64,000 nt of DNA, taken from positions 27,716 to 91,715 of the forward strand of contig NZ_JAIETD010000027.1 in NCBI RefSeq assembly GCF_019745455.1. Reading direction: 5' to 3'. Numbering within the stretch: position 1 is the first letter of the stretch; each line of letters starts with the position of its first letter. The notes beneath the pieces were generated by a model. It was not told the origin of the DNA. It was given only the letters and a program-made list of their open reading frames with translations, and did not search any database. Source of the stretch: Methylobacterium sp. (lineage in GTDB: Bacteria; Pseudomonadota; Alphaproteobacteria; Rhizobiales; Beijerinckiaceae). Positions 1 to 64,000 of the stretch are shown here, one piece after another. Position numbers and translations under genes: made by a program.

Positions 1-75
1 GAAGTTCGCGCCGAGCGCGATCTCTGGATGGCCCGCGCCGAGGCCCTGGCCCAGCCGCTGTTCCAGAAGCGCTGA
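1..75 (+). CDS. 3' end of an unidentified gene
   Basis: Frame 1 is open from the window edge to a TGA at 73-75 and gives the last 24 residues of a protein rich in Arg, Glu and Ala, ending in LFQKR. It is followed 25 bases later by a strong intrinsic terminator, which supports a real gene end. Too little is present to name a function; the gene starts outside the window. Confidence 0.6.
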   Translation, partial: EVRAERDLWMARAEALAQPLFQKR

Positions 76-100
76 GGCCGTCAATCGAACCTGGAACGAC

Positions 101-132
101 GAAGGGCCGCCCGATCGCTCGGGCGGCCCTTC
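101..132 (+). terminator. Rho-independent terminator of the leftmost gene
   Basis: A perfect 14-bp stem (101-114 pairs with 119-132) closes a four-base TCGC loop. The stem is GC-rich with AAGGG/CCCTT at its base. It sits directly after the stop codon at 75. The T-run after it is short. Confidence 0.75.
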
Positions 133-435
133 CATTGCCGAACCTACTCTCGAAGGCCGGCCGAACTTGATTTTGGCGCCCTGCCGATCAGACGATCGGA
201 GCGGAGGCGACGGTCCAGGTCCGGTGAGCCGTAGAGAGCGGCTGATGACAATGAGACACTGGATCACCTCCTTTCGTTCGTTGCGATGATCGGAAGGTAG
301 GTGGCCAGTTCGGGTTTGAAAAGGCCGTCGCCTGCGCCCTCTCGCCGCTGGTCGATGGCCCGCCGGTAGCTCCGATGATCGAGCGCGCGTAAGAGGAACC
401 GTCCTATCGCGGATCGACCGGATTTCCCGAGCGCC
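133..435. other. Intergenic stretch without a recognised gene
   Basis: About 300 bases lie between the terminator and the Rieske oxygenase gene. I see no convincing ORF with a ribosome binding site, no RNA gene and no strong promoter match. It presumably carries the promoter of the oxygenase gene. Confidence 0.4.
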
Positions 436-1548
436 ATGCAATCGAACTCACCACGGCAGGCCCGAGACGGCGAGCGTTCGCCAGCGCCCGAGCCTGAGGC
501 CGCTCTCGATCCCGATGCGATGCGACAGCCCCTGGCCAACGCATGGTACTGCGTCGGCCCCTCGGAGAGCTTCAGTTCGACCAAGCTCCGCGCGGTCGAC
601 TTGGACGGCGAGCAGATAGTGATCGGGCGGGAGGCGTCCGGCGATGTGTTCGCGTTGCGCGATCGATGCCCGCATCGCGGCATGGCCCTTTCGAAGGGCC
701 GCTTCGACGAGAATGGCCTGACCTGCCCCTTTCATGGCTGGCGTTTCGGCACCGACGGACGCTGCCGCGACGTGCCGACCCTGTCTTCCTCGGACCAGGC
801 GGATTTCTCGAGGATTGCAGTGCAGCGCTTCCCCATTCGCGAGAGCGCAGGCTTCGCCTGGGTCAATCCCCATCTCGGGCCGCCAACCGGGGGCGACCTT
901 CCGGCCGTGCCCGATCTCGGGTTCAAGGCCGCTGGTCGGCTGGTACTGGAACTCGTCGTCGAGGCCTCGTTCGATCTCACCACCCTGAGCCTCGTCGATC
1001 CCGGCCACGTCGCTTTCGTCCATGATTCCTGGTGGTTCCGGCCATCCAAGACCTTGCGCGAGAAAGTGAAGACCTTTACGCCCACGCCGCACGGCTTCAC
1101 CATGACGAGCCACGGCACGGCCACGAGTTCGCCTGTCTACAAGTTGCTCGGCGGCGCACCACAGGTCGAGATCGAGTTCCGGCTGCCGGGTGTGCGACTC
1201 GAGCGGATCGAGGCGGGCACGAGACGAGTCGCGAACTACACTTTCGCCACGCCGCTCGGCCGCAACCGGACGATGCTGACGAATGCCCTCTACTGGAACA
1301 TGCCGGCCCTCAACCTGCTCAAGCCGCTCGCGCGCCCGCTGATGCGCCAGTTCCTGACGCAGGACCAGCAGGTGCTCCAGCACGCGCAAGCAGGGCTCGA
1401 CCGCAAGCCGACGATGGTGCTGTTCGGGCAAGGAGACCTGCCCTCGCAATGGTACTTCCGCCTCAAGCGCGAAGCCCTGGCGGCCCAAGCCGAGGGACGA
1501 ACTTTCCGCAATCCGCTTGTTCAGCAGCAATTGCGCTGGCGCTCCTGA
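436..1548 (+). CDS. Rieske 2Fe-2S aromatic ring-hydroxylating oxygenase, alpha subunit (VanA-like)
   Basis: A 370-residue protein with the two-domain layout of VanA-type oxygenases. The N-terminal Rieske domain has CPHRG at 78-82 and CPFHGW at 97-102, giving C78, H80, C97 and H100 as 2Fe-2S ligands. The C-terminal catalytic domain carries the mononuclear iron motif D188-x2-H191-x4-H196. Such enzymes use a separate reductase to hydroxylate or O-demethylate aromatic acids in the cytoplasm; no reductase gene is adjacent, so the substrate is unknown. The N-terminal 30 residues look disordered and the true start could lie further in. The MBL-fold gene follows 73 bases downstream. Confidence 0.85.
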   Translation: MQSNSPRQARDGERSPAPEPEAALDPDAMRQPLANAWYCVGPSESFSSTKLRAVDLDGEQIVIGREASGDVFALRDRCPHRGMALSKGRFDENGLTCPFHGWRFGTDGRCRDVPTLSSSDQADFSRIAVQRFPIRESAGFAWVNPHLGPPTGGDLPAVPDLGFKAAGRLVLELVVEASFDLTTLSLVDPGHVAFVHDSWWFRPSKTLREKVKTFTPTPHGFTMTSHGTATSSPVYKLLGGAPQVEIEFRLPGVRLERIEAGTRRVANYTFATPLGRNRTMLTNALYWNMPALNLLKPLARPLMRQFLTQDQQVLQHAQAGLDRKPTMVLFGQGDLPSQWYFRLKREALAAQAEGRTFRNPLVQQQLRWRS

Positions 1549-1621
1549 CCGCGTTTCGACCCCCGGCATCGACATCGCGCCTCCGCAGGCTTGACGGGAC
1601 GAGCGGCGCTGCCATCTCGTA

Positions 1622-2680
1622 ATGATGAAACGGCGAAGCCTGCTCGCGGCGGTCAGCGCCGCCACCGTCATGACCCTCGGAGGCGTCGGCTATGCCGCGC
1701 ACCGTCGCGCCCGTAACCCCTATTACGATGGTCCGAGGAGCGACCATTTCGATGGAATACGCTTCCATTCGCCGGATCAGGCCACGGACAAGGATCTGGC
1801 CGAAGTCATTCGCTGGCAACTCGCCCGAGCCGGTGAGGCGTGGCCCTCGCACTTCCCGAGCCCTCATGTGGACACGCCGCCGGAGCGGGCGGGAGGCCTG
1901 CGCGTCGCCCTGATCGGGCATGCGAGCTACCTGTTCCAGGTCGCCGGCCGCAACATTCTGGTCGATCCGGTCTATGCCAAGCGCGCGAGTCCCCTTCGGT
2001 TCGCAGGACCCAAGCGGGTCAATCCGCCGGGCATCGCTTTCGACAAGCTACCGCCCATCGACGTGGTTCTCATCACTCACAATCATTACGACCACCTCGA
2101 CGGACCCACCATGGCCCGGCTCTGGCAAGCCCATCAGCCGCTCATCGTCGCCCCGCTCGGGAACGACACCATCCTGCGCAGCTACGACGACACCATGCAC
2201 GTGCTCGCCAAGGATTGGGGCGAGTCCGTCGACCTCGGTGGCGGCGTCACCGCACACCTCACTCCGGCCAACCATTGGTCGGCACGAGGCTTGAACGACC
2301 GGCGAATGGCGCTGTGGTGCTCCTACGTGCTGACAGGGCCAACCGGAACTCACTACCATTCCGGCGATACCGGTCTCGGCGACGGTGCAATCTTTCGCGA
2401 TGCCCGTTCGCGGTTCGGCCCGGCCCGGCTCGCCACGCTTCCGATCGGGGCCTACGAGCCGCGCTGGTTCATGAAGGGGCAGCACATGAACCCGGCCGAC
2501 GCCGTGGAGGCGGCGCTGCTGCTCGAGGCGAAGCAGGCGCTCGGCCACCACTGGGGTACCTTCCGCTTGACCGACGAGGGTGTCGAACGGCCGGTGGAGG
2601 CCCTGGCCGCGGCCTGCGCAGAGCGGGGAGGGGATTTATCGTTCCGTGCCCTCCACCCGGGCGAGGTTTGGTCCGCTTGA
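1622..2680 (+). CDS. MBL-fold metal-dependent hydrolase (UlaG / NAPE-PLD-like)
   Basis: A 352-residue protein of the beta-lactamase fold. The zinc motif H153-x-H155-x-D157-H158 lies in an HNHYDHLD block, and further His/Asp ligands occur in ANHWSARG and HSGDTG. The layout matches the UlaG/NAPE-PLD branch. The N-terminus (MMKRRSLLAAVSAATVMTLG) is a basic stretch followed by a hydrophobic segment, so the protein is probably exported or membrane-anchored. Two adjacent ATG codons (1622 and 1625) are possible starts. Substrate unknown; NAPE-PLD-like bacterial members are proposed phosphodiesterases or lactonases. It may be co-transcribed with the oxygenase upstream. Confidence 0.82.
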   Translation: MMKRRSLLAAVSAATVMTLGGVGYAAHRRARNPYYDGPRSDHFDGIRFHSPDQATDKDLAEVIRWQLARAGEAWPSHFPSPHVDTPPERAGGLRVALIGHASYLFQVAGRNILVDPVYAKRASPLRFAGPKRVNPPGIAFDKLPPIDVVLITHNHYDHLDGPTMARLWQAHQPLIVAPLGNDTILRSYDDTMHVLAKDWGESVDLGGGVTAHLTPANHWSARGLNDRRMALWCSYVLTGPTGTHYHSGDTGLGDGAIFRDARSRFGPARLATLPIGAYEPRWFMKGQHMNPADAVEAALLLEAKQALGHHWGTFRLTDEGVERPVEALAAACAERGGDLSFRALHPGEVWSA

Positions 2681-2730
2681 ATCATACGAAAGCGTTTATC
2701 GTAAATGGAAAATTAGCCGCTTCGCCGCAT

Positions 2731-2739
2731 GCTTGAGCC
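2731..2739 (+). promoter_or_regulatory. GCTTGAGCC element before the Cache chemoreceptor gene
   Basis: Nine bases, 30 bp upstream of the ATG at 2770, differ by one base from the GCTTAAGCC found before the other chemoreceptor and EAL genes in this window. No known regulator is assigned; this is a pattern seen across several signalling genes. Confidence 0.35.
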
Positions 2740-2769
2740 AACCGCCTGAACCGCCAGACGAAAAAGCAG

Positions 2770-4470
2770 ATGGCTATGTTTCGCACTCTCACGGCAAAGC
2801 TCATCCTGCTGGCCGCTTCGGCAATGACGGTGATGGCAGCGATCATTCTGCTGGCAACGAGCTACGAAGTGCTCGGGCAACTTGAGGTTCGGCAACGCCA
2901 GGAGGGTGAACGACACCTGAGAACGCTCGCCCTGGTATTCGATTCCAAGGTCTCCGGCAGCCGGCTGAAGCTCGAAGGCGGCAGCGTGACGAAAGTCGAA
3001 GCCCCGGCCCTCGGCACTCTCGACGACCTCGCCATCGTCGACATGGCCGTCGCCTATGCGGGCGGCACGGCGACCGTCTTCACCTACGATGCCGGCCGGG
3101 ACGCCTTCATCCGCCGGATCACGACCGTCAAGAAGGAGAACGGCGAACGCGCGGTCGGCACCGCTCTGTCGGCCGACCACCCTGCGCAATCGGTACTGCG
3201 TTCCGGTGCGACCTATCGCGGCCGCGCCACTCTCTTCGGGCGAGACTTCTTCACCGTCTACCAGCCGACCCTCGATAGTGGCGGCAAGGTCAATGGCGTG
3301 CTCTTCATCGGCCTGCCGCTCGAAGCCTACGATGCTCTCTATCGTTCGACGATGACGACGATGGGCGTCGCCGCCCTCGTCGTTGCCCTGGCGGCCTGCC
3401 TGCTCTTCGGCTTCGTCGCCCTGAAGCTGCTGAGCCCGCTTGGGGCCATCGCCCGGCGCACGACCGAACTTGCCGAAGGCGACATCGACAGTCCCATTGC
3501 TTTTGTGGAGAGGCGCGACGAGGTCGGCTCGATCGCACGCGCCCTCGACGGGCTTCTCGTCACCAGCCGGCAGGCCCAACTCCTGGAGAATGACCAGCGC
3601 AGCGCATCGGCGGATGAGACCGAGCGCCGTACCCGCCTCGACGCCGAGATCGCGCGCTTCCGCTCTGCTGCGTCCGACGCGGTGCGCTCCTTCGGCGACC
3701 GAATGACCATCATGCGGAGCCGGGCCACGGAGATGGCGGCCCTTTCCGCCAACGCCACGCGTGCGGCCCAGGGCGCCTCTGCCGGCTCCCGCGAGACATC
3801 GGCCCATGTCCAGACGGTGGCAAGCGCAGCCGAGCAGCTCTCGGCCTCCATCGGCGAGATCGGCGCACGGATCGCCGAAGCCAAGCGCGAGGTCGAGGGC
3901 GCTTTCGGAGAAGCGGCGGCAACCAACAGGCAGATCGGCGAGCTTGCCACCACTACCCAGCGCATCGGCGACGTGGTCGGCCTGATCCGCGCGATTGCCG
4001 AGCAGACCAACCTCCTGGCCCTCAACGCGACGATCGAGGCCGCTCGCGCCGGTGAGGCGGGCCGCGGCTTCGCCGTGGTCGCCTCGGAGGTCAAGCAGCT
4101 CGCGAGCCAGACAGCCAAGGCCACCGACGAGATCGCCAACCAGATCGCTTCCGTCCAGATGTCCACCGGCACCGCCGTCGAGGCAATCGGCCGTGTGACC
4201 GGCCGGATGGCGACGATCAGCACGACCACAGCGGATCTGGCCGATGCGGTCACCGCCCAGGGCGCGGCCACCGGAGAGATCTCGCGCAATGCCGGCGAAA
4301 CAGCGGGAACTTCGGTCGCCATCGCCCGAGACCTCGACACGGTCACGGACGTCTCGCAGCGTACGGCCGCCATGGCGGCCAGCGTTCAGGAGACCGCGAC
4401 CTCCGTCGAGACTGTGGCGGCAGGACTCGAAGCCGAAATCGAACGCTTCCTTCGTGCCGTGGCGGCGTAA
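2770..4470 (+). CDS. Methyl-accepting chemotaxis protein with periplasmic Cache domain
   Basis: A 566-residue transmembrane chemoreceptor. TM1 covers about residues 8-32 and is followed by a periplasmic region of about 155 residues that fits a single Cache domain (fold with [17 protein letters not shown] strands). TM2 lies at about 195-218, then a HAMP domain to about 270 and a cytoplasmic MCP signalling domain. The hairpin tip is canonical ([20 protein letters not shown]) and contacts CheA/CheW. The ligand is not evident. The gene stands alone between the MBL hydrolase and the EAL gene, with no che genes nearby, so it is an orphan receptor. Confidence 0.93.
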
Positions 4471-4511
4471 CAGGAACTCACGGCGAAGAGACGCAACGCG
4501 ATCATCCATCC

Positions 4512-4521
4512 GGCTTAAGCC
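4512..4521 (+). promoter_or_regulatory. Palindromic GGCTTAAGCC element and CtrA-like half sites before the EAL gene
   Basis: A perfect 10-bp palindrome GGCTTAAGCC lies 131 bp before the preferred start of the EAL gene. Just after it, GTAA at 4522-4525 and TTAA at 4533-4536 are seven bases apart, one mismatch from the CtrA consensus TTAA-N7-TTAA, and a TTAACC half site follows at about 4559. The same palindrome recurs before the PAS-MCP-PilZ receptor. Confidence 0.4.
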
Positions 4522-4652
4522 GTAACTTTGCTTTAAGGCAGGCCACCTATCCTCCGAGTTAACCTGCAAGCGAGATCCCACCTTGCCGCTAACGGCAGCA
4601 TCGCTCGCTCGACGTCGCCCGCATGGGTTGTTCGAAGACATCAGGAGCGTCG

Positions 4653-5738
4653 ATGCCCCGGCGGAGACCCTCAGCGGACATAGTTGCGGAGATCTGCGGA
4701 CCCGGCCGCTCGATCCGGCCGGCGTTCCAGCCGATCATCGATGCCCGTAGCGGACGGGTCGCCGGCTTCGAGGCTTTGGCGAGACTCGTCGACGAGACCG
4801 GCTACGGCGCGACGGCCGATTTCCTCGCCGGCCTTCCCGACAGCGCACGCCTTCGGTTGTTCGAGACGATGCTCGATCAATCCCTCGCCGTGATGGCGGA
4901 CCTGGGCGGACCGGAAGAGACGTTCTACGTCTCGATCAATGCCGAGCGTTTCCTGTTCCTCGACGACGCCTTCTTGGCCATCGTGACGCGTGGGCTGGGC
5001 AAGCACGGCTACCCGGCCTCCCGTCTCGTCCTTGAGGTCCTCGAGAATGGCCTCATCGAGAACGAGGCCGGCATGATCGAAAGCCTGGCTCGGATAAGGG
5101 GCCTCGGCATCCGCGTCGCCCTCGACGACATCGGCACTGCCCATGCCTCGCTCATCAATATCAAGACCCTGCCAGTCGACATTCTCAAGCTCGACCAGGG
5201 TTTCGCGCGCGGGCTCGCCAAGTCGCCGCACGACCTTCAGTTCGCATTGAGCCTGATCTCACTGGCGCGGGGCCTCGGCAAAACCCTCGTGGTCGAAGGG
5301 GTCGAGACCGCCGAGATCCTCGACGCCCTGATGATCCTCGGCGTCGAGTTCGCGCAGGGTTACGGCATCGCCAGGCCGATGCCTGCGAGCGACGTAAGGT
5401 CATGGCTCGACACCTACGAGGTTCCGGTGGCGACCCGTTCGCCTCAGTCGCTTCTCGGCACCTATGCCAGTCATCTCACCGTGGTCGAGACCTGCCGCAT
5501 CCTGATGCACCAGCCGCTTCCCGTGGCCTGGAAGGAAGAAGCAGCGAATGCGGATGCCTGCGAGATCGGCCGCTACTTCAGTCGTTGCGGGCTGCACGAT
5601 ACGGCCTTCGGCAAGGCGCATCGCCAGTTTCATCGGGTCATGACCTGCTACGCGACGGATTACCCACTCTGGAAGACGGGAGCGGAGGCCTTCGCCCATA
5701 CGCTGGCCACAGCGATCGCCGAAGGGCAAGAGGGCTGA
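4653..5738 (+). CDS. EAL-domain c-di-GMP phosphodiesterase with C-terminal CZB-like zinc domain
   Basis: A 361-residue soluble protein. The start at 4653 is preferred because AGGAG lies five bases upstream; an in-frame ATG at 4623 has no such site. The EAL domain (about residues 20-255) keeps the catalytic set: E40 in EAL, N96, E128, D158-D159, K179 and E215, so it should hydrolyse cyclic-di-GMP. The last 90 residues are not EAL. They hold H286, W293-K294, C303, H323 and H327, with C-x2-G-x-(Y/F) and H-x3-H spacing typical of the CZB (chemoreceptor zinc-binding) module. This suggests zinc- or redox-controlled phosphodiesterase activity. It ends seven bases from hslU, which is convergent. Confidence 0.85.
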   Translation: MPRRRPSADIVAEICGPGRSIRPAFQPIIDARSGRVAGFEALARLVDETGYGATADFLAGLPDSARLRLFETMLDQSLAVMADLGGPEETFYVSINAERFLFLDDAFLAIVTRGLGKHGYPASRLVLEVLENGLIENEAGMIESLARIRGLGIRVALDDIGTAHASLINIKTLPVDILKLDQGFARGLAKSPHDLQFALSLISLARGLGKTLVVEGVETAEILDALMILGVEFAQGYGIARPMPASDVRSWLDTYEVPVATRSPQSLLGTYASHLTVVETCRILMHQPLPVAWKEEAANADACEIGRYFSRCGLHDTAFGKAHRQFHRVMTCYATDYPLWKTGAEAFAHTLATAIAEGQEG

Positions 5739-5745
5739 AGGGCGG

Positions 5746-7059
5746 TCAGAGGATGAAGCGGCTGAGATCGGTATTGGCAGCGAGACTGGCGACGCGGTCG
5801 CGCACATAGGCCGCGTCGATCGGCACTGTCTCCCCCGAGCGGTCGGTGGCCGAGAACGAGATTTCGTCGATAACCCGTTCGAGCACGGTCTGCAGCCGGC
5901 GCGCACCGATATTCTCGACGGCGTTGTTCACGTCGACCGCGACCCTTGCCAGCGCGTCGATGGCGTCCTCGGAGAAGTCGAGCGTCACGCCCTCCGTCGC
6001 CATCAGCGCAACCGTCTGCTTGATCAGGCTCGCTTCGGTGGTCGTGAGGATCTGCTTGAAATCCTCGACGGTGAGGGGCTGAAGCTCGACCCTGATCGGC
6101 AGCCGACCCTGCAGTTCGGGCAGGAGATCGGAGGGCTTCGAAACGTGGAAGGCGCCGGACGCGATGAACAGGATGTGGTCGGTCTTCACCGGCCCGTGCT
6201 TCGTCGCCACCGTCGTTCCCTCGATCAGCGGCAGGAGATCCCGCTGTACGCCTTCGCGGGAGACATCGGCCGACGAGCGGCCTTCACCGGCACAGATCTT
6301 ATCGATCTCGTCGAGGAAGACGATGCCGTTCTCCTCGACATCGCGGACGGCGTCCTGGGTCAAGGATTCGGCATCCACGAGCTTGTCGGATTCTTCAGCC
6401 AGCAACGGTGCATAGGCGTCGCGAACCGTCATCCGGCGCGGCTTGCCTTTGCCCCCGCCGAGGGCCTTGCCGAGCATGTCGCCGAGGTTGACGGCGCCCA
6501 TGGAGGCGCCGGGCATTCCCGGAATTTCGAACATCGGCAGCCCGGAAGGCGACCCTCCCGACAGCTCGATCTCGACCTCCTTGTCGTCGAGTTCGCTTGC
6601 CCGCAGCTTCCGGCGAAAGGCGTCGCGGGTCGCCTGGCTCGCCGTCGGGCCGACGAGGGCATCGAGGATGCGGGACTCCGCCGCCGCCTCCGCCTTGGCC
6701 TGGACGCCGCGCCGCCGTTCCTCGCGCTTGAGGCCGATGCCGACCTCGACGAGGTCGCGCACGATCTGCTCGACGTCGCGGCCGACATAGCCGACCTCGG
6801 TGAACTTCGTCGCCTCGATCTTAAGGAAAGGAGCGCCGGCGAGCCTCGCGAGGCGACGAGCGATCTCGGTTTTCCCGCATCCGGTCGGCCCGATCATCAG
6901 GATGTTTTTCGGGGCGACCTCTTCGCGCAACGGGCCGGTGAGCTGCTGGCGGCGCCAGCGGTTGCGCAGGGCGATAGCGACGGCGCGCTTGGCATCGTTC
7001 TGGCCGACGATGAAGCGATCGAGCTCGGAGACGATCTCACGGGGAGAGAAGGTGGTCAT
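5746..7059 (-). CDS. hslU: HslU (ClpY), ATPase subunit of the HslUV protease
   Basis: A 437-residue AAA+ unfoldase of normal family length. Walker A is GPTGCGKT near residue 57, Walker B is VFLDEIDKI near 250, followed by a sensor arginine region and the short C-terminal tail LSRFIL that docks into HslV. The hexamer unfolds substrates for HslV in the cytoplasm during heat stress. Its ATG overlaps the stop of the upstream membrane protein gene by four bases (ATGA), so translation is probably coupled to that gene. hslV lies 3 kb away on the same strand rather than adjacent. Confidence 0.97.
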
Positions 7060-8126
7060 CGGGTTCCGACGGGATGAGGCAGCCGTGCCGCAAGGCCGCG
7101 GGGGAGGGCGCGCAGGATCAGGCCGCGCAAGGGATGCCAGCCCGCGCTGAGGAGCAGCACGAAGGCGCCAAGGGCCAGCAGACTCAAGGGGAGCGAACGG
7201 TTGGCGTACCCTAAATCGCGGATCAGAGTGCCGAAGGCGATCACCGTGTAGGTCATCCCAGCCACCAGGATAGCGCGGCGGTCGGTGACCAGCGCGACCA
7301 GCGCCAGAACCAGGACGACGGCGAGGACGAGGCCCGCCGCAGCCGATCCGGTGAAACCACCGGAGCCCGCCGTCATGGCGGATAGGACAGGATGAACGAT
7401 GAGCGGCGCGGCCAGCAGGTGGAGCCAGAACGCCGTGTCGGTCGCCCGCGATGTCCGCTCCGGGTCCGAGATGTCGTAGCGCATGGCGAAGGCGAAGATC
7501 GCGAGGCCGGCAACGATCAAGAGGCCGTTTTGGCTTCGCTCGGCGAAATCCGGCGCGAGCGCGAAGACGAGTGCGACAAGGGTCCCGGCAAGTGCCGCGG
7601 TGCCGGCCGCAATGGTGATAGGCACCTGGAAGCGGCGATAGTGGAGGGCGACGAGGCCAAGCGTGCCGAGAGCTGCGGCAGCCACCGGCAGCGGCGCGTC
7701 GAGGTTCGGTGCAACGATCCCGAACGGCGGGATGCCGACGGCCTTAGCCCCGGCGAAGAGGAAGACCACGGCCGAGAAACTCGCCGTCGCGAAGGCCACG
7801 AGCAGGACAATGCTCGGCAACGCCATGCGTCGGCGGCGAGTGAAGAATTCCGCGAGCCCCCAGGACATGGCTGCCACCAGCGCGCTGCCGAAGGCGTCGC
7901 CGATCGTCTCGGACGCGATGTAGGCGGAGGTGCCCAGGAACAGGAGCAGCCCGATCGTCACGAAGATGTCGGCGAAGCCGGAAACGAAGCGAAGCCGCTC
8001 GTCGTCGTTCGGTGGATCCGCCAACTTAAGCGCCGGTTCCTGGCCAAGATCGAGCAACGCCAGGGCCTGGCTCTCGGTGACGATCCCTCGTGCGACCGCT
8101 CGGTCGAGGAGCAGACGGTCTATCAT
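7056..8126 (-). CDS. DUF2157-like multi-spanning membrane protein
   Basis: A 356-residue protein with a soluble N-terminus of about 45 residues and then about ten hydrophobic segments, with little else but loops. The layout (short helical N-terminus beginning with [16 protein letters not shown], then a polytopic region) resembles the DUF2157 family, whose function is unknown. It overlaps hslU by four bases, so the two are probably co-expressed. There is no catalytic motif to suggest activity. The family call is moderate; the membrane topology is clear. Confidence 0.7.
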
Positions 8127-8321
8127 AGCCGTTCCGCGCCGGCGGTAGGGCCGGGGAACGATCCGGCAGGAGGCTGAATGGTAATAGGGTCGCTGGGCAC
8201 GATCACGATCTAAGCATCATTCCGCGGAGTACCACAGGGCACGCCGCAAAAACGATGTCTCGGCCCGCACACAACGCCGTAGGCGGGATGAGCCCGGAGG
8301 CCAGCCCGCCGTATCCGGACG

Positions 8322-9992
8322 TCAGGCAGCGCGTACGCCGCCGACGAAGCTGTCCACCTCGACGGCCATGGCCTTCGACTGCCGGACGAGGCCGCCGGCC
8401 GCACCGAGGACCTGGGCTGCGCGGGCGCCGGCCTGGATCGCGGCCTCCTGGACCTGGCCCATCGTCTCGGTCACCGCCTGGGTGCCGCGAGCGGCGTCGC
8501 TGACGCTGCGGGCGATCTCCTGGGTGGCGACCTGCTGCTCCTCCACCGCTGCAGCGACGCCGACCGCGATATTGTGGACCGATCCGATGGTCGTACCGAT
8601 CTCCGCGATGGCGCCGACCGTCTCGCGCGTCGCGTTCTGGATCGCCGCGATCTGAGTGGTGATCTCGTCGGTGGCCCTGGCGGTCTGGGACGCGAGTTCC
8701 TTGACCTCGGAGGCGACGACGGCGAAGCCCCGGCCCGCCTCTCCAGCCCGCGCGGCCTCGATCGTCGCATTGAGAGCGAGGAGGTTGGTCTGCCCGGCAA
8801 TGCTGGAGATCAGGGCGACGACGTCGCCGATCCGCGAGGCACTTTCTGCCAGGGCCTGGACGCGGTCATTGGTGCGCCTGGTGCTCTCCACCGCGCTCGC
8901 GGCGGCGGCCGACGTCTGGGCGACCTGCATGCCGATCTCGTTGGCGGTGGCGGCGAGTTCTTCGGTGGCGGCGGCGACGGACTGGACGTTCATCGCCGTC
9001 TCGTTGGCGGCGTTCATGACGGCGCTGGAATGCCGGTTTGTTTGATCGGCATCGGCAGCCATGGCTTGGGCTGTACGCTCCATCTCGGAGGCTGAGCCCG
9101 ACAGGGTCTCGACGAGGGCGCCGACGCTGCCCTGGAAGCCGTCCGCGAGGCCCCGCATTTCGGCGCGGCGGCGCTCCTGAGCGGCGACCGTCTCGTTGGC
9201 GAGGCTGGCGCGAGAGGCGGCACTCTCCTTCATGGCGTTTGCGAAGACAGTCATGCTCGCCCAGATCGCGCCGATCTCATCGCGCCGCGGCTGGACGTGA
9301 GGCAGATCGTGGTCACCCGAAGCGAGACGACGGATGCTGTCCGACACAATTGCGAGAGGACGGGCGATCATCCGGTCTCCGACGAGGCCGCCGACCACAA
9401 CGCAGCAGATTGCGCCACCAATCGCGAGGCCGATGAGGAGCATAAGACGCGAGTCGTAGAGTGTATCTGTGTGCTTATCGATCGCTTCGACCTGTGCCAG
9501 GCCGCTGGCGGAAAGAGCGTCGATGCTATCCTGGAAGGCTTGGCGGTTGGCGCGATTGAGCTCGTTGAACCCCTGATCGGCCGCAGCCTTCGGCGACACC
9601 TCGGTTCCGAGCCGCGCCGTTTCCTTGCGCAGGATCGTGAAATCGGCAGCGCCCTTGATCACCTTGTCGAACAGCGGGCGCTCGATCTCCGGGACGACGC
9701 CGCCCCATTGCGCCAGGAGTGCGTTCATCGCATCGAGGTTCTTGATGAGGCGCTCGGCGTATTTCTTTGCGTCCGCGACATCCTTGGCGGCGTAGATGCC
9801 TCGGGCTTCGACGACGACACTGGTGACCAGGCGATTGAGGTTGGCCGCGTTGAGGGATCGCTGGGAGGCTTCCTTCGTCTCGGTGATCGCCTCGTTGAAC
9901 GTCCTGAGCGTCATCGCGCTGATGCCCGCAACTAACAGCGTGACTAGGCTGCAGAGGGTGACGAAGGCCAGAATCTTCGATCGTATGCTCAT
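8322..9992 (-). CDS. Methyl-accepting chemotaxis protein with four-helix-bundle sensor
   Basis: A 556-residue receptor. TM1 is at about residues 8-28, then a helical periplasmic region of about 160 residues fitting the 4HB_MCP sensor type, TM2 at about 190-212, HAMP to about 265, and the MCP signalling domain with the canonical tip [20 protein letters not shown]. The ligand is unknown. It sits between hslV and the DUF2157-like gene and so interrupts what is usually a compact hslV-hslU locus. A GGTTTAAGCCC element lies about 32 bp before its start codon, like those of the other receptors. Confidence 0.93.
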
Positions 9993-10007
9993 GACAACTC
10001 GCCGCTA

Positions 10008-10024
10008 ATCGTCTCTCAGACGAT
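10008..10024. promoter_or_regulatory. Inverted repeat before the 4HB chemoreceptor gene
   Basis: ATCGTCT (10008-10014) and AGACGAT (10018-10024) form a perfect seven-base inverted repeat with a three-base spacer in the 76-bp gap between this receptor and hslV. It abuts the GGGCTTAAAC element. It could be an operator or a small hairpin in the leader. Confidence 0.35.
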
Positions 10025-10034
10025 GGGCTTAAAC
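10025..10034 (-). promoter_or_regulatory. GTTTAAGCCC element before the 4HB chemoreceptor gene
   Basis: Read in the direction of the gene, GGTTTAAGCCCAT differs by one or two bases from the element before the other signalling genes. It ends about 32 bp from the start codon at 9992. A TTAACC half site lies at about 10053. Function unknown. Confidence 0.35.
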
Positions 10035-10068
10035 CATTCAGCTTGCCTATCAGTTAACCCCATTTGGC

Positions 10069-10632
10069 CTAGCCAGCCGCTTCCAGTGTTTCGACGACGA
10101 GATTGCCATTCGTGTAGACGCAGATCTCCGCAGCAATACGCATCGCCTTCCGAACGACGACTTCTGCGTCGTCAGGGCCGTCCTCGAGTGCCCGGGCTGC
10201 GGCCAGGGCAAAGTTTCCGCCCGAGCCAATCGCCATGACGCCCGTCTCCGGCTCCAGCACATCACCGGCTCCCGAGAGCAGAAGGCTGACGTCCTTGTCG
10301 GCGACCAGCATCATCGCCTCCAGGCGGCGCAGGTAGCGGTCGGTGCGCCAGTCCTTGGTCAGCTCGACACAGGCGCGGGTGAGCTGGCCGGGATATTGGT
10401 CGAGCTTGGCCTCCAGCCGCTCGAACAGCGTGAAGGCGTCGGCCGTGGCCCCGGCGAAGCCGCCGATGACCGCGCCCTTGGCGAGGCGCCGGACCTTGCG
10501 GGCATTGCCCTTCACGATGGTCTGCCCAAGGCTGACCTGCCCGTCGCCGCCGATCACCACCCGGCCGCCCTTGCGGACCATGAGGATCGTTGTGGCATGC
10601 ATCTGGGGCAAGGTGGATTCGTTGTGTGGCAA
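10069..10632 (-). CDS. hslV: HslV (ClpQ), peptidase subunit of the HslUV protease
   Basis: A 187-residue precursor. After removal of about 12 residues the catalytic N-terminal threonine is exposed at [10 protein letters not shown], and GDGQVSLGQ and the lysine of the NARKVRRL block match the Thr-peptidase core. A TTG start at 10632 is favoured because GGAG lies six bases upstream; an ATG at 10602 gives a shorter propeptide and remains possible. The dodecamer degrades proteins fed by HslU. Downstream on the same strand come a chemoreceptor and the DUF2157-like gene before hslU is reached, an unusual arrangement. Confidence 0.96.
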
Positions 10633-10706
10633 AGGGAACTCCGGGCCGAACCGCGTCGGTCTCGAAATCAGGTATGGCGTCGGTCAGGCAATTGCCACCG
10701 CGCGTC

Positions 10707-11843
10707 TCACACGACCACGGTCAGAGACCGCGCCGCCCGCGTCAGGCCGGTATAGAGCCAGCGCGCCCTGTGCTCGCGGAACGCGTAGGATTCGTCGAAG
10801 AGCACGACGTCGTCCCATTGCGAGCCCTGCGCCTTGTGAACGGTGAGAGCGTAGCCGTAGGTGAACTCGTCGGTCTCGCGGCGCTGATAGGCCGGGATCT
10901 CGGCCTCCGAGCCCTCGATCACCGCGCGCAGGACCTTGATGTCGACGGCGCGCCGCCGCAGGGCCGGGTCGTCCTCGGGCACCACGTCGAGGCGGATCGT
11001 GTCGGGGCGCGGCGAGGCGCGCAGGGCCTGCACCGTCCAGGTCGAGCCGTTGAGCAGGCCCTTGGTACGGTCGTTCCTGAGACAGACCAGCTTCTCGCCC
11101 ACAGCCGGCATCGTATCGGTATGTCCGGCGAGTTCGCGCAGGCGGTTGTTGTAGAGCCGGCGCGTCTTGTTGAGGCCGACGAGAACCTGATCGGCCTCCA
11201 GAACCAAGCTCGGGTCGACGTCGCGCCGCGAGACCACGCGGCTCTCGCCGTAGGTGCCGACAGAGAGGCGCCCGCCCTCGCGCACCGTCATCGCCATGCG
11301 GACGATCGGGTCGTCGGCGGCCTGGCGATGGACATCGGTGAGCATCACGTCGGGCTCGGCCTCCGTGAAGAAGCCGCCGCCGCGCACCGGCGGCAACTGG
11401 GCCGGGTCGCCGAGCACCAGCACCGGCTTGTCGAAGGAAAGGAGATCGTTGCCGAGATCCGAATCCACCATCGAGCACTCGTCGATGACGATCAGTTCGG
11501 CCTTGGCGGCAGGGCCGGAGCGGTTGAGGGTGAAGGCCGGGCCACCGTCCTCGGTCTCCTTGGTGCGGTAGATCAGGCTGTGGATCGTCGCGGCGTCATG
11601 GCAGCCCTTCTGGCGCATCACCGAGGCCGCCTTTCCGGTGAAGGCGCCGAACACCACGGCGCCATCGACATCGTCGGCGATCCTGCGGGCCAGGGTGGTC
11701 TTGCCGGTGCCGGCATAGCCGAACAGGCGGAACACCTGCGCTCCGCCGCCCTTGCGCCAGGCGGAGATGGTCTTCAGCGCCGCCTCCTGCTGGGGAGCGA
11801 AGCGGGTGGGAAGGTTCTCGGCCGGCTCTGCGTCGCGGCTCAC
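10707..11843 (-). CDS. RecD-like AAA ATP-dependent DNA helicase
   Basis: A 378-residue superfamily 1 helicase. Walker A (GYAGTGKTT) is near residue 47, the Walker B region is VIDECSMVD, and a C-terminal UvrD_C_2 motif reads [13 protein letters not shown], typical of RecD/TraA-like helicases. It is shorter than RecD2 and lacks an obvious N-terminal HhH extension. No RecB/RecC partners are nearby, so it probably acts alone in DNA repair or recombination. Its GTG start overlaps the stop of hemF by four bases (GTGA), so the two genes form a coupled minus-strand pair. Confidence 0.85.
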
Positions 11844-12763
11844 GGCCAGCGCACGGTGGGCGGCAGCGAGGACAGGATCGAGGCGACGTTGCCGCCGGTC
11901 TTGAGGCCGAAGATCGTGCCTCGGTCGTGGAGCAGGTTGAACTCGACGTAGCGGCCGCGCCGAACCTGCTGCTCGTAGCGGTCGGCCTCGGTCCAGGGAG
12001 TGGAGACATTGGCTCGGACGATGGCCGGATAGGCTTCGAGCAGGGCGCCGCCGACGTCGCGGGTAAAGGCGAGGTCGGCCTCAGGCTCGCCGGTCCAATG
12101 ATAGTCGTAGAAGATTCCGCCGATGCCGCGGGGCTCGCTGCGGTGTTTCACGTGGAAATATTCCTCGCACCACGCCTTGTAGCGCGCGTAATCCGCGGCC
12201 GGATGGGCGTCGCAGGCGGCCTTCATGGCGGCGTGGAAGGCCAGGGTGTCGGGGTCTTCCTGGGTTCGCCGCCGGTCGAGCACGGGGGTGAGGTCGGCGC
12301 CCCCGCCGAACCAGGCCTTCGTCGTCACGACGAAGCGGGTATTCATGTGCACGGTCGGAACGTTCGGGTTCCACGGATGCGCGATCAGCGAGATGCCGGT
12401 GGCGAAGAAGTGCGGATCCTCGGCGGCGCCCGGCATCTGGGCGCGGAACTCGGGGGCGAACTCGCCATAGACCGTCGAGACGTGGACGCCCGCCTTCTCG
12501 AACACCCGGCCCTTGATCATCGCCATGGTGCCGCCGCCGCCATGACTGCCGGTATGGTCGGTCCGCGTCCACGGCGTCTTCTCGAACCGTCCCGGCTCGA
12601 CGGGAGCTTCCGGGAAGAACGGCCCCGCCGCCTCGGATTCGAGCGTCTCAAGGGCGCCGACGATGCGGTCGCGAAGGGTGGCGAACCACGTCTCCGCCTG
12701 GCCCTTCAGCGCGGCGAGGTCGGCCTCCGAGGGAAGCGGATGCGTGGTGTTCGGCATGGTCAT
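11840..12763 (-). CDS. hemF: Oxygen-dependent coproporphyrinogen III oxidase
   Basis: About 307 residues. It matches HemF along its length: [21 protein letters not shown], the FGGGADLTP block, KHR near the middle, [11 protein letters not shown] and the C-terminal [20 protein letters not shown]. The enzyme converts coproporphyrinogen III to protoporphyrinogen IX using O2 in haem synthesis. ATG codons at 12781, 12763 and 12757 are all possible starts; an AAGG lies just upstream of the last two. The RecD-like helicase gene is coupled downstream by a four-base overlap. Confidence 0.96.
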
Positions 12764-12928
12764 GGGCCTTGGCTTAGCCATCGGGCGCAACCGGCGTCAA
12801 TTCGGAAAGCCACCGTCATCAGGGGTCGGGCGATCGAGGACTTTGCACCGAGAACCAGCGGCGATGCCCAAGGACGATGCGCGATGTCCAAAACTCCGGC
12901 GCCGAGCAGCGCATCGGACGGCAGCGAG

Positions 12929-12949
12929 ACTGTTTGCAACAGTTTGAAA
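12929..12949. promoter_or_regulatory. ACTGTT-TGC-AACAGT palindrome before the molybdopterin oxidoreductase gene
   Basis: A perfect six-base inverted repeat (12929-12934 and 12938-12943) overlaps a TTTGCAACAG-TTTGAAA arrangement, with TTTG repeated every ten bases. It lies about 80 bp before the oxidoreductase start. A near copy, TTTGTAACAGTTT, lies before the MHS transporter gene. It resembles an operator, but the regulator is unknown. Confidence 0.4.
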
Positions 12950-13029
12950 TGCCTCTAGCCTGACGATTCGTCGGTGGATTCGATCGCGTGACGACTGGTC
13001 GTCGCGATCCTGGTTTCTGGAGGCTTTCG

Positions 13030-15192
13030 ATGTCAGGTCCGAGCGAGCAGACGATCGTCCGCGGCGTATGCCCCCACGACTGTCCCGATACCTGCGCGTT
13101 CCTGTATCACGTCGAGGACGGCAAGCTCGTCGACGTTACCGGAGACCGCGATCACCCGATGACCCGCGGCGGTCTGTGCGTGAAGCTCAACGACTTCGCC
13201 GACCACCACTACAACCCTGACCGCATCCTCTATCCGATGAAGCGGGTCGGTCCGAAGGGGAGCGGTGCCTTCGCCCGCATCTCCTGGGACGAGGCGCTCA
13301 CCGAGATCAAGACGCGCTGGACCGACATCATCGGCACCTACGGCGCCGAGGCGATCATGCCGCACGCCTATCTCGGGCATCAGGGCACCCTCAACGGACT
13401 GACGGCGGGCGACGCCTTCTTCAACCGGCTCGGCGCCTCGGTCGCCGAGAAGACCTATTGCGAATCCGGCTCGTCCACGGCCTGGCACATGACGGTGGGC
13501 GGCACCGGCGGCCTCGACATCGAGAGCTTCGCCTATGCGAAGTACATCATCGTCTGGGGCATGAACATGATCAGCACCAACCTGCATGGTTGGCCGTTCC
13601 TCCTCGAAGCCCAGAAGAAGGGCGCCAAGATCGTCGTGATCGATCCGGTGAAGTCGCGCACGGCGAAGGCGGCGGATTGGCACATCGCGATCAAGCCCGG
13701 CACCGACGGCGCCCTGGCGCTCGGCATGATGAACGTCATCATCGCCGAGGGGCTCGTCGACCAAGATTACGTCGACCGCTACACGATCGGCTACGAGGAA
13801 CTGAAGGGCCGCGCCGCGGAGTACCCGCCCGAGCGCGTCTCTGAGATCACCGGCATTCCGGCCGAGGACATCCGCACGCTCGCCCGCGAATACGCCACGG
13901 CCCGGCCCTCGGCGATCCGCCAGGGGGTGGCGCTCGAGCGCAGCCATGGCGGCGGCCAGGCGATCCGGGCGATCACCTGCCTGCCGGCACTCGTCGGCGC
14001 CTGGCGCCATGTCGGCGGCGGCACGATGGAGATGCCGATCTGGGAATTCCCGACCCGGTTCGATCGCATCTGTCGCCCCGACTGGATCAAGCCGGGCACC
14101 CGCGTCATCAACGAGCTCGACCTCGGCGCGGCGCTCACCGGGGAGCTCGCCCTCGATCCTCCGGTCCAGTCGCTCTTCGTCTACAATTCCAATCCAGTTT
14201 CGCAGGCGCCGGCCCAGGCCAAGATCGTCGAGGGCCTCAAGCGGGAGGACCTGTTCACGGTAGTGAGCGAATTGTTCGTCACCGATACGGCGAAATACGC
14301 CGACATTCTGTTGCCGGCGACGATGCAGGGCGAGCAGCTCGACATCATGGTGACCTGGGGACACCTCTACCTGATGCTCAACCAGCCCGCGATCGCGGCG
14401 CCGGGCGAATGCGTCCCCAATGTCGAGATGTTCCGGCGGCTCGCCAGGACCATGGGCTTCACCGACGATTACTGGGACCGGACCGAGGAGGAGATGCTCC
14501 TCGACTTCTACGATTGGGACGCACCCCAGCTCCAGGGCATCACCTATGACCTCCTAAAGGAGAAGGGCTGGGCGCGGCTCAATGTCGGGCTGCCGGGCGA
14601 GCGCGCCCCCCATGCGGAGGGCAACTTCAAGACCGCATCCGGCAAATGCGAGTTCAAGTCGAGCATGGCTGAGGGCGGCAACTTCGTCATCCCGGTCTGG
14701 CGCTCGATGTACGAGGCGATGCAGCCGGGCGAATATGTCGATCCGCTGCCGGATTACGTGCCGCCCTACGAATCGGCCGCATCGAACCCGGATCAGGCGC
14801 TGCGCTATCCGCTCAGCATCGTCTCGCCCAAGCCCCACGCCTTCCTCAATTCGCAATACGCCAACGAGGAGCACAAGAAGGCGCGGCAGGGCGCGTTGCG
14901 GGTGATGATCAACCCCGCCGACGCCGCGGCGCGCGGGATCCTGCCGGGCGAGCAGGTGCGGGTCTTCAACGATCGCGGCTCGTTCGAGGGACCGGCCGAA
15001 CTCAGCGAGGACGTGGTACCGGGACTCGTCATGGCCAATGTCGGGCATTGGACGAGCGCGGCCTCCTCGGGCGCCTCGGTCAACGCGATCAGCTCGGACA
15101 AGCATTGCGGTCTGGGACGAGCCGGCACCTTCTCGGACAATCTCGTCGAGGTCGAGAAGGCCGCGGCGCCGATGCTCGTGGCGGCGGAGTAG
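13030..15192 (+). CDS. Molybdopterin-dependent oxidoreductase (formate dehydrogenase / DMSO reductase superfamily)
   Basis: About 720 residues. An N-terminal [4Fe-4S] motif C-x3-C-x3-C (CPHDCPDTC) with a fourth Cys in GGLC precedes the molybdopterin domains; YCESGSSTAWH contains a possible metal-ligand Cys, and the C-terminal dinucleotide-binding domain ends with the HWTSAASSGASVNA region. The start at 13030 is chosen because GGAGG lies six bases upstream; a GTG at 12988 lacks this. There is no signal peptide, so it is cytoplasmic. No partner subunit is adjacent. The substrate cannot be told from the sequence. Confidence 0.88.
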   Translation: MSGPSEQTIVRGVCPHDCPDTCAFLYHVEDGKLVDVTGDRDHPMTRGGLCVKLNDFADHHYNPDRILYPMKRVGPKGSGAFARISWDEALTEIKTRWTDIIGTYGAEAIMPHAYLGHQGTLNGLTAGDAFFNRLGASVAEKTYCESGSSTAWHMTVGGTGGLDIESFAYAKYIIVWGMNMISTNLHGWPFLLEAQKKGAKIVVIDPVKSRTAKAADWHIAIKPGTDGALALGMMNVIIAEGLVDQDYVDRYTIGYEELKGRAAEYPPERVSEITGIPAEDIRTLAREYATARPSAIRQGVALERSHGGGQAIRAITCLPALVGAWRHVGGGTMEMPIWEFPTRFDRICRPDWIKPGTRVINELDLGAALTGELALDPPVQSLFVYNSNPVSQAPAQAKIVEGLKREDLFTVVSELFVTDTAKYADILLPATMQGEQLDIMVTWGHLYLMLNQPAIAAPGECVPNVEMFRRLARTMGFTDDYWDRTEEEMLLDFYDWDAPQLQGITYDLLKEKGWARLNVGLPGERAPHAEGNFKTASGKCEFKSSMAEGGNFVIPVWRSMYEAMQPGEYVDPLPDYVPPYESAASNPDQALRYPLSIVSPKPHAFLNSQYANEEHKKARQGALRVMINPADAAARGILPGEQVRVFNDRGSFEGPAELSEDVVPGLVMANVGHWTSAASSGASVNAISSDKHCGLGRAGTFSDNLVEVEKAAAPMLVAAE

Positions 15193-15214
15193 CGCTGCCG
15201 GGCAGGCCAGCCCG

Positions 15215-15958
15215 TCAGCCTGGCGACGACTCTCCCGCGCTGAGGCGGCGAGCGAGGGCAGGACCGAGACCGATGCTGTCGACCGCCGGGAAGGCCACCC
15301 TCCCGGCGGAGCGGGCCCGTGCCGCCGCCAGGACGGCCCGCGTACCGGTGGCGACGGAACAGAGGACCGGCACAGGCACGTCCGGCTGAATGCGCTCGGC
15401 AAGGCCGGCGAGGGCGGCACCGCCGAGGATCACTACCTCGGCGCCATCCTCCAATGCGCATTGCCGGCACGCGGCGGCGAGCTCTGCAAGAGCCGCGTCG
15501 GGGTCGCTGGCGATGCGGTCGCCGGTCGGCGCGATGGTCCTGACGGCGGCGAGCCGGTCGGCGAGTCCGAGGGACGCGACGAACTCCGTCAGCATCGGTC
15601 CCCAAAGGATACCACCGGTGACGATGGCGAAGCGCCGGCGCCCTTCCGCCGCCACCCGGCATGAGGCCTCGGCCATGCCGATGACGGGCACCGGCGAGAT
15701 CTCTTTCAGCGCCGCCAGTCCGGGATCGCCGAAACAGGCGAGATAGACGGCATCGCAGCCCTCGCCATGCTCGGCGAGGGCATCGAGGGCGGCATGTGCG
15801 GCGATCGCCGAGGCGGCCCGGCTCGCGATGTAGCGCGCACCGAAGCGGCCGGTGACGGGCACGAACTCCGCGGCGTTGCCGGCAACCCGCCGGACATGGT
15901 CCGTCACGAGCTCCGTGACGGACGACAGGGTATTCGGATTGACCAGAAGGATACGCAT
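15215..15958 (-). CDS. Asp/Glu/hydantoin racemase family protein lacking the second catalytic Cys
   Basis: A 247-residue protein opening with MRILLVNPNT, the signature of the hydantoin/allantoin racemase branch. The first catalytic cysteine is present (C75 in ACFGDPG). Where two-base racemases carry the second cysteine (LGCAGM-type motif), this protein reads ILGGAALAG, with G180 in its place. A racemase with a Cys pair is therefore not supported; a decarboxylase, isomerase or one-base racemase is possible. It is convergent with the molybdopterin oxidoreductase and sits ten bases from trmL, with which it probably forms a minus-strand unit. Confidence 0.8.
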   Translation of the reverse strand: MRILLVNPNTLSSVTELVTDHVRRVAGNAAEFVPVTGRFGARYIASRAASAIAAHAALDALAEHGEGCDAVYLACFGDPGLAALKEISPVPVIGMAEASCRVAAEGRRRFAIVTGGILWGPMLTEFVASLGLADRLAAVRTIAPTGDRIASDPDAALAELAAACRQCALEDGAEVVILGGAALAGLAERIQPDVPVPVLCSVATGTRAVLAAARARSAGRVAFPAVDSIGLGPALARRLSAGESSPG

Positions 15959-15967
15959 GTCCCGTCC

Positions 15968-16453
15968 TCAGGCAGTCGGCATGCCAGTGGAGGACGATTG
16001 CCACGCCCCGCCCTGGCGCATCGCCTCGCCGAGGATCATCCCGGCCGCGACCGCGACGTTGAGCGAACGCAGGCCCGGACGGATCGGCACCAACACTCGC
16101 GCATCGGCTGCCGCGTGGACGCCATCCGGAACGCCGGCCGATTCACGGCCCATCAGAAGGCAATCGCCGGGCGCGAAGGCGAAGTCGGCATAGGTGGTCG
16201 CCCCCTTCGTGGTGGCGAGGACGAGGCGGATGCCCACTTCCTCGCGCCATTCCGAGAAGGCGTCCCACGACCGGTGCCGCGTGATCGCGACGTGGTCGAG
16301 ATAATCGAGGCCCGAGCGGCGCAGATGACGGTCCGAGACATCGAAGCCGGCCGGCTCGATGATCTCGACGGCAAGCCCGAGGCAGGCGGCGAGCCGCAGC
16401 ATGGTGCCGGTATTCTGCGGGATGTCGGGCTGGTAGAGGGCGAGGCGGAACAT
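15968..16453 (-). CDS. trmL: tRNA (cytidine(34)-2'-O)-methyltransferase
   Basis: A 161-residue SPOUT methyltransferase. The knot motifs are clear: NTGTMLRLAA near the N-terminus, LLMGRESAGVPD in the middle, and RPGLRSLNVAVAAG near the end. TrmL methylates the ribose of the wobble base in tRNA-Leu using SAM. The ATG at 16453 begins MFRLALYQPDIPQ, the normal start for the family; the open frame continuing far upstream on this strand is the shadow of the ABC transporter gene. It is divergent from that transporter with about 120 bp between them. Confidence 0.92.
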   Translation of the reverse strand: MFRLALYQPDIPQNTGTMLRLAACLGLAVEIIEPAGFDVSDRHLRRSGLDYLDHVAITRHRSWDAFSEWREEVGIRLVLATTKGATTYADFAFAPGDCLLMGRESAGVPDGVHAAADARVLVPIRPGLRSLNVAVAAGMILGEAMRQGGAWQSSSTGMPTA

Positions 16454-16573
16454 GGTTGCAGCTGGCTCGGGTTGTCGTCTGCGGCATCGCCCCCCGGTTG
16501 GCCCTGCGTCAAGTCGGCCTACATCCGGGTCAGTCAATCCCGCGGTGCGATCGCCGCCATCCGAAAGTTCTGC

Positions 16574-18439
<1,866 letters not shown>

Positions 18440-18594
18440 GCGAACTTTTTACAACACCCGCCAGATCAGGATGACCGAAATATTAACGGTCTAAGTCGAC
18501 GCGCGAACGGCTATACGCCGCCAGCAGAATTTAACATTTGTTGAGACGTATATTTGTATACATTAAACTGTCTTGTCTTTATCGTTGGCAATGA

Positions 18595-18624
18595 GCACTG
18601 TGCAGTTTTTACAGAGCACAGTGC
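18595..18624. promoter_or_regulatory. GCACTGTGC-N12-GCACAGTGC inverted repeat
   Basis: Two perfect nine-base arms (18595-18603 and 18616-18624) are separated by 12 T-rich bases, so arm centres are 21 bp apart, two helical turns. This is the geometry of a dimeric repressor or activator site, though it could also fold as a hairpin in RNA. It lies 70 bp before the receptor gene. Confidence 0.45.
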
Positions 18625-18661
18625 ATAGAAACGGAAAAGTTACCAATTTCCGGGAAAATAG

Positions 18662-18671
18662 GGCTTAAGCC
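18662..18671 (+). promoter_or_regulatory. GGCTTAAGCC palindrome before the PAS-MCP-PilZ gene
   Basis: A perfect copy of the 10-bp palindrome seen before the EAL gene, ending 22 bp from the ATG at 18694. At this distance it would lie in the 5' leader or overlap the transcription start. Shared with other chemotaxis and c-di-GMP genes in the window. Confidence 0.4.
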
Positions 18672-18693
18672 ATAAGAATGAAAGCCGACACTC

Positions 18694-20643
18694 ATGCTCC
18701 GTTCGCCTTTGACCCGCTTCCGCGAGCAGCGCGCCTGGCTTAGTGCGATCGACAGATCTCTCGGCACGATCGAGTTCGCCCTAGACGGGACGATCATTGA
18801 CGCGAACGACAACTTCCTCAGCGTCGTCGGCTACGGGATCGACGAGGTGCGCGGCAAACATCACCGCATGTTCGTATTGCCTGAGCACGCCGCGAGCCGC
18901 GAATACCAAGGTTTCTGGGACTCACTCCGCGTGGGCAAGTACCAATCGGCCGAGTATGAGCGCATCGGCAAGAGCGGCAACCGGATCTGGCTTCAGGCAA
19001 CCTACAACCCGATCCTCGACGGGCGCGGACGGACCGTACGAATCGTCAAGTTCGCCACCGACATCACCGCTCAGAAGCGGCTGAGCGCCGAGTTTCGCGG
19101 CGAGACACAGGCAATCGGGACGTCGCAGGCCGTCATCCACTTCAATCTCGACGGCACCATCATCGACGCGAACGACAACTTCCTCCAAGCGGTGGGCTAC
19201 ACGATCGAGGAAATCCGCGGCAAGCACCACAGGATGTTCGTCAATCCGGAAGAGGCGGCCAGTGCGGAATACCAGCGGTTCTGGACACGGCTCGCGGCCG
19301 GCGAGTTCCAGGCCGCAGAGTATAAGCGGTTCGGCAAGGGCGGCCGCGAGATCTGGCTCCAGGCGACCTACAACCCGATCCGCGACATCGACGGCAAGCC
19401 GTTCAAGGTGGTGAAATACGCAACCGACATCACCCGGGAGAAGATCGGCAATGCCGATGCCATGGGTCAGCTCGCTGCGATCACTCGGGCACTGGCCGTG
19501 ATCCAGTTCGACGTCGATGGCAGAATCCTCGAGGTCAACGACAATTTCCTCGCCGCGGTCGGCTATCGGCGCGACGAGGTTATCGGCAAGCTCCACAGCA
19601 TGTTCGTGGCACCGGACTACGCCAGGAGCGAGCAGTACAAGGCGTTCTGGCAGAAACTGCGCAACGGCGACTTCGTCTCGGGCATGTTCCAGCGCTTTGG
19701 CAAGGGCGGCAAATCGGTCTGGATTCAGGCAAGCTACAACCCGATCTTCGATCCCGACGGGAGGCCCCTCAAGATCGTCAAGTATGCCACCGACGTCTCC
19801 AGCAGCATGGAAGCGCGCAAGATCGCGGTCGATGCAGCGGAGAGGACCCTCGACAACGTCCAGGCCGTCACGGATGCGGCCGAGACCATGAACACCGCGG
19901 CGGTCTCGATATCCGAGACCATGGCGCGTTCGAGGGCAGCGGTCGATGACATCCACGGCATGACGCACGAGGCCGATGCCTCCACCGCCAGACTGCGCGA
20001 TGCGGCCCAGTCCATGGGCAGCGTGGTGCAGTTGATTACCGATATCGCGCAGCAGATCAATCTCCTCGCTCTCAACGCCACGATCGAAGCGGCGCGGGCG
20101 GGAGCGGCGGGTCGCGGCTTCGCCGTGGTCGCCACCGAGGTGAAGGAACTGGCGAGCCAGACCACCGCGGCCACGGCCAAGATCGCCTCCGAGATCGCCG
20201 ACATGCAGGGCGTCTCGGACGCCGTGGTATCGCAGCTAGCCTCGATCACGGAAGCGATCGGAGCGATCCGCCAGTATGTTGCCGGCGTTGCCGATTCCAC
20301 CGATTCCCAGAGCAAGGCGACCGGCGAGATCCTGATCAGCATGCGTCAGGCTTCGGGCGGCGTCTCAAGCATCAGCATGAGTCTCGACGACTGGACCGTC
20401 GGCGTCGAGGAGCGCCGCGCCGATCGCCGCAGCCGCGTTCTCCTTCCGGCCCTCATCCATACCGCAAGTGGCCAGATACCCTGCACGATCCGCAATCTGT
20501 CGAGCAAGGGCGCCAAGCTGCACACGCGCCGCTGCGGCGACGTTCCGGAGCGTTTCGACCTCGTCGTTGAGGATGACGGGCGGCGCATGAGTTGCACGGT
20601 ACGTCGCCGCGACGGCGACGAGATCGGCGTCCAATTCGCTTGA
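18694..20643 (+). CDS. Soluble chemoreceptor with three PAS domains, MCP domain and C-terminal PilZ
   Basis: A 649-residue protein without transmembrane segments. Three PAS domains (about 22-140, 144-262, 266-384) are close copies, each with [22 protein letters not shown], FWxxL and a PAC end reading ATDIT/ATDVS. They are followed by a short MCP signalling domain (tip [20 protein letters not shown]) and a PilZ domain with the RRADRRSR arginines and NLSSKG, the c-di-GMP-binding signatures. The protein could therefore read a cytoplasmic cue, perhaps redox through PAS cofactors, and c-di-GMP, and pass both to CheA. No che genes are adjacent. Confidence 0.92.
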
Positions 20644-21020
20644 TCGCCGATAGCCGGCTCGTCGAGACACGGCTTGGCGTCGGCGATCGCTTGGCGTGAA
20701 AGAGCCCGATAGCTCTGCCGGTCACGGTGGCCGAAGCGCCAGCGCGCTGGTGCTTTTCCGTCGAACGCCCGGCTGATGTCCTCGGGCGGTGTTGCCCAGC
20801 ACTTGCGCAGCCGTCCCCCCGGCCTGCGCCGCAGACAAATTCAAAGCGCCCCGCATCGTTCACGCGCCCTTGACTTCTGGTGACGCGCGGTCGCATTGCA
20901 CAACGCGGCGGGATGATGCTTTCCTTATTCAAAGTCGCATCTCTCGCGGCTCGCCGAAGAGCCGTTCACGGCTTCAGCCGTTCGGTCGAGCTGGCACCCT
21001 CCGCAGATTTGGAGTTTACC
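20644..21020. other. Intergenic region before petA
   Basis: About 375 bases. A TTGACT at 20870-20875 is a possible -35 box for the pet operon, but no convincing -10 follows. If petA started at the ATG at 20913 instead of the TTG at 21021, about 110 bases of this would be coding. Otherwise nothing recognisable. Confidence 0.35.
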
Positions 21021-21584
21021 TTGGCCATTACCGAATCCGGCGCCGCAAAACCGGACGGCTCGCGTCGCGACTTCCTGTTTTTGGCGACTGGCGCCGCTCT
21101 CGCTGTTGGAACGGGCGCAGCGGCCTGGCCCTTCGTCGCCTCGATGGCGCCCGACGCGGCAACGGTGGCAGCCGGCGCACCGCTCGACGTGGATCTCGCC
21201 CCGATCCAGGAAGGCCAGATCATCAACGTGTTCTGGCGAGGCAAGCTCATCTTCGTGCGCAATCGCTCGGAGAAGGAGATCAAAGAGTCGCAGGACGTCA
21301 AGCTGACTGAGCTGATCGATCCGCAGCCGGACTCCGCCCGCGTGAAGGAAGGCCATGCCAAGTGGCTCGTGGTCTACGGCAATTGCACCCATCTCGGTTG
21401 CGTGCCGATCGGCCATCAGGGGCCCTATCAGGGCTGGTCCTGCCCCTGCCACGGTTCGCTGTTCGATGCCGCTGGGCGCGTTCGCCGCGGGCCGGCGCCG
21501 AGCAACCTTCCGATTCCGCCCTACGTGTTCGAAGGCGACACCAAGATCCGGATCGGCGAAGAGGGCGGCAAGGCCGTCGCCTGA
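21021..21584 (+). CDS. petA: Ubiquinol-cytochrome c reductase iron-sulfur subunit (Rieske)
   Basis: About 187 residues. A twin-arginine signal-anchor (SRRDFLFLATGAALAVGTGA) leads to a Rieske domain with CTHLGC and CPCHGS, the 2Fe-2S ligands. It is the Rieske subunit of the cytochrome bc1 complex, passing electrons from ubiquinol to cytochrome c1 on the periplasmic side. The TTG at 21021 is preferred: GGAG lies six bases upstream and the resulting Tat signal has the family's usual length. An ATG at 20913 would add 36 residues with no family support. petB follows after 33 bases. Confidence 0.93.
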   Translation: MAITESGAAKPDGSRRDFLFLATGAALAVGTGAAAWPFVASMAPDAATVAAGAPLDVDLAPIQEGQIINVFWRGKLIFVRNRSEKEIKESQDVKLTELIDPQPDSARVKEGHAKWLVVYGNCTHLGCVPIGHQGPYQGWSCPCHGSLFDAAGRVRRGPAPSNLPIPPYVFEGDTKIRIGEEGGKAVA

Positions 21585-21617
21585 CGACAGTTCACAGGAT
21601 TTGAATCGGATAGCCTC

Positions 21618-22907
21618 ATGAGCGCACACGGCACTGCCTACGTCCCTAAAAGCGGCCTCGCCAAGTGGTTCGAATCCCGGCTTCCGCTTGTCGGGCTGGT
21701 CCATTCATCGTTCGTGTCGTTCCCGGTACCGCGGAACCTGAACTACTTTTGGACCTTCGGCGCGATCCTCATCATGATGCTCGGCGTCCAGATCGCCACC
21801 GGCATCTGGCTCGCCATGCACTACGATCCCTCGGCCAACGCGGCCTTCAACTCCGTCGAGCACATCATGCGCGACGTGAATTACGGCTGGCTGCTGCGCT
21901 ACATGCACGCCAACGGCGCCTCGATGTTTTTCGTGGCCGTCTACATCCACATCTTCCGCGGGCTGTATTACGGCTCCTACAAGGCGCCACGCGAGGTGCT
22001 CTACATCCTCGGTGTCATCATCTACCTCCTGATGATGGCCACAGCCTTCCTCGGCTACACCCTGCCGTGGGGCCAGATGAGCTACTGGGGCGCCACCGTC
22101 ATCACCAACATTCTCGCGGCGATCCCGATCGTCGGCGACACCATCCAGAGCCTGCTCTGGGGCGGCTACTCGGTCGGCAGCCCGACACTGAACCGGTTCT
22201 TCTCGCTCCACTACCTCCTGCCGTTCATGATCGTCGGCGTCGTCGTGCTCCACGTCTGGGCGCTTCACGTCACGGGTCAGAACAACCCGACCGGCATCCC
22301 GATCAAGTCCGGTAAGGACGTGGTGGCGTTCACGCCCTACGCAACGATCAAGGACGTGTTCGCGGCAGCCGTGTTCATGATCTTCTTCGCCTATTGGATC
22401 TTCTACCAGCCGAACTATCTCGGCCACGCCGACAACTACGTGCCCGCCAACCCCGGCGTCACGCCCAAGCACATCGTGCCCGAGTGGTATTTCCTTCCGT
22501 TCTACGCGATTCTGCGCGCGGTGCCGGACAAGCTCGGCGGCGTGATCTTGATGTTCGGTGCGGTGCTGATCCTCGCCTTCGCACCCTGGCTCGACACGTC
22601 GCGGGTGCGCTCGTCGAACTATCGGCCGATCTACCGGCAGTTCTTCTGGCTGTTCGTGATCGTCTGTATCATTCTCGGCTGGCTCGGCGCCAAGCCGCCG
22701 GAAGGTGGCTACGTCATCGCCTCGCAGATCTGCACGGCTTATTATTTCGCCCACTTCCTCCTCGTCATGCCGCTCGTCGGCCTCTTCGAGACACCTAACC
22801 GCCTGCCCGGCTCGATCCTCGAGAGCGTGACCGGACCAGGCAAGCAGGTGGATAGCGGCTCGGGAATGCCGGTCGGCGCAGCCGCCGCACCGCCGTCGAA
22901 GGGCTGA
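21618..22907 (+). CDS. petB: Cytochrome b of the bc1 complex
   Basis: A 429-residue polytopic protein of normal length for bacterial cytochrome b. Eight transmembrane helices are visible; paired haem histidines occur in [12 protein letters not shown] and YIHIFRG and in LHYLLPF and VLHVWALH. The Qo-site PEW motif is in [14 protein letters not shown]. It oxidises ubiquinol and translocates protons in the inner membrane. It lies between petA and petC in one operon. Confidence 0.97.
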
Positions 22908-22928
22908 GGGCAGGGATTCGCATCGATC

Positions 22929-23822
22929 ATGAAAACGACACGTGTCCTCGCCGCCTCGCTCATGGCACTCGGGCTGTCGCTTACGGCGGCAAAGGCCGCC
23001 GACGGCCACAGCCCAAATCCGCCGCGTGAGAACTGGAGCTTTGCCGGGGTCTTCGGCAAATTCGACAAGGCTCAGCTCCAACGTGGCTTTCAGGTCTACC
23101 GCGAGGTCTGCGCGAACTGCCACAGCATGACGCTCGTCCGGTTCCGCAATCTCGCGGAACCCGGCGGGCCCGGCTTCACCGCGGCCCAGGTCAAAGCCCT
23201 TGCGGCGGAGTACAAGGTCAGCGAGCTGAACGATAACGGCGAGCAGGTCGAGCGGCCCGCAAGGCCGGCCGATGCCTGGCCGTCGCCGTTCCCGAACGAG
23301 AAGGCCGCCGCGGCGGCCAATGGTGGCAAGGCGCCGCCGGACTTCTCGGTGCTCGCCAAGGCACGGACCTACGAGCGCGGCTTCCCGCTCTTCGTCGTCG
23401 ATGCGATGCCCTTCGTGGGGTATTCCGAGCAGGGCGTGGACTACATCCACGCGCTCCTGAACGGCTACGAGGACCCGCCCGCGGGGACCGAGGTGCCGGC
23501 GGGCGCGAACTACAACAAGTACTACGACGGCCACCTGATCGCGATGGCAAAGCCCCTGAGCGACGGCCAGGTCACCTATGCCAAGGGTGAGAACGGCGAG
23601 CCGGTGGTTCCGGAGACGGTCGACCAGTACTCGCGCGACGTCTCGGCCTTCATGGCCTGGGCCGCCGAGCCGCATCTCGAAGCCCGCAAGGCCCTCGGCT
23701 TCCGGGTGATCCTGTTCCTCATCGTCCTGTCGGGCCTGCTCTACTATGTGAAGAAGAAGGTCTGGGCCGATGTCGGCGGCGAGGTTCATGGACTTCAGCC
23801 GGAACTGCACAAGGCCGGCTAG
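22929..23822 (+). CDS. petC: Cytochrome c1 of the bc1 complex
   Basis: A 297-residue protein with a Sec signal peptide (cleavage near AKAADGH), a single haem c motif CANCH near residue 61, a distal Met ligand region MAKPLSDG, and a C-terminal membrane anchor at about 260-280. It accepts electrons from the Rieske protein and delivers them to soluble cytochrome c in the periplasm. The gene is the last of petABC and is followed by a strong terminator. Confidence 0.97.
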   Translation: MKTTRVLAASLMALGLSLTAAKAADGHSPNPPRENWSFAGVFGKFDKAQLQRGFQVYREVCANCHSMTLVRFRNLAEPGGPGFTAAQVKALAAEYKVSELNDNGEQVERPARPADAWPSPFPNEKAAAAANGGKAPPDFSVLAKARTYERGFPLFVVDAMPFVGYSEQGVDYIHALLNGYEDPPAGTEVPAGANYNKYYDGHLIAMAKPLSDGQVTYAKGENGEPVVPETVDQYSRDVSAFMAWAAEPHLEARKALGFRVILFLIVLSGLLYYVKKKVWADVGGEVHGLQPELHKAG

Positions 23823-23853
23823 ACCGTTCGCGAAGCGAAGCGAACACGGTTGC

Positions 23854-23880
23854 ACGGGCTCGCTTCGGCGGGCCCGTTTT
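23854..23880 (+). terminator. Rho-independent terminator after petABC
   Basis: A 10-bp stem with one G-U pair (23854-23863 with 23868-23877) closes a TTCG tetraloop and runs into TTTTG. It ends the pet operon and separates it from mtnP. Confidence 0.85.
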
Positions 23881-23945
23881 GTTGCCGGGGATATTTATCG
23901 GCGGCAGGTCCCGCTTCACACCGGGCCAAGGAAGGAACGATCGAC

Positions 23946-24821
<876 letters not shown>

Positions 24822-24946
24822 CGGCGACGTCGAACGTTGAGGCGGATGCAGGGTTTCAGCCGCTTCACGCCTTTCCAAGTCACGAGAATTCGCACTAGAA
24901 GGCGCGTTCGTTTCGTAATCCGTCCCTAGAGCGAGCCCGAGTATTC

Positions 24947-25534
24947 ATGCGCGCCGCGAGCATCAGCCGCCGCACGGCCGAAACCGATGTCAGCGTGTCG
25001 CTCACGCTCGACGGCACAGGCCGCTGCGCCATCGCGACCGGCATCGGATTCCTTGACCATATGCTGGAGCTCTTCGCCCGGCACGGATTGTTCGACCTCG
25101 ACGTCAAGGTGACTGGCGATCTCCATGTCGACCAGCACCACAGCGCCGAAGATACGGGCATCGCTTTGGGACAGGCCTTTGCAGTGGCCATCGGCGACAA
25201 GCGCGGCATTTCACGCTACGCCGACCTGCACCTGCCCATGGACGAGGCGCTGACTCGCGTCGCCGTCGATATTTCCGGGCGTCCGTTCCTGGTTTTCCGC
25301 ACCTCCTTCCGTGTCGAGAAGATTGGGCAGTTCGATACCGAACTCGTCCGTGAGTGGTTCCAGGCCTTCGCGATGAATGCCGGGATCACGCTGCACGTGG
25401 AGACGCTCTATGGCGACAACGCCCACCATGTCGCGGAGAGCTGCTTCAAGGGTCTGGCCCGCGCCTTGCGCGAGGCCGTGAGCGTTGACCCGCGCGAGGA
25501 GGGCCGCGTGCCCTCGACCAAGGGCTCGCTCTGA
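24947..25534 (+). CDS. hisB: Imidazoleglycerol-phosphate dehydratase
   Basis: A 195-residue monofunctional IGPD. The two manganese-binding motifs are seen as [16 protein letters not shown] with [14 protein letters not shown], and [18 protein letters not shown] near the C-terminus. It performs the sixth step of histidine synthesis. It has no phosphatase domain, unlike the enterobacterial HisB. It is the first gene of a his operon running through hisE to coaA. Confidence 0.97.
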
Positions 25535-25568
25535 GCCCCTCCGGTATTCGGCCAGGGAGATGAACGGG

Positions 25569-26054
25569 ATGCGCACCTATACGCTCCACCTGCCCGATGC
25601 GAGCCTTGCCGGCGAGACGCAGGCGATCGAGCGCGCGCATGTCGTGCCGGACGGCTTCTCCTGGACCGCCTTCGCCTATGGACCGTTCTGGTTCCTCTAC
25701 CACCGGCTCTGGATTGCCGCGATCCTCGTCGGCCTGCTCGTTGCCGCCACGATCGTCGTCGGCAAGCTGATCAATCTGACACCGCCGGCTGGGTTCGGGG
25801 TGGCGCTTCTGGTCCAGGCCCTGATCGGCCTAGAAGCCTCGAGCCTGCGGCGCTGGACCTATGCCCGGGGCGGACGGCCAGTCCGCGACGCCTTCGTTGC
25901 AGGCAGCGCCGCCGAAGCCGAAATCAAGGCAGTGAGTCGCTGGCTCGATCCTGCACGCGCGCCGCGCCCTCCGGCCTCCCCCTTTCCCGCCGGCGCCTCG
26001 CGCAGTTCCGAAGGCGTGATCGGAATGTTCCCGTTCAGCGAGGACCGGCGGTGA
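25569..26054 (+). CDS. DUF2628 membrane protein inside the his operon
   Basis: A 161-residue protein. The [19 protein letters not shown] block is typical of DUF2628, followed by two hydrophobic helices and a soluble C-terminus rich in Pro and Ala. The ATG at 25569 has GGAG nine bases upstream; an ATG at 25560 is too close to that site. Its stop overlaps the GTG of hisH by four bases, so it is translated with the his genes. Function unknown; a role in histidine synthesis is not implied by the sequence. Confidence 0.85.
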
Positions 26055-26713
26055 GCACGCAGACCGTCGCGATCATCGATTACGGCTCCGGCAACCTCCA
26101 CTCGGCGGCCAAGGCCTTCGAGCGTGCCGCGCACGAGGCCGGCCTCGACGGGACGCGGATCGCTCTGACGTCCGATCCAGACATAGTCGCCTCGGCCGAC
26201 CGTGTCGTTCTTCCGGGCGTCGGCGCCTATGCCGATTGCCGGCGCGGGCTCGACGCAGTTCCAGGCATGGTCGAAGCGATGACGCATGCCGCCAAGGAGC
26301 GCGGCCGGCCTTTCCTCGGCATCTGTGTCGGCATGCAGCTCCTCGCTACGCGCGGCCTCGAATACGAGGTCACACCCGGCCTTGGCTGGATTCCCGGCGA
26401 CGTGGCACCGATCCGGCCCTCGGACCCCGACCTGAAGGTACCGCATATGGGTTGGAACACCCTTCAGGCCGATCGCGACCAAGCTCTGCTCGACGGCATT
26501 CCCACCGGCGAGAACGGCCTTCACGCCTATTTCGTGCACAGCTATGCCCTTAACGCCGAAGATCCCGTCGATGTCGTCGCGCGTTCCTCCTATGGCGGTC
26601 CGGTGACAGCGCTGGTGGCCCGGGACAATGTCGCCGGCACGCAGTTCCATCCCGAGAAAAGCCAGCGTCTCGGCCTCGCCCTCATTGCCAATTTCCTGCG
26701 CTGGAAGCCCTGA
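26051..26713 (+). CDS. hisH: Imidazole glycerol phosphate synthase, glutaminase subunit
   Basis: A 220-residue class I glutamine amidotransferase. The nucleophile is in [11 protein letters not shown], and the His-Glu pair in QFHPEKSQ completes the triad. It supplies ammonia to HisF. GTG start coupled to the DUF2628 gene (GTGA). hisA and hisF follow. Confidence 0.97.
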
Positions 26714-26753
26714 TGGGCGGCCTGTTCCCCAAGACCCTGATGCGAGTTCACGC

Positions 26754-27497
26754 GTGATCCTGTTTCCGGCCATCGATCTGAAGGAAGGGCGCTGCGTACG
26801 CCTCGTGCAGGGCGATATGGCCCAGGCCATCGTCTTCAGCGACGACCCGGCCGCACAGGCTTCAGTCTTCGAAGAGCAGGGCTTCTCCTGGCTCCACGTC
26901 GTAGACCTCGACGGCGCCTTTGCGGGCGCGCCGATGAACGCTTCGGCGGTGGACGCGATTCTCGCGCGAGTGAAGCTGCCGGTGCAGCTCGGCGGCGGCA
27001 TCCGCGAGATGCGCACCCTCGAATCCTGGCTCGCCAAGGGCGTCAGCCGGATCATCATCGGCACCGCCGCGGTGCGCGATCCGGCCTTCGTCCAGGAGGC
27101 AGCGAGGCTTTATCCCGGCAAGATCGCAGTCGGGATCGACGCAAAGGACGGCCGGGTCGCGGTGGAGGGTTGGGCCAAGACTTCCAGCATGACGGCGGAA
27201 GAGCTCGGCCGCCGTTTCGAGGACGCTGGCGTCGCCGCCCTCATCTACACCGACATTTCCCGCGACGGCATCCTGAAGGGGCTCAATATCGAGATGACCC
27301 TTGCGCTCGCCCGCGCGGTGACGATCCCCGTCATCGCGTCCGGCGGCCTCGCTTCGATCGCCGACGTTCACCGGATCCTGGAGCCGGACTGCGCGGTGCT
27401 TGCCGGCGCCATCACGGGCCGCGCGCTCTATGACGGCCGCATCGACCCGAGGGAGGCATTGGCCGCGATACGCCGAGCGAAGGGCGGGGTATCGTGA
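26754..27497 (+). CDS. hisA: Phosphoribosylformimino-AICAR phosphate isomerase
   Basis: A 247-residue TIM barrel with a GTG start giving [17 protein letters not shown]. The catalytic Asp of the N-terminal AIDLKEG motif and the second Asp in YTDISRDG are present, along with the phosphate-binding GGGIR and ASGGL loops. Fourth step of histidine synthesis. It lies 40 bases after hisH and 85 bases before hisF. Confidence 0.96.
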
Positions 27498-27582
27498 TAG
27501 GTTACCCGCCGACGTTGTCGACACACTCGACGAGGTGCTGACGCGCCCTTTGCCATCGATCCCGACGAGACTTCCTGACATC

Positions 27583-28374
27583 GTGCTCAAGACCCGAATC
27601 ATCCCCTGCCTCGACGTAAAGGACGGCCGCGTCGTCAAGGGCGTTCAGTTCCTTGAGCTGCGCGACGCCGGCGATCCCGTTGAGGCGGCCAAGGCCTACG
27701 ATGCAGCTGGAGCCGACGAGCTCTGCTTCCTCGACATCACCGCGAGCCACGAGGATCGCGGAACGCTGCTCGACGTCGTCAGCCGCACGGCGGAGGCCTG
27801 CTTCATGCCGCTCACCGTCGGCGGCGGCATCCGCACGCTCGCCGACATCCGGACCTTGCTGCTCGCCGGGGCCGACAAGGTCTCGATCAACACCGCTGCC
27901 GTGAAGGACCCCGACTTCGTCGCAGCCGGCGCCGTCAAATTCGGCAGCCAGTGCATCGTTGTTGCGATCGACGCCAAGCGCACATCCGCTCCCGGCGAGC
28001 CCGCGTCCTGGCAGATCTTCACCCATGGCGGCCGCACGCCCACCGGCATCGATGCGATCGAGTTCGCCCGCAAGATGGCAGCGCTCGGAGCCGGGGAGTT
28101 GCTCGTCACCTCGATGGACCGGGACGGGATGCGCTCGGGCTACGATCTCGCGCTTACCCGTGCCATCGCCGACGCGGTCTCGATCCCCGTCATCGCCTCG
28201 GGCGGTGTCGGCGGGCTCGACGATCTCGTGGCAGGCGTGCGCGAAGGCGGCGCCAGTGCGGTGCTCGCCGCCTCGATCTTCCATTTCGGCCAGCACACGG
28301 TGCGGGAGGCGAAGCTCCATATGGCGGCCGCCGGCCTGTCAATGCGCCTCGACGAAATGGAGGCGCGGCGGTGA
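27583..28374 (+). CDS. hisF: Imidazole glycerol phosphate synthase, cyclase subunit
   Basis: A 263-residue TIM barrel. The GTG at 27583 starts [20 protein letters not shown], the standard HisF N-terminus; the open frame upstream overlaps hisA in another frame and is not coding. D11 in the CLDVKDG motif and the Asp in TSMDRDG are the catalytic pair. It works with HisH to make IGP and AICAR. Its stop overlaps hisE by four bases. Confidence 0.97.
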
Positions 28375-28694
28375 CCGATTTCACCCTCCATGAACTCGAA
28401 GACATCGTGTCCGAGCGGGCTAAGGCTCCGCCCGCTGAATCCCATACTGCGAAACTCCTGGCCGGGGGTCCCGCCAAGGCGGCCAAGAAACTCGGCGAGG
28501 AGGCTGTCGAGGCGGCGATCGCGGCGGTTCAGGGCGACAGGGCCGGCCTCGTCTCGGAATCGGCGGATGTGCTCTACCACCTTCTCGTGGTGCTCAACGG
28601 CGCCGGGATCGGCCTCGATGAGGTGCTCGCCGAACTCCAGAGTCGCACCGCCACGAGCGGCATCGCCGAGAAGGCGTCGCGGGTGCCATCGTGA
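28371..28694 (+). CDS. hisE: Phosphoribosyl-ATP diphosphatase
   Basis: A 107-residue all-helical MazG-like pyrophosphohydrolase with the [14 protein letters not shown] and [14 protein letters not shown] motifs that bind magnesium. Second step of histidine synthesis. GTG start in a GTGA overlap with hisF; the stop overlaps coaA the same way. Confidence 0.97.
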
Positions 28695-29692
28695 ACGACA
28701 TGGCCCCATCCGGGCTGCCCGCCGGGCAGGACCCGGTGACGGGGGAGGGGCCGGAGCGGCTCTCCCCCTACCGGATCTTCCCGCGCGAGGAATGGGCGCG
28801 CCTGCGCGCCGACACGCCGCTCACCCTGACAGCCGAGGACGTCACGCGCCTGCAATCCCTCAACGACCCGATCTCGCTGGAAGAGGTCGTGGCGATCTAC
28901 CTGCCGCTGTCGCGCCTGCTCTCGCTCTACGTCGCGGCGACTCAAGGATTGTTCAAGGCGACGCAGCGATTCCTGCTCGCCGAGCAGGACGCGAAAGTAC
29001 CCTACATCATCGGTGTCGCGGGTTCGGTGGCGGTGGGCAAGTCGACCATGGCTCGCGTTCTGAAAGCGCTGCTGGCGCGCTGGCCGAACACCCCCAAGGT
29101 CGACCTCGTCACCACGGACGGATTCCTGCTGCCCAACGCCACGTTGCAGCGGATGGGGGCGATGGACCGCAAGGGCTTCCCGGAAAGCTACGATACTGCC
29201 GCGTTGCTGCGCTTCCTCACTGACATCAAGGCCGGCAAGAAGCGGGTGGCGGCACCGCTCTATTCGCATCTCGTCTACGACGTGGTGCCCGGCGAGGAGC
29301 GCGTCGTTGAATCCCCCGACATCCTGATCGTCGAGGGCCTCAACGTTCTGCAGCCGGCCCGCCTGCCGCGCGACGGAACCGCGATTCCGTTCGTGTCCGA
29401 CTTCTTCGATTTCTCGATCTATCTCGACGGCCACGAGGACGACCTGCACCGCTGGTACCTCAACCGGTTTCTCCGCCTGCGGCTGACGGCCTTCCGCGAT
29501 CCGCTCTCCTACTTCCGCAAATATGCGGAGGTTTCGGAGGCCGAGGCCCTTGAGATCGCCGATAAGCTCTGGACCACGATCAACCTGCCGAACCTGCGCG
29601 ACAACATTCTGCCGACCCGCCAGCGGGCAAGCCTCATCCTGGCCAAAGGCGCGAGCCATCGCATCGAGAGCGTGGCTCTGCGGCGTCTCTGA
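28691..29692 (+). CDS. coaA: Type I pantothenate kinase
   Basis: A 333-residue prokaryotic PanK-I. The P-loop [12 protein letters not shown] is near residue 115, and the [18 protein letters not shown] and IVEGLNVLQ motifs place it firmly in the CoaA family. It phosphorylates pantothenate, the first step of coenzyme A synthesis. GTG start coupled to hisE by a four-base overlap, so it belongs to the his operon transcript. It converges on thpR. Confidence 0.97.
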
Positions 29693-29703
29693 GCAAGCGG
29701 CGG

Positions 29704-30243
29704 CTATTCGAGGGGATAGGCCGCCTCAACGACATAAGGGCCGCCGCCGCGGGACTCCCTGGCCGAGAACAGCACGACGCGTGTCGCCGTGAAGGAAAAA
29801 GCCGGGAAGAGGCCGGCCTCGATGAGGTAGGCCGCCACGTCTTGCGAACTCGCCTCCCGGCGAAGGCGTGCCAGCGTGACGTGCGGCGTGAACTTGCGAC
29901 GATCTGGTTCCGCGCCGGCCTGTCGGCAGATGCGCTCGTGCTCCGATTGGAGGTCGTCGAGGTCTGGGTTCGAAGCGACGGCCGCGATGACCGCCCTTGG
30001 TTTAGCCCCGCCGAAGCAGTCGAGACCCGACAACGTGACCGCAAGCGGAGGCCTTCGACGTGCCGCGACGAGTTCGTCGTGGAGAGCGTCGGCGAGCGGG
30101 ATCTCGACATCGCCGAGGAAGCGGAGCGTGATATGGAAATCCGATGGCTCGATCCAGCGCGCACCGCGCAAGCCAGCCTGGTAGCGGGTCAGCGCCTCGG
30201 CGATATCGGGCGGAATTTCGAGGCCGGTGAAGAGGCGGGGCAT
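29704..30243 (-). CDS. thpR: RNA 2',3'-cyclic phosphodiesterase (2H family)
   Basis: A 179-residue protein with the two H-x-T-L motifs of the 2H family: HITLRFLG near residue 39 and HVTLARL near 121. ThpR/LigT enzymes open 2',3'-cyclic phosphates on RNA ends. It lies 15 bases beyond the tesA stop on the same strand and may be co-transcribed with it. Confidence 0.92.
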   Translation of the reverse strand: MPRLFTGLEIPPDIAEALTRYQAGLRGARWIEPSDFHITLRFLGDVEIPLADALHDELVAARRRPPLAVTLSGLDCFGGAKPRAVIAAVASNPDLDDLQSEHERICRQAGAEPDRRKFTPHVTLARLRREASSQDVAAYLIEAGLFPAFSFTATRVVLFSARESRGGGPYVVEAAYPLE

Positions 30244-30258
30244 CGGTTTGGCCGCAAC

Positions 30259-30939
30259 TCAGCGCGTGGCTGAGCTCTGAATTCGGTCGAGGAAGGTCTC
30301 TACGGTCGGCAGGATGCCGTCGACGATCGCCTCCACGCCCTTGGTATTGGGATGGAGACCATCCTCGAGATTGTAGACCCGGTCGCCCATGACGCCCTGG
30401 AGGAAGAACGGGTAGAGCACGAGCCCGTGCTCTCGCGCGAGGTCGGGATAGATCGCGTCGAATCTTGCGACGTAGTCGGGCCCGAGGTTGCGCGAAGCGT
30501 GCATTCCGGCCAGCAGAACCGGGATCTTCCGTGCCTTGAGACGGGTGATGATCGTGTCGAGGGCCTTTCGCGTCACTCCAGGATCCGTGCCACGAAGCAT
30601 GTCGTTCGCGCCGAGTTCGAGGATGACGCCGTCGGTATCGTCGGGGACAGACCAGTCGAGCCGGTCGAGGCCGCCGGTGGAGGTGTCGCCCGAGACACCG
30701 GCGTTGGCCACCGACACGGACCGACCCTTCGCTCGTAGCGCCCGTTCGAGGACTGCAGGAAAGGCCGCCGATGCGGGAAGGCGATAACCGGCGCTGAGGC
30801 TGTCGCCGAAGGCGACGAGCTTCACTGGCCGACCGGATGGCGCGGCCAAGGCCGAACCGGGGAGGGCGAGTGCGGCAAAGAGTGACATCAGCACAGCGCG
30901 ACGGGCAGGTTCATGGTGGGAGGGCGTCCGGCGATCCAT
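30259..30939 (-). CDS. tesA: SGNH arylesterase / thioesterase TesA-like
   Basis: About 226 residues. A signal peptide (RRAVLMSLFAALALPGSALA) leads to the SGNH hydrolase core: GDSLSAGY with the Ser nucleophile, ANAGVSGDT, ELGANDMLRG and the C-terminal DGLHPNTKG with Asp and His. Periplasmic esterase/thioesterase I type. The ATG at 30939 gives the best signal peptide; the open frame upstream overlaps the divergent promoter region. As in enterobacteria, it is divergent from a YbbA/YbbP-type ABC pair, which supports the assignment. Confidence 0.9.
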   Translation of the reverse strand: MDRRTPSHHEPARRAVLMSLFAALALPGSALAAPSGRPVKLVAFGDSLSAGYRLPASAAFPAVLERALRAKGRSVSVANAGVSGDTSTGGLDRLDWSVPDDTDGVILELGANDMLRGTDPGVTRKALDTIITRLKARKIPVLLAGMHASRNLGPDYVARFDAIYPDLAREHGLVLYPFFLQGVMGDRVYNLEDGLHPNTKGVEAIVDGILPTVETFLDRIQSSATR

Positions 30940-31131
30940 ATGGTGGAGGGCCGGACGCGAGGGCCCGAGACGTGACGCAGAGCACAGACCCATTCCCGAA
31001 CGACCCCGATTCTGACACCACGTCGGTGTCCCCTCGCCGAGATCGGTGTTCGTTCGATGTCTCGCAAGTCCCGATGGACGGCGAGGCGGAAGACCCTGCC
31101 GAACGCCCCAGGTGCTGAGAACAATTCGCTG

Positions 31132-31857
31132 ATGACCATTTTGCCATCGCCCGTCGCCTCCGTCGGCCTCGATACCCGCCGGCCCACGATCTCGCTGTCT
31201 GACATCGACCTGAGCCTCGGACGTGGACCGGCGCGGGTACACGTACTTCGCGGCATCTCCCTAAATGTCGCGGCTGGAGAGGCGGTGGGCCTCGTCGGGC
31301 CCTCGGGCTCGGGCAAATCGACCCTGCTGATGGTGATGGCCGGGCTCGAACGGCCCGATAGCGGACGGATCGCCGTGGAGGGCACCGACCTCGGGGCCCT
31401 GAGCGAGGACGAGCTCGCGCGTTTTCGCGGACGGCGCATCGGCATCGTGTTCCAGGCCTTCCACCTCGTGCCGACGATGACGGCGATCGAGAACGTGGCC
31501 CTGCCTCTCGAACTCGCCGGAAAGCCCGACGCCCATGTCCGTGCTGCCGACGAACTCGCGGCCGTCGGCCTCGGACACCGGCTGCATCATTACCCGGCGC
31601 AGCTCTCGGGCGGCGAGCAGCAGCGCGTCGCCATCGCCCGGGCGATCGCGCCGGACCCGGCGATCCTGGTCGCCGACGAGCCTACCGGCAACCTCGACGA
31701 GGTCACCGGTCGCCAGATCGTCGAGATGCTGTTCGCACTCAAGCGCGACCGCGGAGCGACCCTCGTCCTCGTCACCCATGATCCGGGCCTCGCCGCCCTC
31801 TGCGATAGAACCGTGCGACTGCGCTCGGGTCGCGTCGACACGGCGGTGGCAGCGTGA
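31132..31857 (+). CDS. ABC transporter ATP-binding protein (LolD/YbbA type)
   Basis: A 241-residue ATPase with Walker A GPSGSGKST, signature LSGGEQQRVAIARA, Walker B ILVADEPTGNLD and the H-loop VTHDPGLAA. It matches the MacB/LolD/YbbA class that pairs with FtsX-like permeases. The start is the ATG giving MTILPSP. Its stop overlaps the GTG of the permease gene by four bases, so the pair is coupled. Divergent from tesA. Confidence 0.94.
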   Translation: MTILPSPVASVGLDTRRPTISLSDIDLSLGRGPARVHVLRGISLNVAAGEAVGLVGPSGSGKSTLLMVMAGLERPDSGRIAVEGTDLGALSEDELARFRGRRIGIVFQAFHLVPTMTAIENVALPLELAGKPDAHVRAADELAAVGLGHRLHHYPAQLSGGEQQRVAIARAIAPDPAILVADEPTGNLDEVTGRQIVEMLFALKRDRGATLVLVTHDPGLAALCDRTVRLRSGRVDTAVAA

Positions 31858-34457
31858 GCGAGGCTGAATCGATGCACGGCACACTTCCCCGGGCTTTACC
31901 GGCCAATCTGCCGGCCCGGGCGAGCCGCCTGCCGCTCACCCTGCGTCTCGCGCTGCGCGAGCTGCGTGGCGGCCTTTCGGGCTTTGCCGTCTTCCTCGCC
32001 TGCATTGCCCTTGGCGTCGCCGCCATCGCCGGCGTCGCCTCGATCGCGGGCTCGCTCACGGACGGGCTCGGGCGCGAGGGCCGTCGCATCCTCGGTGGCG
32101 ACCTCACCTACAGCCTCATCAACCGATCGGCGACGCCGTCCGAACGCGCCGCGCTCGATGCCCAGGGTCGCGTCTCGGTGGTCACCACCCTGCGTGCAAT
32201 GGCGCTGGCAGGCGACAACGGTGCTGCCCTGGTCGAGCTCAAGGCGGTCGGCGCCGATTACCCGGCCGTGGGAGACCTTATCACCGATCCGGCGGGGCCT
32301 CTGTCCGAATGGCTTGAGAAGAAAGACGACGCCTACGGCGCCGTAGTCGATCCGCTCCTTCTGACCCGCCTCGACCTCAAGATCGGCGACAGGATCACCA
32401 TCGCGGGTCAGGCCATCGCGATCCGCGGGACGCTGGTGTCGGAGCCCGACAAGATCGCCAACGGCATCGGCTTCGGTCCGCGGGTGATGATCTCGCAGGC
32501 CGCCCTCGATGCGACAGGGTTGATCCAGCCGGGCAGCCTCAACCGTTTCAGCTACCGCCTCCAGCTTCCCGCCGCGAGCGACGCGGAGGTGCTGCGCGCT
32601 GCCGAGACGATCGGAAAAGTCGCCCCCGATGCCGGCTGGGAGATGCGCTCTCGCGCCAATGCCGATCCGCGCTTTGCCAAGAGCATCGAACGGTTCACCC
32701 AGTTCCTGACCCTCGTCGGCCTCACCGCCCTGATCGTCGGCGGCGTCGGCGTCGCCAATGCCGTTCATGCCTTCGTCGAACGCAAGCGCGGCTCGATCGC
32801 AACGCTGAAGAGCGTCGGCGCGCCCGGGGCGCAGGTCGTCTCGTTGTATTTGACCCAGGTGATGCTGATCGCCGCGATCGGGACCGGGATCGGCCTCGTC
32901 ATCGGCGCCGGGCTGCCCTTCCTCCTCGACGCCCTGTTTCGCAACGACCTGCCGCTGCCGCTCAATCCGACGCTGTCGCCAGGCGAGCTCGGGCTCGCCG
33001 CTGCCTACGGGCTCCTCACCGCCCTGGCTTTCGCGATCGTACCCCTTGGGCGGGCACACGACGTTCCGGTGTCTGGCCTGTTCCGTGACGTGGTCGACCC
33101 GAACGGCGCTGGAACCCGGCTGCGCTACCGCCTGATCCTCGCCGGTGCGATCGGTGCCCTCGTGGTCCTGTCGGTGGCCACGGCCTTCGACAGGCGTGTA
33201 GCACTCATCTTCATTGCGGCGGCGGGCCTCGCCTTCGGACTGCTTCGTCTCGTCGCGATCGGCGTGATGGCGGGAGCCAGACGCCTGCCGCGCCCGCGCC
33301 TCGCAGCGCCCAGGATGGCGCTCGCCAACCTGCACCGGCCCGGCGCCCTGACCCCTGCGATCGTGCTCTCCCTCGGGCTCGGCGTGACCCTGCTGGTGAC
33401 CTTGAGCCTCATCGACGTGAGCGTGCGCCGGACGCTGACGAGTTCCCTTCCGGCGCGAGCACCGAACCTGTTCTTCCTCGATATTCCCGCCACCGAGGCC
33501 GATGCCTTTCACGATGCGCTCGGCAAGCTGGCGCCCGGCGCCAAGATCGAGCGCGTGCCGATGATGCGCGGCCGGATCACGGCTTTGAACGGCGTGCCGG
33601 CTGGCGAGATCAAGGCACCAGAGGACGCAACCTGGGTTCTCGATGGGGATCGCGGCATCACCTACGCGGCCGACCTGCCCGAGGGATCCAGTCTGGTCGC
33701 CGGCAAGTGGTGGGACGAGGAGACGGGCAAAACGCCTCTCGTCTCCTTCGACGCCGAACTTGCCGGCCGCCTCAAGCTGTCCATCGGCGACACGGTGACG
33801 GTCAACGTGCTCGGCCGGAACCTCACCACCACCATCGCGAACTTCCGCAAGGTCGAGTGGCGCAACCTCGGCATCAACTTCGTCATGGTATTCTCGCCCG
33901 GCACGTTCCGCGGCGCGCCCCATTCCGACCTCGCGACGTTGACGCTGTCAGGTGGGCCCGACGCGAAGGCGGAGGCGATGATCCTCCGGGACGTCGCCCG
34001 CGGCTTCCCGTCGGTGACGAGCGTGCGCGTCAAGGATGCACTCGACGCCGTCAATGATATCGTCGGCAAGCTCGTGTTGGCGATCCGCGGCGCCAGTGCG
34101 GTCGCGGTGATCGCGAGCCTGTTCGTGCTGGCGGGTGCCATCGCGGCCGGGCACCGGGCGAGGCTCTACGATGCCGTCGTGCTGAAGACGCTCGGCGCGA
34201 CCCGCTGGCGGCTGCTGCTTGCCTATGCCCTCGAATACGGCGCGGTCGGCCTCGTCACAGCCCTGTTCGGGCTCCTGGCGGGCTCCCTGGCGAGTTGGGT
34301 GATCGTCACGCAGGTCATGCGGCTCGAATTCGCCCTCGACCTCTCAGGGGCGCTAGTCGCGGCCGGGCTGGCGGTGGTCTTCGCCGTGGTCCTCGGGCTC
34401 GCCGGCACTTGGCGCATCCTCGGCCAGAAGCCGGCAGCCTATCTCCGGCAGTTCTGA
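31854..34457 (+). CDS. FtsX-family ABC permease (YbbP type)
   Basis: An 867-residue permease. One helix near residue 45 precedes a large periplasmic domain; two FtsX domains follow (helices near 280-400 and 745-850) with extra helices in the middle, the ten-helix YbbP layout. With the adjacent ATPase it probably forms a mechanotransmission or envelope-lipid/protein release complex; the substrate is unknown. GTG start coupled to the ATPase. It converges on the diguanylate cyclase gene. Confidence 0.92.
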   Translation: MSEAESMHGTLPRALPANLPARASRLPLTLRLALRELRGGLSGFAVFLACIALGVAAIAGVASIAGSLTDGLGREGRRILGGDLTYSLINRSATPSERAALDAQGRVSVVTTLRAMALAGDNGAALVELKAVGADYPAVGDLITDPAGPLSEWLEKKDDAYGAVVDPLLLTRLDLKIGDRITIAGQAIAIRGTLVSEPDKIANGIGFGPRVMISQAALDATGLIQPGSLNRFSYRLQLPAASDAEVLRAAETIGKVAPDAGWEMRSRANADPRFAKSIERFTQFLTLVGLTALIVGGVGVANAVHAFVERKRGSIATLKSVGAPGAQVVSLYLTQVMLIAAIGTGIGLVIGAGLPFLLDALFRNDLPLPLNPTLSPGELGLAAAYGLLTALAFAIVPLGRAHDVPVSGLFRDVVDPNGAGTRLRYRLILAGAIGALVVLSVATAFDRRVALIFIAAAGLAFGLLRLVAIGVMAGARRLPRPRLAAPRMALANLHRPGALTPAIVLSLGLGVTLLVTLSLIDVSVRRTLTSSLPARAPNLFFLDIPATEADAFHDALGKLAPGAKIERVPMMRGRITALNGVPAGEIKAPEDATWVLDGDRGITYAADLPEGSSLVAGKWWDEETGKTPLVSFDAELAGRLKLSIGDTVTVNVLGRNLTTTIANFRKVEWRNLGINFVMVFSPGTFRGAPHSDLATLTLSGGPDAKAEAMILRDVARGFPSVTSVRVKDALDAVNDIVGKLVLAIRGASAVAVIASLFVLAGAIAAGHRARLYDAVVLKTLGATRWRLLLAYALEYGAVGLVTALFGLLAGSLASWVIVTQVMRLEFALDLSGALVAAGLAVVFAVVLGLAGTWRILGQKPAAYLRQF

Positions 34458-34477
34458 GGCGCAGGAAGCCCTCTGGG

Positions 34478-36205
34478 CTATTCGGCGGCCTGGAGGACCG
34501 GGGCCGCCGACACCAGGACCGGATTCTTGCCGCCGTTCTGCCCCGATCGTTGCGGCGCGGTGGCGACGCAGTTCCGGCCAGCCTGCTTCGCCTTGTACAG
34601 GGCGGCGTCGGCAGCGCGCACCAGATCGATGCTGCCGTTGGAGGTGGTCGGGCTGCAGGCGACGCCGAACGAGGCCGAGACGGCCGCGCCGTGCTGACCC
34701 GACAGGGCCTCGATCCGCTGCCGGATGGCCTCGGCCTTCTCGGCTCCCTTGTCGAGGTCGCAATCGGGCAGGAGGACGATCATCTCCTCGCCGCCGTATC
34801 GGCAGGCGACATCTGTCTCTCTGAGCGCCCCGACCACCGCGGCGGCGGCTTCCCGCAGAACGGCATCGCCCGTTGCATGACCATGCTCGTCGTTCAGCCG
34901 CTTGAAGTGATCGAGGTCGATCATGATCACCGAGAACTTGCGGTTCTCACGCTCGGCGAGACGGACGAAGCGCTCGAGGCTGTCCTCCATGTAGCGGCGA
35001 TTGTAGAGCCCGGTGAGCGGGTCGCGCAGGGCCTGGCTGCGGAGCTTCTCGCGCAGGGCGATGTTGGCGAGGGCCAGCGACATCCCGTCGGCCAGCGCCG
35101 ATCCGAGCGGCAGGATGCCGTCGAGGCGTGCCTCCGGGGCTAGGCCGGTGGCGAAGATCTGCAGAAGCCCGAGGATCTCGCCCCTTGCGATCATCGGGAT
35201 TTCAAGGACGGCGCTGCCGGAAACGTGATGCTCGCAGCACAGACCCTTGGCGTCGGCGCGGTTGGTATGCGGTTTCCCGCGCTTGAGCGCCCAGCATTGG
35301 GTCGGCGCGATGAGTTCGGGCAGTGCCCGGCCGTCGGGAACTTCCCAGGAGGTCGACAGGGTCAGGCGGTCGCGTGAGTTGTTGAAGACGTAGAGGGCGC
35401 CGCCGAACCCGGGGATCAGTTCGTCGGCGGTGGCTTTGAGGACGGCGTTGGCGTCGAGAATGTCGGCCGCGCTCTGGAGCATGTCGGTCATCTCGAACAG
35501 CCGGGTGACCTGGCGGCGCGAGGCGGTCGCCTCGGTCATTGCGAGGGCACGGCCTTTGGCGTCCGCCGCGGCCGACCAGAAAGCGAACAGCATCACGCCG
35601 CCGAACAGCACGACCAGGAGCGGCACCACCGCCTTCCCGATCTCGACGCGATGCTCGTAAATCGGAAACTGCGCGTTCCAACTGACCAAGTAGGCATCGA
35701 TCGCTTGGCGCAGCCGTTCGACCGTGGGGCCGGTCTCCCGCGCAGCGAGCAGGGCGACGGCTTCGGATCGCTTGCCGCCATGGGCGAGAGCGATCGCCTG
35801 GTTCCAGGCGTCATGCAGCGAGGACAGGATCTTTCCGGCATCCGTCTCTCGCAACGCATCCGCGCGCAGGAACGGAGTGAGTTTGGCGATCTGGCTCTCG
35901 CGGCGGCTCTCCAGATTGTCGATCGACCGAGAGAAGGCACCGGAATCTCCGTACTGGTCGAGGACCACACGGTTGAGCACGAAGGCTTCGGCCTCCATCA
36001 GGTTGTCGAGCGTGATCCGCATCTGGCGGCCGCCTTCGCGCAGATCGATCAGTGTCTGCTGCTGGGCGCTTGTGAAGAAGAAACCCGCGAGCACCATCGC
36101 CATCATCAGGAGGACGAGACCGCCCTGAAGGATCAAGCTCCGCTGCAGCTTGACGCCGCGACTCGTCGCAGCGGCTTGCGTTGCAACCTCGATCATCCCG
36201 TTCAT
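34478..36205 (-). CDS. Membrane-bound GAF-GGDEF diguanylate cyclase
   Basis: A 575-residue protein. TM1 (about 25-46) and TM2 (about 193-213) flank a helical periplasmic sensor of about 145 residues. A GAF-like domain follows (about 245-385), with a CCEHH cluster that could bind metal, then a GGDEF domain reading GGEEM, which is an active variant. An RETD I-site lies five residues before it, so product inhibition by c-di-GMP is expected. It opposes the EAL protein of this window in function. A GGGCTTAAG element lies 58 bp before the start. Confidence 0.93.
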   Translation of the reverse strand: MNGMIEVATQAAATSRGVKLQRSLILQGGLVLLMMAMVLAGFFFTSAQQQTLIDLREGGRQMRITLDNLMEAEAFVLNRVVLDQYGDSGAFSRSIDNLESRRESQIAKLTPFLRADALRETDAGKILSSLHDAWNQAIALAHGGKRSEAVALLAARETGPTVERLRQAIDAYLVSWNAQFPIYEHRVEIGKAVVPLLVVLFGGVMLFAFWSAAADAKGRALAMTEATASRRQVTRLFEMTDMLQSAADILDANAVLKATADELIPGFGGALYVFNNSRDRLTLSTSWEVPDGRALPELIAPTQCWALKRGKPHTNRADAKGLCCEHHVSGSAVLEIPMIARGEILGLLQIFATGLAPEARLDGILPLGSALADGMSLALANIALREKLRSQALRDPLTGLYNRRYMEDSLERFVRLAERENRKFSVIMIDLDHFKRLNDEHGHATGDAVLREAAAAVVGALRETDVACRYGGEEMIVLLPDCDLDKGAEKAEAIRQRIEALSGQHGAAVSASFGVACSPTTSNGSIDLVRAADAALYKAKQAGRNCVATAPQRSGQNGGKNPVLVSAAPVLQAAE

Positions 36206-36523
36206 GGTCGCGCACCACCAAGTCTCTGAAACGAAGAGACCAGGCGAAAATCATCTCGAAACTCTTAAGCCCTATGCTTAATGGAGGGAGAATAGTTCGA
36301 CAAAGCAACGCGAAGATCAAGCACCGGGACAGGCCGAGCGTTTCCTGGTCGATTGTCTTGCCTTGAACCTCGAACGCGCAGTGCCCGAGACAACGTCTCA
36401 AACTTCGCGCGCGCTGTTTTTAATCCCGCCCGGACCGAATAAAAATTGCGACAATCGGCGCTGCAATTACTTGGCAGGAATCGCGCAGGCCTCTTGTGCC
36501 GCGCCGCATCACGGAACATATCT
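36206..36523. other. Divergent intergenic region between the GGDEF and BI-1 genes
   Basis: About 320 bases between divergent genes. It carries a GGGCTTAAG element for the cyclase gene, TTAA sites nine bases apart near 36266, and a possible CTTGTG/TATCTA promoter pair near 36493-36523 for the BI-1 gene. No ORF or RNA gene is evident in this part. Confidence 0.35.
36264..36272 (-). promoter_or_regulatory. GGGCTTAAG element before the diguanylate cyclase gene
   Basis: Read toward the gene, AGGGCTTAAGAGTT shares its core with the GCTTAAGCC elements of the chemoreceptors and EAL gene. It lies 58 bp from the start codon; a second TTAA is nine bases away. Weaker match than the others. Confidence 0.3.
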
Positions 36524-36613
36524 AGCGGCGAGGCGCTCCGTGGCGCCAGAGGCGGTGTGCGTGAGCCTCGGTTCGAAAATCACACGCTGAGAGAGTTTCC
36601 AAAGGAATCTCCC
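36524..36613 (+). promoter_or_regulatory. Structured 5' leader of the BI-1 family gene
   Basis: The 90 bases before the ATG can form CGAGGC (36529-36534) with GCCTCG (36565-36570), a GGCGC/GCGCC hairpin inside it, and an alternative GCGTG/CACGC pairing (36559-36563 with 36583-36587). These are mutually exclusive in part, as in cis-regulatory RNAs. A ybhL leader motif is known upstream of BI-1-type genes in Rhizobiales; whether this is that motif cannot be told by eye. Confidence 0.35.
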
Positions 36614-37381
36614 ATGGCATTCGACAACAGCCCCTTCCGGTACGGAAGCCAGCAGGCTGGTTATGCCGGCACCCAGGTCGATGTCGACCAGGGCCTGCGC
36701 GCCTTCATGCTCGGCGTCTACAACAACATGGTCGTCGGCCTCGGCATCTCCGGTCTGGTCGCGCTGGGCCTCAACATGGCCGCGACGGCTCAGACGACGA
36801 CGGGTAAGATCGCCCTGACCCCGTTTGGCCAGATGCTCTACACCAGCCCGCTGAAGTGGGTGCTGATGCTGGCCCCGCTCGCCTTCATCTTCTTCTTCAC
36901 CTTCCGGATGGAGAGGATGTCGGCGGCCTCGGCGCGGACGATGTTTTTCGTCTTCGCGGCGGTGATGGGCGCATCCATGTCCACCCTGCTGCTCGTCTTC
37001 ACGGGCGCCAGCGTGGTGCGGGTGTTCTTCATCACGGCGGCGACGTTCGGCGGCCTGAGCCTCTACGGCTACACGACGAAGCGTAGCCTGTCGGGCATGG
37101 GCTCGTTCCTGGTCATGGGTTTGATCGGTCTGATCATTGCCTCGCTGGTGAACATCTTTCTGGCTTCTAGCGCACTTCAGTTCGCGATCTCGGTGATCGG
37201 CGTCCTGATTTTCGCAGGTCTCACGGCCTACGACACGCAGAAGCTGAAGGAGATGTTCCTCTACAGCGGCGCCGATGCGGAAGGCGCGGCCAAGCTCTCG
37301 GTGAACGGTGCTCTGACGCTCTATCTGGACTTCATCAACATGTTCCAGATGCTGCTCTCGCTGCTCGGCGACCGCCGCTAA
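36614..37381 (+). CDS. Bax inhibitor-1 / YccA-YbhL family membrane protein
   Basis: A 255-residue protein with seven hydrophobic helices of the BI-1 (TMBIM) family, including the late AYDTQKLKEM signature and the C-terminal LYLDFINMFQMLLSLLG, where acidic residues form the calcium/proton site in homologues. Bacterial members are thought to be pH-sensitive calcium leak channels or FtsH-interacting proteins. The ATG at 36614 has AAGGA about ten bases upstream. A strong terminator follows. Confidence 0.93.
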   Translation: MAFDNSPFRYGSQQAGYAGTQVDVDQGLRAFMLGVYNNMVVGLGISGLVALGLNMAATAQTTTGKIALTPFGQMLYTSPLKWVLMLAPLAFIFFFTFRMERMSAASARTMFFVFAAVMGASMSTLLLVFTGASVVRVFFITAATFGGLSLYGYTTKRSLSGMGSFLVMGLIGLIIASLVNIFLASSALQFAISVIGVLIFAGLTAYDTQKLKEMFLYSGADAEGAAKLSVNGALTLYLDFINMFQMLLSLLGDRR

Positions 37382-37405
37382 GCGCTGGCTACAGTATCGA
37401 CGAAG

Positions 37406-37438
37406 AGGCCCCGGCGGAAACGCCGGGGCCTTTTTTTG
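37406..37438 (+). terminator. Rho-independent terminator after the BI-1 gene
   Basis: A perfect stem of ten or more pairs (37407-37416 with 37421-37430) closes a GAAA tetraloop and is followed by seven or eight T. Confidence 0.93.
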
Positions 37439-37464
37439 TTCTCCAGGTCTGTCCGAGCTAACGG

Positions 37465-37839
37465 TCACACCGTGCGCAGAGGCTTTTCCAGCACGACCAG
37501 CACCCGCGCGAGGTCGTGCCCTCGTTTCATCACCAGGCCGGTGGCGGCGATCACCGCGTAGGCGCCCTGGCGGCGGGCGAGCTTGGGGTCCTTTTCGATA
37601 CGATAGAGCGGCATCTCGGAGCTGCGCCGATAGATCGAGAACACAGCCTTGTCGCGACGGAAATCGATGGCGTAATCGCGCCATTCGCCGTCGGCCACCT
37701 GGCGTCCATAGAGGTTGAAGATCGCCCTGAGCTCCTGGCGGTCGAAGGTGACCTGCGGCGCGGTTGAGGCGACGGGAAAGGGCACTACGATCCCGGCGCT
37801 TTCCGCGGGTCGATGCTCGGCGCCGGACCTCTCGCTCAT
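37465..37839 (-). CDS. DUF2794 family protein
   Basis: A 124-residue soluble protein with the conserved block FDRQELRAIFNLYG and a C-terminal region rich in basic residues. DUF2794 is widespread in alphaproteobacteria and uncharacterised. The ATG at 37839 has GGAG seven bases upstream; upstream in-frame sequence has no such site. It is convergent with the BI-1 gene and divergent from the candidate RNA at 38004. Confidence 0.85.
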   Translation of the reverse strand: MSERSGAEHRPAESAGIVVPFPVASTAPQVTFDRQELRAIFNLYGRQVADGEWRDYAIDFRRDKAVFSIYRRSSEMPLYRIEKDPKLARRQGAYAVIAATGLVMKRGHDLARVLVVLEKPLRTV

Positions 37840-38003
37840 CGTCACTCCATCGTCACGGACGCCATTGCGTCCTCGTTCACCGCGTGGCCGAACATGATGG
37901 GCTCGCGCCGAGTACCCCGCAAGGGTGACGCGCGGGAAACATCCGACCACGTTTTCGCCGCCTTCGCGCCCTCGACAGGCCTTCATGAGACGTCACATGT
38001 GTT
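37840..38003. other. Intergenic region left of the candidate RNA
   Basis: It holds the DUF2794 promoter region and a possible -35 TCGACA near 37972 with an ACATGT 17 bases later, which would start transcription close to 38004. Nothing else recognised. Confidence 0.3.
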
Positions 38004-38156
38004 GCGAAACCTCGTCGGTTCCGACGGCCGGATCGCGCCCCGATCTCTATGGTCCCCCAGCCTTTCGGGGAGCGCCCGGCCATTCGGCCCCGACATTCCA
38101 GAGGTTTCGAGACCCAAGGACTTCAGGCCGCCTCTTCGGAGTGCGGCCCTTTTTTC
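38004..38156 (+). ncRNA. Candidate structured RNA (small RNA or bluB leader)
   Basis: No ORF fits here, yet the plus strand has strong structure. A perfect nine-base closing stem (38005-38013 with 38101-38109) encloses a CGTCGG/CCGACG hairpin (38013-38026), a possible GGCCGG/CCGGCC stem (38026-38031 with 38076-38081) and a TCCCC/GGGGA hairpin near 38053-38071. An intrinsic terminator follows at 38125-38155. A weak promoter just upstream would start the RNA at its closing stem. The terminator lies 48 bases before bluB, so this is either a free small RNA of about 150 nt or a riboswitch-like attenuator. No B12-box sequence is visible. Confidence 0.5.
38125..38155 (+). terminator. Rho-independent terminator upstream of bluB
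   Basis: GGCCGC-CTC pairs with GAG-(T)-GCGGCC around a TTCG loop, with one bulged T, and runs into six T at 38150-38155. The T-run is on the plus strand only. No plus-strand protein gene lies upstream for it to end. Confidence 0.85.
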
Positions 38157-38202
38157 GTGATGAACCTCGCGCAGCGATGTCGAACGCCATTGTTTTTCGG
38201 CT

Positions 38203-38874
38203 ATGGAGGACGTCGGGAAGGAAATGCGCGGAACGATCGTGAGCAGCTTCGATGCCGGTTTCCGCGCGCGTTTGGGTGAGCTGTTCGCCTGGCGCCGCGA
38301 CGTGCGCCGTTTCCGGCCGGATCCAGTGGCCGAGGACGTCTTGCGCGCCTGCCTTGCCCTTGCGACGCTGAGCCCGTCGGTCGGCAACAGCCAGCCTTGG
38401 CGGTTCGTCCGTGTTGCCGATCCCGACCGTCGGGCTGCTGTCGTCGCGAGCTTCGAGCGCTGCAACGCCGAAGCCGCAGCGAACTACGCCGACGTGGAGC
38501 GCCGTCACGCCTACGAGCGCCTCAAGCTCGCGGGCCTGCGCGAAGCTCCGATCCATCTCGCGGTGTTCTGCGATACCGCGACGGAAGCCGGCCACGGGCT
38601 CGGCCGGGCGACGATGCCGGAGATGCTGCGCTACTCCGTCGTCTCAGCGGTTCAGACCTTCTGGCTCGCCGCGCGCGCCAACGGCCTCGGCGTCGGCTGG
38701 GTCTCGATCCTCGAACCGGAAGCGGTATGCACCTGCCTCGACCTGCCACCCACCTGGGAGCTCGTGGCCTATCTCTGCGTCGGCTATCCGCAGGAGGAGC
38801 ATCTGGACCCCGAGCTGATCCGTCATGGCTGGCAGGATCGGAGCGAGGTGGCCATGCGGCTGTTCGAACGCTGA
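38203..38874 (+). CDS. bluB: 5,6-dimethylbenzimidazole synthase
   Basis: A 223-residue nitroreductase-fold protein of the BluB branch: FAWRRDVRRFRPDPV near the N-terminus, LSPSVGNSQPWRFV, and the C-terminal VGWVSILEPEAV and VAYLCVGYP motifs. BluB cannibalises FMN to make the lower ligand of cobalamin. ATG codons at 38203 and 38224 are both possible starts. It follows a terminator-bearing leader, and no other cobalamin gene is adjacent. Confidence 0.92.
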   Translation: MEDVGKEMRGTIVSSFDAGFRARLGELFAWRRDVRRFRPDPVAEDVLRACLALATLSPSVGNSQPWRFVRVADPDRRAAVVASFERCNAEAAANYADVERRHAYERLKLAGLREAPIHLAVFCDTATEAGHGLGRATMPEMLRYSVVSAVQTFWLAARANGLGVGWVSILEPEAVCTCLDLPPTWELVAYLCVGYPQEEHLDPELIRHGWQDRSEVAMRLFER

Positions 38875-39054
38875 CCACCTGATGGTGAGGAGAGGCTTAC
38901 GGCAATCCCATGCCTTCTTCGGATCGCCACGGGGCCGCCTTTACCGCATCGCGCAAAAGCCTGCAGCGACACCATCCCAGTAGCCGGAACGTCAAGCCGA
39001 AGCTCGCCATTATCACTGCACTTGCGGTCACGCTTGTTGAGTGGAGTGATAGTG

Positions 39055-39570
39055 ATGGTCGGGCGCTCGGGATTTGGTGCTGTGGTAGCGGGAGCTTTGC
39101 TTTCCGGAACGCTCGTCTCGGCGCCGGTCCGGGCGCGTGAGGTCGTGATGTTCCCGGAGGCGGCCTCGGCGGGAACCGTCATCGTGAGGACCAGCGAGCG
39201 CCGGCTTTATCTGGTCAACGGTGACGGCACTGCCATTCGCTATCCGGTTGCCGTGGGCAGGCCCGGCAAGCAGTGGACCGGGGCCACGCGGATCGACGGA
39301 AAATATGTCGAGCCGGCCTGGTCGCCGCCGCGCGAGGTCAAGCGCGACAACCCCCGACTGCCCAACGTCATTGCTGGCGGCTCGCCCAGCAACCCGATGG
39401 GCGCGGCGGCGATGACCCTGGCCGGCGGCGAATACGCCATTCACGGCACGAACCGGCCGAATTCGGTCGGGACATACGCCTCCTATGGCTGCATCCGCAT
39501 GTACAATCAGGACGTCGTCGACCTGTTCGCCCGGGTCGACGTCGGAACGCAGGTCTACGTCACGCGCTGA
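39055..39570 (+). CDS. L,D-transpeptidase (YkuD domain), exported
   Basis: A 171-residue protein with a signal peptide ending near VRAREV and a YkuD domain whose active site reads HGTNRPNSVG with SYGCIRM, containing the catalytic Cys and His. It cross-links peptidoglycan by 3-3 bonds or attaches proteins to it. The ATG at 39055 has GGAG eight bases upstream. A paralogue with the same core lies at 54481-55158. Confidence 0.92.
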   Translation: MVGRSGFGAVVAGALLSGTLVSAPVRAREVVMFPEAASAGTVIVRTSERRLYLVNGDGTAIRYPVAVGRPGKQWTGATRIDGKYVEPAWSPPREVKRDNPRLPNVIAGGSPSNPMGAAAMTLAGGEYAIHGTNRPNSVGTYASYGCIRMYNQDVVDLFARVDVGTQVYVTR

Positions 39571-39582
39571 GCGCTGGCGGGT

Positions 39583-39801
39583 TCAGAAATCGACGGCGAT
39601 GCCCTTCACCTCCCAGTCCGTGTAGCGGACCGGCTCGAGGCCGCCGCGGCCCTGTTTCTCACGGGCCGACGCGATCTCGGCGGCGCGAGCGTCGATCTCG
39701 GCCCGGCGAGCAGACGCCTCCGCGAGAGCGCGCGCGGCGGCTGGCGTGAGCTTTCGCGGCTCGATCGTCGGCCGATCGTCGGGATTTGCGTCTTGCGTCA
39801 T
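39583..39801 (-). CDS. DUF1674 / SDHAF4-like protein
   Basis: A 72-residue protein. The C-terminal PVRYTDWEVKGIAVDF is the hallmark of DUF1674, related to the mitochondrial succinate dehydrogenase assembly factor 4. The N-terminal half is helical and basic. It may help flavinate or protect SdhA. The start is the ATG giving MTQDANPDDRP. It converges on the L,D-transpeptidase and is divergent from rsmB. Confidence 0.88.
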   Translation of the reverse strand: MTQDANPDDRPTIEPRKLTPAAARALAEASARRAEIDARAAEIASAREKQGRGGLEPVRYTDWEVKGIAVDF

Positions 39802-39875
39802 GGGGAACCTGTGTGGGAGGGCGTCGTGATCGGTGCCCGCCGCAATGCGGGCGTCTCTGATCCAAGGTGGCATTC

Positions 39876-41246
39876 ATGGCGGCTCGCCGCAACGCGCCAG
39901 GCTCCGGCCCGGCGCTCGATATCAGCGTGGCGGGGCTCGCCGCGCGTCAGGTAGCCCATACGGCAGTGTCCGATCTCCTGGGCAAGGACCGCGCCTTCGC
40001 CCTCGACGATGCCCTGGCGCAGGCCGACCGCGACGGCCGCCTCGACCCGGCGGATGCGGGCCTCGCCCGCGCCATCGCCACCGCGACCTTCCGGCGCCTC
40101 GGTTTTCTCCGCTGCGCCCTGCACGAACGCATGGCGCAGGGACTTCCGGAGGACCAGCCGCGGCTCGTGGCACTCCTCGCCACCGGCGCCGCCCAGATTC
40201 TCGATCTCAACGTGCCGGACCACGCCGCCGTCGACCTCGCGGTGAGGATCGCCAAAGGCGACCCTCAGCTCCAGCATCTTGCCGGCCTCGTGAACGCGGT
40301 GATGCGGCGTGTGGTGCGCGAGCGGGACGCGATCTTCGCGGCCAGCACCGATCCCCTCGGCGACAATACTCCGGACTGGATCGGCGCCCGTTGGGAGAGC
40401 CGCTACGGCGCGACGACGGCGCGCGCTATCGCCGTCGCCCATCTGCGGGGCGCTCCCCTCGATGTCACCGTGAAGGACGCACCGGAGACCTGGGCGGCGC
40501 GCCTCGGCGGCGTGCTTCTGCCGACCGGTAGTATCCGGCTTCACGACGTCCATTCCGCCGTCTCGGAACTGCCTGGCTATGACGAGGGCGCTTGGTGGGT
40601 CCAGGACGCGGCCGCGGCGCTTCCGGCGAGACTTCTTGCGGTCGAACCGGGCGAGCGCGTCGTCGATCTCTGTGCGGCGCCCGGCGGCAAGACCGCGCAG
40701 CTTGCCGCAGCAGGCGCCGTAGTGACGGCCGTCGACCGCTCGGCTCCGCGCATGGAGCGCCTGTCCGAGAACCTGGCACGCCTCAGGCTCGAGGCCGAGA
40801 TCCGCGTCGGCGACGCATTGGCGCTCGGCAACGACGAGACCTTCGACGCCGTCCTCCTCGATGCGCCGTGCTCGGCCACGGGCACGATCCGGCGTCACCC
40901 CGAGGTCGCCTGGATCAAGACGGAGGCCGATCTCGGTCGCCTCGCGGGACTTCAGTCCCGACTCATCGACCGGGCCGCCACCCTGGTGAAGCCCGGCGGC
41001 CGCCTCGTCTATTGTACCTGCTCCCTGGAACCGGAAGAAGGCGAGGTACAGATGGAGCGATTCCTCGCCCGCAATTCAGGTTTCGCACGCGTTTCGGTCC
41101 GTCCCGAGGAGATAGGGGGGCTGAGCGAGGCGATCGATCCGAACGGCGACCTGCGCACTCTGCCGTCGCAGCTCGACGGCGAGACTTCATCGACCCAAGG
41201 CGGACTCGACGGCTTCTTCGCGGCGCGGCTCAGACGGGAGCGATAA
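39876..41246 (+). CDS. rsmB: 16S rRNA (cytosine(967)-C(5))-methyltransferase
   Basis: A 456-residue protein. An N-terminal NusB-like RNA-binding domain (about 15-150) is followed by a Rossmann methyltransferase with the SAM motif DLCAAPGGKT, DAPCSATG (motif IV Cys) and YCTCSLEPEE (motif VI Cys), the two-cysteine chemistry of RNA m5C enzymes. The ATG at 39876 has AAGGTGG just upstream. It lies before a heparinase II/III-like gene and purH, a conserved alphaproteobacterial order. Confidence 0.93.
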   Translation: MAARRNAPGSGPALDISVAGLAARQVAHTAVSDLLGKDRAFALDDALAQADRDGRLDPADAGLARAIATATFRRLGFLRCALHERMAQGLPEDQPRLVALLATGAAQILDLNVPDHAAVDLAVRIAKGDPQLQHLAGLVNAVMRRVVRERDAIFAASTDPLGDNTPDWIGARWESRYGATTARAIAVAHLRGAPLDVTVKDAPETWAARLGGVLLPTGSIRLHDVHSAVSELPGYDEGAWWVQDAAAALPARLLAVEPGERVVDLCAAPGGKTAQLAAAGAVVTAVDRSAPRMERLSENLARLRLEAEIRVGDALALGNDETFDAVLLDAPCSATGTIRRHPEVAWIKTEADLGRLAGLQSRLIDRAATLVKPGGRLVYCTCSLEPEEGEVQMERFLARNSGFARVSVRPEEIGGLSEAIDPNGDLRTLPSQLDGETSSTQGGLDGFFAARLRRER

Positions 41247-41265
41247 GCCGGCGAATTTTGTATGC

Positions 41266-41280
41266 TTAACCGTTGGTTAA
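41266..41280. promoter_or_regulatory. Perfect CtrA-type box TTAA-N7-TTAA
   Basis: TTAA at 41266-41269 and TTAA at 41277-41280 are seven bases apart, the consensus for the cell-cycle regulator CtrA. With flanks it is also a perfect inverted repeat CTTAACC-GTT-GGTTAAG. It lies 75 bp before the GTG of the heparinase-like gene, a suitable promoter position. Confidence 0.6.
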
Positions 41281-41355
41281 GCCGAGGAACCCTACCCTCG
41301 GACGGGACCATGCTGCAGCGCCCATCGGCGATGCGTCGCCGGACGAGGAGACCAC

Positions 41356-43098
41356 GTGGGCTGGGGGGCTGAGCGATGGCGCCTGTATCGGCTGATCGGG
41401 AGTGAGGCCCTGCGTGCGGTGCGCGGCGGCCTCGCCCGGGTCGGCGCACGGCCGGACATCCTCGCGCGCGCCCGCGTCACCGGGCTCGTCATCGCGCCAC
41501 AGGACCTTCGCACAAGCGACGCTACCTTCGCCGACGATATCTATGCCGGGCTCTTCGTCTTCGCTGGGCGCTCGCTGTCGGTGAATGGGCGTTCGCCCTT
41601 CGATTATGCGCCGCCTTCGCCTGAATGGGCCGGCGAACTCTACGGCTTCGGATGGCTGCGGCATCTGCGTGCCGCGGATACGGCGCTGGCACGAGCAAAC
41701 GCCCGCGCGTTCGTCGCCGATTTCATCGCGGGACGCGGCGAGGATGCCTTCGCCCGTCCGACCCCTGTGGCAGCGCGACGGCTGATTTCCTTCCTCTGCC
41801 AATCGCCGTTGCTCCTGGAAGGGGCCGACCACGCTTTCTACGAGACCTTCCTCAAGTCGCTCGGTCGCGCCGCACGGGACCTCGAGCGCGACCTGCGCCG
41901 CACCGGCGTGCCGCAAACGCGGCTGATCGCGGCCATGGCACTGACCTATGCCGGCCTTTGCTGCGAGGGCATCGAGGCGATCCTCAAGCGCTCAACGCGC
42001 GTCCTCTCGCGAGAACTCGACCGCCAGATCCTGGCCGACGGCGGCCATCTCAGCCGTGACCCGCGCTTCGCCATGGAGCTTCTCCTTGACTTGCTCCCGC
42101 TGCGGCAGAGCTTCCTCAGCCGCGGCGTCGACCCTCCCGAGGCGCTCCTGCGCGCCATCGACCGGATGCTGCCTCTGCTGCGACTGCTCCGGCACGGCGA
42201 TGCCTCATTGAGCCATTTCAACGGCATGGGCGCCACCGCTGCCGATCACCTCGCGACCCTGCTCATCTACGATGGCGCGCAGGGCAAGCCGATGATGCAT
42301 GCGCCGCGTTCGGGCTATGAGCGACTGGAGGCGGGCCGGATCGTCCTGATCGCCGATGTCGGCGCACCGCCGCCGATGGTCGCCTCTGCGCAGGCCGGGG
42401 CCGGCTGCCTGTCCTTCGAGATGTCGAGCGGACCTCAGCGGATCGTCGTCAATTGCGGGCTTCCGGCGAGCGGACCGGAGCTGCGCCGGGTCGCACGGAG
42501 CACGGCGGCGCATTCGACCGCGGGCGTCGCCGACACATCGTCGTGCCATTTCCTCGCGGGCGGGGCCTGGTGGGGCGAAGCGCGCGCCATCGACTGGCTC
42601 GCGCAGCGCATCGGCCCGGTCATTCTGTCGGGACCGCGCAACGTCCGCTCGGAGCGCACCCGCGGCGCCGACGCAGAGGTGCTCGCCGCACGGCATGACG
42701 GCTACGTGAGCGGCTTCGGGCTCGTCCACGAGCGGCGCTGGCGGCTCCTCACCGACGGGCAAACCCTCCAAGGCGAGGATGCGTTCGTTCGCGAGGGACG
42801 CAAGGAGAAAGGGCGCCAGCGTGAGCATGAGGTCGCGGTCAGGTTCCACCTCCACCCAGGCATCGCCGTACGGGGGCGTTCCGGCGATGGGCTCGAACTC
42901 GCGACGCCGCAGGGCGAAGTCTGGCAGTTCGGCGTCGAATCCGACGACAATGCCGTCGACGTCGCGATCGAGGAGAGCGTTTATTTCGCCGGGCTGACGG
43001 GAGCGCGGCGTACCGACCAGATCGTGGTCTATCTTACGGTCGGAAGCGGGGCCCGGCTGCGCTGGCGCTTCGAACGGGTCGAAGCCACGCCTCACTGA
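41356..43098 (+). CDS. Heparinase II/III family protein
   Basis: A 580-residue protein. The N-terminal half is helical (toroid type) and the C-terminal half is rich in beta strands with HSTAGVADTSSCHFL, the His-containing signature of heparinase II/III-like proteins. There is no signal peptide. The GTG start has GAGGAG five bases upstream. In alphaproteobacteria this gene is usually found between rsmB and purH, with unknown biochemical role; a polysaccharide-lyase activity is inferred from fold only. A CtrA-type box lies upstream. Confidence 0.87.
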   Translation: MGWGAERWRLYRLIGSEALRAVRGGLARVGARPDILARARVTGLVIAPQDLRTSDATFADDIYAGLFVFAGRSLSVNGRSPFDYAPPSPEWAGELYGFGWLRHLRAADTALARANARAFVADFIAGRGEDAFARPTPVAARRLISFLCQSPLLLEGADHAFYETFLKSLGRAARDLERDLRRTGVPQTRLIAAMALTYAGLCCEGIEAILKRSTRVLSRELDRQILADGGHLSRDPRFAMELLLDLLPLRQSFLSRGVDPPEALLRAIDRMLPLLRLLRHGDASLSHFNGMGATAADHLATLLIYDGAQGKPMMHAPRSGYERLEAGRIVLIADVGAPPPMVASAQAGAGCLSFEMSSGPQRIVVNCGLPASGPELRRVARSTAAHSTAGVADTSSCHFLAGGAWWGEARAIDWLAQRIGPVILSGPRNVRSERTRGADAEVLAARHDGYVSGFGLVHERRWRLLTDGQTLQGEDAFVREGRKEKGRQREHEVAVRFHLHPGIAVRGRSGDGLELATPQGEVWQFGVESDDNAVDVAIEESVYFAGLTGARRTDQIVVYLTVGSGARLRWRFERVEATPH

Positions 43099-43176
43099 TC
43101 GCGCTGCCGGCTGGTCCGGTGGGCAGGATTCATGCTACCGGCCCGCTACTTAATTCCTGGCGAGAACGGGTTTTCG

Positions 43177-44775
43177 ATGCCGTCCGATCCTGTGCGGGTG
43201 ACCCGCGCACTCCTTTCCGTATCCGATAAGACCGGCCTTGTGGATTTCGCACGCGCACTCGTCACGCACGGCGTCGAACTCGTCTCGACCGGCGGTACCC
43301 ATCGGGCCCTGAGAGAGGCGGGCCTTCCGGTGATGGAGGTCGCCGACGTCACCGGATCGCCCGAAATGATGGATGGACGGGTCAAGACCCTGCACCCGGC
43401 GATCCATGGCGGGTTGCTGGCGATCCGCTGCAACCCCGAGCATCAGGCAGCCCTCGCTGCTCATGGAATCCGCCCAATCGACCTCCTCGTGGTCAACCTC
43501 TATCCGTTCGAGGCCGCTATCGCGAAGAATTGCCCGGACGACGACGCCATCGAGAACATCGATGTCGGCGGCCCGGCGATGATTCGCGCAGCTGCCAAGA
43601 ATCACACGGACGTCGCTGTGGTGACGGATGTGGGGGATTACGCTGCGCTCGTCGAGGAGCTGAACGCGCGTTCCGGCGTCTTGAGCCTGGCCACGAGGCG
43701 GCGCCTCGCTGCCCGCGCCTTCGCCCGTACCGCTGCCTACGATGCAGCCATCGCAAACTGGCTGGCCGAGCGGGCCGAAGGCTCGGGTCCGTCGCCCTTC
43801 CGCGCCTTCGGCGGCAGCCTCGCCCAGGCCCTGCGCTACGGCGAGAACCCGCATCAGGCGGCCTCCTTCTACCGTGGCCCGGGCAAGGTGCGGGCGGGTG
43901 TCGCGACGGCACGGCAGCTCCAGGGCAAGGAGCTCTCCTACAACAATTTCAACGACACCGACGCGGCCTATGAATGCGTCGCCGAATTCGATCCGCCCAC
44001 GGCGGCTGCGGTGGCCATCATCAAGCACGCCAACCCGTGCGGCGTCGCAACGGGCGTGAGCCTCGCGGAGGCCTACGAGCGGGCGTTAGCCTGCGACCCG
44101 ACCTCGGCTTTTGGCGGCATCGTCGCGCTCAATCGCTCCCTCGATGCCGAGGCGGCGCGTCGGATCGTCGATATCTTCACGGAGGTCATCATCGCTCCGG
44201 ACGCTTCCGAGGAGGCGATCGCCATCGTGGCCGCCAAGAAGAACCTGCGCCTGCTTCTCGCCGGCACCGTACCGGACCCGAGGGCGCCGGGAGAGACCGT
44301 GAAGACGCTCTCGGGCGGTCTCCTGGTGCAGGGCCGAGACAACGCCGTCGTCGACGACATGGCGCTGCGGGTCGTCACCAAGCGGGCTCCGAGCGAGCGC
44401 GAACTCGCCGACATGATCTTCGCGTTCCGCGTGGCGAAGCACGTGAAATCGAATGCCATCGTCTATGCCAGGGATGGTGCCACGGTCGGAATCGGCGCCG
44501 GGCAGATGTCCCGGGTTGATTCCTCGCGAATCGCCGCCTGGAAGGCTGCCGAGGCCGCCGCACGGACCGGCGCCGCCGATAGCCTCGCCAAGGGCGCAGT
44601 CGTCGCCTCGGACGCCTTCTTCCCCTTCGCCGACGGATTGATGGCCGCAGCCGAGGCGGGCGCTACGGCAGTGATCCAGCCCGGCGGCTCCATGCGCGAT
44701 GCCGAGATCATCGAGGCTGCCAATGCGGCCGGCCTCGCCATGGTCTTCACCGGGCACCGACACTTCCGGCACTGA
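43177..44775 (+). CDS. purH: Bifunctional AICAR transformylase / IMP cyclohydrolase
   Basis: A 532-residue protein. The N-terminal MGS-like IMP cyclohydrolase domain opens with [16 protein letters not shown] and has DGRVKTLHP; the transformylase domain has [18 protein letters not shown] and the C-terminal [12 protein letters not shown]. It carries out the last two steps of IMP synthesis. The start is the ATG giving [11 protein letters not shown]; the open frame of 15 codons upstream lacks homology. A 145-bp gap follows with nothing recognised. Confidence 0.97.
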
Positions 44776-44920
44776 TGCGCAACCCGAAACACCTTCGCGG
44801 ATTTCCTGGGCTCGGCTGCTTGGCGGTTCGGCCAACGACTTCCATCATCCGATTGCCGAAGCGGGCGTTCCCCTTCGCCAGTCTCTAGATCGATCCGGTA
44901 CTCCGGCGGAGGTCCATTCC

Positions 44921-46285
44921 ATGAGCGATGCGTCGGCTCACCGGAAGCGCGCAATACGCGAATCCGAAGGCGAAGCTCTCCGCAAGGTGATCTCGCGCCA
45001 AGACCATGCCGACTGGCAACCGGCGCCGGGACGGGATCCCCTTGCGATCCTGGCCGAGAGCGACGCCGGCCGTTTGCCCGACCTGGTGCCGAGGCGCTAT
45101 AAGAAGATGCGCAAGAACTCCTTCACCTTCCTGCGCGGCGCGGCTGCCGTGATGGCCGCCGATCTGATCGGACGGCCTATGGCCGGCATTCCGGTCCAAG
45201 CCTGCGGCGATTGTCACATCGGCAATTTCGGCGTCTTTCCGAGCCCGGAAGGCCGGGCGGTATTCGACATCAACGACTTCGACGAGACGATGCCGGATGT
45301 CGATTTCACCGTGGACATCAAGCGCCTGGCTGCCAGCGTCGCCGTGGAAGCCCTTGCCGAAGCCGAGTTCGATGCCGAGACCGCCCGGGAGGCGGCCCGC
45401 GCGAGCGTCCGCGCCTATCGCGAGCACATGCATCGGCTCGCACAGATGGAGCCACTGGCCTGTTGGCGCTCCAGCATCGACCTCGACCACGAGATCTCCC
45501 ATATCGACGACGACCCCTCTCGCCACGAGGTCAGGGCCGGGCTCGAGGCGGGTTTGAGCGACGCGCTTCAGAGTGCCGACGTGCCGGGTCTCGCCCCCGA
45601 GACGAAGGACGGCCCGCCCGCGACGTGGCGGATCGCCGACGACGGCAAGAAGGTCTTCCATGCCTTGGCTGATGGAGACGACACGCCGGTTCGCGACGCT
45701 CGGATTGGCCTTCTGGCTTATCCGAATAGCCTGTCGCCTGAGCGGCGAGCGCTCGTCGCGCGCTACGGCTTGCGGGACGTCGCCTTCAAGGTCGTGGGTA
45801 TCGGCTCCGTCGGCCGGGTCTGCGCCGTCGGCCTCTACACTGATGCGGACGGAGCGCCGCTCTTCCTCCAGATCAAGGAGGCGCGGCCATCGGTGCTCGC
45901 ACCCCTGGTGCTCGGTCAGCTGCCGTCCTCGATCGACGACGGCCAGCGGATCGTCCAGGGACAACGAATCATGCAGGCCGCCAGCGACCTCTTCCTGGGC
46001 ACCGCACGGTCCCCTACGAGCGGCCGTTCCTACTACGTACGGCAATTGAAGAACCACAAGCTGTCCGACGTGGCCGGCCTGATGTCGAAGGACGAGCCGA
46101 GGCGCTACGCCCGCCTGTGCGGACGCACCCTTGCCCGGGCCCATGCCCGCTCCGGCGACGCGGCCACGATCGCCGGTTACCTGGGAGAAGACGACGTCTT
46201 CGACGAGGCGATCGCCTGCTTCGCCTGGAGATATGCGACGCAAACCCAGGACGACCACGCTGCCCTCGTGGCGCGCGACGACTGA
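44921..46285 (+). CDS. DUF2252 family protein (kinase-like fold)
   Basis: A 454-residue cytoplasmic protein. The GDCHIGNFG motif near residue 95 and DINDFDET resemble the catalytic and metal loops of aminoglycoside-phosphotransferase-like kinases, as noted for DUF2252. [16 protein letters not shown] is the family N-terminal signature. Substrate unknown. GGAGG lies eight bases before the ATG. It converges on the MHS transporter over a bidirectional terminator. Confidence 0.87.
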
Positions 46286-46334
46286 CCGAAGGGTCCTCAG
46301 CGAACTTCCTCGCAAAGGTCAGAGCTCAAACAAA

Positions 46335-46362
46335 AAAGGCCCCGTCTCAAGACGGGGCCTTT
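46335..46362. terminator. Bidirectional intrinsic terminator
   Basis: A perfect 12-bp stem (46335-46346 with 46351-46362) with a TCAA loop lies between the convergent DUF2252 and MHS genes. An A-run before the stem serves the minus strand; the plus side has a short T-run. Confidence 0.88.
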
Positions 46363-46385
46363 CTCACTTTAACTGGCCGTTCCGC

Positions 46386-48173
46386 TTAGCGGGTGGGCGC
46401 CTCGTCGTAGGTGAAGATGTCGCGATCCTTGGTCTCCGGGATGAACAGAGCACCGATGATCGCGGTCGCGACGGCGATGACGATCGGGTACCAGAGCCCG
46501 TAGTAGATGTCGCCGGTCTGAGCCACCATCGCGAAGGCGGTGGCGGGCAGCAGTCCGCCGAACCAGCCGTTGCCGATATGGTATGGCAGCGACATCGAGG
46601 TGTAGCGGATGCGGGTCGGGAAGAGCTCTACCAGCGCCGCCGCGATCGGCCCGTACACCATCGTCACGTAGAGGACGAGGATCGTCAGGATGCCGATGAT
46701 GGTCAGCTTCTGTGCCGAGAAGATGTCGATCACCTTGGCGAAGTTGGAGAGGCCGTCCTTCGGGTCGATGGCGATCTTGACGATGCCCGGGTTGTTCGCA
46801 GCGGGATAGCCGGCAGCAGTGAGCGCCGCACCGACGTCCTTGGCGAAGGCTGGATCGGAAGCGGCGAACTCCTTGCCGGCGATCGTCACGGTGGCCTTGG
46901 TGCCCGGAGCGACCGACTCGGTGCTGTAGTTCACCGCGGAGCGGGCGAGCAGCGCCTTGGCGATGTCGCACGAGTTGGTGAACTTGGCAGTTCCCACCGG
47001 ATTGAACTGGAAGGAGCAATCCGCCGGGTCGGCCTTGACCACAACCTGCGTGTTCTGCTGGGCCGCGTGCAGTGCCGGATTGGCAGCCGCGGTCAGTGCC
47101 TTGAACAGCGGGAAGAATGTCAGCGCCGCAATGACGCATCCGCCGAGGATGATCGGCTTGCGGCCGATCTTGTCGGACAGCGAGCCGAAGAACAGGAACC
47201 CGCCGGTGCCGAGGATGAGCGACCAGGCGATGAGGACGTTCGCCGTGAACTGGTCGACCTTCAGGATCGTCTGGAGGAAGAACAGCGCGTAGAACTGACC
47301 AGTGTACCACACGACGGCCTGGCCGGCGGTGAGGCCGAGCAGGGCGAGGAGCGCCCACTTGGCATTGCGCCACTGGCCGAACGCCTCAGAGAGAGGGGCT
47401 TTCGAGCCGGTGCCCTCTTCCTTCATCTTCTTGAAGGCCGGGCTTTCCTGCATCTGCAGCCGGATCCAGACCGAGATGCCGAGCAGCACGATCGAGACCA
47501 GGAACGGAATGCGCCAGCCCCAAGCGGCGAAGGGCGTGATCGTGCCGGCGGAGCCGTCGGCAAGCGTCGTCGGTACCGGAGCATAGTTCGCGTTCACGTA
47601 GATCTGCGTGAACAGGATCACCATGAGCGAGAGCAGCAAGCCGAGGGTTGCCGTCGTCTGGATGAAGGCGGTGTAGAAGCCGCGACGGCCACGGGGAGCG
47701 TGCTCGGCCACGTAGACCGCCGCGCCGCCGTACTCGCCGCCGAGGGCCAGACCCTGGAGCATGCGGAGGGCGAGGAGCGCCACCGGTGCGACCCAGCCGA
47801 CGCCGTACTCATTCATCGTCGCGTAGGAGGGGAGCAAGCCGACCACGAAGGTCGAGATACCCATGATCAGGATGGTGATGAGGAAGGTGTACTTGCGACC
47901 GACCAGATCGCCGAGGCGGCCGAACACCAGCGCGCCGAAGGGTCGGACGAGGAAGCCGGCGGCGAAGGCGAGAAGGGCGAAGACGTTGCGGGTGGCTTCA
48001 GGGTAGGCGGAGAAGAACTGAGCGCCGATGATCGCAGCGAGCGATCCGTAAAGATAAAAATCGTACCATTCGAAGACGGTCCCCAGCGACGAGGCCAGGA
48101 TAACCTTCTTTTCCCCGGCGCTCATCGGTCGCGCCGCCTCCTCCGCAACAGGTACAGCAGTTGCCCCAGCCAT
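46386..48173 (-). CDS. MHS-type major facilitator transporter with a large inserted loop
   Basis: A 595-residue MFS protein of the metabolite:H+ symporter family. It opens with SSLGTVFEWYDFYLYG and has the loop motifs GRLGDLVGRK and DKIGRKP, RMLQGLALGGEYGGA and PTRIRYTSMSLPYH. Twelve helices are present. An insert of about 120 residues between helices 9 and 10 carries two Cys and should face the periplasm, making it longer than typical MHS members. Lying next to acetyl-CoA synthetase it may import acetate or a related acid, but this is inference. Confidence 0.9.
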   Translation of the reverse strand: MAGATAVPVAEEAARPMSAGEKKVILASSLGTVFEWYDFYLYGSLAAIIGAQFFSAYPEATRNVFALLAFAAGFLVRPFGALVFGRLGDLVGRKYTFLITILIMGISTFVVGLLPSYATMNEYGVGWVAPVALLALRMLQGLALGGEYGGAAVYVAEHAPRGRRGFYTAFIQTTATLGLLLSLMVILFTQIYVNANYAPVPTTLADGSAGTITPFAAWGWRIPFLVSIVLLGISVWIRLQMQESPAFKKMKEEGTGSKAPLSEAFGQWRNAKWALLALLGLTAGQAVVWYTGQFYALFFLQTILKVDQFTANVLIAWSLILGTGGFLFFGSLSDKIGRKPIILGGCVIAALTFFPLFKALTAAANPALHAAQQNTQVVVKADPADCSFQFNPVGTAKFTNSCDIAKALLARSAVNYSTESVAPGTKATVTIAGKEFAASDPAFAKDVGAALTAAGYPAANNPGIVKIAIDPKDGLSNFAKVIDIFSAQKLTIIGILTILVLYVTMVYGPIAAALVELFPTRIRYTSMSLPYHIGNGWFGGLLPATAFAMVAQTGDIYYGLWYPIVIAVATAIIGALFIPETKDRDIFTYDEAPTR

Positions 48174-48402
48174 CGTCCCATTCCTCCAATGATCTTTTGT
48201 TGTCTTTAGTTATGCCGCGCCTTGACCGGCGTGGTTTGTCAACCGCGAAACCTGCGAGCCTCGAAGACCCGAGCCAGCTGGACCCATAGCCGGTTCATCA
48301 ACACGAACTCGCGAGCGACACGATACTGCAGGCCATGAATTGGCCCAACAGGTAAAGAGAAATTTGTAGGCGACACAAAACAATTTGTAACAGTTTTGCA
48401 CC
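48174..48402. other. Promoter region of the MHS transporter
   Basis: It holds AT-rich blocks at 48356-48400 including CAAAAC (48376-48381) and GTTTTG (48393-48398) as an inverted repeat, and TTTGTAACAGTTT (48384-48396), a near copy of a motif before the molybdopterin oxidoreductase. No ORF with support. Confidence 0.4.
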
Positions 48403-48440
48403 GCGGAGACGGGCCGGCAGCGTATCCGAGCCGTCTCCGC
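48403..48440 (-). terminator. Terminator-like hairpin after acs
   Basis: A perfect 10-bp stem, GCGGAGACGG (48403-48412) with CCGTCTCCGC (48431-48440), lies 12 bases after the acs stop. The loop is 18 bases and no T-run follows on the minus strand, so it may act as an mRNA-stabilising or Rho-assisted end. Confidence 0.45.
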
Positions 48441-48452
48441 ACGCCGTCGGGT

Positions 48453-50402
48453 CTATCGGGACCGGTTCTGTCGGTTTTCGATTAAGTCGTCGACCACCGC
48501 CGGTTCGGCAAGCGTCGAGGTGTCGCCAAGCGATGAGAACTCATCCTCGGCGATCTTGCGCAGGATACGACGCATGATCTTGCCCGAGCGGGTCTTCGGC
48601 AGCCCGGGCGCGAACTGGATCAGATCGGGCGAGGCGATCGGGCCGATATCCTTGCGCACCCAGGTCGCGAGCTCCTTGCGCAGTTCGTCCGAGCCCTCTT
48701 CGCCCTCCATCAAGGTGACGTAGGCGTAGATGCCCTGGCCCTTGAGGTTGTGCGGATAGCCGACAACCGCTGCTTCCGAGACCTTGGGGTGGGCCACGAG
48801 AGAGGACTCGACTTCCGCCGTACCCATGCGGTGGCCCGACACGTTGATGACGTCGTCGACGCGCCCGGTGATCCAGTAATAGCCGTCGGCGTCGCGCCGG
48901 CAGCCGTCGCCGGTGAAGTAGAGGTTCGAGTAGGTCGAGAAGTAGGTCTGCTCGAAGCGCTCGTGGTCGCCGTAGACCGTGCGCATCTGGCCCGGCCAGC
49001 TGTCCTTGATGCAGAGGTTCCCCTCGCAGGGCCCCTCCAGCGTCTTGCCCTCGGCATCGACGATCAGGGGCTGGACGCCGAAGAACGGTCGCGTCGCCGA
49101 GCCGGGCTTGAGCTTCGTCGCGCCCGGCAGCGGTGTGATCAGGATGCCGCCGGTCTCGGTCTGCCACCATGTGTCGACGATCGGGCAGCGGCTGTCTCCG
49201 ACCACGCGATAGTACCAGTCCCAGGCTTCAGGGTTGATCGGCTCGCCGACCGAGCCGAGCACGCGCAGGCTGGCGCGGGATGTCTTCTTCACCGGGCCCT
49301 CGCCGCCGCCCATCAGCGAGCGGATCGCGGTCGGCGCGGTGTAGAAGATGTTGACCTTGTGCTTGTCGACGACATCCCAGAACCGGGAATTCGACGGGTA
49401 GGTCGGGATGCCCTCGAACATCAGCGTCGTGGCGCCGTTCGCGAGCGGCCCGTAGACGATGTAGCTGTGACCCGTGACCCAGCCGACATCGGCCGTGCAC
49501 CAATAGACCTCGCCCTCGCGGTAATCGAAGACGTATTGGTGCGTCATCGCGGCGTAGACGAGGTAGCCACCGGTGGTGTGGACCACGCCCTTAGGCTGGC
49601 CGGTCGAGCCGGACGTATAGAGAATGAAGAGCGGGTGCTCGGCCTCGACGGGCTCGGCCGGGCATTCGTCCGTGACCAGCGCAGCGGCCTCGTCGTAATA
49701 GACGTCGCGGCCGGCCTCCATCGGCACGCTCGTGCCGGTGCGGCGTACGACGACAACGTGGTCGACGGCGTCCGGCCCGAGTCGGGCGAGCGCTGCGTCG
49801 ACATTGGTCTTGAGCGGCACCTTGCGGCCACCGCGCAATCCTTCGTCGGCGGTGATGACGAGCCTGGAGGCGCAGCCCTCGATGCGGCCAGCGAGGGAAT
49901 CGGGAGAGAACCCGCCGAAGACGATCGAATGGATCGCGCCGAGACGTGCGCAAGCGAGCATCGCGTAGGCGGCTTCCGGGATCATCGGAAGGTAGAGGGT
50001 GACGCGATCACCCTTGCCGACGCCGCGGTTGCGCAGGACGTTCGCCATCCGGCAGACTTCCGCATGAAGCTGCCGATAGGTGATGTGCTTGGATTCGTTC
50101 GGGTCGTCGCCTTCCCAGATGATCGCGACCTGATCGCCACGAGTCGCGAGATGGCGGTCGATGCAGTTCAGGGCGACATTGGTGCGCCCATCCTCGAACC
50201 ACTTGATCGAGACATTTCCGGGAGCGAAACTGGTGTTCTTGACGGTCGAATACGGTGTCGACCAGTCGATGCGCTTGCCCTGCTCGCCCCAGAACGCCTC
50301 GGGGTCCTTCACCGAGGCCTCGTACATCGCCAGATACTTGGCGTTGTCGACATGCGCGCCATCGCTCCATGCCGAGCTGACGTCCACGACCTTCTCGTCC
50401 AT
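48453..50402 (-). CDS. acs: Acetate-CoA ligase (acetyl-CoA synthetase)
   Basis: A 649-residue protein of exact family length. The AMP-binding P-loop [19 protein letters not shown], the [20 protein letters not shown] hinge region and the C-terminal [10 protein letters not shown] with the acetylation-controlled lysine are all present. It activates acetate to acetyl-CoA in the cytoplasm. It lies downstream of a sensor kinase and upstream of an MHS transporter on the same strand, with 160 and 279 bp gaps. Confidence 0.97.
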
Positions 50403-50562
50403 TGGCGTCGTTTCCTATCCTTGGTGCCCGATCGTATCGCGATCCCGCGCAGCCGGGCTTCATCGGTCGTTCTAGGCGTGGTCGCCGCGTGCCGGCAAGC
50501 GGGAATGATCAATGAATGCAGGCATAAGCCTGACTCCCTAGGCCTACCTATTTTCGCACCGA

Positions 50563-53178
50563 TCAGGCGCTCAGAGCCTCGGTGGTGGGAAACAGCATCT
50601 CGACGAGGGTGCCCTCGTGCTTTCGGCTCATGATGCGCAAACGGCCGCGATTGGCCTCGACGAGGGCCTTCGTAAGGGGAAGCCCGAGGCCGGTTCCACC
50701 CTTGGCCGGGTTCATCGCCGAGATGCTGTATGGCTTGAGCGCGACTTCGACTTCGTCCGGCGTCATGCCACTGCCGGTATCGCGCACCCTCAGGGCGATC
50801 TCGCCGCGATCGGCCATGGTGGTGGAAACGATGACCTGGCCGCCGGCTTCGGTGAAGCGCAGGGCGTTGGTGATCACGTTGAGGGCGGCCTGACGCACCG
50901 AGCGTTCGTCGGCCACGAGCCGGGTGAGGTTGTCCGAGAAGCTCGTCCGGATCACGATGCGATCGCGGGAGGCCTGCGGCTGCAACATCGCGACGCAGTT
51001 CGAGACGATCTCGTTGAGCGGAACCTCGGTGAAGGCGAGGTCGCGTCGCCCAGCCTCGATCCCGGCGATCTCGACGAGGTCGTCGATGACGCCGAGGACG
51101 TGTTCCCCGGAAGCCCGGATATCGTGCAGGCACTCGCGATATCGTTCGTTCTCAAACGGTCCGAACTGCTCCGAGAGCATCGCGTCGGTGAAGCCGAGGA
51201 TGCCGTTCAGAGGCGTGCGGAGCTCGTGGCTGATCTTACCCAGCACCTCGGAGCGGAGCGCGCTCGCGGCCATGGCGGTTTTGAGAATGTCGGCGCCGCC
51301 AATCTCGCCGGCGTTCCGCACCTCGCGAAGGACCAGAACCGCGCCGTCCCCGTCGCCGTGGTCGAGCGGATTCAGGCGCATCGTGAGGACGGGCGAACGT
51401 TGGGCACCCCTGAGATGGACCACCTGCTGTCGGCTGCCTGACGAGAGGGGCGCCGATAGCGCCGCGAGGATGGTCTCCGCGCTCTCGGGCGCGAACAGGG
51501 CAGTGACCCCGCAGCCGACGACTTCTCGCGGATCGAGGGCGAAAAGGCTGGCCGCGCGACGGTTCAGACTAAGGACCCGTCCACCCGCATCGAGGGTGAC
51601 GACGGCGTCGTCCAGGCTGTCGAGGATCGCGACGGTTGCGGCGGCTCGTCTGACGGCAAAATCATGGGCAAAACCCGCAGCGGCGACGCTGCCGTCCGCA
51701 AGTTCGGCCGAAGCGTCGTTCACAAGCAGTAGCTCCGCCGGCGATCCCTCCCATTCGATTTCGGCCCTCGTGACGGAGACCGGAAGGCTGCCGCCTTGGC
51801 CCCTGGAGAGGAGTACCGGCCGATCGGAACGGCTGAGCTCGGTGGAAGCGAGGCCGTGGAACAGACGCGAGAACCCGCCCGCTGCGGCTATTTCGCCCGC
51901 ATCGTCATATCGGGCCACGGCAAGGAAGTGCGGGTTGGCGAAGAGGACCACCCCATCGCGCACGATCACAACGCCGGCGGGCAACAGTTCGAGGAGGGCC
52001 ATGGCTTGGCCGTACGGCCATGTCGGCTCAATGGATGCCGCCGTCGCGGTTTCCGGCGGCCTCGCGATCGGCCCGGGAAACGGCATGACGTCGCCGCCGG
52101 GCCCTGCACGCGTCTTATCTTCCCTTGCCGCGACGTCGCCGGCGAATCGTACGCCCAAGGCTCTCGCGATCTCGCGAAAGGCATCGTGCTCGTCGCCGGT
52201 CAGATCGCTGTCGGCCGCATCCTGAGAGGGTGGATGGACCGACGGGAGGGGGCGATCGACGTCGGCGATCGACACAAGGGCGGAAGGCTCGGCAACAAGA
52301 GTATCCTCGGCGGGCACGAGGTCGTAGCCCGGATCGCCCGCCTCCATCCTGCGCACCAGCCCGAATCCGCCATATCCGGAGAACGTCTGTCCGGCTCGCC
52401 CGAGGGGTGCGCCGGACAATTCGAGTTCGAGGGGCACCGTCGATCCCGGTCTGCGCAGAACCAGGGAGATGGCCCTGAAAGTTCGCCGGTTGGATAGCGC
52501 CGCAAGCATTCCTTCCGCGTCTGTAAGGACGCGCGTTTCGGCGAGGGCCTGCCACGATTGTCCCGTCATGACCGAGCGCACGATGCCGCCGGCAGGACCC
52601 GCGATACTCTCGATCTGGTCATCCGCGCCACTCCGCCAAGTGAACCGAAGTGGCCGGTCGGCATCGGCCGGGAACTCTGCGTCCTGATCAACCTGCGGCA
52701 GGGCAGGGGGCGCCTGAAACGGTCCGGGAGACAGCGGTGCGGCATCGAGGGACGGTAGGCTTTCGACGAAGGGACGCAGGCGAGGGGCGAGACTCGTCAG
52801 AAAAAGCGCGATCACCGCCTCGCCGTCGCACATCGCCCGGGCGACGAGACATGTCACCGGTGCCTGGACTCGCCGCCGATCGAACTGGATCCGCGTAAGG
52901 GAAGCCTGCTCCGAACCTAAAGCGGCATGACGAAGAGAAGTCCCTATCGAGAGCGCAGGGTCGATACTTCCGTCACGTGAAGCAATGGCTGCGCGAAGCG
53001 CGGCTGCCGCGGGAGATGCGTAAAGCAATGTTGCCGCGGCGTTGTCCAGAATGAGCAACTGGGCGTCGACAGCCTGTAGCAGACGGCCGACACGAGCATC
53101 GCTCGACCATCGCCGAAGGACCGCCGCGAAGGCGCTATCCCGTTCGTCCGAGCCTTGATCAAACTCCCGATTGGACAT
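50563..53178 (-). CDS. PAS-containing histidine kinase of the PdhS/PleC/DivJ type
   Basis: An 871-residue soluble kinase. PAS-like segments occur at about 25-75, 395-470 and 510-620; a HisKA domain follows with the phospho-acceptor in KISHELRTPLNGILGF and the trailing EQFGPFENERYRECLHDI, characteristic of alphaproteobacterial DivK-linked kinases. The HATPase has N and G boxes (NVITNALRFT, DTGSGM, GGTGLGLPL). No receiver domain is fused, so a separate response regulator such as DivK is expected. A cell-cycle role is inference from the HisKA type. Divergent from the phasin gene. Confidence 0.88.
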   Translation of the reverse strand: MSNREFDQGSDERDSAFAAVLRRWSSDARVGRLLQAVDAQLLILDNAAATLLYASPAAAALRAAIASRDGSIDPALSIGTSLRHAALGSEQASLTRIQFDRRRVQAPVTCLVARAMCDGEAVIALFLTSLAPRLRPFVESLPSLDAAPLSPGPFQAPPALPQVDQDAEFPADADRPLRFTWRSGADDQIESIAGPAGGIVRSVMTGQSWQALAETRVLTDAEGMLAALSNRRTFRAISLVLRRPGSTVPLELELSGAPLGRAGQTFSGYGGFGLVRRMEAGDPGYDLVPAEDTLVAEPSALVSIADVDRPLPSVHPPSQDAADSDLTGDEHDAFREIARALGVRFAGDVAAREDKTRAGPGGDVMPFPGPIARPPETATAASIEPTWPYGQAMALLELLPAGVVIVRDGVVLFANPHFLAVARYDDAGEIAAAGGFSRLFHGLASTELSRSDRPVLLSRGQGGSLPVSVTRAEIEWEGSPAELLLVNDASAELADGSVAAAGFAHDFAVRRAAATVAILDSLDDAVVTLDAGGRVLSLNRRAASLFALDPREVVGCGVTALFAPESAETILAALSAPLSSGSRQQVVHLRGAQRSPVLTMRLNPLDHGDGDGAVLVLREVRNAGEIGGADILKTAMAASALRSEVLGKISHELRTPLNGILGFTDAMLSEQFGPFENERYRECLHDIRASGEHVLGVIDDLVEIAGIEAGRRDLAFTEVPLNEIVSNCVAMLQPQASRDRIVIRTSFSDNLTRLVADERSVRQAALNVITNALRFTEAGGQVIVSTTMADRGEIALRVRDTGSGMTPDEVEVALKPYSISAMNPAKGGTGLGLPLTKALVEANRGRLRIMSRKHEGTLVEMLFPTTEALSA

Positions 53179-53330
53179 TCAAACCTGTTTCGCGTCACAC
53201 CGATGCGGTCTGCGAACTCTAATAGGGCATCGCCGGGGGGGATGTGGACACCAAAAGGCGCCGACACACGTTTACGAGATATCAACCTTAATGCGTCCGA
53301 CCCTGGTGTCATAGGCTGACGGGCGTGTTA

Positions 53331-53345
53331 TTGTGCAGCGCACAA
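53331..53345. promoter_or_regulatory. TTGTGC-AGC-GCACAA inverted repeat before the phasin gene
   Basis: A perfect six-base inverted repeat lies 35 bp before the phasin ATG. Its core TGC-N3-GCA matches the type of site bound by the polyhydroxyalkanoate repressor PhaR (CTGC-N3-GCAG in relatives). It probably controls the phasin gene, which such repressors regulate. Confidence 0.45.
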
Positions 53346-53379
53346 CGATGCATCAACAAGCAAGTCTGAGGAGACGAAC

Positions 53380-53868
53380 ATGAGCAACATTCCATCCTAC
53401 GAAGTCCCTGCCGAGATGCGCGATTTCGCGGAGAAGAGCGTCGATCAGGCTCGCAAGGCGTTCGATTCGTTCATTGGCGCCGCCCGCAAGACCGCCGAGA
53501 CTGTTCATGGCTCGGCCGAGACTGCGCGGACCAGTGCCCAGGACATGTCGGCCCGCGGCTTCGAATTCGCCGAGCAGAACGTGAATGCCGCCTTCGATCT
53601 CGCGCAGAAGCTCGTCCGCTCGCGCGACGTCCAGGAGGCGATGCAGCATCAGGCCGAATTCGTACGCAATCAATTCGCCGCGATCCAGGCTCAGGCCAAG
53701 GAGTTTGGAGGCCTTGCTCAGTCGGTGATGCAGCAGAGCGCCGAGAAGGCGAAGTCTGCGATGCAGCAGGGCGCCGACCAGGCCCGTCAGGCGATGGAGC
53801 AGGGCACCGAGGCGGCACGTCAGGCCGGCGACAACGCCCAGCAGGCCGCCCACAACGCCACCAACTGA
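53380..53868 (+). CDS. Phasin family protein
   Basis: A 162-residue, highly helical protein with no Cys and many Ala, Gln and Lys. It begins YEVPAEMRDFAEKSVDQARKA, the typical phasin_2 N-terminus, and ends in a Gln/Ala-rich repeat region. Phasins coat polyhydroxybutyrate granules. GAGGAG lies about eight bases before the ATG. A PhaR-like operator lies upstream and a terminator downstream, so it is a single-gene unit. It is divergent from the histidine kinase. Confidence 0.93.
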   Translation: MSNIPSYEVPAEMRDFAEKSVDQARKAFDSFIGAARKTAETVHGSAETARTSAQDMSARGFEFAEQNVNAAFDLAQKLVRSRDVQEAMQHQAEFVRNQFAAIQAQAKEFGGLAQSVMQQSAEKAKSAMQQGADQARQAMEQGTEAARQAGDNAQQAAHNATN

Positions 53869-53890
53869 ACTTCCGAGAGAGCCATCTGAC

Positions 53891-53920
53891 ACGGCCCGCT
53901 CTCGTGGCGGGCCGTTTTCT
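53891..53920 (+). terminator. Rho-independent terminator after the phasin gene
   Basis: A nine-base perfect stem (53891-53899 with 53907-53915), a seven-base loop and a TTTTCTTTT tail. Confidence 0.88.
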
Positions 53921-54042
53921 TTTGCACGGCGATGTCTGCGCGCTCGGCTGCCTTGTTTCCGGCACGAGCACGTCCTACCGCCGCCGACGGCCACGCGCAT
54001 GGTGCGCGGTCCGGCCAGGATGTCCCGAGGGCGAAAAGAGCC

Positions 54043-54402
54043 ATGCGCCTTGCCTACCGAATCGGCCTCAGCGCCCTGATCCTCGCCGGTGCGATGGGAT
54101 CACACGGCGCCAGCGCGCAGTATTATGGCGGCTACGACCGTCCGCCGCCAAGCTACTACGACGATTACGATGATCGGCCGCCGCCGCGCCGTCCTTACGC
54201 GGACGACCGCGTCCGACGCGGCCCGCCGCCCGGACGATCCACCGGGTTGAACTGCGACGCCGTGCAATCGGGGATCAGCGGCCTGCAGCCGTTCTCCTGC
54301 CCCTTGCCCGGTCCGCGTCCACTCGGTGCCCGCTGCTTCTGCGACATGCCGATCGCATCGTTCAGCCGCCCGCAGACCGCTGTCGGCCGGGTCGTCCCCT
54401 GA
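54043..54402 (+). CDS. Small exported Pro/Tyr-rich protein
   Basis: A 119-residue protein. MRLAYRIGLSALILAGAMGS is a signal peptide with a likely cut after GASA. The mature part starts with a Tyr/Pro/Asp/Arg-rich stretch (YYGGYDRPPPSYYDDYDD) and ends with four Cys (NCDAVQSG, FSCPLPG, RCFCDMP) that could form two disulfides. No family recognised. The ATG is chosen because the signal peptide begins there. It converges on an L,D-transpeptidase over a strong terminator. Confidence 0.75.
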   Translation: MRLAYRIGLSALILAGAMGSHGASAQYYGGYDRPPPSYYDDYDDRPPPRRPYADDRVRRGPPPGRSTGLNCDAVQSGISGLQPFSCPLPGPRPLGARCFCDMPIASFSRPQTAVGRVVP

Positions 54403-54425
54403 GGTCTGGCAGACTGACAACGCAG

Positions 54426-54459
54426 GAAGGCCGCACCATCGACGGATGGTGCGGCCTTC
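54426..54459. terminator. Terminator between convergent genes
   Basis: A perfect 15-bp stem (54426-54440 with 54445-54459) with a GACG loop, lying between the stop of the small exported protein gene and that of the second L,D-transpeptidase. It can serve both strands. Confidence 0.85.
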
Positions 54460-54480
54460 TCCGTCCGGACCTTCAATCGA

Positions 54481-55158
54481 TCAGTTCAGGACGACGACCT
54501 TGGCGCCGACTCGCACGCGCTCATAGAGGTCCGTGACATCCTCGTTCGTCATGCGGATACAGCCCGATGAGACAGCCTGGCCGATCGTGTCAGGCTCGTT
54601 CGAGCCGTGGATACGATACTCGGTAGTGCCGATATACATCGCGCGCGCTCCGAGCGGATTCTCGACACCACCAGCCATGTAGCGGGGCAGATCGGGACGG
54701 CGCGCGAGCATCGCTGCCGGAGGCGTCCAAGACGGCCACTCTTTCTTCGCCGTCACGGTCTTCGTGCCCGACCACGTGAAGCCGGGACGGCCGACGCCGA
54801 CGCCGTAGCGGATCGCTTCCCCGCCCGGCAGCACGAAATAGAGACGCCGCTCAGCCGTCGAGACGACGATGGTGCCAGGCTTGTAGCCCGCATTGAATGA
54901 CACGATCTCGCGCGGGATCGGAGCAACCTGGGCCTGCGGAGCACCCTGGGCCTGAACGCCGTAACCTTGCGTCGAGTAACCCTGTCCGCCGTAACCCTGC
55001 TCCCGGCGAGGGGCACCGTACGGATCGTAAGCCGGTTCGGAATAATATTCCTCGCCGGCACTGGTCTCGAAGGGATCGTAGGGGGCAGCCGCAACAGGGC
55101 CGGCCGCAAAAACACAGACACCGAGAACGCCCGCAAGGGCCGTAGCCAACGTCTTCAT
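54481..55158 (-). CDS. L,D-transpeptidase (YkuD domain) with Gly/Tyr/Gln-rich linker
   Basis: A 225-residue exported protein. The signal peptide ends near GPVAAAPYDP; a linker with QGYGGQGYSTQGYGVQ-type repeats leads to the YkuD domain with HGSNEPDTIG and SSGCIRM at the active site. It is a paralogue of the protein at 39055-39570, whose core it shares (VSTAERRLYFVLPGG versus VRTSERRLYLVNGDG). Peptidoglycan 3-3 cross-linking in the periplasm. It lies near a lytic transglycosylase gene. Confidence 0.93.
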   Translation of the reverse strand: MKTLATALAGVLGVCVFAAGPVAAAPYDPFETSAGEEYYSEPAYDPYGAPRREQGYGGQGYSTQGYGVQAQGAPQAQVAPIPREIVSFNAGYKPGTIVVSTAERRLYFVLPGGEAIRYGVGVGRPGFTWSGTKTVTAKKEWPSWTPPAAMLARRPDLPRYMAGGVENPLGARAMYIGTTEYRIHGSNEPDTIGQAVSSGCIRMTNEDVTDLYERVRVGAKVVVLN

Positions 55159-55304
55159 GATGGAACCCTTATCTGTGCAGTAACCTTTGCCTTACAAGCG
55201 TGGGCATAGGCCTCTGGTTCCATCCTCTGTTGTGTTTCCTCACACTTCTACAGAGATCGACGCCGACCCTGGTTTTCCAGGGTCAGCGATGCCACCGAGC
55301 CTCG

Positions 55305-56111
55305 TTATGTCACCTCATCGGTATGCACCTCAAAGCGGGCGAGATGGGCGTAGCCGAAATTGGTCGTGATCGCGACATCGGTGGCATCTCGTCCTCGCCC
55401 CATCAGGATGCGGCCGACGCGCGGCACGTTGTGCCGGGCATCAAAGGTATACCATCCGCCCTCGAGATAGACTTCGAACCAAGCCGAGAAATCCATGGGA
55501 TCGGGTACCTTAGGGACGCCGATATCCCCGAGATAGCCTGTGCAATAGCGCGCCGGTATATTCATGCACCGGCAGAACGCGACGGCGAGGTGGGCGAAGT
55601 CGCGGCACACACCCTGCCGCTGCATGAAGCCGTCCCACGCAGTGCGCGTGGCGTCCGCGCAGAGATAGTCGAAGCGGATGCGGTCGTGGACATAATCGAC
55701 GATCGCTTGCACCCGTGCCCAACCCAACGGCGTACCGCCGAACAGCGACCACGCCGTTTCGGACAGCTTGTCGGTATCGCAGTAGCGGCTGCCGAGCAGA
55801 TAGACGAGAACGTCCTGCGGCAGGTCCTGAACCTCGAATTGCCTCGCATTCGGCGCGTGGGCATCTGGAAGTCCCGAATCCTGGACCGTGAAATCCGCCG
55901 ATATCGTCAAGAGGCCCGGGGGCGTGACGATGCGGGTGCAAATGTTGTCGTAGACGTCACGGTATTCCTGCCATGGGATCGGGGGGTCGAACCTGATCTC
56001 GTGTGGCGTCAGCACATCGGGCATCCGGCTCGGATGCACGCTGAGTTCGAGGATCATCGGCGTCGGCTGAACCGACTCGAAGGCAATGTCGAACCCCGTC
56101 CTGATCTTCAT
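55305..56111 (-). CDS. Transglutaminase-like cysteine peptidase family protein (first of two)
   Basis: A 268-residue protein. The catalytic Cys is in QRQGVCRDFAHLAV, with His in the DFSAWFEVYLEGGWYTFDARHN region. An N-terminal beta domain precedes it (RTGFDIAFESVQPTPM). The ATG at 56111 has AGGTGAA upstream; ATG 56126 is an alternative. No signal peptide. The role of such proteins is largely unknown; homologues are peptidase-like and often occur in pairs, as here with the gene just upstream. Confidence 0.85.
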   Translation of the reverse strand: MKIRTGFDIAFESVQPTPMILELSVHPSRMPDVLTPHEIRFDPPIPWQEYRDVYDNICTRIVTPPGLLTISADFTVQDSGLPDAHAPNARQFEVQDLPQDVLVYLLGSRYCDTDKLSETAWSLFGGTPLGWARVQAIVDYVHDRIRFDYLCADATRTAWDGFMQRQGVCRDFAHLAVAFCRCMNIPARYCTGYLGDIGVPKVPDPMDFSAWFEVYLEGGWYTFDARHNVPRVGRILMGRGRDATDVAITTNFGYAHLARFEVHTDEVT

Positions 56112-56172
56112 CGCTTTCACCTGCATCCTGAATTCAACAGCATAGGCCGGACTAGGCGGGAACCGGCCGCAC

Positions 56173-57093
56173 TCATCGCGACACCATAGGATCCGGTCCG
56201 CGCATCTCGGCACCGGGTGCATCGATTTCGACGACGTCGACCTCCACGGTCATGCCGAGGTCGTCGGCCGGGAACCCGAAGAACGAACCATGGAGTGGCA
56301 CCGCTTGTCGCGGGTCGCGGGCGACGGCGACCCGGATCAGGTCGCGGTTGCCGACGATGCCGTTGGTCGGATCGAACTCGACCCAGCCGGCGCCGGGCAG
56401 GTAGACCTGGACCCATGCATGGGTCGAGCCGCCGCCGACATGGCGCTCGCGGTCGCCGCGAGGATTATAAAGGTAGCCCGAGACGAAACGGGCAGCCATG
56501 CCGAGGGCCCGAACGGCCTCCATCATCAGCACCGCGAAGTCGCGGCAGCTCCCACGCTTCAGGCGGAGAGTCGTCACAGGGTCCTGTACGCCTTTCTCGG
56601 AGCGGGCGAGATAGGCGAAGTTGCGCCGCACGAAGCGGGTCATGTCGGCAAGAAGATCCTGCGTGGATATCCGTCCCTCGGGCGGTACGAAGCTGCGCGC
56701 CCAGGCATCGACCTCGTTACGCGGATCGGGATGCTGGCGCTCGATCGAACGTATCAGGTCCGGCATGTCGTCGGCCCCGTAGCCGAACGGATAGAAGACG
56801 GCGTGGGGCGCCATCGCGAAATCGGGCACCAATTCGGGAGTGTGGTCGAGGGTGATCGCGCATTCGAAGCGGAGCGATGACGCGCGTCCGGAAAAGTTCG
56901 CTACGGCGACGCAGTTGCCGAAGACGTCGTGCAGCCAACGCAGGCCCTGGGGTTCCGGCGTGATCGAAAGAGTGGCAGCGATCAGGCGCTGGTCATAGCT
57001 GTCGCGAGGCCGAAACATGATGCGGTGCTCGCCGAAACCAACTGGCTGGCGGTAGCGGTAAGTGGTGATGTGACGGACGGACAGGATGGGCAC
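56173..57093 (-). CDS. Transglutaminase-like cysteine peptidase family protein (second of two)
   Basis: About 306 residues. It begins VPILSVRHITTYRYRQPV, the usual start for the bacterial transglutaminase N-terminal domain, then a catalytic Cys in KRGSCRDFAVLMMEAVRALG, His in GGGSTHAWVQVYLPGAGW and Asp in EFDPTNG, completing the triad. The GTG at 57093 with GGAG eight bases upstream is preferred over an ATG at 57147. It lies 62 bases upstream of the other transglutaminase on the same strand and is probably co-transcribed with it. Confidence 0.87.
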   Translation of the reverse strand: MPILSVRHITTYRYRQPVGFGEHRIMFRPRDSYDQRLIAATLSITPEPQGLRWLHDVFGNCVAVANFSGRASSLRFECAITLDHTPELVPDFAMAPHAVFYPFGYGADDMPDLIRSIERQHPDPRNEVDAWARSFVPPEGRISTQDLLADMTRFVRRNFAYLARSEKGVQDPVTTLRLKRGSCRDFAVLMMEAVRALGMAARFVSGYLYNPRGDRERHVGGGSTHAWVQVYLPGAGWVEFDPTNGIVGNRDLIRVAVARDPRQAVPLHGSFFGFPADDLGMTVEVDVVEIDAPGAEMRGPDPMVSR

Positions 57094-57318
57094 GGATGAG
57101 GCTCCGCCGCGGCTATCCGCGGCCTCTTGGGTTCTCAGTGAATGCAAGAGGTGAGCCCGGACGCATCCGACATGCCCCTGCTCGATCGTAGGAGATCGAG
57201 GTCACGCCCTGCAAACGGCCAAGCCGTTGGCCTGTTCCAGCACTCGGAAAGGGCTCGACCGACCTCGAAGGAACGAATGCGTGCCCGGTGGACGACGGCA
57301 ACCCGACCCCAGCAGGCG

Positions 57319-58074
57319 TCAGGGAAGGATAGGCTTGGGCTCGACGGCCCGCTCCGCCTCCACCAGGAGTTCGTGCGGGCTCCAGGGCTTTGGAATGAAG
57401 ACGGCTTCGGACGGGAGATCGCCGGGGCGGGCGATCGCCCGACCGGAAGTCACCACCATCCTGCACCGCGGCCACAGGGTCGAAACCGCTTTGGCGAGTT
57501 GCAGGCCGTCCATGGCACCGGCAAGCCGCACGTCTGCGAAGACGAGAGCCACGTCGGCGCCGCGTTCGCGGAGAATGTCGAGAGCGGCCTCCGCACTGTC
57601 GCAGCCGACGGCATCGAGATCAGTCGGCTCGAAGAGAGATTCGGCTAAGGCCCGCGTTGCGGCCTCGTCCTCGACGATGAGGGCGAGACGCCCGGATTTG
57701 TGCAAGCCAGCGGTGCCCGGTGGCACCTCGAGCGTGTGGGCATCTGATGCCGAGGGCTTCACCTGACGGACCAGTGCTGCCAGGTGCTCCGGCACGCCCT
57801 CCGCGACGAGATCGTCGTAGAAGGCTGCCAGAGCCTGCCCGATACGGTCCAGTGAAAGGCCTGGGTTCAGGCTGTTGTCGACGCCGAGGCCTCGTGGTGG
57901 GGAAGGAAGACTGGTCGCGTCCTTCCGCGCATGGACGATGGTCGGGGACGCTTCACGATCGGCCGAGAGGAGGCTACGTCCGAACGAGGTAGGACCCGAC
58001 GTTATGTCTTTTGGATCAACCAAGTCGTCATTCCCCTCGACGCGGTAAGCCACTCCATCGCTGCCCCGGATCAT
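57319..58074 (-). CDS. NepR-like anti-sigma domain fused to a response-regulator receiver domain
   Basis: A 251-residue protein. Residues 69-107 read LNPGLSLDRIGQALAAFYDD with VAEGVPEHLAALVRQV, matching the NepR pattern of two helices (IG..L...YDDLV.E.VP...L..L). Residues 129-243 form a receiver domain with E135-D136, the phospho-acceptor D181 in FADVRLAGAMDG and K229 in IPKPW. The first 65 residues look disordered. NepR sequesters the general stress sigma factor EcfG until phosphorylated PhyR binds NepR; a NepR-receiver fusion would put that switch under its own phosphorylation. No ecfG or phyR is adjacent. The start ATG is the first available. Confidence 0.75.
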   Translation of the reverse strand: MIRGSDGVAYRVEGNDDLVDPKDITSGPTSFGRSLLSADREASPTIVHARKDATSLPSPPRGLGVDNSLNPGLSLDRIGQALAAFYDDLVAEGVPEHLAALVRQVKPSASDAHTLEVPPGTAGLHKSGRLALIVEDEAATRALAESLFEPTDLDAVGCDSAEAALDILRERGADVALVFADVRLAGAMDGLQLAKAVSTLWPRCRMVVTSGRAIARPGDLPSEAVFIPKPWSPHELLVEAERAVEPKPILP

Positions 58075-58245
58075 CGGCCAATGACGTCGGACAGGTCCGG
58101 CGCTTACGGACGATGCTCCTGAGTCGCCCTCTTCGAAAAGTGGAAGCCACTGTCCGGACAGACGATCTAGCGCAGTCCCACGTTAAAGCTCTGAGCCCTC
58201 ATCGGTTGCGAAAATTCTAGGTGCAGCCGTTCACAACAGTGAGGA

Positions 58246-59472
58246 TCATTCGGCCTCGGCATAGGCCAAGACGCCAGCAACAGTGCGCACGTCACGGTAG
58301 CGCGCTCCGCGAGTGCTCATCATGGTCTCGAACTTCTCGTGGACCTGGGCCACCGACAAGCTGACCGCCTTCTTGCGTCCGCGCTGTGCAGCGAAGAAGA
58401 TCGAGCGGTTCGCACGCGCAGGTCCCGGCAGCATCTGAGCCGCGGCGGCCTTGGGCTTGTCGACGACCTTGGCCAAGAACTCCTCGGCGTCGTCGGGCCC
58501 CAGGAAGTGGGCGAGATAGACCTCGCCGAGGGAGAGTTCGCGCCCGATCCGAAGCGCGATCCTGGCGGCGTCGCGCTTCAGCATCTCGCCGGCCATCAGG
58601 GCTGACAGGTAGGGATCCCGGCGCAATTCGAGGATACGGCTGCGCTCGGCTGGGTCGGCGACGCTTGGCCGACCGTTGTCGCCGGAGAGGATGAGGGCGG
58701 CGTCCTGCGCGAGGCCGTACTTTGCCCCGAAGTCGCGGACAACGCCGAGCCACGTGCGTTCGATGAATTGGTACAGCCCAGTCGCCGAAGAGGTCTTGGC
58801 CTGAACCTCGGTGATGAAGCTCGATTCTTTGTCGGCCACGGCCATCAGCAGAACCGGATCGGTCTGTACTTCCTTGGCTGCGCGGACGATCTTCTGGACG
58901 AGGTGGCGCCGGATCTTCATCGGGCCGAATTCGAGGATGTCGTTGGGATCGCCGATCGCGCTCTCGGTGAGAAGATAGTCGTAGGAGACGCGATCGACGG
59001 CATTGGAGCCGACCTCCGTGTCGAGGTCGTGAACCGGGGCGAAGGCGGTGGCAGCCGTAAGGATGGCGGGCGCGGCAGCGAGAACCGCCGGGCTGGCGAT
59101 TTGGACGCGAGGTTTGGGCATCGGCAGCGGTGCGCTCACCGAGGAAGAGGCCACGGCAGGCCCGATCCCCACGGCGGAGAGGTCGCCACCACGGACCACG
59201 AGGGCGCCGAGGCCAGCGGCCAGCAGGGACATCGCGATGAGTGACCTTGCCAGGGCAGGTCGGCTGCCATGCTCGCGACCGACCCGGTTCGACACCGTGA
59301 TGGCGTCGCGGCATCGCTCGGCGGAGCCGGCGATGCCAGCAGGATGACGGCTGGAAGAGTACGTCCGTAGCGATCCGACTGTGCGACCCTGCATCTGCGA
59401 CTCGAAGCTCCCCGATTCCGTGGCGGCGCCTTGCGTTGAGGAGACATGCGTCGACACTTGTGGCGACAACAC
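58246..59472 (-). CDS. Lytic transglycosylase (SLT domain), membrane-anchored
   Basis: Up to 408 residues from a GTG at 59472. A hydrophobic segment near residues 78-97 (SLIAMSLLAAGLGALVV) anchors the protein; a Pro/Ala-rich linker follows and then an SLT domain with the catalytic Glu in AVADKESSFITEV and the SSATGLYQFIERTWL motif. It cleaves peptidoglycan glycan strands to anhydro-muropeptides. The N-terminal 75 residues before the anchor are of unsure reality; an internal ATG or GTG may be the true start. Neighbouring genes include an L,D-transpeptidase. Confidence 0.85.
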   Translation of the reverse strand: MLSPQVSTHVSSTQGAATESGSFESQMQGRTVGSLRTYSSSRHPAGIAGSAERCRDAITVSNRVGREHGSRPALARSLIAMSLLAAGLGALVVRGGDLSAVGIGPAVASSSVSAPLPMPKPRVQIASPAVLAAAPAILTAATAFAPVHDLDTEVGSNAVDRVSYDYLLTESAIGDPNDILEFGPMKIRRHLVQKIVRAAKEVQTDPVLLMAVADKESSFITEVQAKTSSATGLYQFIERTWLGVVRDFGAKYGLAQDAALILSGDNGRPSVADPAERSRILELRRDPYLSALMAGEMLKRDAARIALRIGRELSLGEVYLAHFLGPDDAEEFLAKVVDKPKAAAAQMLPGPARANRSIFFAAQRGRKKAVSLSVAQVHEKFETMMSTRGARYRDVRTVAGVLAYAEAE

Positions 59473-59573
59473 GGCTGCGGTTGTGGCAATGGCGTGGCAT
59501 CGCCGAACGACTTGCCGGTTGCGGATCTCCGCGTGTTGAGCACAGTTGAGCGGCGAGGATCGCGAGGATCGCC

Positions 59574-60023
59574 ATGGACGTCACGGTGGAACGACTGATC
59601 GCAGGGTCGACCGCGATCGGTGAGCCAAGGGTCCCGCAGGGGCTTGAAGCTTCGACGGCCGCCCGCTCGTTGCTGGCGATTGGCGTGATCGCGGGAGCCG
59701 GCGTCGCTGCCGTTCTTCCGGCGGCCTCTGTCGGCGAGATCGACCCGGATCTGGTCCGGCTTATCCGGTTCATGGCCGCCCTGAAGGGCGGGCTACTCAT
59801 CGCGGCACTGTGGGCGGGTGCCTGGAGGCTGGGACGGTCTGCCCCGATCTGGCGGACCACCGTCTACGTTTGCGCGCCGGCACTGATGGCGTTCGGAACG
59901 CTCGCCCTGTGGCGAGTTCAGGTCCCGGGCCTGGCGGCGGCCGCGCTGCATCTCGGCCTCGTGGCCTTTCTCGCAACCAGCCTGACGGACAGAGATTTCA
60001 TCCCCTCGCGCCGTACGACGTGA
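59574..60023 (+). CDS. Small four-helix membrane protein of unknown function
   Basis: A 149-residue protein with four hydrophobic helices at about 32-50, 65-87, 95-113 and 118-136, and charged ends. No family recognised. GAGG lies close upstream of the ATG. It is divergent from the lytic transglycosylase and precedes the tRNA-His gene, which is on the opposite strand. Confidence 0.7.
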   Translation: MDVTVERLIAGSTAIGEPRVPQGLEASTAARSLLAIGVIAGAGVAAVLPAASVGEIDPDLVRLIRFMAALKGGLLIAALWAGAWRLGRSAPIWRTTVYVCAPALMAFGTLALWRVQVPGLAAAALHLGLVAFLATSLTDRDFIPSRRTT

Positions 60024-60056
60024 GCGCAGGTCGCCCCAGATATTCGAGAGTGATGA

Positions 60057-60133
60057 TGGTACCACCGCCCCGGCTCGAACGGGGGACCCCCAGATCCACA
60101 ATCTGGTGCTCTAACCAACTGAGCTACGGCGGC
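60057..60133 (-). tRNA. tRNA-His (GTG)
   Basis: On the minus strand a full cloverleaf folds: acceptor GCCGCCG with CGGTGGT, D-arm GCTC...GAGC, anticodon stem CCAGA/TCTGG around TTGTGGA (anticodon GTG), T-arm CCCCG-TTCGAGC-CGGGG and an encoded CCA. The discriminator base 73 is A and the base before position 1 is T, so the usual G-1:C73 pair of tRNA-His is absent, as known for many alphaproteobacteria. Confidence 0.96.
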
Positions 60134-60282
60134 ACTGAAGGCGCGATGTATCCTGGCCTCGCCGGCATTTCAAGCGGGGGCCGCGTCATCGCCGTGCATG
60201 CGCTCGACGGGAGGGCTGCGGTTCCTCGCTGCCTCAGACTGCCTTGCCCGGTACATAACGGCTTGCCAGCCCCTTTGGTTGG

Positions 60283-62124
60283 ATGAAACGTCCCGTGCCG
60301 CCTCCCCGCCCTTCCATCATCGGTCTCGTGCAGGTGCCGGCGCGCCTTCGCGCGCTTGTCCGTGGGGGTGAGATCGGCCTCGTCATGCTCGCAGGCCTCG
60401 TTGGCTGCGGCGCCGGGGCAGCGGTGGCGGGGATGAGCGTCGCGGCTCAGATGCTGAGGGAGATGCTCTTTCACCTGCCGTCAGGCACAAGGCTGAGCGC
60501 GACGACTGGCCTCGATCCGTTCCACATCGTCCTTGGGCCTGCCTTCGGCGGTGCCGTCGTCGGGTTGCTGCTGCTCTGGCTCGGCCGACGCAGTACCCGT
60601 CCGCGTCGTCCGATGATCGATCCGATCGAGGCCAACGCTCTCCATGGTGGAAGGATGTCGATACGCGACTCGACCGTGGTCGCGCTGCAGAACGTCCTAT
60701 CCAACGGAAGCGGCGCCTCCGTCGGCCTGGAGGCCGGCTATACCCAACTCTGCGCCGGCTTCGCCTCGCGGCTCGGCCTCGCCTTCGAGCTGAGACGATC
60801 CGACCTGCGCACCCTCGTCGGCTGCGGCTCGGCCGCCGCCATCGCGGCCGCCTTCGGCGCCCCCCTGACGGGAGCCTTCTACGCCTTCGAGCTCATCGTC
60901 GGGACCTATTCGATCGCCCTGCTCACGCCCGTGGTCGTCGCGGCCCTGTGCGGCAGCCTCGTCGCCAAATCGCTTGCGGCTCAGCCGGCGCTCGTCGCCG
61001 CAGCCCAGCCGGAAGCCTTCGCCAGCGGCGCTATCACGGCAATCGACACACTGCCGAGCCTCGCCCTCGGCCTGGTCTGCGCCGGTCTTGGCATCGCGAT
61101 CATGCGCGGCGTCACCCTGGTGGAGGCTGGCGTCCGGGCGAGCCGGGTGCATCCGGCCCTCGCACCGATGATAGGCGGCTTCTGCGTCGGGGGTCTCGCG
61201 CTGGCGGTGACGCCGCAGATCCTCTCGGGGGGTCATGGCGCCCTGCATCTGCAGTTCGAGCCGGACACGCCGGCCATGGGGATCCTTGCCCTGGCCGTCT
61301 TGTTCGCCGGCAAGGCCACCGCCTCGGCGATCTCGATCGGCTGCGGCTTTCGCGGCGGCCTGTTCTTCGCGTCGTTGTTCCTCGGAGCCCTGGCGGGCAA
61401 GATCTTCGCCGCCGCCATCCCCGACGCCTTGCCAGGCCTGACCGCCTTCGGACTGACGCCGCTCGCCTATGGCGTCGTGGGGATGAGCGCACTCGCCGTG
61501 GCGGTGATCGGCGGCCCGCTCACCATGACGTTCCTGGCGCTCGAACTGACCGGGAGCTTCCCGATCACCGGCCTCGTCCTCGTGGCGGTGATCGCCTCGT
61601 CGCTGACGGTCCGGAAGACCTTCGGCTACTCATTCGCCACCTGGCGCTTCCACCTGCGAGGGGAGAGCATCCGCAGCGCCCACGACATCGGCTGGATTCG
61701 CAATCTCACCGTCGCGGCGCTGATGCGGCGTGACGTCGGCACGGTCGGCATCGCGACGCCGATGCCCGAGTTCCTCGCCGCCCACCCGCTCGGCTCGCCG
61801 TCGCGGGTGGTCATCGTCGATGGGGAAGGGCGCTATGCCGGCATCGTTCTGGTTCCCGAAGCCCATGCAGCTGCCCGGGCCGACCCCGATCAAACGCCGG
61901 ATCTCGCCGAGGTGATCCGCTACCCCGATGCCTTCCTGATCCCCGAGATGAACGCCAAGGCGGCGGCAGCCGCGTTCGACCGCCACGAGAGCGAGGCGCT
62001 CGCCGTCGTCGATTCGCGCGACACCCGCCGGGTGGTCGGCCTCCTGACCGAGAGACACACGCTCAAGCGCTACAGCGAGGAACTCGACAGGCAGCGGCGG
62101 GCGATGGTGGGCGAGGCGGTTTAG
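60283..62124 (+). CDS. ClC family chloride transporter with C-terminal CBS domains
   Basis: A 613-residue protein. About ten to twelve membrane segments carry the ClC core: GSGASVGLEAG, with the gating Glu in GLEAG, AAAFGAPLTG, and CGFRGGLFFASLFLG. Two CBS-like segments lie in the C-terminal 140 residues. Two features differ from E. coli ClC: the region of the GSGIP motif reads PIEANALHGG, and at the second of the paired inner Glu positions there is Leu (FELI). These changes may alter anion or proton coupling. The gene stands alone. Confidence 0.9.
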   Translation: MKRPVPPPRPSIIGLVQVPARLRALVRGGEIGLVMLAGLVGCGAGAAVAGMSVAAQMLREMLFHLPSGTRLSATTGLDPFHIVLGPAFGGAVVGLLLLWLGRRSTRPRRPMIDPIEANALHGGRMSIRDSTVVALQNVLSNGSGASVGLEAGYTQLCAGFASRLGLAFELRRSDLRTLVGCGSAAAIAAAFGAPLTGAFYAFELIVGTYSIALLTPVVVAALCGSLVAKSLAAQPALVAAAQPEAFASGAITAIDTLPSLALGLVCAGLGIAIMRGVTLVEAGVRASRVHPALAPMIGGFCVGGLALAVTPQILSGGHGALHLQFEPDTPAMGILALAVLFAGKATASAISIGCGFRGGLFFASLFLGALAGKIFAAAIPDALPGLTAFGLTPLAYGVVGMSALAVAVIGGPLTMTFLALELTGSFPITGLVLVAVIASSLTVRKTFGYSFATWRFHLRGESIRSAHDIGWIRNLTVAALMRRDVGTVGIATPMPEFLAAHPLGSPSRVVIVDGEGRYAGIVLVPEAHAAARADPDQTPDLAEVIRYPDAFLIPEMNAKAAAAAFDRHESEALAVVDSRDTRRVVGLLTERHTLKRYSEELDRQRRAMVGEAV

Positions 62125-62216
62125 TGCCGCTTCGTCTTGAACGGCAGGGTTGATTGACCTCGCCGGCTCATCGCCTCAGATCCTCTCACCAAGGAAAATC
62201 CTCGAAGGACATCGCC

Positions 62217-63296
62217 ATGAACCAAGCCTCGCGCCGACATCGCATCGCAGTCATTCCCGGCGACGGGATCGGCAAGGAAGTGATGCCGGAGGGGATTCGG
62301 GTGCTGCAACGGGCAGCCGAAATCTACGGCTTCAGCCTCGACCTCGACGAGTTCGATTTCGCCTCCTGCGACTACTATGCCGCCCACGGCCGGATGATGC
62401 CGGAGGATTGGAAGGAGCGGATCGGCGGCCACGACGCGATCTTCTTCGGCGCCGTCGGCATGCCCGACCAGGTGCCCGACCACATCTCGCTATGGGGCTC
62501 GCTGATTCAGTTCCGGCGCGAGTTCGATCAATACGTCAACCTGCGTCCGGTCCGGCTGATGCCCGGCGTGCCCTGTCCCCTGGCCGGCCGGAAGCCGGGC
62601 GACATCGATTTCTGGGTGGTTCGCGAGAATACCGAGGGCGAGTATTCCAATGCCGGCGGCCGGATGTTTCCGGGCACCGACCGCGAGTTCGCCGTCCAGG
62701 AATCGATCTTCACGCGGTACGGCACCGACCGGGTGCTGCGCTTCGCCTTCGACCTCGCGCAGAGCCGACCTAAGCGTCACCTGACCTCGGCCACGAAGTC
62801 GAACGGCATCTCGATCACCATGCCGTACTGGGACGAGCGAGTGAAGGCGGTCTCGCAAGCCTATCCCGAGGTGCGCTGGGACCAGTACCACATCGATATC
62901 CTGACCGCGCAGTTCGTCCTGAATCCCGACCGCTTCGACGTGGTGGTGGCCTCCAACCTGTTCGGAGACATCCTGTCCGATCTCGGCCCGGCCTGCACCG
63001 GCACCATCGGCATCGCGCCCTCCGGCAACATCAACCCGGAGCGACGCTTTCCTTCCCTGTTCGAGCCCGTCCATGGCTCGGCCCCGGACATCGCCGGCAA
63101 GGGCATCGCCAACCCCATCGGCCAGATCTGGTCAGGGGCGATGATGCTGGAACACCTGGGAGAGACCGAGGCGGCCGCAGCGATCGTCAGGGCGATCGAA
63201 CGGGTGCTCGTGGACGAAGCCACGCGAACCGGTGACCTCGGCGGCCGAGCCGACACTGTCACCTGCGGACGGGCGGTCCACGCGGCACTGGGGTGA
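62217..63296 (+). CDS. Tartrate dehydrogenase / D-malate dehydrogenase (TtuC/DmlA family)
   Basis: A 359-residue beta-decarboxylating dehydrogenase of the isocitrate/isopropylmalate dehydrogenase superfamily. IAVIPGDGIGKEV opens the NAD domain; WVVRENTEGEYSNAGGR, NLFGDILSDLG and PVHGSAPDIAGKG match the TtuC/DmlA branch, with KSNG near residue 190. It oxidises tartrate or D-malate with NAD and Mn/K. AAGGA lies eight or so bases before the ATG; the longer open frame upstream is not supported. Confidence 0.93.
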   Translation: MNQASRRHRIAVIPGDGIGKEVMPEGIRVLQRAAEIYGFSLDLDEFDFASCDYYAAHGRMMPEDWKERIGGHDAIFFGAVGMPDQVPDHISLWGSLIQFRREFDQYVNLRPVRLMPGVPCPLAGRKPGDIDFWVVRENTEGEYSNAGGRMFPGTDREFAVQESIFTRYGTDRVLRFAFDLAQSRPKRHLTSATKSNGISITMPYWDERVKAVSQAYPEVRWDQYHIDILTAQFVLNPDRFDVVVASNLFGDILSDLGPACTGTIGIAPSGNINPERRFPSLFEPVHGSAPDIAGKGIANPIGQIWSGAMMLEHLGETEAAAAIVRAIERVLVDEATRTGDLGGRADTVTCGRAVHAALG

Positions 63297-63552
63297 GCCG
63301 ACCCTGCCGAGATGACCGGTGAGCGGCCCGCGACGGGATGCGCCTGCACCGATCCGCCCACCTCGATCTCATCGCCGTCGCCGAACCAAGACCTTAGCCG
63401 TTCAAGCTTCCACCATGATGATCCCGCCGTCATAAACGTCTTCGCAAAGATGAAGGGCAGCCGGACGGAACGGTTTTGCCGTCGATCTCGTTTCGGCAGC
63501 GCGTCGGCGCCCTTGGGCGTCGTCGATCAACATTTGCAGTGGATCTGGCGAC

Positions 63553-63891
63553 ATGAATAAGCTCTTGCGAAGCACGATGGCGGCTGCCCTTCTCGTCGCG
63601 GGCGTCTCAATGGCGGTCGCCCAGGGCGGACCAGGCGGTGGTGGTGCAGGCGGCGGAGGCGGCGGTGCCGGTGGAGCAGCAGGCGGTGGAGCGGCCGGTG
63701 GTGGCGCGGCAGGCGCCGCGGGCAGTGGAGGCGGAGGAGCCGGCATGCGCGGCGGTGGCGGCGAGGCCGGCGGTGGCGCTGCGGGCGGTGCGGGCATGCG
63801 GGGCGGCGCGCGTGGACGACCTGGTGCAGGCCATGGGGCTGTCGGGCATCTCGAAGTCCTCCGTGTCGAAGCTGTGCAAGGACATCGATGA
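63553..63891 (+). CDS. Gly-rich exported protein, 3' part probably replaced
   Basis: A 112-residue ORF. MNKLLRSTMAAALLVAGVSMAVAQ is a signal peptide, followed by about 65 residues made almost only of Gly and Ala with occasional Met-Arg. From about 63810 the reading frame runs out of register with IS256 transposase sequence, so the last 25 residues are probably not native and the gene looks truncated. Function unknown. Confidence 0.6.
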   Translation: MNKLLRSTMAAALLVAGVSMAVAQGGPGGGGAGGGGGGAGGAAGGGAAGGGAAGAAGSGGGGAGMRGGGGEAGGGAAGGAGMRGGARGRPGAGHGAVGHLEVLRVEAVQGHR

Positions 63892-63928
63892 GCGGGTGAA
63901 CGCCTTCCTCAAGCGCCCGCTGTCCGGC
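63812..63928 (+). pseudogene. IS256-family transposase remnant
   Basis: In one frame the DNA encodes VDDLVQAMGLSGISKSSVSK followed by LCKDIDERVNAFLKRPLSG, the central segment of IS256/mutator transposases (RSVDDLVxAMG..GISKSxVSRLC). The flanks do not belong to a transposase: upstream is the Gly-rich gene in another frame, and after PLSG the expected WPYLWLDATY block is missing. It is a fragment of about 117 bases without catalytic residues. Confidence 0.8.
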
Positions 63929-64000
63929 GCGGTGGTTGCTACGCTCGCCATATCCGACGTCGACAATACCTATGCGGCCACCGACGTCGCTTTGAGCGGC

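Follow-up and report, generated by a model that had tools for sequence, protein, structure and literature searches.

Why are a NepR-like anti-sigma hairpin and a phospho-receiver domain encoded in one open reading frame of a Methylobacterium genome, and on which partner would such a protein act? According to a passage of PMC8103513, it was in Methylobacterium extorquens that the partner switch was first recognised, and in the papers covered here two-component control is exerted on PhyR, the sigma mimic. The gene that raises the question lies in a stretch of 64,000 nucleotides of Methylobacterium sp. DNA (contig NZ_JAIETD010000027.1), which is called the window here.

The fusion gene and its two domains

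A homologue search with the encoded protein found 273 homologues, and the species names among the best 120 of them are Methylobacterium. Conservation is given below as counts in a 120-row alignment made of the window protein and 119 of the best 120 of the 273 homologues, from which P0002, a shorter model of the window protein, was excluded. The features of the gene are the following.

57319-58074, minus strand: NepR-receiver fusion gene, 251 aa from the ATG
58021-58023, minus strand: alternative start codon TTG (residue 18, 234 aa), suggested by relatives as the real start
57760-57852, minus strand: NepR-like helix hairpin, residues 75-105, based on Pfam, hhalign, AlphaFold2 helices (low confidence) and dN/dS
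57817-57831, minus strand: hairpin residues L82, A83 and Y86, which correspond by alignment to L32, R33 and Y36 of S. melonis NepR
57694-57756, minus strand: variable linker, residues 107-127 (dN/dS 0.664; pLDDT below 50 over most of it)
57340-57687, minus strand: receiver domain, residues 130-245, based on Pfam PF00072, AlphaFold2 and Foldseek
57532-57534, minus strand: D181, phospho-acceptor aspartate (120/120)
57448-57450, minus strand: T209, switch threonine (120/120)
57397-57399, minus strand: F226, aromatic switch residue at the third position before the lysine (120/120)
57388-57390, minus strand: K229, active-site lysine (120/120)

The original prediction had placed a NepR-type hairpin and a full receiver in a single open reading frame, and this architecture is correct: NepR and Response_reg are the only families that Pfam finds in the whole frame, no sigma-like domain precedes the receiver, and the match to the PhyR NCBIfam model is confined to the receiver. 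The prediction also depended on a start codon upstream of the hairpin. Some close relatives have an ATG where the fusion gene has the TTG at residue 18, and no start model was found downstream of the hairpin; even the shortest database model, of 183 aa and beginning at residue 69, retains it whole.

The NepR profile search that had been proposed for the hairpin region did return a match, with a score close to the cut-off. On the whole frame, Pfam NepR (PF18557) scores 22.4 bits (E 9.7e-5, residues 76-104), which is below its curated cut-off of 25.7 bits; the 60-aa hairpin piece alone reaches 25.6 bits, also under the cut-off, and a genome-wide NepR scan gives at the same site 25.6 bits, or 25.9 bits when the frame neighbours are included, a value that the scan treats as passing the cut-off. 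In a comparison with PDB sequences, the hairpin piece alone matched the C. crescentus NepR 3T0Y without gaps at E 1.1, ranked after unrelated ATP-citrate synthase matches. Because this single-sequence signal is weak, the case rests on the family. The comparison by hhalign of the fusion hairpin with six canonical NepR sequences gave one gap-free match (probability 94%, E 1.3e-7), and 202 locus pairs with 80-97% protein identity yielded dN/dS ratios of 0.062 (hairpin), 0.664 (linker) and 0.087 (receiver). The hairpin is thus under purifying selection and is as constrained as the receiver; since its ratio is like that of the receiver and 90 of the 111 genomes of the genus carry the full fusion, the NepR match is not due to chance. 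We had considered a chance resemblance, which is ruled out by the conservation, the dN/dS values and the Microvirga pairs described below.

In the 120 aligned members, the hairpin core and the switch residues of the receiver are almost invariant and the linker is variable. The key hairpin positions are conserved in 119 (L82), 120 (A83) and 119 (Y86) of the members, and the only systematic change in the fusion hairpin is from Arg to Ala. As described in parts of PMC6599016, the in vivo function of S. melonis NepR is reduced by L32A or Y36A (L31 and F35 in NepR2), and the in vivo activity is retained in R33A and in its NepR2 equivalent, so that the change seen in the fusion equals the tolerated substitution. 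The NepR-like proteins of Microvirga also have Ala at the position of A83, with Phe in place of Leu. The kept Leu and Tyr, together with the tolerated Ala, make the hairpin appear compatible with PhyR binding.

The second domain has the residues typical of a response regulator receiver, namely the acid pocket (E135 and D136, each 120/120), the phospho-accepting Asp, the Thr/Ser and the Lys; D181 and K229 are located where the original prediction had put them. Pfam Response_reg scores 39 bits at residues 132-213 (cut-off 30.2 bits), nearly all of the 50 Foldseek matches listed are receivers, and the AlphaFold2 model (73 sequences) is confident over the receiver core, with pLDDT block means of 84-98. 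The hairpin is modelled as two helices (residues 75-91 and 97-103) at low confidence, with block means of 41-65. The model does not place the hairpin on the receiver with confidence, and it thus lends gating by the receiver no structural support. A regular alpha4 helix is absent from the receiver model, as it is from the CckA receiver and Sma0114 according to a passage of PMC9981736, and the profile matches of the fusion receiver include hybrid-kinase and CckA receivers. The FATGUY motif PFxFATG(G/Y) is absent from the fusion receiver, whose beta4 segment reads VVTSG (T209 120/120, S210 116/120, G211 120/120).

Spread of the fusion and of other NepR-receiver arrangements

The full-length fusion, counted from matches of at least 248.9 bits, is found in 90 of the 111 genomes of the genus. 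A second, more diverged fused family (matches of at least 228.5 bits) is found in 16 of the 111, ten of which do not have the first family. The 21 genomes without the first family therefore divide into these ten, one (G024) that has a hairpin and a dead receiver, and ten in which no fusion was found. In the second family (A6; L091-L096, L098, L099) the receiver looks intact and the N-terminal segment is at best weakly NepR-like, Pfam NepR giving E 0.012 in L095 and no match in L092; this family was set aside as NepR evidence on account of that weak signal. The locus of G024 (L097:605-1249) is a separate observation: the NepR hairpin is kept there, and the phospho-aspartate region is gone from the receiver fused to it.

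The surroundings of the gene are conserved as well. Its upstream neighbour in the window is

58246-59472, minus strand: gene that we take, from a reading of its sequence, to be lytic-transglycosylase-like

and the same neighbour is present in 68 of 68 loci (L008-L075) among the best 80 of 152 candidate places, which were kept from the genome collection; these 68 loci are nearly all from Methylobacterium or Methylorubrum. In addition, in seven genomes (three Methylorubrum and four others of the genus) one AcsA gene per genome passed the cut-off, at 5.3-6.1 kb from the fusion in six of them and at about 20 kb in the seventh.

The remaining 12 of the best 80 loci, which were located by search patterns in the receiver part, are all from Microvirga, and in each of the 12 a small NepR-like open reading frame immediately precedes the related receiver gene, overlapping or adjacent to it. 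The profile first used to rank these frames (nep2) contained one Microvirga-like sequence (l103), and the ranking was therefore repeated with profiles free of any Microvirga sequence. Among the 131-209 open reading frames per locus, the fusion hairpin profile then ranked the upstream frame first in 11 of the 12 loci (E 2.9e-7 to 0.54; third in L079), and the canonical NepR profile did so in 10 of the 12 (E 3.3e-6 to 0.14; second in L084 and L086). Three of the 12 small frames were scanned by Pfam, and NepR was the sole family match in each, at E 0.0013, 0.18 and 0.0027, with all three scores under the curated cut-off. In M. ossetica both genes are annotated, one for a hypothetical protein of 65 aa and the other for a response regulator, and they overlap by 20 bases.

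Beyond the genus, 22 other genomes of the family, taken as the best receiver matches of 51 outside the genus among the matches listed, so that pairs may be missed, were searched for a Pfam NepR match beside a receiver. Among the matches listed, the two were fused in two genomes (G276, G185), next to each other in the same orientation in two (G145, G273) and convergent at 0.53-0.58 kb in four (G261, G141, G206, G285), and no such pair was found in the other 14. For three of these genomes (G276, G185, G273) the NepR match is weak, with per-genome E values of 0.004 to 0.021. The sequences establish the fusion, its conservation, its intact switch residues and a recurrent pairing of NepR and receiver; the original prediction did not include the wide spread in the genus, the synteny or the split form. 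Further observations concern individual loci: in the genome of the window, a stand-alone receiver is followed by a 72-aa weakly NepR-like open reading frame (L007:889-1623, C30); in one genus of the family the receiver and nepR are convergent (L137-L140); and in another, a fused NepR-like/receiver protein has an altered receiver acid pocket (L089, L090). No NepR partner was found at the receiver loci L101/L102/L145, L104 and L142. The deep order of the receivers was not settled by the receiver tree, which makes no choice between the fused and the split form as ancestral.

A promoter-like site upstream of the fusion

The upstream region of the gene contains the following feature.

58185-58209, minus strand: putative EcfG-type promoter GCAAC-N16-CTTT, 330 bases upstream of the hairpin codons

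The published strict consensus GAAC-N16,17-SGTT occurs in 1 of 69 fusion loci and in 18 of 2437 background windows, and its near absence was at first taken to mean that there is no EcfG site. That view was replaced after a block conserved upstream in Methylorubrum, together with the GCAAC box of PMC7083833, led to the GCAAC pattern; in the part of that source concerned, only two -35 boxes stand out as the most frequent in Sphingopyxis GSR promoters, and GCAAC is one of them. Within 400 bases of the hairpin codons, G[GC]AAC-N15..18-[CG][GT]TT is found in 56 of the 69 fusion loci against 22 of 1813 background windows, and the form with GCAAC and CTTT in 48 of 69 against 4 of 1813. In the other 13 loci a GCAAC was matched when the -10 was relaxed and the range widened to 650 bases. 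It is important to consider that the GCAAC-CKTT motif, whose -10 is mostly CTTT, was recognised post hoc and that the loci tested are related to each other. The site in the window is farther upstream than those of the other loci (mostly 115-163 bases).

For comparison, GAAC-N16-CGTT is found upstream of canonical nepR in 9 of 9 genome entries (three Methylorubrum and six others of the genus), of which G009 and G301 share coordinates and are apparently one genome. The convergent nepR genes (L137-L140) have GCAAC-CGTT sites at about -60 in three of four cases, and the split Microvirga pairs lack a GCAAC-type site, which occurs in 1 of 12 of them and in 15 of 336 windows of background. The upstream site of the fusion gene resembles the EcfG type and is best described as putative.

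Partners and proposed mechanism

The canonical NepR (PF18557) has the same two-helix hairpin, aligned to that of the fusion without a gap, with the Leu and Tyr in common and possibly an EcfG-type promoter as well; however, it is a small separate protein in which Arg follows the Leu, where the fusion has Ala in 120 of 120 members, and its gene lies beside ecfG or phyR, whereas the fusion gene has other neighbours. In the genome of the window, the genes that we take from their sequences to be canonical nepRs lie at phyR (L001) and at ecfG (L002). PhyR resembles the fusion in that a receiver is joined to a module of this partner switch, but carries the sigma mimic where the fusion carries the anti-sigma hairpin, that is, the opposite side of the interface. 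An EcfG with a NepR-like N-terminal extension, of the kind that parts of PMC4814048 describe in Methylobacteriaceae, also has the hairpin fused to another module, but it is a sigma factor without a receiver. The FATGUY single-domain receivers (SdrG, MrrA, Mext_0407) are likewise linked to the stress response, and their relative Sma0114 also has no alpha4; unlike them, the fusion lacks the FATGUY motif, keeps its T/F switch intact and has the hairpin attached.

We propose, giving it slightly less than an even chance, that the fusion protein is a phosphorylation-gated PhyR antagonist that restrains the general stress response. EcfG would transcribe the fusion gene, which would provide a negative feedback; a histidine kinase would phosphorylate D181 and thereby expose or hide the hairpin, a second signal setting the brake; and the hairpin would bind the sigma-like domain of PhyR instead of NepR, which would return NepR to EcfG. 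This is the most economical reading; NepR2 and META2_0735 have been proposed to compete likewise for PhyR. According to parts of PMC4814048, META2_0735 of M. extorquens AM1 binds PhyR, lowers stress tolerance or response when overexpressed and behaves as a negative feedback regulator; S. melonis NepR2, in parts of PMC6599016, also binds PhyR and has the same kind of overexpression effect. Gating of NepR-type binding by the receiver is plausible because the switch residues are conserved, Microvirga has a split pair, and an EcfG-like site is present. We infer PhyR as the partner, control by EcfG and gating by the receiver from these observations.

As to the choice between PhyR and EcfG, the evidence leans to PhyR, with an EcfG paralogue as the second choice, because, of three NepR homologues examined in M. 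extorquens AM1, two bind PhyR and none bound an EcfG. In the parts of PMC4814048 concerned, META1_1275 binds PhyR without an overexpression effect and META1_2700 bound neither partner, and the authors state that some interactions may have gone undetected. If META1_2700 were the orthologue of the fusion, its lack of binding would count against the PhyR-antagonist model. This identity was first favoured from map position, and the acs synteny argues against it: the AM1 acetyl-CoA synthetase is META1_2531 in a passage of PMC5663086, and since the fusion is near acsA, its orthologue is expected near tag 2531, which would place it away from META1_1275 and META1_2700. For META2_0735, the 49 kb of the AM1 megaplasmid that were examined carried no annotation, and a clear NepR was not found in them. 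Most likely, the fusion orthologue was not among the three homologues studied in M. extorquens.

The second choice, a phospho-gated anti-sigma factor whose hairpin sequesters an EcfG paralogue not bound by ordinary NepR until the receiver releases it, is unlikely in our estimate. It would fit the genome of the window, in which we take at least two EcfG-type sigma factors to have NepR-like N-extensions (L003, C26; L004, C110) and one EcfG to lie beside nepR (L002). EcfG paralogues are many in Methylobacterium, and control of the remaining EcfGs by PhyR, notably of EcfG2, is expected by a mechanism still to be identified, in the parts of PMC4814048 that treat it. On the other hand, none of the three homologues bound an EcfG there, with misses possible, and according to the same parts the EcfG sets differ between species, whereas 90 of 111 genomes carry the fusion. 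We consider it improbable, to a greater degree, that the hairpin only takes the receiver to PhyR-kinase complexes, where it would compete for or drain phosphoryl groups as a sink or shuttle: the model without a regular alpha4, like the CckA receiver and Sma0114 (a passage of PMC9981736), and the profile matches to hybrid-kinase and CckA receivers would agree with it, but there is no FATGUY motif, the beta4 segment reading VVTSG, and the T209/F226 pair, present in 120 of 120 members, suggests that the receiver works allosterically and not as a shuttle. Equally little weight goes to a hairpin that no longer binds sigma factor or PhyR and serves only for dimerisation or as a partner tag, with the receiver in an unrelated pathway. 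The NepR score close to the Pfam cut-off, the Arg to Ala change in 120 of 120 and the conserved neighbours, presumably cell-wall and transglutaminase-like rather than stress genes, would be expected of such a tag; the kept L82 and Y86, the dN/dS of 0.062, the EcfG-like promoter site and the recurrent association with NepR-like partners in further arrangements argue against it.

The PhyR-antagonist model itself has points against it: the lack of a confident docking, the strict consensus in 1 of 69 loci, the Microvirga pairs without the site, the receiver of L097 without its aspartate and the 14 of 22 genomes in which no pair was found. With these taken into account, we still hold it nearly as probable as not that the fusion is the mirror image of PhyR, in which a receiver switches a NepR hairpin, fused in Methylobacterium and paired in Microvirga, and in which a second kinase input caps the response through an anti-anti-anti-sigma factor under EcfG feedback.

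The architecture is already visible in databases, where many of the best 120 of the 273 homologues have both Pfam domains and one is named NepR family anti-sigma factor. A NepR joined to a receiver was not found described in the literature searched, mostly titles, abstract openings and passages, and the word "receiver" is absent from the main text of PMC4814048; most likely, the published search for NepR homologues missed the fusion gene. A receiver on the anti-sigma side would add a second, independent phospho-input to the pathway. The fusion gene is a concrete candidate for the EcfG control in M. extorquens that is partly unexplained in the portions of PMC4814048 concerned, and through it a second phosphorylation signal would likely hold the general stress response in check, which would give the pathway a further layer of control.
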